Source: Pseudoalteromonas sp. (GTDB taxonomy: Bacteria > Pseudomonadota > Gammaproteobacteria > Enterobacterales > Alteromonadaceae). From it: a stretch of DNA of 64,000 nt. The notes beneath the pieces are model-generated. The model had not been told where the DNA came from. It saw only the letters and a program-made list of their open reading frames with translations, and made no database searches. Both the position numbers and the translations under genes were made by a program. Location: NCBI RefSeq assembly GCF_018402495.1, contig NZ_JAGYIU010000004.1:372001-436000 (forward strand), given 5' to 3'. Numbering within the stretch: the first letter of the stretch is position 1; each line of letters begins with the position of its first letter. Positions 1-64,000 of the stretch are shown in pieces.

Positions 1-594
1 TATGTCGGTAAAGTGATCTTGTGGGTAATCATTAAAGCCCATTAAGTAATTAAAGCAATCTTTAGAGCCAGCTTGCAGGGCATAAATACGAATTTGCTGT
101 TCAAAGTTAAGCCGTAAACTACTAATTGCGGTTTTCATACCGAGCTGATCTACCGAAGGAATGGCACATTTTTGCAAATATCCCGCGCGTTCACCCTCTC
201 CTGAAAACCATATGCGCACTTTTTCGCTATAGCGCCCTGTTTTAGCGGGAAGATCAAACATTAAACGGGAGTGATTTTGTGCTTCTACATAAGCTAAATA
301 GTCATTAAATCCGGCACTAATAAGGGCATGATGAACAGGCACCAAACGTGGCTTAATTTTACCGTGTGTATGAAAGCTAAAGCACAGAATATTATTTTTA
401 AGTATTAGGTCATCAAGGGTTAAGCAGCCAATTTCATCACTGTAAGCGCCACTATAATAAGTAATTAAGGGCAGCCAAAAGTGCCAGTGTTTGGGCTGTT
501 CACGGGCAAGCCTTATATCACTATAAATATAACCGTTATAGAGCGTATGCAGCTCCATGGCTGAAAATGGACGACGACCAAGATGGGTTTTCAA
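1..594 (-). CDS. tyrosine recombinase/integrase-like protein, partial (runs off window start)
   Basis: Own translation of the minus strand from TTG at 594 with AAGG upstream: LKTHLGRRPFSAMELHTLYNGYIYSDI...FWLPLITYYSGAYSDEIGCLTLDDL...KIKPRLVPVHHALISAGFNDYLAYV...SLRLNFEQQI. Layout resembles the phage-integrase C-terminal domain. Not in the ORF track because it is open at the window edge. Confidence 0.65.
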   Translation of the reverse strand, partial: MKTHLGRRPFSAMELHTLYNGYIYSDIRLAREQPKHWHFWLPLITYYSGAYSDEIGCLTLDDLILKNNILCFSFHTHGKIKPRLVPVHHALISAGFNDYLAYVEAQNHSRLMFDLPAKTGRYSEKVRIWFSGEGERAGYLQKCAIPSVDQLGMKTAISSLRLNFEQQIRIYALQAGSKDCFNYLMGFNDYPQDHFTDI

Positions 595-625
595 CGTATT
601 ACCTTGACAGTTTTTATTATTTTTA

Positions 626-658
626 TATCCCAACTAACCGTTGCTGTTAGTTGGGATA
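626..658. repeat. 13-bp perfect inverted repeat with 7-nt loop
   Basis: TATCCCAACTAAC-cgttgct-GTTAGTTGGGATA. Confidence 0.85.
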
Positions 659-683
659 ATGTCAGCGAACTAACGCCTAAAAC

Positions 684-1034
684 TTATTCGCTTAGCGCGC
701 GAGCTAAACCAACTGGCTCAATTTCTACACACACCTGATCGTCATTCCAATTTAAACCTACGAGTGCATCATCAGATTTAAGGTCTTCAACCCAATCATC
801 TAAAAACTCATCAAGGTTAATTTCTACAGGGCTGTAGTCTTGCCACTCTTCTTTACACTGTGCTTGTGCTGCGTCTTGTGATTCCCACAGTAAAAGTACA
901 TCGGTGTCGTCAAACTGATTTGACTCACATACAACAAAGCCACCATCATCGGCACCCAGTGCCCAGATCTGCTCACTAACACGTACTTTTTCTACAAAGC
1001 TAACTAGTTGTGATTCAATTTCGATATCGCTCAT
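684..1034 (-). CDS. DUF2750-like protein
   Basis: 116 aa ORF; pattern EQIWALGADDGGFVVCES...LLLWESQDAAQAQCKEEW typical of DUF2750. Confidence 0.7.
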   Translation of the reverse strand: MSDIEIESQLVSFVEKVRVSEQIWALGADDGGFVVCESNQFDDTDVLLLWESQDAAQAQCKEEWQDYSPVEINLDEFLDDWVEDLKSDDALVGLNWNDDQVCVEIEPVGLARALSE

Positions 1035-1045
1035 GTATCCACCTT

Positions 1046-1600
1046 TTAAAATTTAAGTCGAGGGTTGGTATTTTTAGTCGCTTGACGCTGACTAAACGCC
1101 TCATGAAACTTAACTAATTGCGTCTGCGCGCTAAAATCGGCTAGTTCACGAAAGCGTATCCGATCAAGTAAGCAGTATAAACTGATGTGGAGGCATTCAC
1201 AGCTTTTAAATTCATCATCGCATAAATGATCATTTAAATAGTGTGATATTTGCGCAACTCGCTCATTTTGCAGATTAAAAAAATAGCTTATCGGCTTGCA
1301 TATCAAATCCAGAAAGTTGGCATAGCAATAGTTCAACAAATGAATCATTGTAGGTCCTAATTAAAAATGCTCTTGAGGTCATATAAGTGGAGGTTGTTGG
1401 TTTTTTTAAGTAATACCAACCTGCATAAATATTTGAACAATTTAGGGCTGGCATGCCAGCGACTAAGTATAGGAATTTTAGCCGTTGGATTTTTTGTGAT
1501 TACCAAGGGCCTTAATAAATTCAAGCGCATAATTGTTTTTTTCTGCCCAGATTCTAACGCGCTGAACATAAGGGGAGGGAATAGAGCCAAATAATTGCAT
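1046..1600 (-). pseudogene. glutathione S-transferase pseudogene (multiple frameshifts)
   Basis: Pieces in different frames: MQLFGSIPSPYVQRVRIWAEKNNYALEFIKAL / ITKNPTAKIPIL / NDSFVELLLCQLSGFDMQADKLFF / FNLQNERVAQ...ISLYCLLDRIRFRELADF...SQRQATKNTNPRL, colinear with a GST. Confidence 0.8.
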
Positions 1601-1627
1601 AATGGGGCTTTTGCCAATTCCACATAA

Positions 1628-1661
1628 ATAAAAAGCCGCTGCTGCGGCTTTATAAAAAAAT
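1628..1661. terminator. rho-independent terminator-like hairpin
   Basis: aaaaagccgctgctgcggcttt. Confidence 0.55.
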
Positions 1662-1669
1662 CAATTTGC

Positions 1670-1951
1670 TTACTCTGAACGGCTGGTTACTTCTAATAAG
1701 TGGTAGCCAAACTGTGTTTGTACAGGGCCTTGTACTTGATTTAGTGGTGCTGAGAAAACCACTGTGTCAAACTCAGGAACCATCATGCCAGGTCCAAATT
1801 CTCCTAGTGCACCTCCATCTTGACCCGATGGACAATTAGAGTGCAATTTAGCCAGTTCTGCAAAGTCTTCACCTTGCTCAATTTTTTCTTTAAGGTCTAA
1901 ACATTGTGATTCACTGTCTACGAGTATGTGCCTTGCACTTGCAACTGCCAT
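1670..1951 (-). CDS. ppiC: parvulin-type peptidylprolyl isomerase
   Basis: ARHILVDSE...FAELAKLHSNCPSGQDGGALGEFGPGMMVPEFD...VQTQFGYHLLEV. Confidence 0.93.
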   Translation of the reverse strand: MAVASARHILVDSESQCLDLKEKIEQGEDFAELAKLHSNCPSGQDGGALGEFGPGMMVPEFDTVVFSAPLNQVQGPVQTQFGYHLLEVTSRSE

Positions 1952-2026
1952 AAGTTCTCCTACCTGTAAGTTTAGTTTTTAAATCTGATAACCACATCTT
2001 AGTAAGGTTAAACTGAAAACACAAAA

Positions 2027-2596
2027 TTAAAATGCACTTTTGATTGCGCTTTCCAGTTTTGCTGAATCTGGTGCTACGCGACTATTAAAACGTTTGATAG
2101 TTTTGCGATCCGCTGAAACCACGTATTTATAAAAATTCCAATTAGGTGAACTCGTTTGTGCGTTTAAATGCTTAAAAATAGGATTGGCATCACTGCCGCG
2201 CACTGCGCTGGTGGCCAGCATAGGGAAGGTAACACCGTAGTTTATGTAGCACACTTTGGCAGTGTCTTTTTCATCGTTTTCTTCTTGAAAAAAGTCATCT
2301 GATGGAAAACCTAACACCACTAAACCTTGTTCTTTATATTTTTTGTAGAGTGCTTCTAATCCTTCAAATTGCGAAGTAAAACCGCAGTTACTTGCGGTGT
2401 TAACAATTAAAAGAGGTTTGTTTTTAAATTCACATAAATTAAGGGTGTCGGTTGAGCGAAGCTTTCTAAGAGAAACATTAGTGAAGTCATTGCAGGTGTT
2501 AGCTTTAACTGAAGGTGTATTGGCGTCTGTGGCATTAATGTTTAGCGAAACACCACTTAGTGTTAAAGTTAAACCGAATATTATTTTTTTTATCAT
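2027..2596 (-). CDS. glutathione peroxidase family protein (Cys type), exported
   Basis: N-terminal signal-like MIKKIIFGLTLTLSG; NTASNCGFTSQFEGLEALY, WNFYKYVV. Confidence 0.9.
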   Translation of the reverse strand: MIKKIIFGLTLTLSGVSLNINATDANTPSVKANTCNDFTNVSLRKLRSTDTLNLCEFKNKPLLIVNTASNCGFTSQFEGLEALYKKYKEQGLVVLGFPSDDFFQEENDEKDTAKVCYINYGVTFPMLATSAVRGSDANPIFKHLNAQTSSPNWNFYKYVVSADRKTIKRFNSRVAPDSAKLESAIKSAF

Positions 2597-2684
2597 GCTA
2601 TTACCTTGAGTGCGCAATGTGGGTATTTATGTGACTTATCATACGCTACTATAAGATAAATTGATCAATTAAACTTATTTTTCT

Positions 2685-3170
2685 ATGACTATACGATTAG
2701 CAAAACCTGATGATTTAACTGCCATTGTTGCCATTTACAATGAAGCTATTCCTAGTCGAATGGTTACCGCAGATACCGAAGAGGTCACCGTTGCTGATAA
2801 ACAATCATGGTTCGATAGCCATACCGCTAAAAGACCTATTTTTGTTTACTGCGAAAATGACCAAGTATTAGCGTGGGTTAGTTATAAATCATTTTATGGT
2901 CGTCCAGCTTACAACGGTACTGTTGAACTAAGCATTTATATAACTGCAGCAGCACAAGGTAAGGGGCTAGGTAAAAAACTCATGCAATTTGCGCAACAAC
3001 AGGCAAAACAATTGGATATAGAGGTGTTGCTTGGATTTATTTTTAGCCATAACACGCCAAGTATTAAATTGTTTAAGCATTTTGATTTTACTGTTTGGGG
3101 AGAGCTACCTAATGTAGCTAAAATGGATAGCCAACTTTATAGCCTAACTATTTTTGGTAAACATTTATAA
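2685..3170 (+). CDS. GNAT family N-acetyltransferase (phosphinothricin acetyltransferase-like)
   Basis: IRLAKPDDLTAIVAIYNEAI...VELSIYITAAAQGKGLGKKLM. Confidence 0.9.
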   Translation: MTIRLAKPDDLTAIVAIYNEAIPSRMVTADTEEVTVADKQSWFDSHTAKRPIFVYCENDQVLAWVSYKSFYGRPAYNGTVELSIYITAAAQGKGLGKKLMQFAQQQAKQLDIEVLLGFIFSHNTPSIKLFKHFDFTVWGELPNVAKMDSQLYSLTIFGKHL

Positions 3171-3216
3171 TACGAGGTAAAAACGGTGTTTGCTCCAAAA
3201 CATTAACGCTAAAGGC

Positions 3217-4374
3217 TTATGCGTCTCTGGGTAAGCCTTTTTCAACTATACGTATTAATCGAGCTGTTTTTCGACGTTGCTGCTTTTGTTTATCATGTTG
3301 CTGGGTGAGCGCCCAATTGATGTGCTCGCAAACTAATTCGCTCGCATCGTGGCGTTTATCTTCGAGAGCGTGAATAATTGCTGGGCTAAAATCTGCGTTG
3401 CCTAAGCCAACCGCTATATTTCGTAACCAACGCTCATGGCCAATGCGCCGAATAGGGCTGCCCTCGGTATTTGTTAAAAAGGTAGTTTCATCCCAGGCAA
3501 ATAACGCGAGTAAATCTTTATTTTTTAACTGTGTACGGGGGTGGAAGTCTTGTTCGTCGGTAATTTGTCCATAGCGATTCCATGGGCACACTAACTGGCA
3601 ATCATCGCAACCATAAATGCGGTTACCCATTAAGGTTCGGTATTGCTCTGGAATAGCTCCTTGATGCTCTATGGTTAAATACGATATGCATTTACGTGCA
3701 TCTACCACATAAGGTTCTACAATAGCGCCGGTGGGGCAAAGGGTTATACAGGCAACACATTTACCACAACCTTCGAACGTGTTTTCATCATCAATAGGCA
3801 GTGGTAAATCTACAAATAACTCACCTAAAAAGAACCAAGAACCCGCCTCTTTATTTATTAATAAAGAATGTTTACCTCGCCAGCCAAGCCCTGCTTTTTC
3901 AGCTAATTGACGCTCAAGCACTGGCGCTGAATCAACAAAAGGCCTAAAGCCATAGTCACCTACCTGCTGTTCAATTTTTTTACCTAATTGCTTGAGCCGA
4001 TTGCGCATTAATTTGTGGTAGTCACGGCCAAGCGCATAGCGGCTGATATAGGCTTTTTCGGTATTTTTAAGGTTTTTGGCAAAGCCTGAATCTGGCGGCA
4101 GGTAATTCATTTTTACTGAAATAACCCGTTGCGTGCCAGGGACTAGCTCGCTAGGGCGGGCGCGTTTCATTCCATGTGCAGCCATGTAATCCATTGAGCC
4201 ATGAAACCCTGCATCAAGCCAACGCTGAAGCTGTGCTTCATGCTTAGTTAAATCAATGTCAGTAATGCCCACTTCACTAAAGCCAAGTTGTTGGCCCCAT
4301 AATTTTATTTGCTGGGCTAGCTGTTCATAGTTTGGTTTTACGTCGCTCACATACTTCACACAGTTAAATGACAA
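3217..4374 (-). CDS. queG: epoxyqueuosine reductase
   Basis: Two 4Fe-4S Cys clusters (CGKCVACITLCPTGAI, CDDCQLVCPWN), DYMAAHGMKRARPSELVPG, WRGKHSLLI. Confidence 0.95.
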   Translation of the reverse strand: MSFNCVKYVSDVKPNYEQLAQQIKLWGQQLGFSEVGITDIDLTKHEAQLQRWLDAGFHGSMDYMAAHGMKRARPSELVPGTQRVISVKMNYLPPDSGFAKNLKNTEKAYISRYALGRDYHKLMRNRLKQLGKKIEQQVGDYGFRPFVDSAPVLERQLAEKAGLGWRGKHSLLINKEAGSWFFLGELFVDLPLPIDDENTFEGCGKCVACITLCPTGAIVEPYVVDARKCISYLTIEHQGAIPEQYRTLMGNRIYGCDDCQLVCPWNRYGQITDEQDFHPRTQLKNKDLLALFAWDETTFLTNTEGSPIRRIGHERWLRNIAVGLGNADFSPAIIHALEDKRHDASELVCEHINWALTQQHDKQKQQRRKTARLIRIVEKGLPRDA

Positions 4375-4420
4375 GCCGCTTAATTTAGCATAATCGCGGC
4401 TTGGGTGAAATTGTTATTGC

Positions 4421-5641
4421 CTAATCTACAAAGCGTTTTAACTGTTGTTGGGTTTGTTGGCTTAGCTTTTGTGATTGCTCAGAATCATGCAGTGCTGTAT
4501 CTATTTGTTGCTTAGCTTGTTCGCCTAGCGCCACAATTTGCTCAACCGATTCATGCGTTTGGTTTTGGGTATCTTCGAGCAAATGCACGGCATTGGCTAT
4601 TTGCTGTAATTGTTGTTGATTAAGTTCAAACTCATTGAGCATTTTACCAAACCCATCAGAGGTGGTGTTAATTGATGTTTGCGCATTATTTGAGTGGTTT
4701 ATTAATTGCTCTGACTCTTTATTCGTTTCATTAACGAGCTCATTCATTTGGGTAATAAAATCACTAATTTGGCGTGTTGCGTCGCTTACTTTAACCGATA
4801 GGGTACGAACTTCATCGGCAACCACGGCAAAACCTCGCCCGGCTTCACCAGCGCGTGCCGCTTCTATGGCTGCATTAAGTGCTAATAAGTTAGTTTGATC
4901 CGAAAACTCTTCAACCATTTTTAAAATACTGCGAATGTTTTCGCTGTTCTCTTTCAAGCCCGCAATCGTTTTAGAAAAACTACCCAGCATTTCATTAATA
5001 AGTCTTACCTGTTCAACTAGTTTTGACAGCTCACCAGCAGAGAGCTTTACAAAATTAAGGTGTTCATTATTGACCTGATGTACGCTATCAGTGTTACTTA
5101 CTATATCTTGCAGGCTTTGGGTAATTTGGTTACTGGCATTAATTATGGTGTGGCTTAAATTAATTTGCTGCTCACTCAATTGTTCAGTGTGTTGCATTGA
5201 TTGCGTTACTTGGCTGTTACTCTGCACACTCTCTTGGGCGCTGGTGTAGGTAGTACTTAATAAACTATTTAAATGGGTAGTAAATTGATTGTATTGCTCA
5301 CTTAAATCTCTAAATTCATCAAACGTGAAATGGGGTAATTTGGCTGCTAAATTCGCATCTTGTTGATTAATATTAATCAACGTATCGCGCATTGCTTTTA
5401 CCGGGCGCACAATTAAAAAGCGCATATAAAAAATAGTAAAAATAAAGCCTGCAATAATAAGTAGCGCAAGTGCCCAAAATAAGCCAGTGCTTTGCTGGTT
5501 TTCGGTTAAACTACTGTGTAACCAAAACAAAGTAATGGCTTGAAATAAAAAAACAAAACTTAAATTCCCAACTATTTTTCGGGTCAAAGTATAAAACAGT
5601 GTTTGTTCTAAAAAATTATAAATACGCATGTAGCTACTCAT
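4421..5641 (-). CDS. methyl-accepting chemotaxis protein
   Basis: TM helices, HAMP-like region, signalling hairpin [32 protein letters not shown]. Confidence 0.95.
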
Positions 5642-5699
5642 TAAATAGTGACCTACTAAATTATTGTTTTTATAGCATAAATGGCAATTAAATAATTAG

Positions 5700-6404
5700 T
5701 TATAGTTCATTTAATTGCGCTAAATAATGCTTAGTTCGTTCAGGGTCGTTAGTAAAAATACCATCAACACCACAGGCAAGCATCAGTTTAATATCTTCGA
5801 CTTCATCTACGGTGTAAGCAAATACTTGTAAACCGCGCATTTTGGCATCGTCTACAAACGGTTTGTTCATAAAGTTTTTGTCAATATGAATGCTGTAGGC
5901 GTGTAAGTCTTGTGCAAACTTTGCATACTGCAATGGAATTGATGCAGTAAGTGCGCCAATTTTAAGCCACGATAAACGGCTCTTTAGCCAGTGTAGTTGA
6001 TGATGATTAAATGATGAAACTAAAATATTGTCAGCGGTTATTTTTTTGTTCGCAATGTTACTTTCAAGCACGGTTGCAAACTTTTCAAGTTCAAAGGTAT
6101 GCTTTAGCTCTAAATTGAGTAAGGTTTGGTTATTATTCCAGTCTATTAATTGCTGCAAAGTAGGGACTTGTTCGCCATTTCCTGCATCAAACAGTTTAAT
6201 TTGCTGGGCACTAAAGTCGCACACTTTGCCTTTGCCATTAGTGGTTCTATCGAGGTAGGTATCGTGAATAATAACGTAATCATCAAGCGCGCTTTGTACA
6301 TCAACCTCAATGCCATCTACATTCGCTTTTAACGCCGCTATAATGGCGCTTTGCGTATTTTCGGGGAAGTGTGTGCTTGCGCCTCTATGTGCAAATATTT
6401 TCAT
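5700..6404 (-). CDS. glycerophosphodiester phosphodiesterase family protein
   Basis: MKIFAHRGASTHFPENTQSAI...GIEVDVQSALDDYVIIHDTYLDRTTNGKG; start chosen at internal M. Confidence 0.93.
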   Translation of the reverse strand: MKIFAHRGASTHFPENTQSAIIAALKANVDGIEVDVQSALDDYVIIHDTYLDRTTNGKGKVCDFSAQQIKLFDAGNGEQVPTLQQLIDWNNNQTLLNLELKHTFELEKFATVLESNIANKKITADNILVSSFNHHQLHWLKSRLSWLKIGALTASIPLQYAKFAQDLHAYSIHIDKNFMNKPFVDDAKMRGLQVFAYTVDEVEDIKLMLACGVDGIFTNDPERTKHYLAQLNEL

Positions 6405-7267
6405 GGCTGCTTTTTCCGTGAAATTGACCAAGTTTCAAAGCACGCAGCACTAACAATCAGTGCGCCACCAATCAGGGTCATCACTGAGGGGCGTTCGTGC
6501 AGAATAATTATAGCCAGTATTGTGCCATAAAGGGGCTGTAAGCAAGAAATCAATCCAGCGGTTGCTGCTGATAAATGTTTTAAACTCGCTGCAAATAACG
6601 AATGCGGCATCGCAGTAAACACCACACCGGCAATAAGCAGCAATATTAAATCAGTATCATTAATTTCTGTTATGGGCACTTCAATAAAAGCACACAGCAT
6701 CAGGCTTGCCACTAAGGTTTGGTAAAACATGGTTTGCGGTCCACCATACTCGCTAAAGTAGCGTTTATGAGTAATATTACGAAGAGCAAAAAATAATGCT
6801 GATACCACGCCCGTCACAACACCTAAAGTGATGTCATCGCCTAAATTAACGTTAGGGATCAATAAATAAATGCCAAAAATCACCACCACAGCACTTATTA
6901 TATCTTTTGTTTTGGGCTTACTTTTATTAAATAGGGGTTCTAAAAATACCGTGATCACGGGATAGGTAAAAAAGGCTAACATGCCCACGGTAATTCCCGC
7001 CAATTGCATGCCTGCAAAATAGGTTACCCAGTGAATACCTACGGCAACGCCTAATAAAATGGCAATCACATAATCTTTAGCGCGATGCAGCTTAATTGGT
7101 TTTTTTTGCAAAGTTAGTAGCACACAAATTGCCAGCCCAGCGATAGCCGCGCGATAAGCGGTAATATCTAATGCATTCAAACCAATTAGCTTTGCGAATA
7201 AGGCGGTACCGCCAAATAAAAGGACAGCAATGTGTAAGTAAATTAAGCTTTGTTGTTGGGACTGCAT
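6401..7267 (-). CDS. EamA/DMT family transporter
   Basis: Ten hydrophobic helices; ...LQPLYGTILAIIILHERPSVMTLIGGALIVSA. Confidence 0.92.
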   Translation of the reverse strand: MQSQQQSLIYLHIAVLLFGGTALFAKLIGLNALDITAYRAAIAGLAICVLLTLQKKPIKLHRAKDYVIAILLGVAVGIHWVTYFAGMQLAGITVGMLAFFTYPVITVFLEPLFNKSKPKTKDIISAVVVIFGIYLLIPNVNLGDDITLGVVTGVVSALFFALRNITHKRYFSEYGGPQTMFYQTLVASLMLCAFIEVPITEINDTDLILLLIAGVVFTAMPHSLFAASLKHLSAATAGLISCLQPLYGTILAIIILHERPSVMTLIGGALIVSAACFETWSISRKKQP

Positions 7268-7428
7268 TAAATTTCCTGGTCACTTTTTTTGGCTATATTA
7301 GCATTGCTTTTATACTCAGAAGATGAATTTTTCTATTTCATGACAAATGTCAGCCAAGTTAATGACACTTCACACTCTTATCTATTTTACCCACTGGCAT
7401 AGTTACCTTACTTATATTGGAGGGTGTT

Positions 7429-7599
7429 ATGAATTCTTTAATTTTAACAAGCTTAAGCATTAGCGATTTTTTAGAAACACTAAGTTTTACTATCACTTAT
7501 GTCGATTGTTTTATGTTCGTATGCATTTTTATGTTATTTGTATTTATTAATAAAAAGAGTGCTATAAATAAAAATAATAGGCCAGAGGTATTGGTATGA
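7429..7599 (+). CDS. small membrane protein, operon leader of two-component system
   Basis: GGAGG RBS before ATG at 7429; hydrophobic segment FTITYVDCFMFVCIFMLFVFI; 4-nt ATGA overlap with next gene. Confidence 0.6.
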   Translation: MNSLILTSLSISDFLETLSFTITYVDCFMFVCIFMLFVFINKKSAINKNNRPEVLV

Positions 7600-8699
7600 G
7601 CTCGGTTAACAGGTTTTCTCAGCAAAGCGATAAAGATTTTTGGAAATATGGTCATTTAGTTTTTACCGGTTTTTATTTACTCCCGATGATCATCAATTTT
7701 GCCAACTTTACGGCTAACCAAATCACTTTGTCTTTAGCCTTTTATATTGCGTTTATACTTTTATATGTAAAAGCAATAAATTGCAAAAATAGGGGAGTAA
7801 CTAAGTTATTTATCGCTATGTTACTGGTGTGTTTTAGTGCCACTTTTTATAGCGCTGGTACACCAACCTTATTTGGCTTTATAGCTTATGTAGCGGGTTA
7901 TGCATATAGCAATTATCAAAGAATTTATGCCGCATTAGCGATAATTTTAACTGTTTTGCTAAGTTCGTATGTGGGTGATATAGCCAAGCTTGAGTACTTT
8001 TTAGCGGTGGCTTTAATTTTATGTGCTGCTCTATTTAGCTATGGTATAGCGGCAAAAAGAGAGCATTTACATAAAATTCGCGAACAAGAAAGCGCAAAGC
8101 AATTAGAGCAACTAGCAGCCATTGCTGAGCGTGAGCGCATAGCCCGAGATTTACACGATATTTTAGGTCATTCATTGTCATCAATAGCTTTAAAAGCTGA
8201 GCTTGCCAATAAACTCAATCAAGGTGAGCGCTACGATCAGGCCAATAACGAAATTGCCCAAGTAGCAAACCTTGCAAGGCAATTGCTTAGTGATGTGAGA
8301 AACGCGGTAAGTGATTTAAAGCAACTCGACCTAGTGAGCCAAATCGCACAGCTAAAACAAACGCTTATAGCGCAAGGCTTTAACATAAAATTTAACGTTA
8401 ATTTAGCAACCTTACCCGTTAAAGTAGAGGGCATTGCGAGCCTTATTATTAAAGAGTCGGTTACTAATTTATTACGTCATAGCAGCACTAAAAACGGCTC
8501 TATCAATATAGAACAAACAAAGCAGCAATTAATTATCAGCGTTATTGATAATGCGCCATGCGCTACATTAAAGGCGGGTAATGGTTTAAATGGCATTAAA
8601 GAGCGAGCTGAGCAATTAAATGGCAGTGCAACATTTACCTGTGGCGATACATTTACTTTAAATGTTGTGTTACCACTGAGTGCTGAGGATTTAAAATGA
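7596..8699 (+). CDS. sensor histidine kinase, HisKA_3/DesK-NarX type
   Basis: ERERIARDLHDILGHSLSSIALKAELA; GNGLNGIKERAEQLNG. Confidence 0.94.
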   Translation: MSSVNRFSQQSDKDFWKYGHLVFTGFYLLPMIINFANFTANQITLSLAFYIAFILLYVKAINCKNRGVTKLFIAMLLVCFSATFYSAGTPTLFGFIAYVAGYAYSNYQRIYAALAIILTVLLSSYVGDIAKLEYFLAVALILCAALFSYGIAAKREHLHKIREQESAKQLEQLAAIAERERIARDLHDILGHSLSSIALKAELANKLNQGERYDQANNEIAQVANLARQLLSDVRNAVSDLKQLDLVSQIAQLKQTLIAQGFNIKFNVNLATLPVKVEGIASLIIKESVTNLLRHSSTKNGSINIEQTKQQLIISVIDNAPCATLKAGNGLNGIKERAEQLNGSATFTCGDTFTLNVVLPLSAEDLK

Positions 8700-9310
8700 T
8701 CAAAGTATATTTAGTTGAAGACCAAGCGCTGGTGCGCGATGCCGTTGCAGCCTTATTAAGCCTTGATTTTAATATTGAGGTGATTGGTCAAGCAAGCAAT
8801 GGCCAAGATGCGTTAAATGAAATCAACGCGCTTAGTAAAGACTTGCATCCAGATATTGTTTTAACAGACATAGAGATGCCAAGCATGAATGGCATTGAGC
8901 TTAGTGAACAAATAGCCGCTAAGCATCCTGCAATTAACATGGTAATTATGACCACCTTTTCGCGTGCCGGTTATATTAGGCGTTCTTTAAGTGCGGGTGT
9001 TAAAGGTTTTATTTTAAAAGAAGCGCCAAGCGAAGAGCTAATCAATGCGCTTAAAAAAGTAATGCAAGGGCAAAAGGTTATTGACCCAGAGCTGGCAATT
9101 AACGCATTAGACGATACCGATCCACTCACAGATAAAGAACGCAAAGCATTAAAACTTGCAAGTGATGGTTTAAAAACCAGCGAAATAGCAAAACAGCTTT
9201 ATATAAGTGAAGGCACAACTCGTAATTATTTATCCGATGCAATTGCTAAACTCAATGCCACAAACCGAATTGATGCAGCACGTATAGCCCGCCAAAAAGG
9301 ATGGTTATAA
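8696..9310 (+). CDS. LuxR/NarL-type response regulator
   Basis: Receiver DIVLTDIEMPSMNGIEL; HTH LKTSEIAKQLYISEGTTRNYLSDAIAKL. Confidence 0.95.
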   Translation: MIKVYLVEDQALVRDAVAALLSLDFNIEVIGQASNGQDALNEINALSKDLHPDIVLTDIEMPSMNGIELSEQIAAKHPAINMVIMTTFSRAGYIRRSLSAGVKGFILKEAPSEELINALKKVMQGQKVIDPELAINALDDTDPLTDKERKALKLASDGLKTSEIAKQLYISEGTTRNYLSDAIAKLNATNRIDAARIARQKGWL

Positions 9311-9473
9311 CTGTGCGAATACTTAAACGCCACGTCTTAAGCTCTCGCTCCTTTGATGGTGACAAAAAATAGACGCTTTATAAATTTCATACAGTGTATT
9401 ACTATTCAGTTTATAATTATAAAAGTAACGAAAAGTGCTAAAAGCGCGGCTAAATGCACTCAAAGAGGCTCTA

Positions 9474-10208
9474 ATGACAGCATTGATAGAAATTACCACG
9501 CAAGGAAGCACGGCTATCCTTACTATGAATACAGCAGAAAACCGCCATAATCCAACCTTTATAAACGAGTTTAATCAACACCTAGATACGATTGAGGCTA
9601 ACGAGCATATTAAAGCGGTGGTGCTAACCTCAAGTAGCGATAAAAGCTGGTCGTTAGGCATTGATTTACAGTGGATGGCAAACCCTGACAACACACCACA
9701 AATAATTGCCGATTTTATGAACTCGATAGGTGCCTTGTTTAAACGTATTGTTACTTTTCCTATGCCTATTATTGCCGCGCTAAACGGCCACACTTATGGT
9801 AATGGTTCGATACTGGCGTGTGCCTGTGATTTTCGTTTTATGAAATCTGACAAAGGCTTCTTTTGTTTCCCCGAAGTCGATGTATTAGTGCCGTTTGTAC
9901 CGTCTATGTTTCCGATTATTAATAAAGCGATTAATCCGCAATTTTTTAACCGCTTAGCCATGACCGGCGAGCGTGTTGATGCGCAAAAATTATTACAACA
10001 TAACGTTGTAGAGGCCACCTTTGCTGATGAGCAAGCCTTGCAAACGGGTGTGTTAGAGTTTGCGCAAAGCTTTAATAAAAATCGCTGGATATACTCTCAA
10101 AACAAAACCCAAATGAACAAACCAATACTCGATACTATGGTAAAACAAGACCCGAGTTTTATCGATAATATAAGTAATTTGCTGTGGAAAAACTTACAGC
10201 AAAAATAA
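9474..10208 (+). CDS. enoyl-CoA hydratase/isomerase family protein
   Basis: ITTQGSTAILTMNTAENRHNPTF...MPIIAALNGHTYGNGSILACACDFRFM. Confidence 0.9.
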   Translation: MTALIEITTQGSTAILTMNTAENRHNPTFINEFNQHLDTIEANEHIKAVVLTSSSDKSWSLGIDLQWMANPDNTPQIIADFMNSIGALFKRIVTFPMPIIAALNGHTYGNGSILACACDFRFMKSDKGFFCFPEVDVLVPFVPSMFPIINKAINPQFFNRLAMTGERVDAQKLLQHNVVEATFADEQALQTGVLEFAQSFNKNRWIYSQNKTQMNKPILDTMVKQDPSFIDNISNLLWKNLQQK

Positions 10209-10216
10209 GTGATTTT

Positions 10217-10258
10217 TAAAAAGTGAGTAAAACTACTACCGGCAGTTTACTCACTTTT
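10217..10258. terminator. terminator-like hairpin
   Basis: aaaagtgagtaaaactactaccggcagtttactcactttt. Confidence 0.6.
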
Positions 10259-10414
10259 AAGCTCTTAAATTAAGTACATGTTAAGTGTTATTTAGTTACA
10301 TTGCTACAAAATGCAAAAGGTAATAACGCTTTATTAAAAGTTTAATGGCTTTTACCTGTCTCATTACGAATATATGAGTTAAAATACTTACATAACCAAC
10401 TAACAAGATAGTGA

Positions 10415-12874
10415 ATGTCAAACCAAGATCCAAATCTCAGTCGAGAACAAGAAAAGTACGAAAACCCAGTCCCTAGTCGTGAGTTTATACTTACTCACCT
10501 GCAAGAGCGTTCCAAACCTGCTAACTACGCACAATTATGTGAAGAACTAGCTGTAAACGATGACGAACGCCAAATAGCATTTAAGCGCCGACTTCGCGCC
10601 ATGGAGCGTGATGGGCAGCTGTATTTTAATAAATTTAAATGTTATGCCCTGATTGACGAAGCCGGTTTAACCAAAGGCAAAGTAGTCGGTCACAGAGACG
10701 GTTTTGGCTTTTTAGAAGTTGAAGGCGAGAGCAAAGATTGGTTTATTGCCAAACATCAAATGAACATGGTGTTGCATGGTGATATAGTCCTTGCGAAAGG
10801 CACTAAGCGTGGCTCAGGCTCAAAATGCGATGCGCGTATTATAAAAGTACTCACCAATGAGCGCGCACCTATTGTCGGCCGCTATTTTGTTGAGCATGGT
10901 ATTGCTGTTGTTGTGGCTGAAGATCCGCGCATTACCCAAGATATCATTATTTTACCGGGTAACGAAAAAGGCGCGCGCCATAACCAAATGGTGCAAGTGC
11001 AAATAACCCAAAATCCAAGCCGTAATATGAATGCGGTAGGTAAAGTTATCGACGTACTGGGCGAGCATTTAGCGCCGGGTATGGAAATTGAAGTTGCGCT
11101 GCGTAATCACGATATTCCACACGTATGGCCAGAAGAGGTTGAACAACAAGTTGCTCACCTTGGTGAGTTTGTTGAAGAAGCCGATAAACAAGGTCGAGTT
11201 GATTTACGCGACTTACCGCTTGTAACCATAGATGGCGAAGACGCTCGCGATTTTGATGATGCCGTATACTGTGAACCTAAAAAGTCAGGTGGCTGGCGCT
11301 TATGGGTAGCCATTGCCGATGTATCACATTATGTAGGTATGAACACCCCACTTAATGCCGAGGCAATCGAGCGCGGTAACTCTGTGTACTTCCCAGAGCA
11401 AGTTATTCCTATGCTGCCTAAAGTATTGTCTAACGGCTTGTGTTCGCTTAATCCTGAGGTTGATCGCTTGTGTATGGTTGCCGAAATAACCGTATCGCAA
11501 CAGGGTAAGCTTTCGGGGTATAAGTTTTACGAAGCGGTAATGAATTCACATGCACGTTTAACTTACACCAAAGTAAATGCCATCTTGCAAAACGATGAAA
11601 AGCTACGTAAAGAATACGCAGCTGTAGTGCCGCATTTAACTGATTTGCAGCAAATGTACATGGCATTAAAAGCAGCGCGACAAGAGCGTGGTGCCATTGA
11701 GTTTGAAACACTCGAAACTCGTTTTGTATTTAATGCACAGCGTAAAATAGAATCAATTGTGCCAGTTATTCGTAACGATGCGCATAAGCTCATTGAAGAA
11801 TGTATGATTTTAGCCAATGTTTCGGCGGCTAAATTACTGGAAAAACATGAAGCCAGCGCACTGTATCGAGTACACGATGAACCCGATAGCGAAAAGCTCA
11901 GTAACTTTACGCAGTTTTTAACTGAGCTGGGGATTGAAAGCACGCTAAGTGATGAACCAACCCCAAAAGAAATTACTCATGTGTTGGCTCGTTTAGGTGA
12001 CCGCCCAGAGGCTGAACTTATTCAAACCATGTTGCTACGCTCGATGAAGCAAGCGGTTTATCAGCCAGATAACATAGGCCACTTTGGCTTAGCATTATCT
12101 GCTTACGCGCACTTTACCTCGCCAATTCGCCGTTACCCAGATTTAGTGGTGCATCGTGCAATTAAAGCGGTATTAAAAGCACAAGGGCAGCAAACCTCTG
12201 GTGAATACGCTTATAGCGATGATGAAGTCGATCAACTTGGTGAGCAGTGTTCTACCACTGAGCGCCGCGCAGACGATGCCACCCGTGAAGTAGCCGATTG
12301 GTTAAAATGTGAATACATGCAAGATCATGTAGGCATGGAGTTTAACGGGGTTATTTCATCGGTTACTAACTTTGGTTTATTTATTCGTTTAGATGACTTA
12401 CAAATTGATGGATTAATTCATGTTACCAATTTAGGTGATGAATATTTCCAGCATGATGCAGCTAAACATTGCTTGGTGGGTGAACACACACATACGGTTT
12501 ATCGTTTAGGCGACAAAGTGACTGTGCAGGTTGCCTCGGTAAGTTTAGATGATCGCCGTATAAACTTAACGCTTAAAGGCGATGTTGCCCAAGATCGTTA
12601 CGCGCGTCGTCGTGCACCTAAAAAAAATGCTCCAGCCAGTGTTCGCTCGCAACTTAAAGCCGGTAAGATCCCGGGTAAAAAGTCAGCAAGTGATGACAAA
12701 AAGCCAAAGGCGGGTAAAAAGCCTGCTGCAAAAGGCAAATCAGCGAGCAAATCAAAAGTAAAAGCGGATGACACCACCGCCAAGAAAAAAACCAGAAAGA
12801 AAGCGGTCAAAAAGCCCAAAAGACCAGGCAAAAATGCCCGTAAAAGTAATAGCCCAGGAGCAAGCAATTCGTGA
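10415..12874 (+). CDS. rnr: ribonuclease R
   Basis: RNB domain ([12 protein letters not shown]), S1 domain, Lys-rich C-terminal tail. Confidence 0.97.
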
Positions 12875-13614
12875 GTAATGAATTAATTTTTGGCTTTCAC
12901 TCTGTTGAAGCAATTTTAGCAAAAGAGCCAGAGCGTTTTTTAGAAATATACGCCCTTAAAGGACGTGACGATAAGCGCTTATCGCCGGTTATTGAGCAAG
13001 CGCGCCAATTTGGTATTTCAGTACAATTTATGCAACGTAAAGCGCTTGATAACAAAGCGAAAGATGAGCAGCATCAAGGCATTATTGCTAACGTTAAAGC
13101 GGCACGTGTGTTTAACGAAAAAGATCTTGATGAGATCATTGAACGCGAAGACACCCCGTTTTTATTAGTACTTGACGGCATTACCGATCCGCATAATTTA
13201 GGTGCTTGTTTGCGTAGCGCCGACGCTGCCGGCGTTCATGCGGTGATAGTCCCTAAAGACAAATCAGCAAAGCTTAATGGCACGGCACGTAAAGTGGCCT
13301 GTGGCGCAGCTGAAACAGTACCGCTTATTCAGGTAACTAACCTTGCACGTACACTGCGCGAAATAAAAGACGCAGGTGTATGGGTTGTAGGCACAGCCGG
13401 TGAAACCGACACGCACGTATTTGATGCCAGCTTAACAGGCCCAATGGCGATTGTGATGGGTGCTGAAGGTGAAGGCATGCGCCGCTTAACCCGTGAGCAT
13501 TGTGATGTACTTGTTAAAATTCCAATGGCGGGTACGGTTTCAAGTTTAAATGTATCGGTTGCAACCGGTATTTGTTTATTTGAAGTATTACGCCAGCGCG
13601 CAGAAACAAATTAA
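12871..13614 (+). CDS. rlmB: 23S rRNA (guanosine-2'-O-)-methyltransferase RlmB
   Basis: [10 protein letters not shown]...[26 protein letters not shown]...[16 protein letters not shown]; overlaps rnr stop. Confidence 0.97.
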
Positions 13615-13636
13615 GCCTATTAATTACATAGGCATT

Positions 13637-13673
13637 AAAAAGCCGAGATTGATTTAATCAACCTCGGCTTTTT
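13637..13673. terminator. rho-independent terminator
   Basis: aaaaagccgagattgatttaatcaacctcggctttttc. Confidence 0.85.
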
Positions 13674-13793
13674 CAATGCCTTTATAATTTCATACCCATT
13701 TTTAGTAAGTAGGTACTCTGCTATAACGCTAGGAAAATAACTCAATAGCAATTACGCTTATATGAGTTATTTTCAACGCAGCTAAAGGGTTAT

Positions 13794-15950
13794 TTAGAAT
13801 GAGTAGCTGTAGCCCATTTGTACTGAACGTGGTTTACCAGGTTGAATACCGCCATTTGCACGGTTAGCAATGTAGGTTTTATCAAACAGGTTATCTACGC
13901 TTAGGTATACCTTTTGGTTTTCGTCGATTAAGTACTTAGCAGCTAAATCCCATACAACGCGACTATCAATCGCATTTAAGCCTGAGTTAGTTAAATCAGC
14001 ATGTGCATCTGACACGTAACGTATTTGGCTATTTACCACAAAGTTATTCACTTCTGCGCCAAACGATAAAGCAACCTGGTTCTCTGGTACGTAAGGCATC
14101 GCATCGCCTTTTTCTACTGAGCCCCAGATACCAGAGTTAAATGAGTTTTTAAACTCTGAGTCTGTGTAGGTGTAAGTTAATTTTACTGGGAATGCAGCTG
14201 AGGCTGTATTAAACGTACGACCAGCGCTAAATTCAAAGCCTGATACCTCTACCTCACCGTAGTTATATTGGTCGCCAATATTTTCATCGCTACAACCAAC
14301 TGATGCGGTACAGTTACCATGCATGTTGTCGTAATCAGAGTAAAACGCAATTACTTCACCGTTAAAGCCGCCAGCATTAAATCGAGAACCAAACTCGATG
14401 TTTACACTTTCTTCTTCCTCTTGCTCTGCATTACCTGGTGCTGCAGGGGCATAGCCTTTTTGAATGCCGGCAAGTAAAGTCAGGTTGTCGTTAAGTGTGT
14501 AAGTGGCGCCTAAAGAAGGTATTAAAATTTCAGTGTCATTAGAGATATTTTTAGTCAAGCCTTGGCTACGTGTTGGATCTGTTTTAGCCCACTCTTCACG
14601 TTTTATTGTAATGTCTTCATAGCGCAGGCCCGCATTAACAACTAATGCATCTAATGTCCATGTATCATGCACAAATAACGTGCTGGCTTTTGCGCTATCA
14701 AAACGGTTACTGTTAGAACCCGGTAGGCCTTGCGAGGTTAAAGTCATGCTTAAATCTTGATTAAGCGTGTACATATCTTCCCACTGAAAACGATCCATTT
14801 CATCTTCGTGGTAACGTACGCCAACCGTAATGTAGTGAGCGCCCGCTGGGATATGCAATTCAGACTGAATACCTTTTGCTTGGTAGTCACGGTTATTGGC
14901 TTTAACACCTATATTTTCAATACCCTCAGCTGTTGGGTTTGCTTCAAACTCGCTGTATTGCTCAAGTGTGCTTGAACCAACACTGCTTGCTTTGTACCAG
15001 TTACGGTGGAAGTCGTTTAAGTACGCTGTTGCTAAAAATTCATAACCGTCAGCAAAACGAAACGCGTAGTTTACTTGGTAAGCATTATGGCGAGTGTTCA
15101 TTTCATCATTTTGCGATGCCGCATAACGACGGTACGGGTTTTGTTGGTAATCGGCATCAGTTAAGCCCATGTAGGTTTCGTCTGATGTTTCTTCAGAATA
15201 CTTTACTTTGAACTCAATATTGTGTGCATCCTTTTCACCAAAGGTATGGCCAAACTTTACTAGTACATCGTTTTTTTCAAACCCTGTGTTGTCATCACCT
15301 ACTGGTAATTCTTTAAAGCCATCAGCACCGTAGGTAAATACTTCTATTAACCCTGCGGTGTTATTTTTTTCTTTTGCGAAGTAAGCATGACCTTTGTAGT
15401 AACCGTCGCTACCAAGTGCTGCGTCAACCATGCCCATAGCGCTATTAGGTTCAGTGGGCAAGCTGCGAGAAAGTAAGTTTAAAACCCCGCCGGTTGTACG
15501 CGGGCCGTATTTAACAGAGGCTGCGCCTTTTAATACTTCAATTGATTCCATACGACCCATAGTAGGGAAGTAGTAAGCTGATGGTGCAGCGTAAGGAGCA
15601 GGAGCAGCTAATACACCGTCTTCCATTACTGAAATTTTATCGTTACGGCCAGTACCTGTGCCACGCATACCAATATTAGGGCGTAGGCCGTAGCCATCTT
15701 CTTCTTGAACGTATACGCCAGGTACAGATGCTAAAACGCGAGAAATATCAGTAAATTCGAATTTTTGCAATTCTGCATCCGAAATAAACGTCGCTGATCC
15801 AGGGATGTCATTAATTGCTTCTTGTGAGCCAATAACAGTAATTTGTTCAAATCCGCGTTCAAATTTATCAGCATCTTTCGCTATTGCAACAGTGCTCAAA
15901 GACAATGAAATAGCTGCGGTTAATGCAGAGACTAAAAATTTTTGTGACAT
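13794..15950 (-). CDS. TonB-dependent receptor (FecA-like)
   Basis: Signal peptide; plug domain GSQEAINDIPGSATFISDAELQ...IEVLKGAASVKYGPRTTGGVLNLLSR; C-terminal YSYSF. Confidence 0.94.
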   Translation of the reverse strand: MSQKFLVSALTAAISLSLSTVAIAKDADKFERGFEQITVIGSQEAINDIPGSATFISDAELQKFEFTDISRVLASVPGVYVQEEDGYGLRPNIGMRGTGTGRNDKISVMEDGVLAAPAPYAAPSAYYFPTMGRMESIEVLKGAASVKYGPRTTGGVLNLLSRSLPTEPNSAMGMVDAALGSDGYYKGHAYFAKEKNNTAGLIEVFTYGADGFKELPVGDDNTGFEKNDVLVKFGHTFGEKDAHNIEFKVKYSEETSDETYMGLTDADYQQNPYRRYAASQNDEMNTRHNAYQVNYAFRFADGYEFLATAYLNDFHRNWYKASSVGSSTLEQYSEFEANPTAEGIENIGVKANNRDYQAKGIQSELHIPAGAHYITVGVRYHEDEMDRFQWEDMYTLNQDLSMTLTSQGLPGSNSNRFDSAKASTLFVHDTWTLDALVVNAGLRYEDITIKREEWAKTDPTRSQGLTKNISNDTEILIPSLGATYTLNDNLTLLAGIQKGYAPAAPGNAEQEEEESVNIEFGSRFNAGGFNGEVIAFYSDYDNMHGNCTASVGCSDENIGDQYNYGEVEVSGFEFSAGRTFNTASAAFPVKLTYTYTDSEFKNSFNSGIWGSVEKGDAMPYVPENQVALSFGAEVNNFVVNSQIRYVSDAHADLTNSGLNAIDSRVVWDLAAKYLIDENQKVYLSVDNLFDKTYIANRANGGIQPGKPRSVQMGYSYSF

Positions 15951-16003
15951 GATTACCCTAAAAATAGTTTAACGAGTTAAATTGACGTAATTTAAACATG
16001 TTA

Positions 16004-16022
16004 ACGAATGATAATCAATATT
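16004..16022. promoter_or_regulatory. candidate Fur box upstream of TonB receptor
   Basis: ACGAATGATAATCAATATT versus GATAATGATAATCATTATC, 14/19 by eye. Confidence 0.55.
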
Positions 16023-16192
16023 GTTAAGCTTTGCCTTTGTTTACAATTGCCGTAAAGTTACGCGCTTTTTATAACATTTTTTACTAAGTGTTTAGCTTTG
16101 CTTTATAAAAACAACATAATGTACTGGCTGGTGGTGGTTAATTTAACCTGAACGCTGCTTGAGATAGATTTATTATCCAGAGTTCAGGTTAT

Positions 16193-17050
16193 TTAAGGAG
16201 TGGGGTAGCCTAGGCGCAGCTTAATAAACTCAGCGAGTTTAAACACGGCGTTTTCAGGCTCGCTGGCGGTTTTGACTAAACTAATGCCAATGCTACCAAG
16301 CGCAGGTAAATTTTTAGTGTGTAATTGATAGGTTAAATCGTTCGGCACCGTACTTCTTGCCAGTACAGTAATACCTAAACCTTCTTTTAATGCCGCAATT
16401 AAACCGGTTAAATCGGCGTTGCTGTAAACAATACGGTATTTAATACCTGCTTTTTCAAGCGCTTGGGTTGCTCTGCGTCGGTAAATACAGCCCTCAGGCG
16501 CTGTTACTAAGGTAACGGTTTCATTTTGCGCCAGTGAAAGATCGCCAACCCACACTAATTGGTCTTGAATAAAAATAGGGAATTTTTCTGAATCAAGCTG
16601 CTCATTTAGCGCCAGTACTAAATCAAATTGATCTTGGCGCTCATCCGAAAGTAAATGTTTACTCAAACGTGATTTTACTTCTAACGATACATCAGGGTAG
16701 AGCGCCACAAAGTCGCCAATAATAGAGGGTAAAATACGTGCTGCAAATTCGCTAGGGATCCCTAAGCGCACTTTACCAGTCACACTTTCGGAGGTGAACA
16801 ACTGCAAAATGGCATCGTTATGTTGCACCATTTGTTTTGCCATAGGCAGTAACAGTTCACCATATTGATTAAGTACTTGGCGTTGCCCCTGCTTTTTAAA
16901 TAATTTATAGCCTAATAAGTCTTCTAAACGTTTTACTTGTAAGCTTACCGCCGGTTGCGAAAGGCCAAGTAAATCGCCTGCTTTGGCAAATCCACCTACC
17001 TCAACCACCATAACAAATGTGCGTAAACTGTCGGTTGAAATGTTTTTCAT
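16193..17050 (-). CDS. LysR-family transcriptional regulator (LrhA-like)
   Basis: LRTFVMVVEVGGFAKAGDLLGLSQPAVSLQVKRLEDLLGYKLFKK. Confidence 0.95.
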   Translation of the reverse strand: MKNISTDSLRTFVMVVEVGGFAKAGDLLGLSQPAVSLQVKRLEDLLGYKLFKKQGQRQVLNQYGELLLPMAKQMVQHNDAILQLFTSESVTGKVRLGIPSEFAARILPSIIGDFVALYPDVSLEVKSRLSKHLLSDERQDQFDLVLALNEQLDSEKFPIFIQDQLVWVGDLSLAQNETVTLVTAPEGCIYRRRATQALEKAGIKYRIVYSNADLTGLIAALKEGLGITVLARSTVPNDLTYQLHTKNLPALGSIGISLVKTASEPENAVFKLAEFIKLRLGYPTP

Positions 17051-17176
17051 ATTTAAAATTACTATTTATATGGCTATATATATAAGTATTATTTATCAAT
17101 TGATAAGTAATTACAATTTGTTGTTGTAAGCCTTGCGCAATATACTTTTGCTATTAAAGATAGATAGGTATTTGTT

Positions 17177-17767
17177 ATGACTTTTAACCCGATAATGTTT
17201 GCCCGCCATAGCAACGCTAACAGCGCGGTTATTAATGCCTTACAAGCTAATAACAGCCACGTTGTTATTGATTTTAGCGGCAGTGAAGCATCGGTATTTT
17301 TAAGTGCTATTTTAGGTCATGACCTCACCAAACTAACCGCCAGTGGCTTTGGTTTTAAAGGCACATTGGATGGCGATTTAAATTCTGATTTTAGCTACGC
17401 CGTTTACTACTTCAGCGAAACCGCATTTAGATTTGTACTCCCAGTAAATGCCAGCCTGCAATTACAATCGCTTATTAACGAGCAACAGCTTAGGTACGAT
17501 ATCGACTTTGTGGTACGCACTGATTTAGCAACCTTTACCTTAACCGGTAGCAACGCCTTTGATACCTTAGTTGAAGCGTTTAAATTAACCCCAGGCTTGC
17601 GCCTTGCTGATGCGCAGCTTTGTTATGGCGCGCAAAGTGGCGAAGTGTTTGTTACCGCGGTAGATGAAAACAACGAGCAGCAGTTTATAGTGATTGCTAA
17701 AACGCCTACGCTTGATAAGTGGCAACAGTATATGCAGCAACAAGGCTTTAGTGTTACTAACGCCTAA
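17177..17767 (+). CDS. truncated/divergent GcvT-like (aminomethyltransferase fold) protein
   Basis: FLSAILGHDLTKLTASGFGFKGTLDGDLNSDFSYAVYYFSETAFRFVLPVN aligns with [51 protein letters not shown] of the adjacent gcvT. Confidence 0.65.
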   Translation: MTFNPIMFARHSNANSAVINALQANNSHVVIDFSGSEASVFLSAILGHDLTKLTASGFGFKGTLDGDLNSDFSYAVYYFSETAFRFVLPVNASLQLQSLINEQQLRYDIDFVVRTDLATFTLTGSNAFDTLVEAFKLTPGLRLADAQLCYGAQSGEVFVTAVDENNEQQFIVIAKTPTLDKWQQYMQQQGFSVTNA

Positions 17768-17903
17768 GCCATTTAATTCGTTAAACATATTTTTGTTAAA
17801 GATTACAATTTGGTAGGCGTATTAATGGCTACCATGTTATTCCCCCTCATTTAATTGAGGCCACGCCCACACACATGGGTTAATTTAAAAGTGAAGGAAT
17901 ATT

Positions 17904-18986
17904 ATGACTTCTAAAACAGTATTACATGCAAAGCACCTTGAAGCCGGCGCAAAAATGGTTGATTTTCATGGCTGGGAAATGCCAATTAACTACGGTTCAC
18001 AAATAGAAGAACACAACGCCGTACGTAACGATGCGGGCATGTTCGACGTATCGCACATGACCATTGTTGATATACAAGGTGAGCAAGCACAAGCATTTTT
18101 ACGCAAGCTTGTGGCTAACGACGTTGCTAAATTAACAGTACCTGGCAAAGCACTTTACACTGGTATGCTTAACGAGCAAGGTGGCGTAATTGACGACTTA
18201 ATTATTTACTACTTTAGCGAAACATTTTATCGCTTAGTGGTTAACTCAGCGACCCGTGAAAAAGATCTAGCACATTTAGCTAAGGTATCGAGCGACTTTG
18301 CAGTAACGGTTACTGAGCGCCCTGAATACGCCATGATTGCAGTACAAGGTCCTAATGCTCGCGCTAAAACTGCCAAGGTTTTAAACGCAGACCAGCAAGC
18401 TGCAGTAGAAGGCATGAAGCCATTTTTTGGTGTTCAAGCCGGTGATTTATTTATTGCTACAACAGGTTATACTGGCGAAGACGGTTACGAAATTGTAGTA
18501 CCAAACGAGCAAGCAGCCGATTTATGGCAGCAACTGCTTGATGCCGGTGTAGCGCCTGCGGGCCTAGGCGCGCGCGACACACTACGTTTAGAAGCAGGTA
18601 TGAACCTTTACGGCCTAGATATGGACGAAAGCGTATCACCACTGGCGGCTAACATGGCATGGACGATTGCATGGGAACCAGAAGATCGTGACTTTATTGG
18701 TCGTGATGTTTTGGTAAAACAACGTGCAGAAAAAAGTACTCATAAGCAAGTAGGCCTTATTCTTGAAGAAAAAGGCGTACTGCGTAGTGGTTCTAAAGTA
18801 ATTGTTGATGGTGGCGAAGGTGTTATTACATCGGGCACATTCTCACCAACATTGGGCTATAGTGTTGCATTAGCACGTGTACCACGTTCAACGGGCGACA
18901 CGGCTCAAGTAGAAATGCGTAAAAAATTAGTTAACGTAAAAGTGGTTAAATCGGGCTTTGTACGTAACGGTAAATCAATAATTTAA
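17904..18986 (+). CDS. gcvT: glycine cleavage system aminomethyltransferase T protein
   Basis: [49 protein letters not shown]. Confidence 0.98.
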
Positions 18987-19063
18987 ATAATTTGGTTATA
19001 CCAACAAAGAAGCGAATAACGCTAAGTTGGTATGTTCCCAATCTAAACCAAAGGATGAAAAAA

Positions 19064-19453
19064 ATGAGCAATATCCCTAGCGAGTTAAAATACGCACCTT
19101 CACACGAATGGGTTCGTAACGACGGCAACGGCACTTACACTGTTGGTATTTCTGAGCACGCCCAAGAACTGCTTGGCGACATGGTGTTTGTTGAATTACC
19201 AGAAGTTGGCGATGTAGTCGATGCAGGCGAAGACTGTGCAGTAGCAGAGTCAGTAAAAGCGGCGTCAGACATTTACGCACCAATTAGCGGTGAAATTGTT
19301 GCTATTAACGAAGAGCTAGAAGATTCTCCAGAAACAGTAAACAACGACGCTTACGGCGACGGTTGGTTATTCCGCATTAAAGCATCTGACGAATCTGAAG
19401 TTGATAACTTGCTCGACGCAGAAGGCTACGCACACACTATTGACGAAGAGTAA
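19064..19453 (+). CDS. gcvH: glycine cleavage system H protein
   Basis: [40 protein letters not shown]; lipoyl site [11 protein letters not shown]. Confidence 0.98.
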
Positions 19454-19466
19454 TCGTTAATTAGTT

Positions 19467-19500
19467 AAAAGCCCCTCTATTTAAAACATTGGGGCTTTTA
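19467..19500. terminator. terminator after gcvH
   Basis: aaaagcccctctatttaaaacattggggctttta. Confidence 0.75.
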
Positions 19501-19618
19501 TGATTAAAGCGCTTATTTTTCCATACAAGGTGAGCAGCTAAGTCATAAATATTTTTTATTATTACTAGTTACCCATTGGTAATAATTACACTTTTTTGGA
19601 TCATAGGAATCTGGACAC

Positions 19619-22510
19619 ATGTCAAACGCCAAATCTCTTGAACAATTAGAGCAAAAGCAAGATTTTATTCGCCGTCATATCGGGCCAAGCCCAGCGCAAG
19701 TAAACGAAATGCTAAGCGCTCTTGAAGTATCGAGCGTTGAAGAGCTGATCGGTCAAACAGTACCTGCTGGTATTCGTCTTGAGCAAGGTCTTAATATCGG
19801 CGAAAGCCGCACCGAAGTTGAAACACTAAGCTACTTAAAATCGGTAGCAAGCAAAAATAAAGTTTTCAAATCGTATATTGGCCAAGGCTACCACCCAACT
19901 CACGTGCCGCACGTAATTTTACGTAACGTACTTGAAAACCCGGGTTGGTACACAGCGTACACACCGTATCAGCCAGAGATTGCACAAGGGCGTTTAGAGT
20001 CACTATTAAATTTCCAGACTATGACCTTAGACATTACCGGCCTAGACTTAGCAAGTGCTTCACTGCTTGACGAATCAACTGCTGCAGCCGAGGCAATGGG
20101 CCTTGCAAAACGTGTATCAAAAGCTAAAAAAGCCAATGCGTTCTTTATTGCCGACGACGTACACACGCAAACCATTGACGTAGTGAGCACCCGTGCAGAG
20201 CAATTTGGTTTTGAAATTATTGTAGGTAAAGCCGCTGATGCCGTGAACCACGACATTTTTGGTGCGTTATTTCAATACCCGTCAACATCAGGCGAAATTG
20301 TTGATATAACTGACCTAATTGCTGGCGTACAAAGCAAAAAAGCGATTGCCTGTGTGGCAGCCGATATCATGAGCTTATTACTATTAAAAGCACCAGGTAA
20401 ATTAGGCGCCGACGTAGTACTTGGCTCTGCACAGCGTTTTGGTGTGCCAATGGGTTACGGTGGTCCACATGCTGCATTTTTTGCAACACGTGATGCATAC
20501 AAACGTTCATTACCAGGGCGTATTATTGGTGTATCAAAAGACCGTTTAGGTAACGATGCACTGCGTATGGCAATGCAAACCCGTGAGCAACATATTCGCC
20601 GCGACAAAGCCAATTCAAACATTTGTACTGCGCAAGTATTACTAGCCAACATGGCGGCGTTTTACGCGGTATACCATGGCCCGCAAGGCTTAAAAACCAT
20701 TGCACAACGCATTCACCGTTTTGCTGATATTTTAGCAACAGGCTTAAAAGCAAAAGGTGTGGCACTTAAGCACACTACTTGGTTTGATACATTAACTGTT
20801 GTTGATGAAAACAAAGCCGACGTGATTGCGCGTGCTGTGGCTAAAGGCGTTAACTTTGCTGCTAACCATGCGGGCGAGTACTCAATTTCAGTATCAGAAA
20901 CCACAACACGTGCAGACATTGCCGAGTTATTTGATATTATTTTAGGCGAAGGCCACGGCCTAAGCGTAGATGCAATTGCTGCGGACGTTGAAGCAAATGG
21001 CAGTGACTCTATTCCTGCAAGCCTAGTGCGTGATGATGAAATCCTTACGCATCCAAACTTTAACAGCTACCACAGCGAAACAGACATGCTTCGCTATATT
21101 AAGCGCCTTGAAAACAAAGATTTAGCGCTTAATCACTCAATGATCTCGTTAGGTTCATGTACCATGAAACTAAACGCGACCGCTGAAATGATCCCAATTA
21201 CCTGGCCTGAATTTGCAAACCTTCACCCATTCTGCCCGCTAGACCAAGCAGAAGGTTACCAAATAATGATTAACGAGCTACACGATTGGCTAGTTAACAT
21301 TACCGGTTACGACGCGGTTTCATTGCAACCAAATTCAGGTGCACAAGGTGAATACGCAGGCCTAATCGCCATTCGTAAATACCACGAGTCACGAGGGGAC
21401 GCACACCGTAATGTGTGTTTAATTCCAAGTTCTGCGCACGGTACTAACCCAGCGTCGGCACAAATGGCGAGCATGAAAATTGTAGTTGTTAACTGTGATA
21501 AACACGGCAACATCGACATGGAAGACTTAAAAACCAAAGCTGCTGAGGTGTCTGAAAACCTATCATGTGCCATGGTAACGTACCCATCTACCCACGGTGT
21601 ATACGAAGAAACGATTCGTGAGCTATGTGAAATTGTTCACCAGCACGGTGGCCAAGTTTACATGGATGGCGCAAACATGAACGCGCAAGTAGGTGTTACT
21701 AGCCCAGGCTTTATTGGCTCAGACGTATCGCACTTAAACCTACACAAAACATTCTGTATTCCACACGGTGGCGGTGGCCCAGGTGTTGGCCCAATTGGTG
21801 TTAAATCGCACCTTGCGCCATTTATGCCAAACCACAGTGTAATTAACCTACCAGGTACTAATGCTGGTAACGGCGCAGTATCGGCAGCCCCTTATGGCTC
21901 TGCAGCTATTCTACCTATTTCATGGGCTTACATTGCCATGATGGGCTCTGAGGGCTTAAAACAAGCCACAGAAATGGCGATTGTAAATGCTAACTACCTA
22001 AGCAATGAGCTTAGCAAGCACTTCCCAATTTTATACCGTGGCCGTAACAATCGCGTTGCCCACGAATGTATTATTGACCTACGCCCATTAAAAGAAGCCT
22101 CAGGCATTACTGAAATGGACGTGGCTAAGCGCTTACAAGATTACGGTTTCCACTCACCCACTATGTCGTTCCCAGTAGCGGGCACATTAATGATTGAGCC
22201 AACTGAATCTGAGTCTAAGGGCGAGATTGACCGCTTTATCGAAGCCATGGTATCGATTAAAGGTGAAATTGATAAAATCATTTCAGGTGAATGGTCAATC
22301 GAAAACAACCCACTGGTATTTGCACCACACACACAAGCTGATGTGTTAGGTAATGAATGGGATCGAGCGTATGACCGTTTTTACGCTGCATTCCCAGTAC
22401 CAGCAGTTGCTAAAGACAAGTTCTGGCCAACCGTTACACGTATCGATGACGTATACGGCGACCGTAATTTAGTGTGTGCATGTCCTCCGATTGAGACATA
22501 CCGCGATTAA
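19619..22510 (+). CDS. gcvP: glycine dehydrogenase (aminomethyl-transferring), P protein
   Basis: 963 aa; [10 protein letters not shown]..., PLP site [24 protein letters not shown]. Confidence 0.98.
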
Positions 22511-22568
22511 TTTTTGAACTTTAATTGGTAGTAAGTTCCACTGTAGAGTGGGGGGTTATCGAAATTAT

Positions 22569-22601
22569 AAAAGCCGTTGCAGCAATGCAGCGGCTTTTTT
22601 G
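22569..22601. terminator. terminator after gcvP
   Basis: aaaagccgttgcagcaatgcagcggctttttt. Confidence 0.85.
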
Positions 22602-22632
22602 TGTTTGGTGAAAAACCATTTCAAATGCTTAT

Positions 22633-23155
22633 GTAGGTTGGGTTGAGCGAAACGAAACCCAACGATTCTCCAATATCATTACCATCTTCCAAGCATGTAA
22701 ATATGCATTGTTTGTAGGTCGCTCTTTAGGGCGAAAAAAAGCGAGAAAAAGAATTTCACCACAGAGATCATAGAGGCGCTTTGCGCTACACCGAGGTAAA
22801 AGGTATTACTGTAGGCGCTAAGCTTGCTGGCGCGTTGGTTGATAGGCTGGGCTTTAGCCCAAAAGTTGTATTAGCTTGGCTGATGGTTTTTATTGCTAAC
22901 TTTCCAAGCCCAAACTCCAACCTAACGTTTAACACCCTCCCCCCCGTCATTACGCCCTGAAAATAAGCAATTGATGAGTAATGTCGCGCATGGATGCGCG
23001 ATAAGGCGAAACTAGGCCATGGATGGCCTATCTTCGCTGTTTACGTTCACATCAATTAATTATTTGAAGGATTAAGCGTAATGCTCGGGTGCGCTGGGAG
23101 AGTCCAAGGAGGGGTCAGCGGCAGCCCCTATTTGGCTGCCGTCGCCAGCGCGATG
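22633..23155. repeat. mosaic of short palindromic intergenic repeats
   Basis: Successive hairpin modules: gggttgagcgaaacgaaaccc; gtaggtcgctctttagggcg; gggctttagccc; CGCGCATggATGCGCG (22985-23000); TAGGCCATggATGGCCTA (23013-23030); CGGCAGCC-7nt-GGCTGCCG (23119-23141) nested in GCGCTGG...CCAGCGC. Confidence 0.7.
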
Positions 23156-23189
23156 GAAAAATACACGGCCTGACTTCATGCTTTAGTAG

Positions 23190-23483
23190 GTGGCCAAATT
23201 AACTATGCCACTACACTGCGTTAAAGGTGCAAAATACAGCAATGGGAAGAAGAAAGGCGCTACTAATCAAAAGAATGGTAATCGTTACTTAGCGTGGGCG
23301 TTTACTGAGGCCGCTAACTTTGCCATTCGGTATAACCCAACAATTAAAAAATATTATCAACGAAAACTGGCTAAAACGAACCACGTTATCGCAATTAAAA
23401 CGGTTACGCATAAGCTCGCAAGAGCCTGTTATCACGTGCTTAAAGATAATGTCCCATTTGATGAACACAAGGCGTTTACTTAG
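23190..23483 (+). pseudogene. IS110-family transposase, C-terminal fragment
   Basis: HCVKGAKYSNGKKKGATNQKNGNRYLAWAFTEAANFAIRYNPTIKKYYQRKLAKTNHVIAIKTVTHKLARACYHVLKD. Confidence 0.85.
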
Positions 23484-23917
23484 CGACTATAAAAAATTAG
23501 GTTAACGTGTTGAGCTAATAATGGGGTTGGTAAAACCATTAGATTTGATTGAGCCTGCACGTTAACCGCTCATATTTTAAATACTGGATATGCCCAATGT
23601 TTGAGCCAAAAAGGGGTGGTTATGTTCAAACATAAACCACAGAATTGTTACAGCGCAGTGTGTAAACACAGCCAGAAACTGGACTGACATTGGTACTAAA
23701 CGATGACTGAGGCGAAAGCCAAGGGCCTTAATTAATCATCCATGATGCTTAATTAAACTGCCTAAATTCACATGGGTGACTGGTGCATATTCACACCAAT
23801 CGACGTCATTACTGGGTGCGTAGTCATATTTAAAGTGAGTTTAAAAAGTAACAACACTTGGTTTTTTGAATAAAAAGATCAAGAAAACACAGCTGCCTGC
23901 TTGACCGGAACTTTCTA
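23190..23917 (+). mobile_element. IS110-family insertion sequence remnant (transposase C-terminus plus 3' end)
   Basis: Transposase C-terminal residue pattern followed by ~435 bp non-coding up to the junction with a TonB receptor sequence; left boundary and exact right end not determinable by eye. Confidence 0.6.
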
Positions 23918-25604
23918 ATGGGTGACCCCATTTGGCTTTCTTATGGCCGTTCTGAGCCTGGCGGTACTATTAACATCATCACTAAATGAAGAACAAGGCT
24001 CTTTGAAAGTATCTGCAGGGAGCTGGCAAAGTTATCGCGCTGAAGGCGACTACACTAATGCAATTAATGATCAAGTTGCTTTTAGAATAAACGGTGCAAT
24101 TGAAGACGGTGAGGGTTTTAGAGACTACCACGAAAATAAAAAAACAGTGATCACACCTTCAGTTCTTTGGTTAATATCCGACACAACAAAATTAAATTAT
24201 GAACTAGAATATGTTGATCAGAGTGTGACGTTTGACCGTGGTATTGTTGCTCTAGATGGGAAGATAGACGCATTACCTATTGAAACATTTTTAGGTGAGC
24301 CAAGCGATGAACAAACAGAGGTTGATGCGATTTCTCATCAACTGACTTTTGAGCATCAGATAGGGCAATGGTCACTTTTAAATGGGCTTAGCTATAGCGA
24401 TTCTAAATTTATAAGCGAATCGAGTGATGCTGAACTCGCCCCTAGCAGGCAGCTTTATTTTACTGATGGCGAAACCTTAAGTCGGCAACATAACGAACGT
24501 GATTTTCAAACTAAAAACATCTCAGCGCGCACTGAGCTAAGTGGTAGCGTTACTGCTGCTGGGTTTACCCATCACTTATTAATTGGCGCAGATGCCAGCA
24601 AGTTTGATTTTGACAAACTCTGGTACAGATACCGCCCTACGCTTGAAGATACGCGCTATGCAATCAATATGTATAACCCCATGTATGGGCAAACAGCACC
24701 CGAAGGCTCACTTTTATTTGACAGCACTGAAGTACAGCACAGTTACGGGGTTTATATTCAAGATCAAATCGACATCACTGAGCAGTGGAAAGTACAAGTA
24801 GGCGGTCGTTATGATTGGTTTGATCAGCAAATAGATAATCACATTAATCAAAGTCAGTCTAAAAGCAATCAGAGTACATTTAGCCCACGAGTAGGCTTAG
24901 TGTATGCTTACTCAGACGACATACAGTATTACAGCAGTTACTCGGAAGGTTTTAGGCCAAACAGTGGTTACGATATAAACGGTGATGCATTTAAGCCAGA
25001 ATCGACAACCTCTATTGAGGCGGGTGTTAAATTTAGCACCGATACCCTAAATGGTAGCTTTACAGTATTTAGCGCCGAAAAAAGCAATATGTTGACCACA
25101 GATTTGCAAGCAGGCGTGTCGACGGCGTTAGGCGAGGTAACTAGCGAAGGCGTTGAGTTTGATTTACACGGTTATATTACAGAGCGCACGTCATTTGATT
25201 TTGCCTATACCTACACCGATGCAAAAACAGCAAACGACACGGTTAATACAGATTGGTGGGTAAAATTACCAAAAGGTAGCCCTTTACTTAATATTCCTAA
25301 ACACAGTGCAAATGCGCGTATTAAAAGAGAATTAAATGATTTAATCGATTTAAATACGACCGTTGGTATAGCTGTTCAGTATGAGGGGGAACGCTTAGGT
25401 GAAACCATAGACCCTACGTATTACTTACCTTCGTATACGCTGGTGAATTTGTTCGCAAATTACAACGTTAATGAAGATGTGATGGTACAACTGAACATTA
25501 ATAACGTGCTTGATAAAGAATATTACTCAAATTCTTACTCTGCAATTTGGACTCAACCCGGTGAGCCAGTTAATTATAAGCTGAGCTTAAAATATAGCTT
25601 TTAA
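23918..25604 (+). pseudogene. TonB-dependent siderophore receptor, 5'-truncated and frameshifted
   Basis: Starts in plug domain: YGRSEPGGTINIITK read in another frame just before the ORF, then EEQGSLKVSAGSWQSYRAEGDYTNAINDQVAFRINGA... to C-terminal YKLSLKYSF; no signal peptide or N-terminal plug. Confidence 0.8.
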
Positions 25605-25645
25605 TTTATCCTTGGGGCAGGCTTAACGATGCTTGCCCCATCACT

Positions 25646-26026
25646 CTATTCAGGCTGTGCATCTGTTCCAAGTAAAGTGTCAATATAGGCGAGTTCTTCG
25701 CTAAAAATACCACTAAAAAATGCAGATTGTTCAATTATTACAGCGTCATTAGGCTGGGCTTTGTAGCTTTGCTGGCATCTGATAAGTTCACGGGTTAACC
25801 ACGAGCACTCATTACTTGCAGTGTTTATAGCTGCTTTTAAAAAAGAGGGCCATTTGATTTTTTGTAAATTAAAGCGATAGAGCATTACAGCGATACAGCC
25901 ATAGGCTTGTTGCTCAAGTGATGGTGGGTTATCACTCGTTACTACGTCGCTGTTTAACAGTTTACTGTTGATAAGTGCTTGTTGCAGTGCGACCTGTTGT
26001 GATTGACTTAAAAAGCTTGTTGTCAT
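25646..26026 (-). CDS. hypothetical protein
   Basis: 126 aa ORF; no recognised motif. Confidence 0.5.
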   Translation of the reverse strand: MTTSFLSQSQQVALQQALINSKLLNSDVVTSDNPPSLEQQAYGCIAVMLYRFNLQKIKWPSFLKAAINTASNECSWLTRELIRCQQSYKAQPNDAVIIEQSAFFSGIFSEELAYIDTLLGTDAQPE

Positions 26027-26293
26027 AATGCGTGAGTAGCCCTGGTTACAATAGAAAATAGCATTTTGTATTAAAGGCTAAGCAAGGCGTTTTATGACTC
26101 ATGCAGCACCGAAAAAAATGCAACAACAGTGATAACAAAATTGGCCTGACTCTTTACTGAATTATTAAAATACAATTGTAATTGATTGGATAGTTTTTAA
26201 GAATAAAGCTAAATGAAACTGTACTTCCCTAAAATGAATTTTATCCAAAACTGCGTTATTATCTAAATACTTTGGACAACTGCTGAGATTACC

Positions 26294-26887
26294 TTGAATT
26301 ACTTAGCCCACCTTTATTTAGCAAAGCCTACGGCTGATTCTCATTTTGGCAATTTGCTGGGAGATTTTGGTGGCCAACGACAGGTAACGCATTTATCTAC
26401 AACTGTAAAAAGCGCACTAGATAATCATTATTTAGTGGATAAATTTACTGACACACATCCTTTAGTAAAAGAAGCTAAGCAGCTTTTTTCAGCCAAGCGC
26501 AGGCGCTTTGCAGGTGTGGCAGTTGATGTGGTGTTTGATCATTTTCTTATTGCGCATTGGCAGCAGTTTAATAACCAATCACTAATTGATTTTAAGCACA
26601 CCAGTTATGATCTTTTGGACAGGCGTATACCTGTAATGTCACAGAAAATGCAGCGTGTAGTAACCCACATGACCCAAAACGATTGGTTTAAAGAGTACGA
26701 AAGCATTGATGGGGTAGGGCGGGCGCTTGATAATATTGCTTCGCGTATTCGATTTACTAATAACTTTGCAGGTGCTAACGAAGATATAATCCGTCATTAC
26801 GGTGAGCTAGATGAGTTGTTTTTGGCGTTTTTCCCTGTGCTGATTAAGCACGTTAATGAGTTTAATTTGGAAAGCGCACATAGTTAG
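26294..26887 (+). CDS. acpH: acyl carrier protein phosphodiesterase
   Basis: MNYLAHLYLAKPTADSHFGNLLGDF; VDVVFDHFLIAHW; start at TTG or just downstream. Confidence 0.93.
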   Translation: MNYLAHLYLAKPTADSHFGNLLGDFGGQRQVTHLSTTVKSALDNHYLVDKFTDTHPLVKEAKQLFSAKRRRFAGVAVDVVFDHFLIAHWQQFNNQSLIDFKHTSYDLLDRRIPVMSQKMQRVVTHMTQNDWFKEYESIDGVGRALDNIASRIRFTNNFAGANEDIIRHYGELDELFLAFFPVLIKHVNEFNLESAHS

Positions 26888-26908
26888 TGTGCGCTTTCCA
26901 AATTAAAC
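26860..26908. terminator. 21-bp perfect inverted repeat overlapping acpH stop, putative transcript 3' end
   Basis: GTTTAATTTGGAAAGCGCACA-tagttag-TGTGCGCTTTCCAAATTAAAC. Confidence 0.6.
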
Positions 26909-26952
26909 CTATATAAGTTAGTATTTACATTTACCGTAGTCCGCATAAACCC

Positions 26953-27714
26953 CTAAGCGTTAAAATATAAGCAAACCTTTTGTCCGTTAACATTAATTAT
27001 ATCAAATGGGATCTCATAGATAGACTCCATCGTTTTTCTCTCTACAACCTCGCTGACTTTACCAGACGCAAATACTTCACCATTTTTCATTGCAACAATA
27101 TTATCGGAATACACTGAGGCAAAGTTAATGTCGTGGATCACGATAACAACTGCTTTATTAAGATTATGTGCTAAGTTTCTTAACGTGCGCATAATTTCTA
27201 CTGAATGTTTAATATCAAGATTATTAAGTGGCTCATCCAAAAACACATAATCGGTATCTTGAGCTACGACCATTGCAATAAATGCCATTTGACGTTGACC
27301 ACCACTTAGTTCATCAAGATATTTCCCCTCGATATCCGTAATTCCTAGGCGAGCAATTGAGTCAGTAATAATACATTTATCCTCAGCCGTTAGTTTGCCT
27401 TGTGAATGTGGGAACCTACCAAAAGATACTAACTCTCTGACAGTGAAACGCATATTGATATTATTTGATTGTCTTAGAACAGCTAACTTCTTTGCTAATG
27501 CTTTACTATCCCATTGCGCTAATAACTTATCTTCAATTAAGACTTCACCTGCATCGCTTTTAGTTAATCTACTCGCCATTGATAACAAAGTGCTTTTGCC
27601 GGCGCCATTCGGACCTATGATCGACGTCACTTCACTACATGGAAATAATGCGTCAGCATTCTTAACAACGAACGTTTTACCATATTGTTTACTTAGTCCA
27701 GATAGTTTAATCAT
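26953..27714 (-). CDS. iron-siderophore ABC transporter ATP-binding protein
   Basis: Walker A GPNGAGKST, signature LSGGQRQMAFIA, Walker B DYVFLDEPLNNLD. Confidence 0.95.
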   Translation of the reverse strand: MIKLSGLSKQYGKTFVVKNADALFPCSEVTSIIGPNGAGKSTLLSMASRLTKSDAGEVLIEDKLLAQWDSKALAKKLAVLRQSNNINMRFTVRELVSFGRFPHSQGKLTAEDKCIITDSIARLGITDIEGKYLDELSGGQRQMAFIAMVVAQDTDYVFLDEPLNNLDIKHSVEIMRTLRNLAHNLNKAVVIVIHDINFASVYSDNIVAMKNGEVFASGKVSEVVERKTMESIYEIPFDIINVNGQKVCLYFNA

Positions 27715-27724
27715 ATTACGCCTT

Positions 27725-28675
27725 TTAATTTATTTTATTTTTCAGTAGTAACCATAAGAAGTAGCTACCACCGGCAAAGTTAATAATGACACTAATCGTC
27801 GTTTGAAAAGTTAGTACTTTTTCTACCAACCACTGACCAGTTACTAAAAGAAAAACGGCTAGTAAACTGCTGGCAATAATAAGAAAACGATGCTGAAATT
27901 TGTTGAACAACTCTCGCGTTAAACTCACGGTAATTAGGCCAAAGAATAGCACCGGACCGACTAACGCTGTTGATATAGCAATCATTACAGTAATCACTAT
28001 CATTATCTGCTGAGTGAGTTTTTTGGTATCAATACCTAAGCTTCTCGCATTATCTTCACCGAGCCATAGTACATCGAGTTGCTTGGAAAAATGCATTAAT
28101 ATGAATAAACATATCGTTAATGGAATAGTGCTCCAATAAACTAAATCAGCATTTATATTATTAAAGCTTGCAAACATTTTACGTTGAATTACAGTAAATT
28201 CATTAGGGTCTACGAGCATGGTTAAAAAGCCAGTTACACTATTGAATAAACTCCCACAAACAATTCCAATTAATAATAGTGTGAAAATATTACTATGTTG
28301 ACGATTGAAGTAAAAACGAAACAAAAATAGGGAAAACCCAATCATAATAAGAATACAAAGCAAAAAGTTGTTTGTAACATTAACAACCCAAAAACTTGTG
28401 CTGCCAAAGATAACCACTAGCAGCACTTGTACCATTAAATACAAACTATCAAAACCCAAGATAGAGGGCGTTAGAATGCGGTTATTAGTCACTGTTTGAA
28501 AAACCAAAGAAGATGCTGATATTGCTACTGCGGCAAAAATAATCGCTAATACTTTAGGTAAACGTAATGATAAGAAAAACTCATAGTTTTCATGTGTCAA
28601 TCCTTGCCCAACAAACCAAACAATGATCATAACGGTTACTATAAAAAGCGTGCCTAACTTTAGATTTTCAGCCAT
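27725..28675 (-). CDS. iron-siderophore ABC transporter permease (FecCD/FatC/VctG type)
   Basis: RLPKVLAIIFAAVAISASSLVFQTVTNNRILTPSILGFDSLY. Confidence 0.93.
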   Translation of the reverse strand: MAENLKLGTLFIVTVMIIVWFVGQGLTHENYEFFLSLRLPKVLAIIFAAVAISASSLVFQTVTNNRILTPSILGFDSLYLMVQVLLVVIFGSTSFWVVNVTNNFLLCILIMIGFSLFLFRFYFNRQHSNIFTLLLIGIVCGSLFNSVTGFLTMLVDPNEFTVIQRKMFASFNNINADLVYWSTIPLTICLFILMHFSKQLDVLWLGEDNARSLGIDTKKLTQQIMIVITVMIAISTALVGPVLFFGLITVSLTRELFNKFQHRFLIIASSLLAVFLLVTGQWLVEKVLTFQTTISVIINFAGGSYFLWLLLKNKIN

Positions 28676-29639
28676 TAACTTTGTCTCTTAGTATTAGATA
28701 GATAAACAAAATACCGCCAAATACACTGATAATCATCGCAATAGGCATTTCGTGAGGAAAGATGATTAAGCGACTTAAAATGTCGCAAGCTAATACTAAA
28801 ACAATGCCCCAATAGGCTGTCCACGGTAAGATTTTTTTCATATTATCACCCATAAATAAGGCAACAATATTAGGGATAATTAGACCTAGAAATGGAATAA
28901 CACCAACAATCATAACCACGGTAGATGTTGCTAGAGCAATGAGGATAACGCCTATTAGTACTATTTTTTGGTAATCTAGGCCAATATTTTTAGCAAAACT
29001 CTCTCCAACACTTGCTGCACTAAAGTGGCTTGCGTAATAGTAAGCAAGCACGCATGCTGGGATTGCCAGATATAGAATTTCGTAGTTTCCTTGCAGAACA
29101 CTAGCAAAATTAGCAATTGTCCAAGATGACATAGTCTGAACCAGATCATACTTATAAGCTACAAACGTGGTTAAAGCGGATATGACATTGCCATACATAA
29201 TGCCAACTAAAGGCACCAGCATAGTATTTTTGAATTGTATACGCTGGAGTATACGGACAAATATTAAAGTGCCTACCACTGCGAAGGTAAAGATAAACCC
29301 CAAATGTTCCCATTGTGTTGCATGCTGCAACCAAATAAGACTCAGTATGTAGCCCAATAATGCACACTCAATCGTGCCGGTTGTAGAAGGAGATGCAAAG
29401 CGGTTTTGCATAATTTGCTGCATAACTAGACCAGCAATACTTAACCCCGCGCCAGCCAGGATAATAGCAATTAAGCGCGGAATTCGACTGACAATATAAA
29501 TTGAAGAAGCGTGTTCATTACCTTTAACAACGTCAAAAACACTTATGTCTGCAGCACCCACTAATAGCGATATAGACGCTAAGCTCAATATGCCTAAACA
29601 GGCACACATTCTTTTTATATTTTCCATTAACTTCATCAA
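28668..29639 (-). CDS. iron-siderophore ABC transporter permease (FecCD/FatD/VctD type)
   Basis: SRIPRLIAIILAGAGLSIAGLVMQQIMQNRFASPSTTGTIE. Confidence 0.93.
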   Translation of the reverse strand: MMKLMENIKRMCACLGILSLASISLLVGAADISVFDVVKGNEHASSIYIVSRIPRLIAIILAGAGLSIAGLVMQQIMQNRFASPSTTGTIECALLGYILSLIWLQHATQWEHLGFIFTFAVVGTLIFVRILQRIQFKNTMLVPLVGIMYGNVISALTTFVAYKYDLVQTMSSWTIANFASVLQGNYEILYLAIPACVLAYYYASHFSAASVGESFAKNIGLDYQKIVLIGVILIALATSTVVMIVGVIPFLGLIIPNIVALFMGDNMKKILPWTAYWGIVLVLACDILSRLIIFPHEMPIAMIISVFGGILFIYLILRDKVNG

Positions 29640-29683
29640 TAATGCGTTGAATTTTAATACACAACCGTAAATAAATTTGGCAT

Positions 29684-30601
29684 TTAATTACAAGGTGAAC
29701 TAAATACCTTTTTAACATCTTCAATCATCATCTGGGTGGCGGTGATACCACCGGCGGTAATGTACCAAGCATTAGAATTAATAAAAATTAGCTTGCAGTT
29801 TTGTGATGCTGGTGTCGAATATACTAGTGGGTTATCGAATAGAATTTTTGCTTTGCCTGAACTTTTACCGATAGCTTGCTGGCGATCCATTACAAACATT
29901 ACTTGTGGTTTTGCATCTGCTATATACTCAAACGAAACTAAATTACCATGATGCCCTTTAATTGGTGCAATATTGTTACTACTCGCTTCAGCAAAGCCAA
30001 ACTCATCGAAAATAAGTGAAAAACGGCTACCTTTATTAAACATGGCGACACTATTACCGTTATTCATTAACGCAAGTGCTTTTAGCGGTATATTTTTATT
30101 GTGGTGGGCGACAGAGTCAATTTTAACTTGTGTCTGAGTGATAAAAGCTTCAATTTCGTTTTGCTTACTAAATAAGCTACCTAGCATACGCCAGTTCTTC
30201 TTTGTATCAGACCAATATTGAGCACTGTCTACATAAAACATTACCGTAGGTGCAATCTGGTTTAACTTATCATGTAAAGTTAACATCCGGTTTTCAGCAA
30301 TAATTACATCTGGCTTTAATGTAAAAATAGTTTCGAAGTTTGGTTCAGCAACTGTTCCTGTATTTTCAGTACTTAAACGATACTTTTGTAAATGCTCTGG
30401 CAACAAAGAGTGAGGCGTCCCTACAGGGGTAATACCTAAGTTGTCGAGGACATCTAAACTCCCATTACCTAAAACTACAACGCGTTTAGGAACGCTTTTA
30501 AATATATTCGTCCCTTTCAAATGTTTTACAATAATATCTTGTGCAGATAGTGGAAATGTAAACAGTAAACTAAACACTATGAGGAACTTACATAATTGCA
30601 T
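29684..30601 (-). CDS. siderophore periplasmic binding protein (CeuE/FatB/VctP type)
   Basis: Signal peptide MQLCKFLIVFSLLFTFPLSAQD; VPKRVVVLGNGSLDVLDNLGI; KGHHGNLVSFEYI and NAWYITAGG. Confidence 0.92.
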   Translation of the reverse strand: MQLCKFLIVFSLLFTFPLSAQDIIVKHLKGTNIFKSVPKRVVVLGNGSLDVLDNLGITPVGTPHSLLPEHLQKYRLSTENTGTVAEPNFETIFTLKPDVIIAENRMLTLHDKLNQIAPTVMFYVDSAQYWSDTKKNWRMLGSLFSKQNEIEAFITQTQVKIDSVAHHNKNIPLKALALMNNGNSVAMFNKGSRFSLIFDEFGFAEASSNNIAPIKGHHGNLVSFEYIADAKPQVMFVMDRQQAIGKSSGKAKILFDNPLVYSTPASQNCKLIFINSNAWYITAGGITATQMMIEDVKKVFSSPCN

Positions 30602-30609
30602 ATTTTTCT

Positions 30610-31635
30610 CTATCGATTTATTTGCTGAGTAATTCTGAGTACTTGTGCCTGCGTGCAATCTCTCAGCATATCAAACGCTTTAACTGCTGTTTCTGTACCT
30701 AATACAAACGGGTGTGGTTGACCGAGTTTACGAGTTTTTATTAGAGATAATTTTTTAACTGAACCGTCAGTCCTTGGATGATTTGACATAAAAATATCAA
30801 CCTCTTGTGTTTTAGCAATTTTACCAAATCTAGCTGCTGCATCACTGTAAGCTTGAATCCGCTGTTTATCTGGTCCGTAATTTAGTCCTGTACCGCCCCA
30901 CAAAGCGACCATATGTTTTTTACCGTTGTCATATACAGGAAAAATCAATGAAATAGTACCAGGCGTATGACCCGGTGTTTCATAAATTTGTACTTTGGTA
31001 TCGCCTAGGGTCACTATGTCACCGTCTTTTACGGTAATATCACGTTTTGGCATTGCTCCCCAGCGAGGACTAAACACAGTTAACTGATTGTTTTCCATAC
31101 GAGTCCATGCAGTATCACTCATCACAACTTGTGTTAAATATTTATCAACGAAATATCCTTGGCCACCATAATGATCCCCATGCTCATGACCAATAATTAA
31201 AAACTTTGTATCTGCAGGGGTCAAACCCAGTTCCAGCATGCCCTTTTCAATAAACGTTTTAGCTTGCTCGTTGGTATTAAGTGCATCGATTAAAATAAGT
31301 CCTTTACTCGTTTCAAGAACCCAACTTGACACGCCACTTGTCCCAACAAAATAAAGATTATCAAAAACTTTCACTGGCCCTATAGGCTGTCGTTGTATGT
31401 TTCTGTTAGGTTTACTTCGCTGTTCGGAGTTATCCGACACTGAACGTTTGCGGTTAGACAAATCACGAATTGGAGAGTCAATATCACACAGTTTTGTGAG
31501 CCCTGGAAACAATTCTGCATGTTGCATCCCTTTTTGCGACAAACCTTTAGCCGTTAAATCAGTTGCACTTGTATTGAAACTAGCGCCAGACATGACAACT
31601 AATAGAGTCGTTACTATTGGTATTATAATTTTCAT
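30610..31635 (-). CDS. exported MBL-fold metallo-hydrolase
   Basis: Signal-like N-terminus; HEHGDH Zn motif, GHTPGTISL, SNHPRTDG (B3-like ligand set). Confidence 0.93.
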   Translation of the reverse strand: MKIIIPIVTTLLVVMSGASFNTSATDLTAKGLSQKGMQHAELFPGLTKLCDIDSPIRDLSNRKRSVSDNSEQRSKPNRNIQRQPIGPVKVFDNLYFVGTSGVSSWVLETSKGLILIDALNTNEQAKTFIEKGMLELGLTPADTKFLIIGHEHGDHYGGQGYFVDKYLTQVVMSDTAWTRMENNQLTVFSPRWGAMPKRDITVKDGDIVTLGDTKVQIYETPGHTPGTISLIFPVYDNGKKHMVALWGGTGLNYGPDKQRIQAYSDAAARFGKIAKTQEVDIFMSNHPRTDGSVKKLSLIKTRKLGQPHPFVLGTETAVKAFDMLRDCTQAQVLRITQQINR

Positions 31636-31650
31636 GTTTCACACTCTTCG

Positions 31651-33594
31651 TTAAAAATTGGTTTCAACCGATAACCATAAGCGACGGCCGTCTTCTTTAT
31701 AACCGTATTCTTCAGTGGTAATTTCTTTATCAAATAAATTGTATATGCCACTAGAGAACGTGAACATATTGTTTACTTTCCAGTTAACACCGAAATCTAT
31801 GTAGGTTAACGATTTTGCTATGGTAGAACGCGAACCAAGGGTAATTGGTTGGCTATCTTTACCGCGGTAGGTTACTTTTGCCCATGTATTTATAACATTA
31901 CTTAATTGCCAATTAATACCAGCATTAGCTAAATGCATTGGCACTTGCGTTAGTGGTTGACCTTTATTTTCACCAGACTTTTGTTCTGAATCGTTATAAG
32001 TGTATGCAGCATTAACAGATAATAACTCGGTTATGTCTGTCGAAATTGACGCTTCGACTCCTGAAACAATAGCTTTATCAAGATTTTCATATTGACGAGC
32101 TCCTTCTTGCGCACACCTTTCAATAGGGCAACTGGCTAAGTTGTTCTTATCGTCAAAGTCATTGTAAAATAATGTAATTTGTGCGACTAAGTTATCTTCA
32201 CCAGTGTAGTAAACACCCACTTCATTATTTAGAGAAGTTTCTGGGGTTAATTCTGGATTCCCATAAATATCACCGCCACGGCTTTCTTGAATCCACTCTG
32301 GTGTCATTGCTCTGATTTTAGGAGCGCTGTACCCAGTTGATATACCACCCTTTAACGTCCAGTTATTGCTCAATGACCAAACGCCATATACACGATAACT
32401 AGCGTATGAATCAAAAATTTCATTATTATCTAAACGAAGGCCCAAGGTAATCGATAAATCATCATTAGTTTGCCACTCGTTATCTGCAAATAAAGCCCAT
32501 TGATAGTTAGAAATCTCAGTTGTGTCATTTACATTACTTGCATCTTTTAATTTCTCAGATTCATAGGATAAGCCAGCAATCACATTATTTTGTTCAAATA
32601 CCGTTGACCACTGTGAGTTAAATACTAAATTATCCAGCGTAATAACACGACCTACATTCTCAACGGTTTCTTTTTGGATAAAACTAGTACCTGCACCCCA
32701 GTCATAACTCCCAATATGAGATAATGAAAAGGATTCTCGATTATTATTTGTTTCAGAAGCTGCAAGAGCTGAATCAGCTGATTTACCCTCAGATGTGATA
32801 CGTTTCTGATCTTGCTTGGCATAGTCTAGGGTAATACGGTCTGACTTTGTTGGTGTAAAGTGAAGTTCTGCGCGGTAGTTTTCCATTTCTTTAGCGCCAT
32901 AACCATTAATTATTTCGTCTTCTTTACGCTCCTGTATAAGTCCTGTGAACGATGCAGATAGCATATCCTGTATCACTGGCATTGCCATGTAAACTTGTGC
33001 TTGTGAATGATTACCAGCATCACTATCCTCTTGAATCGTTGACTCTAAACGAATACTTCCTTGGAATTTATCAAAATCTTTTCGAGTTATAATGTTAATT
33101 ACGCCACCAATTGCACCTGAACCGTACAGCGTCGCCATAGGGCCTCTTATCACTTCAATTCGTTCAATAGCATCTAATGGCGGTAACCAATCTTGTTCCC
33201 AGCCCGCACCACTTCCACTTGGCTGTGTTTCACGTCCTGATTGTTTTTTCCCATCAATTAAAATTGCCGTATATTGACCATTCATCCCTCTCAATGAGAC
33301 ATCCTCACTAGCGCCACCGCGAGTAAGAGTAACACCGGGAATGTCTCGTAATGCATCAGTAAGATCTTTATAAAAACCTTTTTCAATATCAGCACGATCA
33401 AGTACGCTAATAGACGCTGCAGCTCGTGACAGAAGTTGCTCTCTACCAGCGGCTGTGACCACAATAACTTCAGTGTCGTTTTCATTAATTTTCGTGACAG
33501 ACGTTTGTTCGGCAAATGCCGGCGCAGATGAAAAAGCTGAAAGGGTAAATACAGCGTAAGAAATAAAGCTTAGAGAAAAAGAGTTATACTGCAT
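31651..33594 (-). CDS. TonB-dependent catechol-siderophore-type receptor (IrgA/VctA-like)
   Basis: VIVVTAAGREQLLSRAAASISVLDRADIEKGFYKDLTDALRDIPGV...IERIEVIRGPMATLYGSGAIGGVINIITRK. Confidence 0.94.
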   Translation of the reverse strand: MQYNSFSLSFISYAVFTLSAFSSAPAFAEQTSVTKINENDTEVIVVTAAGREQLLSRAAASISVLDRADIEKGFYKDLTDALRDIPGVTLTRGGASEDVSLRGMNGQYTAILIDGKKQSGRETQPSGSGAGWEQDWLPPLDAIERIEVIRGPMATLYGSGAIGGVINIITRKDFDKFQGSIRLESTIQEDSDAGNHSQAQVYMAMPVIQDMLSASFTGLIQERKEDEIINGYGAKEMENYRAELHFTPTKSDRITLDYAKQDQKRITSEGKSADSALAASETNNNRESFSLSHIGSYDWGAGTSFIQKETVENVGRVITLDNLVFNSQWSTVFEQNNVIAGLSYESEKLKDASNVNDTTEISNYQWALFADNEWQTNDDLSITLGLRLDNNEIFDSYASYRVYGVWSLSNNWTLKGGISTGYSAPKIRAMTPEWIQESRGGDIYGNPELTPETSLNNEVGVYYTGEDNLVAQITLFYNDFDDKNNLASCPIERCAQEGARQYENLDKAIVSGVEASISTDITELLSVNAAYTYNDSEQKSGENKGQPLTQVPMHLANAGINWQLSNVINTWAKVTYRGKDSQPITLGSRSTIAKSLTYIDFGVNWKVNNMFTFSSGIYNLFDKEITTEEYGYKEDGRRLWLSVETNF

Positions 33595-33611
33595 TGAATA
33601 ATGAAAACCTG

Positions 33612-33630
33612 ATAAAAATGATAATGGTTC
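33612..33630. promoter_or_regulatory. weak Fur-box-like sequence upstream of receptor operon
   Basis: GATAAAAATGATAATGGTT, about 12/19 to consensus by eye. Confidence 0.3.
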
Positions 33631-33968
33631 GTATTTAAGAGGTTATTTAGGAAATATGCAAGTGTTAAACTATTCACAATTGACATGGTCATTATGCACA
33701 AACTGCAAACAGTCTAGAGTCTGTACCTTTGTGCAACTAAGAATAGCCTTGAGAGCACTCCCTAGGGGCGATTTACTTTTTGTTGCCACCATGGATGATG
33801 GTAAGGGGCGTGAACAGGACGCACAAGCTTTGCTCGGTTTTGACTTAGCCCACTAGGTTACAAACCTCTTGGGGCGATTAAATCGCGCCAAGTTTGAACA
33901 AATTATCATCCGCAAAGGTCAACAGACCCCAGTATTAAAATTATTTCTTAGAATAAAATAAATTAGAT

Positions 33969-34916
33969 TTAAGCAAATACTACTTTGTTTTCGTAGAGAG
34001 TTTTAAAAATATCACGTACCCATTCGCACATAGGATCGTCATGAAAGCGCTTATGCCAATATAAATAAACATTGGTAAAATCGAGCTGAATTTTTTCTGG
34101 TACTTCTCTCATAACTAATCGCGTATCTTTACAGGCTGATTCAGCAAACGGTGTAGGCAGATGAAAAATAATATCAGTTTCTGCAGCAATGTTTGGTGCA
34201 CTGTTAAAGTTTGATAATTGAAGTGGTACTTTTAACTTATTTTTGCTATTTGCTAGCCCAAGGGCCTTGAACTTGTTTTCAAATGAGATTGATTTTTCAC
34301 CCTGTAATGAAATTTGCCCAAAATGGCACTTGGCTAACTGTTCGGCAGTAAACTCTTCTTTGGCAAGCGGGTGAGATTTATTCATCAATAATCGAAAATC
34401 GCGCTTTGCGACTATCATTTGATAAATATTTTGTTCCGCTTTAGGAGGTAGATGTGAAGATAATACAAAATGTACATCACCACTTACAAGTGCTTCAAAG
34501 TGTCTCTTTGGGGTCGTATCTATACTAACCACAAGATTTGGGGCTTGTCGCCGTGTTTGTGCAATAACCTTTGGCATTAAAGCATCAATTTGAGGCTGCA
34601 AACCATAGAATTTAACAGTACTATCAACCGTTTTAGGATCAAATACTTGTTTATGCACTAGACGTTCTAGGCTCTCAATAACATAATTTAGATCCTGCTT
34701 AATTGATTCTGCTTTTGGCGTGAGCTCATAACCAAAGTTGGAGCGAACTAAAAGCTCATCCTCAAAAAATACTCGCATTTTTTGCAATGCTCGACTTATT
34801 GTCGATTGGCTTATATTAAGAGACAGCGCTGTATTTGAAATATGTTTTTCAATTAATAATTGTTTGAGAATAATTAAGGCGTTTAAATCGATATTCGTTA
34901 AGTTCATATTCACCAT
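33969..34916 (-). CDS. LysR-family transcriptional regulator
   Basis: IDLNALIILKQLLIEKHISNTALSLNISQSTISRALQKMRVFFEDELLVR. Confidence 0.93.
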   Translation of the reverse strand: MVNMNLTNIDLNALIILKQLLIEKHISNTALSLNISQSTISRALQKMRVFFEDELLVRSNFGYELTPKAESIKQDLNYVIESLERLVHKQVFDPKTVDSTVKFYGLQPQIDALMPKVIAQTRRQAPNLVVSIDTTPKRHFEALVSGDVHFVLSSHLPPKAEQNIYQMIVAKRDFRLLMNKSHPLAKEEFTAEQLAKCHFGQISLQGEKSISFENKFKALGLANSKNKLKVPLQLSNFNSAPNIAAETDIIFHLPTPFAESACKDTRLVMREVPEKIQLDFTNVYLYWHKRFHDDPMCEWVRDIFKTLYENKVVFA

Positions 34917-35093
34917 ACACTAAAAGGTTCAAAGGTCGCCGCTCACTTAAAGTAGATTGTAATCGTTAGCTATAAAGTATGTAGACGATAGCGTTAATTA
35001 TGAAGCCAATCAAAACAAAAAGTAACAGGAGCACTCCTTATAAAAAATCTTTCATATATTAAAGTTAATTTTTCGCAAATCTACGTAAAAAGT

Positions 35094-35402
35094 TTAATCC
35101 TCTGGCCCTGTTAAGGTAAACACTAAATGCTTGCGCATATCTTTTAAAATCACGCCTTTTTTAAGCATGGCGCCGCTTAAGCGTTTTTGCCACTTTAATA
35201 AGTCTGGCTCTGCCTCTGCAAGCGCTTGTTGATTTTCAAATTGAAAACACATCAGTAAAGAACCTGGAAATAAATGATATTCCACATCAAACCAGCATTG
35301 CAGCATACCAGGGAGCTCAGCACGGCCTTGTTCTTCTATTTTATCAGCAACACTGAGGACGAGTGCTTGTTGTTTTACTTGCACAGCAGATAGTTTTTTC
35401 AT
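35094..35402 (-). CDS. conserved hypothetical protein
   Basis: ~102 aa ORF from internal M; no recognised domain. Confidence 0.6.
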   Translation of the reverse strand: MKKLSAVQVKQQALVLSVADKIEEQGRAELPGMLQCWFDVEYHLFPGSLLMCFQFENQQALAEAEPDLLKWQKRLSGAMLKKGVILKDMRKHLVFTLTGPED

Positions 35403-35581
35403 GTGGGAATCCAATTTAGAGGCTAAAAATACAGCCGGAATAATGCATTATACTCAAGCTTTTAGGTAGGCAACAACGTTAACTACGCTTTAAGTTTAAT
35501 AGCACACTACGAGGGCTGAATCTGGTTTAATTTAATTAAATGATACAGTTAGTTTGAATACACTATTTATCAAGGGAAATC

Positions 35582-36170
35582 ATGAACCATATAGTTATTA
35601 TTTTTATATTGTCAGGATGCTCTGAAGAGCAAGTTTCTGAGAAAAAATTAAAACCTGTTTCTGTCATAGAGTTAAATAAAGCTAAATCGTTTGATAGTCG
35701 TATTTTGTCTGGTGTTATCCAACCTGCTAACACAGCAACTTTAATGTTTGCGGTTAGCGGAAAGGTCGAAGACGTTTTTTTGAAGTTGGCGAGGCTTTTG
35801 AAAAAGGTAAGCCGTTAGCCAAGCTGGAACAAACAAAGTATTTATTGGCAGTGCAAGAGGGCGAAGGGCAGGTATCTAATGCGAAGGCTATGCTGCTAAA
35901 TGTTAAGCAAAATTTTGAACGCAAAGCATCTCTTTAAGACGTTTACGACCTATATTAATGTCTACTTGTACAACAATAATAGGCTTAATGCCGCTCATTT
36001 TATCTAAAAATGTTTTGTTTTATGGTCAAGCAAGTACTATTGCGTTTGGTCTTGCAATGGGAACAATTTTAACATTAGGGTTTGTTCCGGTTGTGTATAC
36101 TTTTTTCTTTAAAATAAAGCCGGTTAAAGCAGATAAGCAACAAACCCAGCGTGAGTCAGAGCAGGCTTAA
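35582..36170 (+). pseudogene. RND efflux system remnant: adaptor N-terminus joined to pump C-terminus
   Basis: MFP-like GCSEEQVSEKKLKPVSVIEL...LSGVIQPANTATLMFAVSGKVEDVF, continued in another frame EVGEAFEKGKPLAKLEQTKYLLAVQEGEGQ, then RRLRPILMSTCTTIIGLMPLIL...GLAMGTILTLGFVPVVYTFFF typical of an RND pump C-terminus. Confidence 0.82.
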
Positions 36171-36213
36171 TACGAAGGGCTGATAATAGTTTTAGCCACT
36201 AAATAGGCCTGTT

Positions 36214-38394
36214 TTACTCATGCTTTAATTGTTTAGATAAAAACAAGTTAGTAACGTCTGCGACTTTGATTAACGACTCTTTATCAGCATGACTCCAAGT
36301 TACCTTTGAGCCCACACTTTCACAACAAATAACACCTAACGGTTTGTTATCAATTATATAAATGTAATCAAGTAAAGAATAAATATCGAAAGGCTTAAAA
36401 TAAGAGCTAGTAAATTGTTTAGTTGCTTCGTTATTTCTGGCATCAGAAGCGTCGAGTACTTGGTTAGCTAAAATATAGTCGAAATAAGCAGGGGAGTTTT
36501 CTGTGTATAGAGCAGTTCCACTTAACACGTCATTATTTTCATCAAGACAAATTAAGCAATTTAATGCACTGTATTCTTTATTAAATAACCAAAGGCTCAC
36601 TCGATTAGCATTGGGGATAAGCGCTTTTAACTCTTTGCATATTTGCTTTAGCTTCCGGTCGCTAGAAACATTAGGATCGCTAATTTTTACTGCTAAGTTT
36701 TTTAGGTTGAGGTTCTTAGGATTATAAACATTGAGTAAGCTATTGATCTTAGCTTTATCAAACGGTTTAGTTAAGTAGCCATCCATACCAATATCTAAAT
36801 AATGCTCAATGTCTTGTTTTAGGGTATTTGCTGTCATAGCTATAATCGGAACGGTTTTACCTGTAGGAAGCGCTCTAATAGCTTGCGTAGCTTTTATGCC
36901 ATCCATTTCAGGCATTTGTATATCCATGAAAATTAAGTCTACCGAGTGCTCTTTGAAGTACTTAATGCATTCTTTACCGTCCTCTGCGATAATTAAATTA
37001 GCATTATGTGCTTTGAGCATTTTAACAATAATAAGCTGATTTATTTTATTATCTTCGGCAATTAAAACAGTACTACCATGAAGGTTTGTTATATCAGTGC
37101 ACTGCTTCGAGGTTGGTGGCAATAAAGCAATCTCAAAGCTTTGCTCATAGGTAAACGTGGAGCCCTTATCTATTTTGCTGGTAAAGCTAAGGTGCCCCTG
37201 CATTAACTCACTTAAACGAGCGCAAATTGATAAGCCTAAACCTGTGCCTCCATATTTCCTTGAGGTTGATGAGTCGGCCTGATGAAATTCTTTAAATAAA
37301 TGCTCTTGAACAGTCTCATTAATACCAAGGCCTGTATCAATAACTTCAAAGGTGAGTACTTGTGTTTGCAATGTACTATTTTTAACACTTATCTTCAGCT
37401 CTACTTGGCCAAAGTTGGTAAATTTAATCGCATTTGAGCACAGGTTATTTAAAATTTGCGAAACCCGAAGTGGATCGCCTTTTAAATTGGCTGCTATTTC
37501 AGAATCTACAGATGTAGTTAGTTTTATGCCTTTAGCATCTGCTTGTTTTAATAGGGGGTTGACTACGTTGTTGATGACTTCGGTGAGATTGAAGTTGATA
37601 TGCTCAATCTCTAATTTACCAGCTTCAATTTTAGAAAAATCTAAAATATCATTTACAATATTTGATAAGTAATATGTTGATTTTAAAATGCTTTTTAAGG
37701 CATTGTTTTTTTCTTTTATAGTGGTTTCTGATATTCCAAACTCAGCTAAATTTAAAATTCCATGTAATGGGGTTCTCAGTTCGTGAGTCATATTTGCTAA
37801 AAATTTACTTTTTGAGTTATTGGCAATATCAGCTTTATTTTTGAACCTCTCTAGTTCTTTATTGTGTTTTTCTTGTTTTTCTAACGCCGTAACTAGCTTT
37901 TTATTATTAAGCCGAAGCTCTAATTGCGTAATAACCTCTTTGCTCAAAACCGTGAGTGCATTTATTTGTTTGCTTGAAAGCTTTTTTGGTTTATCACTAA
38001 TAACACATAGCGTACCTATGGCATTGCCTCTTGGTGTTATAAGCGGTGCCCCTGCATAAAAGCAAATATTTGGGTCGTTTGTAACCAAGGGATTATCGTG
38101 AAAGCGGGTGTCAGTAAGTGCATTTTGAACTTCGAATACTTTGTTTTCTAAAATTGCGTGAGAACAAAACGAGATATCTCGTGCGGTTTCGGCTACATCA
38201 ATACCATGCTTTGACTTAAACCATTGCCTGTTCGGATCAACAAGGCTTATCAGTGAAATGGGCGTTTCGCAAATATCAGATGCAAGCTGGGTTAAATCGT
38301 CAAAAGATTTTTCAGCTTCAGTGTCTAAAATGTCATACTCATATAAGTCTTTTAGCCGTGATAGTTCATCTGCAGGTGTTGACGCTTTTATCAT
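36214..38394 (-). CDS. hybrid sensor histidine kinase/response regulator (GAF-HisKA-HATPase-REC-GAF)
   Basis: N-terminal GAF (FCSHAILEN...FYAGAPLITPRGNAIGTLCVI), MTHELRTPLHGILN, GTGLGLSI, REC DLIFMDIQMPEMDGI, C-terminal GAF-like PLGVICCES. Confidence 0.93.
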   Translation of the reverse strand: MIKASTPADELSRLKDLYEYDILDTEAEKSFDDLTQLASDICETPISLISLVDPNRQWFKSKHGIDVAETARDISFCSHAILENKVFEVQNALTDTRFHDNPLVTNDPNICFYAGAPLITPRGNAIGTLCVISDKPKKLSSKQINALTVLSKEVITQLELRLNNKKLVTALEKQEKHNKELERFKNKADIANNSKSKFLANMTHELRTPLHGILNLAEFGISETTIKEKNNALKSILKSTYYLSNIVNDILDFSKIEAGKLEIEHINFNLTEVINNVVNPLLKQADAKGIKLTTSVDSEIAANLKGDPLRVSQILNNLCSNAIKFTNFGQVELKISVKNSTLQTQVLTFEVIDTGLGINETVQEHLFKEFHQADSSTSRKYGGTGLGLSICARLSELMQGHLSFTSKIDKGSTFTYEQSFEIALLPPTSKQCTDITNLHGSTVLIAEDNKINQLIIVKMLKAHNANLIIAEDGKECIKYFKEHSVDLIFMDIQMPEMDGIKATQAIRALPTGKTVPIIAMTANTLKQDIEHYLDIGMDGYLTKPFDKAKINSLLNVYNPKNLNLKNLAVKISDPNVSSDRKLKQICKELKALIPNANRVSLWLFNKEYSALNCLICLDENNDVLSGTALYTENSPAYFDYILANQVLDASDARNNEATKQFTSSYFKPFDIYSLLDYIYIIDNKPLGVICCESVGSKVTWSHADKESLIKVADVTNLFLSKQLKHE

Positions 38395-38630
38395 TATTTA
38401 ACCTTGTTTTTGTTATGCTTAACAATGAGTAATCAAATAAAAATAATAACGCATTGGCTAGTATAAAATGAAAAAATACGCGTTTAATGTCAATTTGCTT
38501 AAAGTGTATTTTTACTTACGAATTCATCTGCTGTTGAAAATTTAAGCTAAATTATTGTGCTTAAGTATTTAGCTTATATGACCTTTTAAATTTTTACGAA
38601 TTGATTTAAAACAATCCGTCTTATAGCGGG

Positions 38631-40379
38631 TCAATCAACAATTTTATTTCGACCACTATTTTTTGCCTCGTATAAATAGTCATCAACGTATTTTAAGCTG
38701 CTTTGTAGGCTAATTGTGCCATTGTGGGTAAGCAGTCCAATACTGACAGTAAAGCTAATATTTTTATTACGATAGTAAACTTTATGTTCATTCACTGCGT
38801 TTTTAATACGCTCAGCGGCTTGCTTAGCTTCGGCTTTGTTTGTGTTAGGCATAATAATTAAAAACTCTTCACCGCCAAGGCGAAATACGGCGTCATTTTT
38901 TCTGATGAGGCCATGTAAAATATTAGCGAGTTCTTTTAAACCCTTATCTCCAGCTTCGTGGCCGTAGTTATCATTTATGGCTTTAAAGTGATCTATATCG
39001 AGCATTAATAATGAAATATAGGTATTTTCATCTTGTGTTTTTAATAGCTCATCGGTAAGAAACCTGTATAAGGTTCGCCTATTTAAACAGCCTGTAAGTG
39101 GGTCTACATTAGCTTGTTTTTCTAACTCTTTGTTAAGTGTAAATAGCTCTTGAGTGCGCGCCTGTATTCGTTGCTCTAAACTAGTATTAAGGGCTATGAG
39201 TTTGTGTTCTATGTTTATTTCTTTGCTTACATCGTTTTGCACCGCGAAGTAATAAGCGATTTTTCCATCTCTATAAATCGGCGATATTGCCAACTCATTC
39301 CAATAGGGTTCCCTACTTTTGGTGTAGTTTAAAATTCGGGTGCTTATAGGCAGCCCTTTTTTAAGGTGAGTTTTAAGTTTAGCTATCGTTTTTAAATCAG
39401 TATTTTCACCTTGTAAAATAGAGCCGAGCTTTTTGCCTTCGACCTCAAAAAGGCTATACCCCGTCATTTTTTCGAATGACCCATTAACCCAAATAACATG
39501 CTTATTTTTATCGGCAATGACCATTCCTACCGTAGTTTCTTTGAGTGCGGTAACTAAAAAGTCTCGTTCAAGGGCTATTGTTTCACTTCCTGTTATATCC
39601 TGAAAAATGCCGTATAGCTTAGTAATTTCACCATTTTTATTTCTTGATACATTACCGCTTGATATCACCGTGCGTTCTTGTTGGTCGTCATCTACAACAC
39701 GTAATTTTATACAACGCCATTCTTGCCCCGTTAAAAGCGCATTTTCGACAGCGCTAGCTATTTTGGGCTTATCATCTACATGATAAAAGTTTATTGCAGT
39801 ATCTAACTGTGGTGTGTAGCGACTAGGGGAAACACCATGGATAGTGTAAATTTCATCGGTCCAAAATAATTGGTTGTTATTACAGTCGAGCTGCCAATAA
39901 CCTACTTTTAAAACTTCGCCTGCGTTTTCTATGATGGTTTGTAATTCGTTATTACTAATAACAGAGGACACTTGGGCAAAATGCTGGTTAAAAACTAAAA
40001 CCATATATTGGTGTTGGTTTTGATCCACATTATGTAAGCAGCAATTTAGTTTAATAGAGCAATCGATTGCGAATGTGAGCTCAATATTAAATTGGTCTAA
40101 CTCATTATGTTGCGATTTTAGTGCGAGAATTTGTTGTAATAGTGTTTTGCTTTCAGTTGTACAACAGGCATACAGGCTTTCAATGGTTGGCATGTTTTTG
40201 GTTGTAATATTTAGCTCTGACCACCCATCTGAGAGATAACTGAGCTGATGATGGTTATCAAATACCATTAAAAGAAAGTTGCATTTTTCTAGCAGTGCAA
40301 TATTTATGTCTTTAATATCCATAAGCTCCCTACATACTGAAAAGTAGTACAACGATAAGCTGAGTATAGACCCACTCAT
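38631..40379 (-). CDS. PAS-domain diguanylate cyclase
   Basis: FRLGGEEFLIIMP with upstream RKND I-site; PAS/PAC segments; DPLTGCLNRRTLYRFL. Confidence 0.95.
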   Translation of the reverse strand: MSGSILSLSLYYFSVCRELMDIKDINIALLEKCNFLLMVFDNHHQLSYLSDGWSELNITTKNMPTIESLYACCTTESKTLLQQILALKSQHNELDQFNIELTFAIDCSIKLNCCLHNVDQNQHQYMVLVFNQHFAQVSSVISNNELQTIIENAGEVLKVGYWQLDCNNNQLFWTDEIYTIHGVSPSRYTPQLDTAINFYHVDDKPKIASAVENALLTGQEWRCIKLRVVDDDQQERTVISSGNVSRNKNGEITKLYGIFQDITGSETIALERDFLVTALKETTVGMVIADKNKHVIWVNGSFEKMTGYSLFEVEGKKLGSILQGENTDLKTIAKLKTHLKKGLPISTRILNYTKSREPYWNELAISPIYRDGKIAYYFAVQNDVSKEINIEHKLIALNTSLEQRIQARTQELFTLNKELEKQANVDPLTGCLNRRTLYRFLTDELLKTQDENTYISLLMLDIDHFKAINDNYGHEAGDKGLKELANILHGLIRKNDAVFRLGGEEFLIIMPNTNKAEAKQAAERIKNAVNEHKVYYRNKNISFTVSIGLLTHNGTISLQSSLKYVDDYLYEAKNSGRNKIVD

Positions 40380-40637
40380 AAAGTTTAACAGTATGGAAAT
40401 GGTTAATTTATCGACAGATTTAATTCAAAATGACTAAAGACTTTACAGTGCGCGCATTGTTATTAGCGAGGGATATGTGTTTATAGCCTATGGTTGCTTT
40501 TAGAGCAGATTATTTTGTTTTTTGAGTTGTTTGCGTTTTTTTCAATAAAAAGCAGTTCTTTTGTATTGTTTTTAGTTTATTTTATAAGAAACAAGTCCAG
40601 TCTCTGTTAACATTCGTATATTACCCTATTATTTTAA

Positions 40638-42293
40638 TTGAGCTTATTTATGCTGAACTTCTTTTCTTCTTTGTCTATTAGGGCAAGGTTATCTATTGGT
40701 TTTGGAGTTGCATTAGCTTTGCTAGTGCTGTTGACTGCGCAAGGTATTAATCGCGTTAACTACATTGACAGAACCTTAGCAAAAATCACTGATGTAAACT
40801 CAGTTAAGCAACGCTACGCTATTAATTTTAGAGGCAGCGTACACGACCGCGCTATTGCTATTAGAGATATTGCTATAGCCGATAGCGATGCAAGAATTAG
40901 TGAATATGAAAAGGAAATTAAAAGATTAGAAGGGTTTTATACTGAGTCAGAATCTCAGATGACGCAAATGCTCAATAGCGGCACTCTTTTTACGCCCAAA
41001 GAGCGTGAAATTTTACGTCGTATTGAAGCCATTCAAGCTCAGACCTTACCCATTGTGAAAACTATTATTACAATGAAAAAGGCGGGCCAGAAAGTAGATG
41101 CTAAAGTACTTAACGAAGCGCGTCCTGCTTTTATTAATTGGCTTAACACTATAAACCAGTTTATTGATTATCAAGAAAACCAAAACCAAATAGCGACACC
41201 TCAGGCACGTAATGTGGCCGGATCATTTCAAAATTTTATGTTGATATTATGCGCCATTGCGATTGCTTTTTCTGTTGCGGTCGGTTTTTTGATAGAGCGC
41301 AGCTTAAGAGCTACATTAGGCGGTGAACCTAATGAAGCGCAAGAAGTTATTGCCGTACTGGCTGATGGTGATTTAACAAAGAGCTTAAAAACACCTTACA
41401 CGGGCAGTATTCTTGATTCGTTAGATACAATGAGCGAAAAACTGACCAGTATTGCTAAAAACATTATTTGTGCCTCTAATAAATTGCAAGACAAAGTAGA
41501 AGAGGTATCTAATGGTTCTACCTTGGTGCTAAATGGCGCGCAGCAACAAGCCCAATTAACCACTCAAACGGCCTCACAATTGAGCAGCATGAGCGCTAGT
41601 ATTGATAAAGTAGCCGACATTGCCGCTAAAACAGAAGTGAACTCAGAGCAAACAGCCGATTACGCAATGGAAGGGCGTAAAGTGGTCAATGCCGCCGCTA
41701 AAGAAATGGAGCGGATTGCCACTACGGTTGATGAAACGGTAGAGCAAATAAGATTACTTGCTGAAAATACAAAGCAAATAGGCGGTATTGCGAGTGTGAT
41801 CAGCGGTATTTCTGAACAAACTAACTTGTTGGCGCTAAATGCTGCAATAGAAGCAGCAAGAGCCGGTGAGTCGGGTCGTGGTTTTGCGGTCGTGGCAGAT
41901 GAAGTACGCCAGTTAGCGCAGCGCACCGGTGAAGCGACTTCTCAAATAGAGATTATGATTAACGATGTGCAAACTCAAACTGCAGCGTCAGTAAGTGCAA
42001 TGGAAACGACTCAACCACAGGTTGAAAACGGAAAAGCCAAAATTATGCAGGCAACCGATTTACTCAAACATATCGAGGAACAAGCAATGGATTCGTTAAG
42101 CTTGGTTAAGCAGGTGTCTAGTGCTGCTTCTGAGCAAGTTCAAGTTGTTACTGAGTTTAGTGCTGCGATGGAGCAAGTAGCGGTAATGTCTGAAGAAACC
42201 ATAGAATCGATGAATAAAAATGACACCGCAACTAAGGTACTTACTGATTTATCGGGTTCGCTAAAAAAAGAAATTGCCTTCTTTAAAGTGTAA
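40638..42293 (+). CDS. methyl-accepting chemotaxis protein with 4HB-like sensor
   Basis: [39 protein letters not shown]. Confidence 0.95.
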
Positions 42294-42355
42294 AACAGTT
42301 TTTAAGTTTACCAAGCGATAAATAGCATCGTTGAGATGTTTACTCGCCTTGTTTA

Positions 42356-42395
42356 AAAAGCAGCAATAACCGATTTGGTATGCTGCTTTTTTTAT
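42356..42395. terminator. terminator-like hairpin
   Basis: aaaaagcagcaataaccgatttggtatgctgcttttttta. Confidence 0.7.
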
Positions 42396-42542
42396 TCTTA
42401 TGCATTATTTATCGAATTGTTTTTACAATAAAGTGTATTCACGCTTTGTTTTTGTGACTTTCCTGATAAGGTATTGGTTGTATAACAATATTTTAACGTT
42501 GTTTCGTTGTTGTTAACGAAAAACGAATCATTGGAGATTTTC

Positions 42543-43844
42543 ATGAGCAAATTTCGATTGAGTGTTATTACCTCGATTTTTTTAGCCGCAAATTTTTGCG
42601 CCAGTAGTGCACAAGCCAATACTAAAGTGATTCATGCGGGAGAGCTATTAAGCGTCCCTGGCGAAAAATCACAGCAAAAACAAACTGTAGTAATAGAAAA
42701 TGGCAAAATAGTGTCTGTATCTGCTGGTTTTTTACCGGCCTCTCGATTTGGTGATGATGCCCAATTAATCGATTTATCGACCAGCTTTGTTATGCCAGGG
42801 CTTATGGATATGCATGTGCATTTACAAGGTGAGCTTGGGCCAGATAATAAAAAAGAACTGGTTGAAATGTCTGATGCAGATATAGCAATGCGCAGCGTTC
42901 ATTTTGCTAATAAAACCCTAATGGCGGGATTTACCACCGTGCGTGATGTAGGTAGCCAAAGCGAGCAAATGTACGCTTTACGTAAAGGGGTGGCGAATGG
43001 TTGGGTTAATGGTCCGCGTATTATTGCCGGTGCCGGAGTAACTATTACTGGTGGTCATTTAGATGTTGATGGTATGAGTCCTGATTTACTCACCATAAAA
43101 ACACCACCAACAGTGTGTGATGGCGCAGTTGAGTGCCGTAAAAAAACACGTTATGCAATTAAGTATGGAGCCGATTTAATTAAAGTGGCCTCTACCGGTG
43201 GTGTGCTTTCTGATACCACCACGGGGACAGGTCAACAAATGGAAGACGATGAGCTCAAAGCCATTGTAAAAACTGCACATGGGTTAGGACGAAAAGTAGC
43301 AAGCCATGCCCATGCTGCACAAGGTATTAATGCCGCACTTCGTGCAGGGGTTGATAGCATTGAACACGGCAGTTACACCGATGAAGAAGGCATCAAGCTC
43401 TTTAAAGAAACCGGCGCTTACCTTGTACCAACGTTATTAGCTGGCGATACTGTGGTTAATATGGCAAAAAATTCAGATTTTATGTCTGCACCTATTAAGG
43501 CTAAAGCAACGAGAGTAGGGGGCGATATGCTCAACAACTTTACTAAGGCTTACAAAGCCGGCGTTAAAATTGCTTTTGGTACTGACAGTGGCGTATCAAA
43601 GCACGGTATTAACGCAAAAGAAGCTGTATTGATGTATGAAGCTGGTATGAGTACCTCCGATATTTTAAAGTCGGCAACCGTCAATGCTGCTGATTTAATT
43701 GATATGAGCCAGAGCTTAGGCACTATAGAGCCTGGTAAGTTTGCTGATATTATTGCCTTAGATTCCAGCCCTCTTAGCGATATTAGCGCTTTAATGGATG
43801 TTGATTTTGTGATGAAAGAAGGCGTAATTTTCAAACAACAATAA
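42543..43844 (+). CDS. exported amidohydrolase family protein (Xaa-Pro dipeptidase/imidazolonepropionase-like)
   Basis: Signal peptide; FVMPGLMDMHVHLQGE, KVASHAHAAQGINAALRAGVDSIEHG, KIAFGTDSG. Confidence 0.92.
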   Translation: MSKFRLSVITSIFLAANFCASSAQANTKVIHAGELLSVPGEKSQQKQTVVIENGKIVSVSAGFLPASRFGDDAQLIDLSTSFVMPGLMDMHVHLQGELGPDNKKELVEMSDADIAMRSVHFANKTLMAGFTTVRDVGSQSEQMYALRKGVANGWVNGPRIIAGAGVTITGGHLDVDGMSPDLLTIKTPPTVCDGAVECRKKTRYAIKYGADLIKVASTGGVLSDTTTGTGQQMEDDELKAIVKTAHGLGRKVASHAHAAQGINAALRAGVDSIEHGSYTDEEGIKLFKETGAYLVPTLLAGDTVVNMAKNSDFMSAPIKAKATRVGGDMLNNFTKAYKAGVKIAFGTDSGVSKHGINAKEAVLMYEAGMSTSDILKSATVNAADLIDMSQSLGTIEPGKFADIIALDSSPLSDISALMDVDFVMKEGVIFKQQ

Positions 43845-43880
43845 ACATTATATTTATTTTATTATGAATGGCGTTATAGC

Positions 43881-43924
43881 GCTGGTAGGTCGTACTACAG
43901 AATGTTTGTAGACGATTGACCAGC
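43881..43924. repeat. imperfect long hairpin
   Basis: gctggtaggtcgtactacagaatgtttgtagacgattgaccagc; CTACA/TGTAG, TCGT/ACGA, GCTGGT/ACCAGC arms. Confidence 0.55.
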
Positions 43925-44016
43925 ATTATTTTGTTATACCGTTTTTAGGGTTTGTTGATCTTTGCAAATTTAACCTTAAAGTTCACCTAGTCTTAGGTAA
44001 AAGGAAGTAGTTTATT

Positions 44017-44850
44017 TTGAAGAGCTTAGTGGTTTTATTTTTTAGTGTATGGCCTTTGTTAGCAAATAGTGCTTCGCAGCGACCAGTTGAATTTCCTGAT
44101 GTTGAAAATAATGTAGCTTATGCAAAAGTGGCTTCATTGGGATTTAACTTAGCCGATGAAAAAATAGCTTACGGCAGTGATGAGTCACAGTACGCATTAC
44201 TTTGGCGTGCAAAGCAAACACTGGTGCAAACGCCGTTAGTTATTTTACTCCATGGTGGCTGTTGGCTGAGCGAGTACGATATTAAACACACGTATGCGTT
44301 AAGTACGGGGCTTGCACAAGCTGGCTTTAACGTGTGGTCTTTAGAGTATCGAAGAAGTGGTATAAGCGGTGGTGGCTGGCCTGTCACATTTAATGATATA
44401 AAAGCCGGTATTTTAGCGGCAAGTACTTACAATAATGGCGAGTTTAAATTAGCTGACTCGGTTGCTGTAGGGCACTCTGCTGGTGGGCATTTAGCACTGC
44501 TTGCGGGTGGTGAAATAAGCCAGCTTAAAGGTGTTATTGGCTTAGCCCCTATCACTGATATAAAAGCATATTCACGTGGTGATAATAGCTGTCAAAAAGT
44601 GACAAAAGATTTTATGCAAGGTATGCCAACTGATAAACCTAAGGCTTACACGCAAGCTAATCCGAGTGAGCAGCCACTTCATCCCCAGAGCATTATTTTA
44701 CAAGGTGACAAAGACGCCATTGTCCCCGCTTTTAATTTAGCGCAGCTTAAACGCCCGGTGGTGATGCTCGAAGGCGTGGGGCATTTTGATTGGATCCACC
44801 CAGGATCTGAGGCATTTAGTACACTAATAAAAAATTTAAATGAGATATAA
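44017..44850 (+). CDS. alpha/beta hydrolase, kynurenine formamidase-like, with N-terminal signal
   Basis: TTG start with AAGGAAG RBS; HGGCW and GHSAGGH motifs; stop 2 nt before kynU start. Confidence 0.8.
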   Translation: MKSLVVLFFSVWPLLANSASQRPVEFPDVENNVAYAKVASLGFNLADEKIAYGSDESQYALLWRAKQTLVQTPLVILLHGGCWLSEYDIKHTYALSTGLAQAGFNVWSLEYRRSGISGGGWPVTFNDIKAGILAASTYNNGEFKLADSVAVGHSAGGHLALLAGGEISQLKGVIGLAPITDIKAYSRGDNSCQKVTKDFMQGMPTDKPKAYTQANPSEQPLHPQSIILQGDKDAIVPAFNLAQLKRPVVMLEGVGHFDWIHPGSEAFSTLIKNLNEI

Positions 44851-44852
44851 AA

Positions 44853-46088
44853 ATGAATTTTAATGAGATTGTAGCGCTTGATAAAGCCGACCCGCTGGCT
44901 AATAAACGCGATGAATTTGATTTACCCGCAGACACTATTTATCTCGATGGTAATTCACTAGGAGCTTTGCCTAAAGCCGTTAAGTCGCGCGTGGCAGAGG
45001 TGGTAAACCAACAATGGGGTAGTCACCTAATTAGAAGTTGGAATGATCACCAATGGATTGATTTACCTACTCAGGTAGGGGATAAAATAGCGCCGATTAT
45101 TGGTGCTGCAAAAGGCCAAGTGATTTGTTGTGACTCTATTTCAGTTAACTTGTTCAAGCTGTTAAGTAGTGCGTTATCGTTAAACCCTGGCCGAAATGTG
45201 GTGTTATCCACGCAAGATAACTTTCCAACCGACTTATATATGGTACAAGGGCTAAGTGATTTATTAGGCCCTGACTTATGTCAGCTTAAATTAGTAGCAG
45301 AGCAACACATTGAGCAAAGCCTTAATGATTCAGTGGCGGTGCTGCTATTAACGCAGGTGAACTTTAGAACCGGGCAGCTATTAGATATGCAAAAGCTGAC
45401 CAAGCTTGCCCACGAAAAAGGCATTTTAGTGATATGGGATTTAGCCCACAGCGCGGGTGCTTTACCGGTTGAACTCGATAACTGTAATGCAGATTTTGCC
45501 GTTGGCTGTGGCTATAAATATTTAAATGGTGGTCCGGGCTCGCCTGCATTTTTATATGTGGCCAAACGTCATCAGGCTAGTGTAAAGCAGCCTCTATCAG
45601 GCTGGATGGGTCATGCTAAACCGTTTGCTTTTAATGCTGAATATCAGGGCGCTGATAATATAAATCAGTATTTATGTGGCACACCCAGTGTAATTGCTAT
45701 GAGTGCGTTAGATGCCGCCCTTGATGTATGGCAAAACGTAGACATTTTACAAATAAGAGAAAAGTCGATTGCACTTGCCGACGTATTTATTAAATTGCTA
45801 AAAACACATTCATGCTTAAGTGATTTGCGTTTATGCTCTACTGAAAACGCGTGCCAAAGAGGTAGCCAATTGGCGTTTTCACATACAGACGCGTTCGCTA
45901 TATGCCAAGCGTTAATTGAAAAAGGGGTTGTTGCTGATTTTCGTGCGCCCAATATATTACGCTTTGGTTTTACACCTCTTTATACCTCATTTGAAGATAT
46001 ATGGAATGCGGTCACGATTTTGGCTGAGGTGGTTAAAACCCAGCTATATACTCAGCCACGTTTTAATTTAGCAGGTAAAGTGACGTAA
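44853..46088 (+). CDS. kynU: kynureninase
   Basis: LDGNSLGALPK, WDLAHSAGALPVEL, GCGYKYLNGGPGSPAFLYV. Confidence 0.96.
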   Translation: MNFNEIVALDKADPLANKRDEFDLPADTIYLDGNSLGALPKAVKSRVAEVVNQQWGSHLIRSWNDHQWIDLPTQVGDKIAPIIGAAKGQVICCDSISVNLFKLLSSALSLNPGRNVVLSTQDNFPTDLYMVQGLSDLLGPDLCQLKLVAEQHIEQSLNDSVAVLLLTQVNFRTGQLLDMQKLTKLAHEKGILVIWDLAHSAGALPVELDNCNADFAVGCGYKYLNGGPGSPAFLYVAKRHQASVKQPLSGWMGHAKPFAFNAEYQGADNINQYLCGTPSVIAMSALDAALDVWQNVDILQIREKSIALADVFIKLLKTHSCLSDLRLCSTENACQRGSQLAFSHTDAFAICQALIEKGVVADFRAPNILRFGFTPLYTSFEDIWNAVTILAEVVKTQLYTQPRFNLAGKVT

Positions 46089-46157
46089 TGTTAAAAAGTT
46101 ATTATTGATCATATTACAAACCAATAATGACTTTTTAGAGCTATTGTTAGAGGGTGT

Positions 46158-47336
46158 TTATAGCGCAATTAGACTGTGTTCTAACATGGTTTGAATTTGT
46201 TTTACTATTTTAGCTTCGGTTTCGGGTTCAAACTGGGCAATGCGCGGGGTGTGAATATGCCCTGTCGGAATATCTGAATTGAGTTGATCGCGAAGGCGAA
46301 TACTGCGATACGAAATTTCGTTAGACAGATAACCCCCACCACCGCCTTGCACTGCAACTGCGTTTTTTAATTCTTTAATTGTGCTGGCTTTAAAATCTTT
46401 TTCTAGAGTCATAACGTGGTGGTTATCATTAATAGAATATGGCCCTTTAGCAGATAGCATGGCCGCAACAGGTAAACTAAATTCAACAAATTCGTTCCCT
46501 GGTAATGGACGGTCATGCAAACTAGGAATAAGTGGTGCTGTTTGGGTGCCGCCATATACTATATTGGCGTTGTCGGGTGCTGTTACACTGCGGCGTTTAC
46601 CAGGAAAGCGCTCAAGGTCAAAATCTTTGCGCCCCATGCTAACGGTCACTATCATATCCACATTGTTTAGTGCGTAATATGGGGCAAGTAATGATTCTAT
46701 GATGCCTTGATCAAAATCTTCATAACGTACAGGGATCATCACTGTATTTATTTCAGCGGTTATGCCTTTATAGCGAATGACTTGGCCGTCAAGTAACAAT
46801 GCGGCTACACCCGATGGATTGCTTTGATTTATATTTATATCCAGTAAAAACGGGTCAAACCCCGTTAGTAATATTTTTTTAGTGGTGTTTTGTGAGTAGC
46901 TAAGATCGGTGCGACCCCGGCTGCCATTCTCTAGAAGTGTTAATAACACTGTTTGCTGAGCGGTGCTCAGCGAAAATGCAGGCTTTGTGGTGCGAATAAT
47001 TTTGCTTGATTGTAAGCGAGCCCAGTAAAGTGCGCGATCATCTAAGTTTTGCGTTGTAGCGATGCGTTTTTTTGCACTAAACCATAATCGTTTTGAGTAG
47101 TCATTAACGGCATCTACGGCTTGTGCATAGCTTGAGAGTGACTTGAATTGCTGCTCAAATTGATTAACTTCGCTGGCAAAAGCGCTTAGCACGCTAGGCA
47201 TCGCTTGGCTGGCTTTTTCAATTCGCAATTCTTCTGGAGTTAGCGGTGTGTTTAAATTAGCTAACGCATTAAAAGAAGAAAAAATTAAGCTAGAGGCAAT
47301 GAGTGTTTTTATCATGGAAATCCGGTGCTGTATCAC
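46158..47336 (-). CDS. pyroglutamyl-peptidase I (C15)-like protein, exported
   Basis: KKILLTGFDPF...INQSNPSGVAALLLDG...GHIHTPR; Ser at the catalytic Cys position (YLSNEISY). Confidence 0.72.
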   Translation of the reverse strand: MIQHRISMIKTLIASSLIFSSFNALANLNTPLTPEELRIEKASQAMPSVLSAFASEVNQFEQQFKSLSSYAQAVDAVNDYSKRLWFSAKKRIATTQNLDDRALYWARLQSSKIIRTTKPAFSLSTAQQTVLLTLLENGSRGRTDLSYSQNTTKKILLTGFDPFLLDININQSNPSGVAALLLDGQVIRYKGITAEINTVMIPVRYEDFDQGIIESLLAPYYALNNVDMIVTVSMGRKDFDLERFPGKRRSVTAPDNANIVYGGTQTAPLIPSLHDRPLPGNEFVEFSLPVAAMLSAKGPYSINDNHHVMTLEKDFKASTIKELKNAVAVQGGGGGYLSNEISYRSIRLRDQLNSDIPTGHIHTPRIAQFEPETEAKIVKQIQTMLEHSLIAL

Positions 47337-47530
47337 ATTTTATTGCCTACTATCCTACGCTTAATAAGTGGGTGCAAATAAAATCGTTAGTTGGCTTTGT
47401 ATTTTGAGAAATAGCAAACTAGGCGTTAAATCAAAAACTACTGACATTTTATTAAAAAGAGTCGAAACTCTGTGGCGGGTTTAGCTACAATGGGGGCTGT
47501 GAATTTTTTAGTTTTAACTTTTAGGCAACT

Positions 47531-48037
47531 ATGCAACTTATTCAAATAGATAAAGCTCGTTATCGTAAACATTTAAACCGCGTTATAGTCGGTTGTGCAG
47601 CAGGCTTAGCGATTGGAAGTTTAGCTATTTCGCAAACTTTGATCGCATTATTTCCCAATGAAAGTGGTAGCCATTTTCATTGGAATTTATTAGGCGTTAT
47701 TGTAACTAGTCTTGGTATAGCTTGGTTATTAAATAAATATCGCGCACATCCGTTTATGACAGAGGTGGTGTATGTGTGGGAGCTTAAAAAAGCGCTCAAT
47801 AAAATTACCCGAAAAATGGCCAAGTTAAAAGCGGCAGGGCGTGAAGGTAACCCCGATGCACTATTAGCCATTCAGTATAGTTATGCGGGATCACGGTTGT
47901 TATGGCAGCTTGATGATAACACCATCACCATGGATGAATTGGCAATTAAACAAGCAGAGCTTGATAGCGTCGCGGCCAAGTTCAACTTAACCTTGAATGC
48001 GGACGATTACGATGATGCAATTTTAAAGCAGTTTTAA
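47531..48037 (+). CDS. DUF3087-like membrane protein
   Basis: MQLIQIDKARYRKHLNRVIVGCAAGLAIGSLAISQTLIALFP. Confidence 0.75.
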   Translation: MQLIQIDKARYRKHLNRVIVGCAAGLAIGSLAISQTLIALFPNESGSHFHWNLLGVIVTSLGIAWLLNKYRAHPFMTEVVYVWELKKALNKITRKMAKLKAAGREGNPDALLAIQYSYAGSRLLWQLDDNTITMDELAIKQAELDSVAAKFNLTLNADDYDDAILKQF

Positions 48038-48057
48038 ACTTTGGCTAAGGAGTCCTG

Positions 48058-48516
48058 ATGCAAAAAATACTGATTGTTTGTTTAGGCAATATTTGTCGCT
48101 CACCAACAGCTGAGGCGGTATTAAAGGCTCGGGCCAAAAAGCTAGGTGTTGATGTTGAGGTGGATTCTGCTGGAACGATAGGCCATCACCAAGGTAATCC
48201 ACCGGATAGTCGTTCAATGCAGGCTGGTGAAAAGCGAGGTTATAGTTTTAAAGGTATTTTTTCGCGTAAGATACGCAGTCGTGATTTTGACGAGTTTGAT
48301 TTAATTTTAGCGGCTGATACACAAAACTTAACGGATTTAAAGGCTCGTTGCCCCGAGCATTTGCAGTACAAACTTGCGCTGTTTTTAGAATATGGCGAGC
48401 AAACACAGAGTGAGATCCCCGATCCTTACTATGGCGGTGAGGATGGCTTTGAAAAGGTGCTTGATTTAATAGAAGCCGCCAGCGATAACATTTTAGCTAA
48501 GTTAAAACAGCCATGA
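48058..48516 (+). CDS. low molecular weight protein-tyrosine phosphatase
   Basis: VCLGNICRSPTAEAV; DPYYGGEDGFEKVLDLIE. Confidence 0.95.
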   Translation: MQKILIVCLGNICRSPTAEAVLKARAKKLGVDVEVDSAGTIGHHQGNPPDSRSMQAGEKRGYSFKGIFSRKIRSRDFDEFDLILAADTQNLTDLKARCPEHLQYKLALFLEYGEQTQSEIPDPYYGGEDGFEKVLDLIEAASDNILAKLKQP

Positions 48517-48525
48517 TAATAAACT

Positions 48526-48548
48526 AAAAAGGCGCTTAAAACGCCTTT
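48526..48548. terminator. bidirectional terminator
   Basis: aaaaaggcgcttaaaacgccttt. Confidence 0.7.
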
Positions 48549-48557
48549 GGTAGGTTA

Positions 48558-49652
48558 TTAACGGTTTACTTTAAAGTCGAGTTGTACTTTGGAAATTGCA
48601 GCAACGGCTTTTCCATGTGCAAACTTTGGTGCATAGCGCCATTGCGATAATGCTTCTACTGCTGATTTTTCAAATGCCACGCCACCTTCAGAACTAAGTA
48701 CCCGCGGGTTTTTTACAAAGCCAGACTCATCTACTTCAAACTCCATAACGACTTTTCCATCTTTACGAAAGCGTGCTTTGTTTGTAGGGTATTTAGGATT
48801 TACGCGGTATAGCGGCGTTTGCTCTTGGCTTTCTTTCCACGGCACCATTTTAGCAATCGCTATACAATGTTTAGTGGCTTCATCGCTTTTGCCTTGTTTT
48901 TCATACAAGCCAATCAGCCTTGAGTGTGCGCTAAGCTCGGCGCTGTGATCGTAACTTAAGTTTTCATCAAACACCTTTACTACACGATTAAGTCGTTCTA
49001 TTGCTTGGTCGTATCTTTTTCGGCCTTCCGCAAACGACGCCATTAAAAAATCAGCTTTTATTTGTTCAACTGAGTTTTTAGGTAAGTTAGCTTGATAATA
49101 TTCATCGGCTTTTTCTAGATAGTTTTTAGCTTCATGGTATTTTTTATGGCTGAATTTATTCGCTAATATGGTTGCCGCTTCTAATTGCATGTCGGCCAAA
49201 AATTTAGGTTTGTTTTGTATGTTTGCTATTGCAATCACTTGATCTAAATAATAATCCGCTTTTTGGGCAGAAGGAGAAAAACTAGCCATACCGACTAAAG
49301 CATCAATGGTTTCAGGCGATTGCTTACCATGGTTATTAACTAAAATAGTATAGGCTTGTTGATATAGCGAAAAACGTTTTTCAATCCACTGTTTACCATA
49401 GCCATTAATTGATTTTGCATAGTTAATCGCTAAGTTTGCGGTGTTATCTGAATTTTCACCGTAAACAATTTTACCTAATGTGTAAGCCTGCTCTGCGGCT
49501 TGCCGCACATTTTTTCCGATGTTAACCGCATTTAGGTAATTTTGATACGCGTCGTTGAAAACGGCTTGAGAGTTATTTTTTTGTTCTGCAAATGACGTTG
49601 TGCTCAATACAGATAAACACAAGCTTAGTAATACACGTTTGTTTAGTTTCAT
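48558..49652 (-). CDS. energy transducer TonB C-terminal domain protein
   Basis: C-terminal YPTNKARFRKDGKVVMEFEVDESGFVKNPRVLSSEGGVAFEKSAVEALSQWRYAP; N-terminal helical repeats. Confidence 0.88.
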   Translation of the reverse strand: MKLNKRVLLSLCLSVLSTTSFAEQKNNSQAVFNDAYQNYLNAVNIGKNVRQAAEQAYTLGKIVYGENSDNTANLAINYAKSINGYGKQWIEKRFSLYQQAYTILVNNHGKQSPETIDALVGMASFSPSAQKADYYLDQVIAIANIQNKPKFLADMQLEAATILANKFSHKKYHEAKNYLEKADEYYQANLPKNSVEQIKADFLMASFAEGRKRYDQAIERLNRVVKVFDENLSYDHSAELSAHSRLIGLYEKQGKSDEATKHCIAIAKMVPWKESQEQTPLYRVNPKYPTNKARFRKDGKVVMEFEVDESGFVKNPRVLSSEGGVAFEKSAVEALSQWRYAPKFAHGKAVAAISKVQLDFKVNR

Positions 49653-49877
49653 AATATTCCCCTATTATTTGTCGATAGCAAATTCGTGTATATATGTCAC
49701 TATTTTAGGTAAACCAAAGTAAATGCTCGCTGGTAATATATTTGTGATAAAAGATTGAAAATAGTCGCTACCGTCGCCATATATTTGCCATTACCTAGGA
49801 TGTACTACGATCCAATTTTAAACTTTTGTGATATTATCACTTTATCGTGTCGTAGTTTTTTAATATTTGGATTGGTC

Positions 49878-50501
49878 GTGGCGCAAGTAAGAGCAAGAGT
49901 CCAGCTTAATGTTGGCAAAAATAGTGATATTCCTGCAGAAATTATTTCCTTTAGTGGCTTAAAAGATGGCCAAGAGCATGTTGCGTTAGTGTTTAAAAAC
50001 GCCGACACCCATCAAGACGTGCCGCTTATTCGTATGCATTCCGAATGCTTAACCGGTGATGTGTTTCACTCGTCGCGCTGTGATTGTGGTGAGCAGCTAA
50101 ATGAGTGTATTGAAATGATGCACGAGCAAGGTGGTATTTTATTGTATTTACGTCAAGAAGGGCGTGGCATTGGTTTGTACAATAAAATTGATGCGTATGT
50201 ATTGCAATCGCAGGGTATGAATACCTATGAAGCTAATAATCATTTAGGTTTTGCTGATGATTTGCGAGATTTTTCGGATGCTGTATTAATGCTTAACGCG
50301 CTAAATTTAAAGCACGTTAAGTTAATGACTAACAACCCTAAAAAGCTTAATGCATTAAAAGATGCAGGTATAGAGGTTGACTCGGTTGTGGGTACTCATG
50401 CCCACATAAAGGCAGGACTTTCAGGTAATAAGGCTTATTTAGAGACTAAAATTAAGCATGGCTCTCATATGCTTGATATTAAGAAAATTAAAAAACCTTA
50501 A
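49878..50501 (+). CDS. ribA: GTP cyclohydrolase II
   Basis: [44 protein letters not shown] start inferred inside a longer ORF. Confidence 0.95.
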
Positions 50502-50578
50502 TATTACGTAATTGCCCCCTGTAATACCAACCAGCGCCGAGTTATACTCGGCGTGTTTTGTTTTAATTAAGAGCAAGT

Positions 50579-51367
50579 ATGTCTACACAATTACGAATTT
50601 TTAAAGCGGATGCGGCGTTAAAATGGTTTAAAGCCGGTTGGCTAATTTTTAAAACTCAGCCATTAACTTTTATTTTTATGCACTTATTTATTGGCATTGT
50701 TGGTTTATTGTCTTTGTTTTTACCGTTTCTGCAAATAATTGCCGCGCTGGCTACGCCATTTTTAACAGCAGGTTTTTATCAGGCTGTTATTACTAAGCAG
50801 CAAGGCGGAAAAATTATGTTAGCCGATATTTTAAAACCATTTTCTGCAAAAGGAAATCGATTGGGGTTGTTTCGTTTAGCGCTTTATCAAATGGGTGCTG
50901 GTATTTTAATTGCGTTGCTTGCCAATGGTTTATTTGCTGATGCAGTGGCTGTTATGTCGCAGCCCGATTTAGATCCTAATACAGCGCTTGGGCAAATGCT
51001 TGAGAGCATTTCTTTTGCTAATGTTGCGTTGTTTTTAATTGCGCTGTCGGTCTACTTTACTTCGTTTGCCTATGCGGTACCGCTTGTTTACTTTAATAAA
51101 GAACAACGTATTTTAAATGCCTTAAAAAGTTCGTTTATGGTGTTTTATTACAATATTATACCACTGAGTGTTTATGGTATTATTTGCGCATTATTAATTG
51201 TGGTGTCGATGTTCTTATCGCTACTACCGCTGTTGATTTTAATGCCAATTTGCTACATTAGTTTTTTTGTTTCTTATCAGGCTATTTTTATGCCCGTTGT
51301 GCCACCAAGTGATGACAGTAATATTAAGCCTTTAAGTAGCGAGCAAAGTGGGCGCTTTGACGCTTAA
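50579..51367 (+). CDS. BPSS1780-family membrane protein
   Basis: ALKWFKAGWLIFKTQPLTFIFMHLF...; multiple TM helices. Confidence 0.8.
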   Translation: MSTQLRIFKADAALKWFKAGWLIFKTQPLTFIFMHLFIGIVGLLSLFLPFLQIIAALATPFLTAGFYQAVITKQQGGKIMLADILKPFSAKGNRLGLFRLALYQMGAGILIALLANGLFADAVAVMSQPDLDPNTALGQMLESISFANVALFLIALSVYFTSFAYAVPLVYFNKEQRILNALKSSFMVFYYNIIPLSVYGIICALLIVVSMFLSLLPLLILMPICYISFFVSYQAIFMPVVPPSDDSNIKPLSSEQSGRFDA

Positions 51368-51819
51368 TGGACGATACGTTAAAACAAAAATTAAAAAACT
51401 ATGTGCTTTGGTTACTAGGCAGACAAGAGTATTCTCGCCGAGAGTTAACCCAAAAGTTACAGCAAAAAGAAGCAACTGACGAATTCATAGAAAACCTGCT
51501 TGATTGGTGTGAAAAGCACAACTTTATTAATGAGCAGCGTTACTGTGAAGGGTTTGTAAGAAAGCACATATTTAAATGCCATGGCTTAAAGCGTATTCAA
51601 AGTGAGGCCATGAGTAAAGGGATTGATAGAGCACTGCTTGAAACAGTAATTGAAGAGCTGGAAATAGATTGGTTTGAGCTCGCGCAGGAAGCGTACAATA
51701 AAAAATATTCAACGACACCGGCAAACCTTGAGTACAAAGAAAAAGCTAAGCGCGTGCGCTACTTGATGTATCGAGGTTTTAGCTATGATGAAATAAATTT
51801 TGCAATGCAAGCACAGTAA
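51367..51819 (+). CDS. recX: regulatory protein RecX
   Basis: LLGRQEYSRRELTQKLQQKEA...FINEQRYCEGFVRKHIFKCHGLKRIQSEAMSKGI. Confidence 0.93.
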   Translation: MDDTLKQKLKNYVLWLLGRQEYSRRELTQKLQQKEATDEFIENLLDWCEKHNFINEQRYCEGFVRKHIFKCHGLKRIQSEAMSKGIDRALLETVIEELEIDWFELAQEAYNKKYSTTPANLEYKEKAKRVRYLMYRGFSYDEINFAMQAQ

Positions 51820-51838
51820 ATACAGGTGAGACTTTCAC

Positions 51839-54439
51839 ATGCAGCACATGACTACCGCACAAATTAGGCAACAGTTTTTAGACTTTTTTGCCAGTAAGCA
51901 ACACCAAGTTGTTCCTTCTAGTTCATTAATACCAGGCAATGATGCCACGTTGTTATTTAATAATGCGGGTATGGTGCAATTTAAAGATGTATTTTTAGGC
52001 GCTGAAAGCCGTCCTTATACACGCGCAACGAGTTCGCAGCGTTGTGTGCGTGCCGGTGGTAAACACAACGATTTAGAAAACGTAGGTTATACAGCACGTC
52101 ACCATACCTTTTTTGAAATGCTCGGTAATTTCAGCTTTGGTGATTACTTTAAGCAAGATGCTATTAAGTTTGCGTGGGAATTTTTAACTGATGTTTTAAA
52201 ATTACCAAAGGAAAAGCTGTTAGTTACTATTTACCATGATGACGAAGAGGCCTTTGGCTACTGGGCTAACGATATCGGTTTACCTGAAGATCGCATTATT
52301 CGTATTGCAACAAGCGATAACTTTTGGTCTATGGGTGATACGGGTCCTTGTGGTCCATGTTCTGAAATATTTTATGATCACGGTGAGCATATTTGGGGGG
52401 GACCTCCGGGCACACCTGAAGAAGATGGCGATCGTTTCATTGAAATTTGGAACTTAGTATTTATGCAATACAACCGTCAAAGCGACGGGACTATGGAGCC
52501 ACTTCCTAAGCAATCTGTTGATACGGGAATGGGCCTTGAGCGTATTTCAGCTATTTTACAAGGTGTGCATTCAAACTACGAAATCGATTTATTCCAAGGC
52601 TTAATTGCCGCAGCAGCAAGCGTTACTAATGCTCAAGACATGGATGATAAATCGTTACGCGTGGTAGCGGATCATATTCGTTCATGTGCGTTTTTAATTT
52701 CAGATGGGGTTATGCCATCAAACGAAGGTCGCGGTTATGTACTGCGTCGTATTATTCGTCGTGCAGTTCGCCATGGTAATAAACTAGGCGCTAAAGGCGC
52801 GTTTTTCTATAAATTAGTGACTGCACTGATTGACCAAATGGGTCAAGCGTATCCAGAGCTTGCTAAACAGCAAGAAATTATCGAAAAAGTACTGCGCATT
52901 GAAGAAGAGCAGTTTGGTAAAACGCTGGAGCGTGGTTTAGCTATTTTAGAAGAAAGTTTAAGCGATTTAACCGGGGATGTGATCCCGGGTGATTTAGTGT
53001 TTAAACTTTACGATACCTATGGTTTCCCTGCCGATTTAACAGCCGATGTAGCGCGTGAACGCCAGATGACAATTGATCATCAAGGTTTTGAAGCATGCAT
53101 GGCAGTACAACGTAAAACAGCGCAACAAGCGGGTAAATTTGGCGCTGACTATAATGAGCAATTAAAATCAGACAAACATACCGACTTTAAAGGCTACGAT
53201 AGCACCCATTATCGTGCCACTGTGGTAGAAATTTTTGCAGGTGGCGAAACAGTCTCGTTACTTGAAGATGGTCAACAAGGTATTATCGTTTTAGATCGTA
53301 CCCCGTTTTATGCAGAATCAGGTGGTCAAATTGGTGATAGCGGGTTAATTACTGTTCCCGGTGGTGAGTTTAGTGTGACTAACACCACAAAACTAGGCAA
53401 TGCATTTGCTCACCATGGAACCGTTCAAGGGCGTATTGGTGTTAATGATAAAGTAGATGCAACCATTGATGCTGCGCGTCGCGATAGCATTAAGAAAAAT
53501 CATACTGCCACGCATATTTTACATGAAGCATTACGTCAGTTGTTAGGTGAGCATGTGTCGCAAAAAGGCTCACTTGTACAGCCAGATCGCCTGCGTTTTG
53601 ACTTCTCACATTTTGAAGCGGTGACCAAAGATGAATTACGTGAAATTGAGCGTGCAGTGAATAATGAAATTCGTCGTAACTTTGCCCTTAACACTGAGCT
53701 AATGGCAATTGATGATGCTAAAGCAAAAGGTGCAATGGCGTTGTTTGGCGAAAAATACGATGACGAAGTACGCGTTGTGACCATTGGTGACTACTCAATC
53801 GAGCTTTGTGGTGGTACACACGTTGAGCGCGCGGGTGACATTGGCTTGTTCAAAATTGTATCTGAAAGCGGTATTGCTGCGGGTGTTCGTCGAATTGAAG
53901 CGGTAACAGGTGCAGAGGCAATTGCTTATGTAAGCGAGCAAGAGCAGCAATTAGCTGATGTTGCAGCGCTTGTAAAAGGTGACAATGCGTCAGTGCTTGA
54001 AAAAGTAACTGCCTTGCTTGAAAAGTCGAAAGGGCTTGAAAAGCAAGTTGCTCAGCTTAACGATAAACTAGCCAGTGCAGCAGGCGCATCGTTACTAGAT
54101 TCAGTTATAGAGATTAATGGGATTAAATTACTGGTAGCCAATGTTGAGGGGACTGAATCAAAAGCGCTTCGCGGTATGGTTGATGATCTTAAAAACAAAA
54201 TTGGCTCAGGTGTTATTGCGCTTGGTGTTGCCAGTGGTGACAAAGTAAGCCTTATTGCCGGTGTAACTAAAGATTTAACAGCCAAAGTAAAAGCGGGTGA
54301 GTTAGTTAATCACATGGCAGGTCAAGTAGGTGGTAAAGGTGGCGGTCGTCCAGATATGGCGCAAGCGGGTGGCTCTGAACCACAGAACTTAACGGCGGCA
54401 CTTGATAGCGTAACAGCTTGGTTAACTGAGCGTACCTAA
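51839..54439 (+). CDS. alaS: alanyl-tRNA synthetase
   Basis: [50 protein letters not shown]. Confidence 0.98.
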
Positions 54440-54445
54440 GCTTAA

Positions 54446-55663
54446 GTGGCACTTATAGTTCAAAAATTTGGCGGCACTTCGGTAGGCTCAATAGAGCGTA
54501 TTGAAGCGGTCGCCGACCTTGTTGTTAAAACCAAGCAACAAGGGCACCAAGTGGTGGTCGTGCTTTCGGCAATGTCGGGAGAAACCAATCGCTTAATTAA
54601 TCTTGCCAAACAAATCGATCTTCGCCCGAGTAGTCGTGAACTCGATGTATTACTGAGTACCGGTGAGCAAGTTTCTATTGCTTTGTTAGCGATGGCTATT
54701 ATTAAACGCGGCCATTCTGCGGTAAGTTTATTGGCCGATCAGGTTAATATTTTAACCGATAATATGTTCGGTAAAGCGCGGGTGGAAGAGGTCGCGGCTA
54801 CGCGTTTAAAACATGAGCTTGAACACAACCGCATTGCTATTATTGCCGGATTTCAGGGGCGCGATATTGAGGGCAACGTGACTACGCTTGGCCGTGGTGG
54901 CACCGACACTTCAGCCGTTGAAATTGCGGGTGCGATAAAAGCTGATGAATGTCAGATCTATACCGATGTTGATGGCGTATATACTACAGATCCTCGTGTT
55001 GAGCCCAATGCACGACGTTTGAGTCATGTAACATTCGACGAAATGCTTGAGCTGGCAAGTTTAGGTGCTAAGGTGTTGCACATTCGTTCAGTAGAATCTG
55101 CCGGTAAACACAATGTACCTTTAAGGGTTTTATCTAGTTTTAAACCCGATGAAGGCACATTAATTAGTTTTGAGGAGAGCGACGTGGCAAGCAATGTCGT
55201 ATCGGGTATTGCATTTAATCGAGATGAGTGCTTAATTAAGGTACATGGAATGCCACAAGGCACCAAACATCTTGCAAAAGTTTTGAAACTTTTTGCTGAT
55301 AATGGCATCGAAATAGATATGATTAATCAAATTAATCATAAAGTTGAAAAAGTTGACTATGCTTTTACTGTGCATTTAAATGATTACTTAAACGCACTTG
55401 ATTTATTAACGGTTGAGCAACAACAATTTGACGCACAGGCAATTGACGGATTGACCAATGTGGCGAAAATTTCAGCGGTGGGTATGGGGATGAAATCTCA
55501 TTCTGGGGTAGCGAGTTTATTTTTTGATTCGTTAGCAGAAGAAAATATTGATGTGATGTTTGTTGCCACCTCAGAGATAAAAATATCAGTTTTAATAGAT
55601 GAAAAATACCTAGAGCTGGCTGTTCGTGCATTACATAAAACATTTTTAACAGAAAATGAATAG
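54446..55663 (+). CDS. lysC: aspartate kinase (GTG start)
   Basis: ALIVQKFGGTSVGSIERIEAVADLV; two C-terminal ACT-like regions. Confidence 0.96.
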   Translation: MALIVQKFGGTSVGSIERIEAVADLVVKTKQQGHQVVVVLSAMSGETNRLINLAKQIDLRPSSRELDVLLSTGEQVSIALLAMAIIKRGHSAVSLLADQVNILTDNMFGKARVEEVAATRLKHELEHNRIAIIAGFQGRDIEGNVTTLGRGGTDTSAVEIAGAIKADECQIYTDVDGVYTTDPRVEPNARRLSHVTFDEMLELASLGAKVLHIRSVESAGKHNVPLRVLSSFKPDEGTLISFEESDVASNVVSGIAFNRDECLIKVHGMPQGTKHLAKVLKLFADNGIEIDMINQINHKVEKVDYAFTVHLNDYLNALDLLTVEQQQFDAQAIDGLTNVAKISAVGMGMKSHSGVASLFFDSLAEENIDVMFVATSEIKISVLIDEKYLELAVRALHKTFLTENE

Positions 55664-55753
55664 ATTGAGAGTTTTTACTTACTTTTTAGTCTAATTTTAA
55701 TTAAAATGCTTGTGCGGAATCTTATAATTTTATTGGAACATGGGAGCAAGAGA

Positions 55754-55945
55754 ATGCTAATACTAACTCGTAGAGTAGGCGAGACCCTTATGATTGGTGA
55801 CGAAGTAACCGTTACTGTTCTAGGTGTTAAAGGAAATCAAGTTCGTATCGGTGTTAACGCACCAAAAGACGTATCAGTTCATCGTGAAGAAATTTACATG
55901 CGCATACAAGCTGAAAAGTCTAACCCTAATCCGGGCAATGCTTAA
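55754..55945 (+). CDS. csrA: carbon storage regulator
   Basis: [48 protein letters not shown]. Confidence 0.98.
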
Positions 55946-55983
55946 TCAACAAAAAATGTATTAGGAAATAACAAATACATTTT

Positions 55984-56010
55984 AAAAGCCACTCATTGAG
56001 TGGCTTTTTT
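55984..56010. terminator. terminator between csrA and YcxB-like gene
   Basis: aaaagccactcattgagtggctttttt. Confidence 0.85.
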
Positions 56011-56460
56011 GTTTATAAAATCAATAGTTTCATCTGTTAGTATAGCTTTTGAAATGTATTGCATACCGCTTTTTGTTTTTAAGATGAGTCCACGTTCAGT
56101 AGAAATTATTTCATTAATATCTTGCCATGTAAGTTGGTAATTTTTGTAATGATTAGCTGACCTTATACCTTCTTCGTCAAAAGTCAGAGTAACTTGCGAA
56201 CCTGATGCCCTGCTGAGCATTTGTCTGGTTACCCACCATGGGCGGCGATAGTAAAAGGCGATGCATTCAAGTAAGGCTAGCATGAGTAAAAATGTACCTA
56301 AGTAATGATCGCCTAGGCCATAAATACCAAATAATCCTAACGCTACAAGCAATACCAATAAAAAGTATTTAGGTCGCGCCCGTTTACTATAAGGCAGCGA
56401 TTGATCGAAGCATTCATAAAAGTAAGGTTTATCGAGTTTATAGGTTGTTGTGAATATCAT
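55993..56460 (-). CDS. YcxB-family protein
   Basis: 155 aa, two TM, VTLTFDEEGIRSANHYKNYQLTWQDINEIISTERGLILKTKSG. Confidence 0.75.
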   Translation of the reverse strand: MIFTTTYKLDKPYFYECFDQSLPYSKRARPKYFLLVLLVALGLFGIYGLGDHYLGTFLLMLALLECIAFYYRRPWWVTRQMLSRASGSQVTLTFDEEGIRSANHYKNYQLTWQDINEIISTERGLILKTKSGMQYISKAILTDETIDFINKKATQ

Positions 56461-56568
56461 GTATTTATACTTAAAGGCTATTTTTTACCATTTTAGCAAG
56501 CTATAGGATGAATGCGCAGCTTAAATAGATTAATGAGCTCTAAAGTTTATTCACTGTGTTCACGGGAT

Positions 56569-56598
56569 ACAAAAAAAGCGATCGAAAGATCGCTTTTG
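56569..56598. terminator. terminator
   Basis: aaaaaaagcgatcgaaagatcgcttttgta. Confidence 0.75.
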
Positions 56599-56615
56599 TA
56601 AAAAAAGAAGCCAAT

Positions 56616-56807
56616 TTAGCAATTTGTCTCTTCGGCATTAACGCCTTCTTTTACTTCTTCACAGGTATCTTCTACCTTGTTTTGAACATCTGTCACGGCT
56701 TCGTCGATACGTTCACCGGCTTCTTCTGCGTTATTGTCTTCACAACCCATAATGAATGCACTTGCGAATAGGCCAATAGCTGCTGCTTTAAGTGTTGATG
56801 ATTTCAT
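56616..56807 (-). CDS. small acidic lipoprotein
   Basis: Signal peptide with lipobox-like FIMGC; acidic helix AGERIDEAVTDVQNKVEDTCEEVKE. Confidence 0.75.
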   Translation of the reverse strand: MKSSTLKAAAIGLFASAFIMGCEDNNAEEAGERIDEAVTDVQNKVEDTCEEVKEGVNAEETNC

Positions 56808-56854
56808 AATGTAATTCCTTGTATATAAATTTAAAAAAGTTCGTTGTTGCTTAT

Positions 56855-57034
56855 CTACCTGGGGCTTTTACCACGTAAAGCGCTTGAAACCAGTGAAATA
56901 ACGAGTAAAACTAAAAAGATAAAAAATATGATCTTAGCAATGCCTGTTGCGGCTCCTGCAATACCACCAAATCCTAAAACGGCTGCGATTAGTGCGATCA
57001 CCAAAAATGTAATTGTCCAGCGTAACATTGTCAT
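56855..57034 (-). CDS. DUF1328 (UPF0391) membrane protein
   Basis: Own translation, below ORF-track cutoff: M(TM)[56 protein letters not shown]. Confidence 0.88.
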
Positions 57035-57232
57035 CTCCTTGATTTATCTAAGTGTTAAAGTGTTGTTTATAAATAAGCGAGTAATGTGCCAGTATTTTAT
57101 TTTGTTTTAAATCAATGGTTTATTTTGTTTTTTGAGTTTGGATTTATATTAGATTGGTAATTTTTACGATTTTATCTGTAACTTATTCATAGTGGTGTCT
57201 GATGAGATAATAAATAGTTTTTACAATTTTTA

Positions 57233-57249
57233 TTTTGGTAAGACCAATT
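57233..57249. promoter_or_regulatory. PdhR-like operator 1
   Basis: TTTTGGTAAGACCAATT. Confidence 0.55.
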
Positions 57250-57432
57250 AACATTTGCTTTAGCGGTTTTTAGTGGATTAGCTCATTAGGTATATTTTTA
57301 TGTGTTTTCAAAGAATATTAGGGTTTTATATATTCTTTATTTATAACGAACATTTTTATTATCTATATATCAGGGTTAAATAAGCCATTTTAGGTGGTGT
57401 TAACCTTATTGGTGATATGTTAGTTTTGGATT

Positions 57433-57449
57433 AATTGGTTTTACCAATT
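57433..57449. promoter_or_regulatory. PdhR-like operator 2
   Basis: AATTGGTTTTACCAATT, perfect 7-bp arms. Confidence 0.6.
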
Positions 57450-57552
57450 TACAAGCTGTAGACAAAAGTGTGATTTTTGTTATTATTGGTGAATAATTAT
57501 TTAAACAAACCGACTTTTTATTTATTGGTGCGGTTTTGAAAGGGGGAGAACT

Positions 57553-57798
57553 ATGGATATTGGGGCTTTGCTCACAACTGCAGGCAATTTAATGCTAACC
57601 GGTATGGTGAGCGTGTTTGTATTTCTTTCTTTATTAATAGGCGCTGTAACAGCTATGTCTAGGCTGGTTAGTAAATTTGCTCAACCAGATCTTGAAGCAC
57701 CACAAAGAACACCATCTTTTAAATCTCAAGGTGTGCCAAATGAGCACATCGCTGCAATTAGTGCTGCCATTGCTCAGTACAAAAAAAATAATAATTAG
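57553..57798 (+). CDS. oadG: oxaloacetate decarboxylase gamma subunit
   Basis: 81 aa single-TM protein directly preceding oadA. Confidence 0.9.
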   Translation: MDIGALLTTAGNLMLTGMVSVFVFLSLLIGAVTAMSRLVSKFAQPDLEAPQRTPSFKSQGVPNEHIAAISAAIAQYKKNNN

Positions 57799-57810
57799 AG
57801 GAGCATACCA

Positions 57811-59592
57811 ATGGCTAAATTAAAAATAACAGAACTTGTACTTCGTGACGCACATCAGTCGCTTTTAGCTACCCGCATGCGATTAGACGACATGTTACCT
57901 ATTGCAAAAAAAATAGATGATGCCGGTTATTGGTCTATCGAATCCTGGGGGGGGGCTACCTTTGACTCATGTATTCGTTATTTAGGCGAAGATCCGTGGG
58001 AGCGTATTCGTGCGCTTAAAAAGGCCATGCCAAATACGCCACAGCAAATGTTACTCCGCGGACAAAACTTATTAGGGTACCGTCATTATGCTGATGATGT
58101 TGTTGAAAAGTTTGTAGAGCGCGCATACAAAAATGGTGTGGATGTTTTTCGTATTTTTGATGCCATGAATGATGTGCGTAATTTAGAAACTGCGATTAAA
58201 GCGGCGGTTAAAGTAGGCGCGCATGCCCAAGGCACTATTTCTTACACGGTAAGCCCAGTACACACATTGGATATGTGGCTAACACTCGCTAAGCAGCTTG
58301 AAGAGTTAGGTTGTCATTCAATTTGTATTAAAGATATGGCGGGATTGCTTAAGCCTTACGATGCAGAAAAACTGATTAAAGGCTTAAAAGAAACGGTTTC
58401 AATTCCTATTGCTATGCAATGTCATGCAACAACGGGTTTAAGTACCGCAACGTATCAAAAAGCAATTGATGCCGGTATTGATATGCTCGATACGGCTGTG
58501 TCATCTATGAGTATGACCTATGGTCATTCAGCAACAGAAACAATTGCTGCAATTGTAGAGGGCACAGAGCGTGATACCGGCCTAGATTTAAACCACTTAG
58601 AAGAAATTGCAGCTTACTTTAGAGACGTACGTAAAAAGTACGCTGCGTTTGAAGGCAGTTTAAAAGGTGTGGATGGCCGTATTTTATTAGCGCAAGTGCC
58701 TGGTGGCATGTTAACTAACATGGAAAACCAACTTAAAGAGCTAGGCGCCGCTGATAAACTAAACGAAGTATTACTTGAGATCCCACGTGTACGTGAGGAT
58801 TTGGGCTTTATTCCACTAGTTACCCCGACTTCGCAAATTGTTGGTACTCAGGCGGTATTAAATGTACTCACTGGTGAGCGTTATAAAACCATTACTAAAG
58901 AAACCGCAGGCGTATTAAAAGGTGAATATGGTTCAACACCTGCACCGATGAACAAAGCGCTACAAGAGCGTGTACTTGATGGCAGCGAAGCAATTACTTG
59001 TCGCCCAGCAGATGTGATCAAACCTGAACTTGAAACGCTTGAGGCTGAATTAAGTAAGCTTGCGCAAGAGCAAGGCTTAACGCTTGCTGATGAGCAAATT
59101 GATGATGTGCTTACTTATGCTTTATTCCCACAAATTGGTTTGAAATTTATTAAAAACCGCAATAACCCTGACGCATTTGAACCTGTTCCTAGTGCTGATG
59201 ATAGTTCTGATAAGGCACCCGAAAAATCAGCGGCAAACAATAAAGGCGTCAAGGCTGAGCAATACAGCGTTAAAGTCGATGGTAAAGTATACGATGTCGT
59301 GGTTGCTCAAGGCGGTGAGCTTAAAGAGGTTACGTTAAAAGACTCCGAGCATATTCCACAGTCGGCATCGGTTGCTTCGGGTGAAACCCTTAATGCGCCA
59401 CTTGCCGGTAATATCTTTAAAATTAAAGTAAAGCCTGGTCAGGTCGTAAATGAAGGGGATGTGGTGATTATTATGGAAGCCATGAAAATGGAAACCGAAG
59501 TACGCGCCATGCATACGGGTACAATTGCAGACGTGCTTGTCAGTGAAGGTGATTCAGTGTCAACCGGCGATGCTATGATTGCACTAGCTTAA
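57811..59592 (+). CDS. oadA: oxaloacetate decarboxylase alpha subunit
   Basis: [51 protein letters not shown]; biotinyl motif EAMKMETEV. Confidence 0.98.
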
Positions 59593-59606
59593 GGAGTAAA
59601 TAGAGG

Positions 59607-60737
59607 ATGGATAGTATTTTAAACCTCTGGCATGCCACTGGCATTGCTAACTTTACGTTTCCTGGGTTGATAATGATTGCTGTTGGTTGTTTGCTGTTAT
59701 TTTTAGCGATAGCCAAGAACTTTGAGCCATTATTGCTGCTGCCTATTGGTTTTGGGGCAATTTTAACTAATATTCCAGTAGCGGGTTTATCAGACCCTGG
59801 CGGCTTACTTTATCATGTTTACTATGTAGGTATTGATACTGGGATTTTTCCGTTATTAATATTTATGGGAGTAGGCGCACTCACTGACTTTAGTGCCTTA
59901 ATTGCCAACCCGCGTATGTTGTTATTAGGTGCTGCGGCGCAGTTTGGTATTTTTGCGACTTTATTTGGGGCTATTTTACTTAACTTTATCCCTGGGTTTG
60001 AGTTTAGCTTACAAGATGCGTCAGCAATCGCCATTATTGGTGGGGCTGATGGGCCAACCGCTATCTTTTTAGCGTCAAAGCTGGCACCTGATTTATTAGG
60101 CGCCATAGCTGTGGCTGCTTACTCATACATGGCACTGGTTCCGATTATTCAGCCACCCATAATGCGTGCGTTCACAACGTCTGAAGAACGTAAAATTCAA
60201 ATGCCAGAGCTGCGTAAAGTATCTAAAAAGGAAAAAATTATTTTTCCATTGATGGTACTTACTTTAACCGCCATTTTTCTGCCCGCTGCCATTCCACTGG
60301 TTGGTATGTTTTGTTTAGGTAATTTAATGCGTGAGTCAGGTGTGGTAGATAGGCTTAGTAACAGTGCACAAAACGAAATTATTAATATTACTACTATATT
60401 TTTGGGGCTGGCTGTAGGGTCTAAACTTGCCGCAGATCAGTTCTTAACAGTAGAAACCCTTGGTATTTTAGTATTAGGCGCACTGGCGTTTGCTATTGGT
60501 ACAGCCTCAGGCGTATTTATGGCAAAAGGCTTAAATAAAATATCAAAAACCCCAATTAATCCATTAATTGGTGCAGCCGGTGTATCGGCTGTGCCTATGG
60601 CTGCACGTGTTGTTAATAAAGTTGGGCTTGAAAATAACCCGCACAACTTTTTATTGATGCATGCTATGGGGCCTAATGTAGCTGGCGTACTGGGAAGTGC
60701 TGTTGCTGCAGGTATTTTATTAGCACTTGTTGGCTAG
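59607..60737 (+). CDS. oadB: oxaloacetate decarboxylase beta subunit (Na+ pump)
   Basis: [42 protein letters not shown]. Confidence 0.97.
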
Positions 60738-60757
60738 TAATACATAATCCAACCATT

Positions 60758-60783
60758 AGCGCAGTTTACTGCGCTTTTTTTTG
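60758..60783 (+). terminator. terminator after oadB
   Basis: agcgcagtttactgcgctttttttt. Confidence 0.85.
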
Positions 60784-60874
60784 TCTAAAATTTGATGTTT
60801 TAGATTAAGCGGTTTCTTGTATAGGGGTTTTTGTTTAAAGTAATCACTCTTCCTATTTTTTAAAGGCTGTCAAA

Positions 60875-61846
60875 ATGTTACACACTCCGCTGGCAAAATA
60901 TTTACCCAAAGTAAGTAAACTTGTATTTGGTTGTATGGGCTTGGGAGGTGCTTGGAATAAAGAGGCGATTACCAGTGCGCACTTAAAGCAAGCTCATTCA
61001 TGTATAGATACAGCAATTGAGAGCGGGATTAACTTTTTTGATCATGCTGATATTTATACTTTTGGCAAAGCTGAGCAGGTATTTGGTCAAGTATTGGCTG
61101 AGCGTCCTGAGCTCAGAGAGCAAATGTATATTCAATCTAAGTGTGGTATTCGCTTTACTGATGAGAAAACCCCGCAACGTTATGACTTTTCAGCTGATTG
61201 GATTGAACACGCCGTTGAGGGGTCTTTGAAACGATTAAATACCGGCTTCTTAGACGTGCTTATGTTGCATCGCCCAGACCCTTTAATGGAGGTAGAAGAC
61301 GTTGCCAAAATATTTAGTTGTTTAAAAGAAAGTGGCAAAGTGCGTCATTTCGCGGTGTCCAATATGTCCCAGCATCAAATAAGGTTTTTGCAGCGCGCTT
61401 TAGATATGCCGATTGTGGCAAATCAAATAGAGGCGAGTTTACAAAAACATCAATGGGTCGATGAGGGGGTTTATGTCGGTAATGTCGATGGCAAAGATAT
61501 TAACTTTACTGCGGGCAATATTGAATATTGTCGGGAGCATGACATTCAAATTCAGAGCTGGGGCAGTTTGTGCCAAGGTTTATACTCAGGTGGAGACTTA
61601 TCAAAGGCGTCACAAGCGGATGTAAACACGAGTATTTTAGTTAGTAAGCTTGCCGTTTTATATGGCACAAGTGCTGAAGCTATTGTGTTGGCATGGCTAC
61701 TGCGTCATCCTGCATCGATTCAGCCAATCATAGGGACAACTAATGTAGAGCGTATTAAAGCATCGAGTGATGCAATTAATATTCACTTAAGCCGTGAGCA
61801 TTGGTATGAGTTATATATCAGCGCGAAAGGCTGCGCTTTACCGTAA
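60875..61846 (+). CDS. aldo/keto reductase (YdhF-like)
   Basis: FGCMGLGGAWNKE...GINFFDHADIYTFGKAEQVFGQVL...LDVLMLHRPDPLM. Confidence 0.93.
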   Translation: MLHTPLAKYLPKVSKLVFGCMGLGGAWNKEAITSAHLKQAHSCIDTAIESGINFFDHADIYTFGKAEQVFGQVLAERPELREQMYIQSKCGIRFTDEKTPQRYDFSADWIEHAVEGSLKRLNTGFLDVLMLHRPDPLMEVEDVAKIFSCLKESGKVRHFAVSNMSQHQIRFLQRALDMPIVANQIEASLQKHQWVDEGVYVGNVDGKDINFTAGNIEYCREHDIQIQSWGSLCQGLYSGGDLSKASQADVNTSILVSKLAVLYGTSAEAIVLAWLLRHPASIQPIIGTTNVERIKASSDAINIHLSREHWYELYISAKGCALP

Positions 61847-61903
61847 TCTAATAGTAGTCCGCAATAATACTTCAGAGAATTGGTATAACACGAGGGCGTT
61901 GAT

Positions 61904-62080
61904 ATGAATATATTTGTTATTTTAATTAGTTTAGTGATAGCGTTGGTGATCATTATTCCTTTGCTAGAAAAATACCAAAGTAAATTGGGATTAGAGGGCG
62001 CTACTAAATACAGTAAGTATATTTGGCCACTGGTCATGATATCCTTGATTATCCAGCTCATTTACGTACTTGTAAATTAA
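61904..62080 (+). CDS. 58-aa two-TM small membrane protein
   Basis: Own translation: MNIFVILISLVIALVIIIPLLEKYQSKLGLEGATKYSKYIWPLVMISLIIQLIYVLVN*; below ORF-track cutoff. Confidence 0.6.
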   Translation: MNIFVILISLVIALVIIIPLLEKYQSKLGLEGATKYSKYIWPLVMISLIIQLIYVLVN

Positions 62081-62104
62081 GCTTGAAAGTTAAATACCAT
62101 ATAC

Positions 62105-62143
62105 AAAAAAGCCTTTGCGAGTCAGTCCAGCAAAGGCTTTTTT
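62105..62143. terminator. bidirectional terminator
   Basis: aaaaaagcctttgcgagtcagtccagcaaaggctttttt. Confidence 0.85.
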
Positions 62144-62162
62144 GTTTGATCAGCGAAGCGGT

Positions 62163-63476
62163 TTATTTAAGTGCTAGTTGTAATTCACGATTACGCTCAA
62201 GTTGTGCGATAAAGTTATCAGCAATCGGCTTAAATTTAGCAAGCTCTGAACGTGGTAATGGCTCTGACTTAGGTAACTTTACGGTTTTAGGATTACGATG
62301 CACGCCATTAACTAAAAATTCGTAATGTAAATGTGCACCGGTCACGCGACCCGTTGCACCAACGGTACCAATTTTTTCACCTTGTTTGACTTTTTGTCCT
62401 GTTTTAACTAGACGTTTATTAAGGTGTAAGTACTTAGTCACGTATTGAGTGCCATGACTAATAAAAACATAATTACCGTTATATTTGCTATAGCCAGACT
62501 TAATAACTTTACCATTACCTGAAGATACAACAGGTGTGCCAGTGCGGGCTGCGTAATCAATACCTCGGTGTGCTTTCACTTGCCCTGTAACTGGGTGTAG
62601 GCGGCGAGGGTTAAAGCTTGAGCTAATATATTTAAAGTTAACAGGCGCACGCAAAAAGGCTTTTTTCATGCTGCGGCCTTCTGGGGTATAAAAATTACCG
62701 TCAGTGTGACGAATAGCAGTGTAGCGCTCACCTTGGTTTATAAATTCAGCCGCAATAATTTTACCGGTACCAATAAATTCACCGTCAACAAAGTGAGATT
62801 CGTAAATTAAGCCAAACTCATCACCTTTACGAATATCATTCGCAAAATCCACATCCCAGCCAAATATATCAGCAAAATTCATAATTTGGCGCTCACTTAA
62901 GCCCGCTGCAATTGCTGAGGTCCAAAAGCTGTTTGAGATTTCACCACCGGCCGTTTTGCTCAGTGTTTCTATTTCTTTGCTGTCAATTGAGGTGTCGTAT
63001 TGACCTTCCTCATTAAGGGTAACGTAAAGCGTATCTGTTTTAGAAATAACATAGCGTAATTGAGCCAGTGAGCCGTCTTCTGCGGTGGCAAAGCTTAACG
63101 TTTCACCAGGGTGAATTTTAGTCAACTTACGGGTTTCAGCGTTGGTGTTTACGAGTTTATAAAGCGTTTGCGCAGAAAAGCCCGCGCGTTTAAAAATAAT
63201 AGCTAAGTTGTCACCATTTTTAACAAGGTGATCGACAAATTCGTATTCTGGAAGTTTTTGCGCTGCCTGCTCTGAGTTTAAGTCTGTGAGTTTTTCGTCT
63301 TCACCTACTTTGATTTGTAATTCGTAGCGCTTACCAATTTCTAGTGTGTTTTCACTATTGTCTTTGGATGCAGTAGCTTTTTCAGAAGGGAGGAAGGCTA
63401 AGGCAACAATAGCAGAAACCAAACCTAGAATAAGCATTTTGTGTTTTTTTGGGAGCGTGCTAACCACGTGAACCAT
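62163..63476 (-). CDS. M23 family peptidoglycan DD-metalloendopeptidase (MepM-like)
   Basis: OapA/LysM-like middle region; HRGIDYAARTGTPVVSSGNGKV, GATGRVTGAHLHYEFLVNG. Confidence 0.94.
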   Translation of the reverse strand: MVHVVSTLPKKHKMLILGLVSAIVALAFLPSEKATASKDNSENTLEIGKRYELQIKVGEDEKLTDLNSEQAAQKLPEYEFVDHLVKNGDNLAIIFKRAGFSAQTLYKLVNTNAETRKLTKIHPGETLSFATAEDGSLAQLRYVISKTDTLYVTLNEEGQYDTSIDSKEIETLSKTAGGEISNSFWTSAIAAGLSERQIMNFADIFGWDVDFANDIRKGDEFGLIYESHFVDGEFIGTGKIIAAEFINQGERYTAIRHTDGNFYTPEGRSMKKAFLRAPVNFKYISSSFNPRRLHPVTGQVKAHRGIDYAARTGTPVVSSGNGKVIKSGYSKYNGNYVFISHGTQYVTKYLHLNKRLVKTGQKVKQGEKIGTVGATGRVTGAHLHYEFLVNGVHRNPKTVKLPKSEPLPRSELAKFKPIADNFIAQLERNRELQLALK

Positions 63477-63968
63477 AACGTGCCTTTTTCTGCTGTCAAG
63501 ATAATAAATAGATTATATTGCAGGATATAACGAATATTCTGTGAATACTAGTATTTTGTTGATTTAAACTCGAGTTAAATTAAGCTAAAATCTCAGGGTA
63601 TTCAGGCTGTTTGTGTTTAAAGTTGAACTACTACACTATTTTATATTCTTGGATACTTTGCTTTTTCACCATAAGGTTAAATTAGCTTATAAAACGATTT
63701 AATTCCAAAAAGTGGTTAATTTACAAACCTTTTTGAGTTTGTGGTAAACACTTTTAGCGCATTATTAATCACACGTTTATATCCTTTTTTAGGACGTACG
63801 CCCTACATTTTAGTTGGTGCTGCGATTAGTTAAAAAAGTTGTTCTAATTAGGTGGAAATTTGTTATGTTAGCTAAATAGTTTTATTTGCTTTGTGATAAC
63901 GCGCTAGCAATAAATCGTAAGCATATTTCACCCCCCTTCGTTGTCAGAATTTTTTGGAGTAACACACA

Positions 63969-64000
63969 GTGGATTTACAAACCGCTCTAGCAGAGATAAA
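63969..64000 (+). CDS. tyrS: N-terminus of probable tyrosyl-tRNA synthetase (runs off window end)
   Basis: GTG start, (M)DLQTALAEIK...; only 10 codons visible; context next to M23 gene is common. Confidence 0.5.
   Translation, partial: MDLQTALAEI

What the first reader, a model, noticed from the sequence alone, without database searches (positions are those of the whole stretch)
23484..23917. Candidate bridge/seek RNA segment in the 3' non-coding end of an IS110-family remnant
After the transposase stop there are ~435 bp of non-coding DNA rich in nested stems: GGTTAACGTG (23500-23509) with CACGTTAACC (23558-23567) enclosing TAATGG/CCATTA (23519-23541); CCAATGT (23594-23600) with ACATTGG (23687-23693) enclosing GGTTATGTT/AACAT-AACC-type and TGTGT-aa-ACACA hairpins. 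Knowledge: IS110-family recombinases use a non-coding RNA from an element end (upstream in the IS110 group, downstream in the IS1111 group) with internal loops specifying target and donor. Inference: these stem/internal-loop blocks may be such an RNA or its relic.
Basis: partly seen in the sequence, partly recalled or inferred. Interest (0 to 1): 0.65.

Follow-up and report, generated by a model that had tools for sequence, protein, structure and literature searches.

The report
Guide RNA gene of a jumping element

Summary
The observation and its interpretation both hold. Window 23216-23925 is the 3' end of a 1559-bp IS110-family element. The same genome holds another full-length copy with an intact transposase (L008) and one whose gene is frameshifted (L009). 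Across 30 diverse relatives they are parts of a conserved RNA: 40 pairs, 31 with compensatory changes. Models built without any Pseudoalteromonas sequence still find the window (E about 1e-13). One loop carries AAUGGGGU and AGAUUUGA, matching the two sides of the target (CAAGATTTGA^CCCCATT). A second region carries AUGGGUGA, the element's right end plus core. Over about 50 relatives these guides change together with target and donor (p<5e-5), including switches such as AGACG, ATACT, AGGCC and CACAGGG. This is a bridge/seek RNA in the IS1111-like position and order: a new member of a known kind. It differs in longer terminal extensions than canonical IS1111 and an extra target-loop-like module. 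The window copy lacks the 5' half of the element, so it is a relic; the neighbouring TonB receptor gene is itself truncated and was not its target. Unexplained: right-end fragments greatly outnumber left-end fragments in the genus.

The parts
23216..23925 (+). 3' remnant of the IS110-family element (positions 850-1559 of the 1559-bp element), identical to the complete copy L008
23190..23483 (+). ORF with the C-terminal part of the transposase (Transposase_20); element sequence only from 23216
23484..23925 (+). 3' non-coding region with the bridge/seek RNA gene and the right end
23494..23570 (+). target-binding hairpin; covariance model without Pseudoalteromonas hits at 54.3 bits, E 7e-14
23500..23509 (+). 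5' arm of stem P1
23558..23567 (+). 3' arm of stem P1
23520..23527 (+). right-target guide AATGGGGT, complementary to top strand ACCCCATT
23541..23548 (+). left-target guide AGATTTGA, same as target top strand (pairs with bottom strand)
23587..23593 (+). 5' arm of helix P0 that closes the donor multiloop
23785..23791 (+). 3' arm of helix P0
23594..23607 (+). 5' arm of helix P2
23681..23693 (+). 3' arm of helix P2
23613..23649 (+). loop II: module that looks like a second target loop (GGGGTGG-hairpin-CCACAGAATTGTT); role unknown
23672..23811 (+). donor-binding domain; model R2 hits at 68.6 bits, E 1.7e-13
23700..23709 (+). candidate right-donor guide (inconclusive)
23772..23779 (+). left-donor guide ATGGGTGA, same as element right end plus core
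23907..23917 (+). right subterminal inverted repeat GGAACTTTCTA (partner TAGAAAGCTCC at the left end of L008; absent here)
23901..23906 (+). TTGACC, -35 box of the promoter that circle closure would form (TTGACC-N17-GATAAT)
   Evidence: sequence
23918..23925 (+). right terminal extension ATGGGTGA, ending in core TGA
23926..23932 (+). right target flank CCCCATT

Best explanation
The segment is a complete copy of the bridge/seek RNA gene of an IS110-family element with IS1111-like layout. The RNA (about 330 nt) would fold into a target-binding hairpin and a donor-binding multiloop. In the target hairpin, AAUGGGGU pairs with the top strand right of the insertion point and AGAUUUGA with the bottom strand left of it. 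In the multiloop, AUGGGUGA pairs with the element's own right end. The DEDD transposase uses these pairings to recombine the circular element into CAAGAYYTGA^CCC sites, which are REP-like ends of Y1-transposase (RAYT-type) elements. Shown by sequence: structure, covariation, guide matches, ends and targets. Inferred: transcription from the circle-junction promoter, binding to the transposase and catalysis. The window copy is a relic: transposase truncated, left end and junction promoter gone.
For: Complete element and ends. Transposase passes NF033542 'IS110 family RNA-guided transposase' and two Pfam IS110 domains; PDB relatives IS621 and ISCro4. Left-target guide against target: 76/100 over 20 distinct pairs against 47.6 +/- 4.2 when permuted, maximum 65 of 20000. 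Right-target guide: 156/217 against 128.8 +/- 4.9, maximum 149. Donor guide follows the end in ATGGG, ATGAG, ATGGC and ATGGA types (all). RNA structure covariation. Independent covariance models find the window, and the target-hairpin model finds exactly the three element copies in the genome. Target sites flank Y1_Tnp genes as inverted pairs. Match with published seekRNA order and bridge RNA rules (PMC11187229; PMC11208160).
Against: No expression or RNA-binding data. The right-donor guide is only a partial match. The permutation tests do not correct for relatedness of the elements. Some distant relatives show poor guide-target match (L070, L083, L091, L116, L119).
Confidence: 0.93

Rival explanations
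1. The region makes a regulatory small RNA or structured untranslated region that controls transposase expression, not a guide.
For: ISPpu9, another element that inserts into REP sequences, has two small RNAs, Asr9 and Ssr9, reported to regulate its transposase (PMC8450116 abstract). Regulation and guiding are not exclusive.
Against: A regulator would not need loops that change with the target and donor sequence; they do.
Confidence: 0.03
2. The stems are protein-binding or terminator-like DNA structures at the element end.
For: The right junction AATGGG-TGAC-CCCATT is itself a terminator-like hairpin followed by a T-rich stretch.
Against: Compensatory changes and models span about 330 nt inside the element, not only the end; the terminator scan finds 2 against 1.1 expected.
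Confidence: 0.02
3. Chance stems in AT-rich DNA.
For: Single-sequence folding of the middle part is unremarkable (23584-23700: z = -0.87).
Against: Covariation 0 of 500 shuffles and low values for slid controls; independent models.
Confidence: 0.01

Closest known systems
seekRNAs of IS1111-type elements (ISEc11, ISKpn4, ISPa11; PMC11187229)
   Same: RNA gene downstream of a DEDD transposase of 330-350 aa; subterminal inverted repeats; segment complementary to the top target strand lies before the segment matching it; ISPa11 also targets REP sequences
   Different: Non-coding region about 440 nt against a 270-bp fragment that sufficed for ISEc11; terminal extensions of 8+8 bp (counting core TGA once, at the right) against the usual 7+3; a donor guide and a third, target-loop-like module are visible here
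Bridge RNA of IS621 (PMC11208160, PMC11208158)
   Same: Bispecific RNA with target-binding and donor-binding loops, guides overlapping at a short core
   Different: IS621 RNA lies upstream and its loops run bottom-strand guide first; here it is downstream, order reversed, and donor nucleotides sit in a multiloop, as noted for many IS1111 orthologues in that paper
REP-targeting insertion sequences such as ISPpu9 (PMC8450116) and those surveyed in PMC1525189
   Same: Insertion into repeats associated with Y1 (REP/RAYT) transposases
   Different: Here the target is CAAGAYYTGACCC in Pseudoalteromonas and relatives; sequence relation to those elements was not tested

Membership tests
IS110 family, broad sense (RNA-guided DEDD transposases) | DEDD_Tnp_IS110 and Transposase_20 domains; NF033542 above cut-off | tested here: met
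   Complete copy L008: 164.7 bits against cut-off 140, both Pfam domains. The window ORF alone is only the C-terminal part.
IS110 family, broad sense (RNA-guided DEDD transposases) | Insertion at a specific site in one orientation without target duplication | tested here: met
   Complete copies lie between ..CAAGAYYTGA and CCC.. in one orientation; uninterrupted CAAGAYYTGACCC sites exist in the same genome
IS1111 group | Long non-coding region downstream of the transposase gene | tested here: met
   442 nt downstream, 79 nt upstream
IS1111 group | Subterminal inverted repeats of 11-13 bp | tested here: met
   TAGAAAGCTCC / GGAACTTTCTA, 11 bp with one mismatch
IS1111 group | Terminal extensions of 7 (or 6) bp left and 3 bp right | tested here: not met
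   Left TAATCATA (8), right ATGGGTGA (8, core included); 16-bp spacer in the circle against 10. So not filed as a canonical IS1111 member.
IS1111 group | GL-P----S(T)G motif in the C-terminal domain | tested here: inconclusive
   Sequence reads CVKGAKYSNGKKKG; S and G are separated by one residue
IS1111 group | Top-strand-complementary guide lies 5' of the bottom-strand guide | tested here: met
   AATGGGGT 23520-23527 before AGATTTGA 23541-23548; same order in relatives
Bridge/seek RNA | Loop complementary to both target sides, co-varying with the target | tested here: met
Bridge/seek RNA | Loop complementary to left donor | tested here: met
   ATGGG, ATGAG, ATGGC and ATGGA types follow the element end
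Bridge/seek RNA | Guide complementary to right donor | tested here: inconclusive
   Consensus GATTTTC against GATAATC with one mismatch; weaker in Pseudoalteromonas; donor end varies too little to test
Bridge/seek RNA | Conserved secondary structure with compensatory changes | tested here: met
Bridge/seek RNA | RNA binds the transposase and is required for recombination | not testable with these tools
   needs expression, pull-down and transposition assays

The most novel reading that the evidence does not exclude
The RNA of this lineage carries a second copy of the target-loop module (loop II, GGGTTGG-hairpin-CCAyAGAyyTGT) that still tracks the left target weakly (43 of 80 matches against 33.5 +/- 3.3 permuted, p = 0.003 without correction for relatedness). 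It would then be a bridge RNA with three DNA-reading loops rather than two. Alternatively loop II is a structural fossil of a module duplication.
Probability: 0.12. Interest if true: 0.7.

Novelty: new member of a known kind. Interest (0 to 1): 0.45.

Why it matters
Bridge and seek RNAs are programmable recombination systems. This lineage offers natural evidence that target and donor loops are reprogrammed independently. It spans Alteromonadales to Burkholderiales, with several close relatives whose loops and landing sites changed together. It also gives an intact element with a defined RNA, ends and target that could be tested directly, and a possible third loop module to explain.

Tried and rejected
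Rfam search of the region: no family except TwoAYGGAY upstream. The receptor gene as insertion target: rejected, because the TonB homology starts only at 23941, after CCCCATTTGGCTTTC, and intact homologs have unrelated sequence there. Idea that right-end fragments with flanking TGACCC sites form integron-like gene cassettes: some genes do recur next to different TGACCC sites, but only 15 of 69 right-end fragments have such a site within 90 nt upstream (control 2%), and no precise empty site was shown; left open. First attempt at the target-loop alignment failed on coordinates; repeated. Right-donor guide: looked for by eye, not settled. Structure prediction of the transposase was not run, because family membership was already clear. 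A paper search for 'bridge recombinase' with IS110 found nothing in the held library.

Full report
What is there. Window 23216-23925 matches positions 850-1559 of a 1559-bp element with 100% identity. The full copy lies in the same genome (L008, G000 contig 4): left end TAATCATATAGAAAGCTCC, a 345-aa transposase, 442 nt of 3' non-coding DNA and right end GGAACTTTCTAATGGGTGA. A second full-length copy (L009) differs by three one-base losses, in runs of T, C and A, two of which break the transposase frame; these could be sequencing errors. The transposase is an IS110-family RNA-guided transposase by NCBIfam and Pfam, with IS621 and ISCro4 as solved relatives. The window copy keeps only the C-terminal coding part, the whole RNA gene and the right end. 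Its left part is cut at 23216, next to a sequence that looks like an IS3-type end (TGGCCAAATTAACTATGCCACTACA; recognised from memory and by likeness to an IS3-like element in L009, not tested).

Ends and target. Complete copies in the genus lie between a left flank ..CAAGA(T/C)(T/C)TGA and a right flank CCC(C/T).. in one orientation. Uninterrupted CAAGAYYTGACCC sites occur 12 times in the genome. Several of them flank Y1_Tnp genes as outward-facing inverted pairs (contig 1: 697256 and 698168 around a gene at 697371-697697; contig 5: 8078/8185 and 9091, 11037 and 11944). The target is therefore a REP-like end of RAYT-type elements. REP sequences are known targets of insertion sequences (PMC1525189), and ISPa11 is an IS1111 example (PMC11187229).

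RNA structure. Thirty diverse non-coding regions were aligned. RNAalifold gives 40 pairs, 31 with compensatory changes. The pair count shows 90% of cells paired against 70.5% shuffled, and a covariation score of 0.571 against 0.211; slid controls reach at most 0.173. There is also a long-range helix P0 (23587-23593 with 23785-23791) that closes a multiloop. Covariance models built without any Pseudoalteromonas sequence find the window at E 7e-14 (target hairpin) and 1.7e-13 (donor domain). In the whole genome the target-hairpin model finds exactly the three element copies.

Guides. In the target hairpin AATGGGGT (23520-23527) is the reverse complement of ACCCCATT right of the insertion point, and AGATTTGA (23541-23548) equals the left side. 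This is the order published for IS1111 seekRNAs. In the multiloop ATGGGTGA (23772-23779) equals the element's right end with the core TGA. In 80 related loci the loops change with the flanks. Left target: AGATT/AGATT, AGACC/AGACC, AGACT/AGACT, AGACG/AGACG, AGGCC/AGGCC, ATACT/ATACT, AGAAC/AGAAC; total 76 of 100 against 47.6 +/- 4.2 permuted. Right target: 156 of 217 against 128.8 +/- 4.9, including CACAGGG/CACAGGG in Colwellia (L058, L059) and CAAAGCC/CAATGCC (L097). Left donor: ATGAG in L054, ATGGC in L060, L061 and L066, ATGGA in L114, each matched by the loop. These permutation tests ignore relatedness, but several switches lie between close relatives (L060 and L063; L055 and L056; L052 and L074). 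The right-donor guide is not settled.

How it probably works (inferred beyond the sequence). Circle closure joins TTGACC, 17 bp and GATAAT into a promoter, as known for IS1111 elements (PMC11187229). The transcript supplies transposase and RNA, and the RNA bridges donor junction and target. On integration the promoter is split. In the window copy nothing of the left end remains, so the RNA gene is intact but probably silent. It could act in trans with the L008 transposase only if transcribed from outside.

Known or new. Layout, guide order and subterminal repeats are IS1111-like, but the terminal extensions (8 and 8 bp) are not the canonical 7 and 3, so it is filed as an IS1111-like member of the IS110 family. 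The donor guide in a multiloop agrees with what was noted for IS1111 orthologues. The extra module loop II resembles the target loop; its weak link to the left target could be relatedness alone.

The neighbouring receptor gene. Homology to intact TonB-dependent receptor genes (G101, 97% identity) starts at 23941. The intact gene has unrelated sequence where the window has CCCCATTTGGCTTTC, and the window gene also has a frame break. So the element end is fused to a gene fragment, and the receptor is not its landing site.

Side observation. Searching 109 genomes of the genus with the 3' region gives about 70 right-end fragments that stop exactly at the right end but start at many different points, while the left 500 bp gives only about eight left-end fragments. 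Many right flanks begin with CCC plus a T-rich stretch, several with short tandem duplications of TGACCCC. Truncation may follow from activity of the REP/RAYT system on chimeric ends, or from recombination by the element itself; neither was shown.

Noticed in passing
L123-L182 (Pseudoalteromonas loci), element positions 850-1559: About 70 5'-truncated right-end fragments of this element against about eight left-end fragments in 109 genomes; nearly all stop at the same base (TGA before CCC), with many different start points and clusters in one orientation 1.5-5 kb apart.
   Followed up: partly
L160, L158, L163, L152, L113, L162, L054, L199: Short tandem duplications of TGACCCC plus 10-14 nt at target-like sites, each with its own local sequence.
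   Followed up: no
L010, L128, L140, L172; L134 and L008 4046: The same small genes recur next to different TGACCC sites (target-type repeat or element right end upstream) in different genomes; L134 and L008 lie near RHS-repeat-like sequence.
   Followed up: partly
L135 728-873: Direct tandem repeat of the element's last 146 bp, joined exactly where the donor guide ATGGGTGA inside the RNA gene matches the element end: the guide's own DNA template acting as a false end, or plain 8-bp homology.
   Followed up: no
L124, L126, L127, L129, L131, L145, L149, L153 and others: A variant of the 3' region in which the donor guide ATGGGTGACTGG is replaced by ATGGCGTTCTTTATTCAAGCCACGG although the right end is still ATGGGTGA.
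   Followed up: no
window 22945-23099; L228-L231: TwoAYGGAY RNA (RF01731, 66 bits) directly upstream of the remnant; four copies in the genome; TwoAYGGAY-like sequence also sits beside element ends in L145, L123, L180.
   Followed up: partly
window 23941-25604: TonB-dependent receptor pseudogene: N-terminal part missing and a frame break near 23985; intact homologs in G101 and G106 (L217, L218).
   Followed up: partly
window 23917-23932: Right junction AATGGG-TGAC-CCCATT followed by T-rich DNA scores as a terminator-like hairpin.
   Followed up: no
L161 left flank (query 213-309): A 97-bp repeat present in great numbers across the genus ends exactly where the right-end fragment begins.
   Followed up: no
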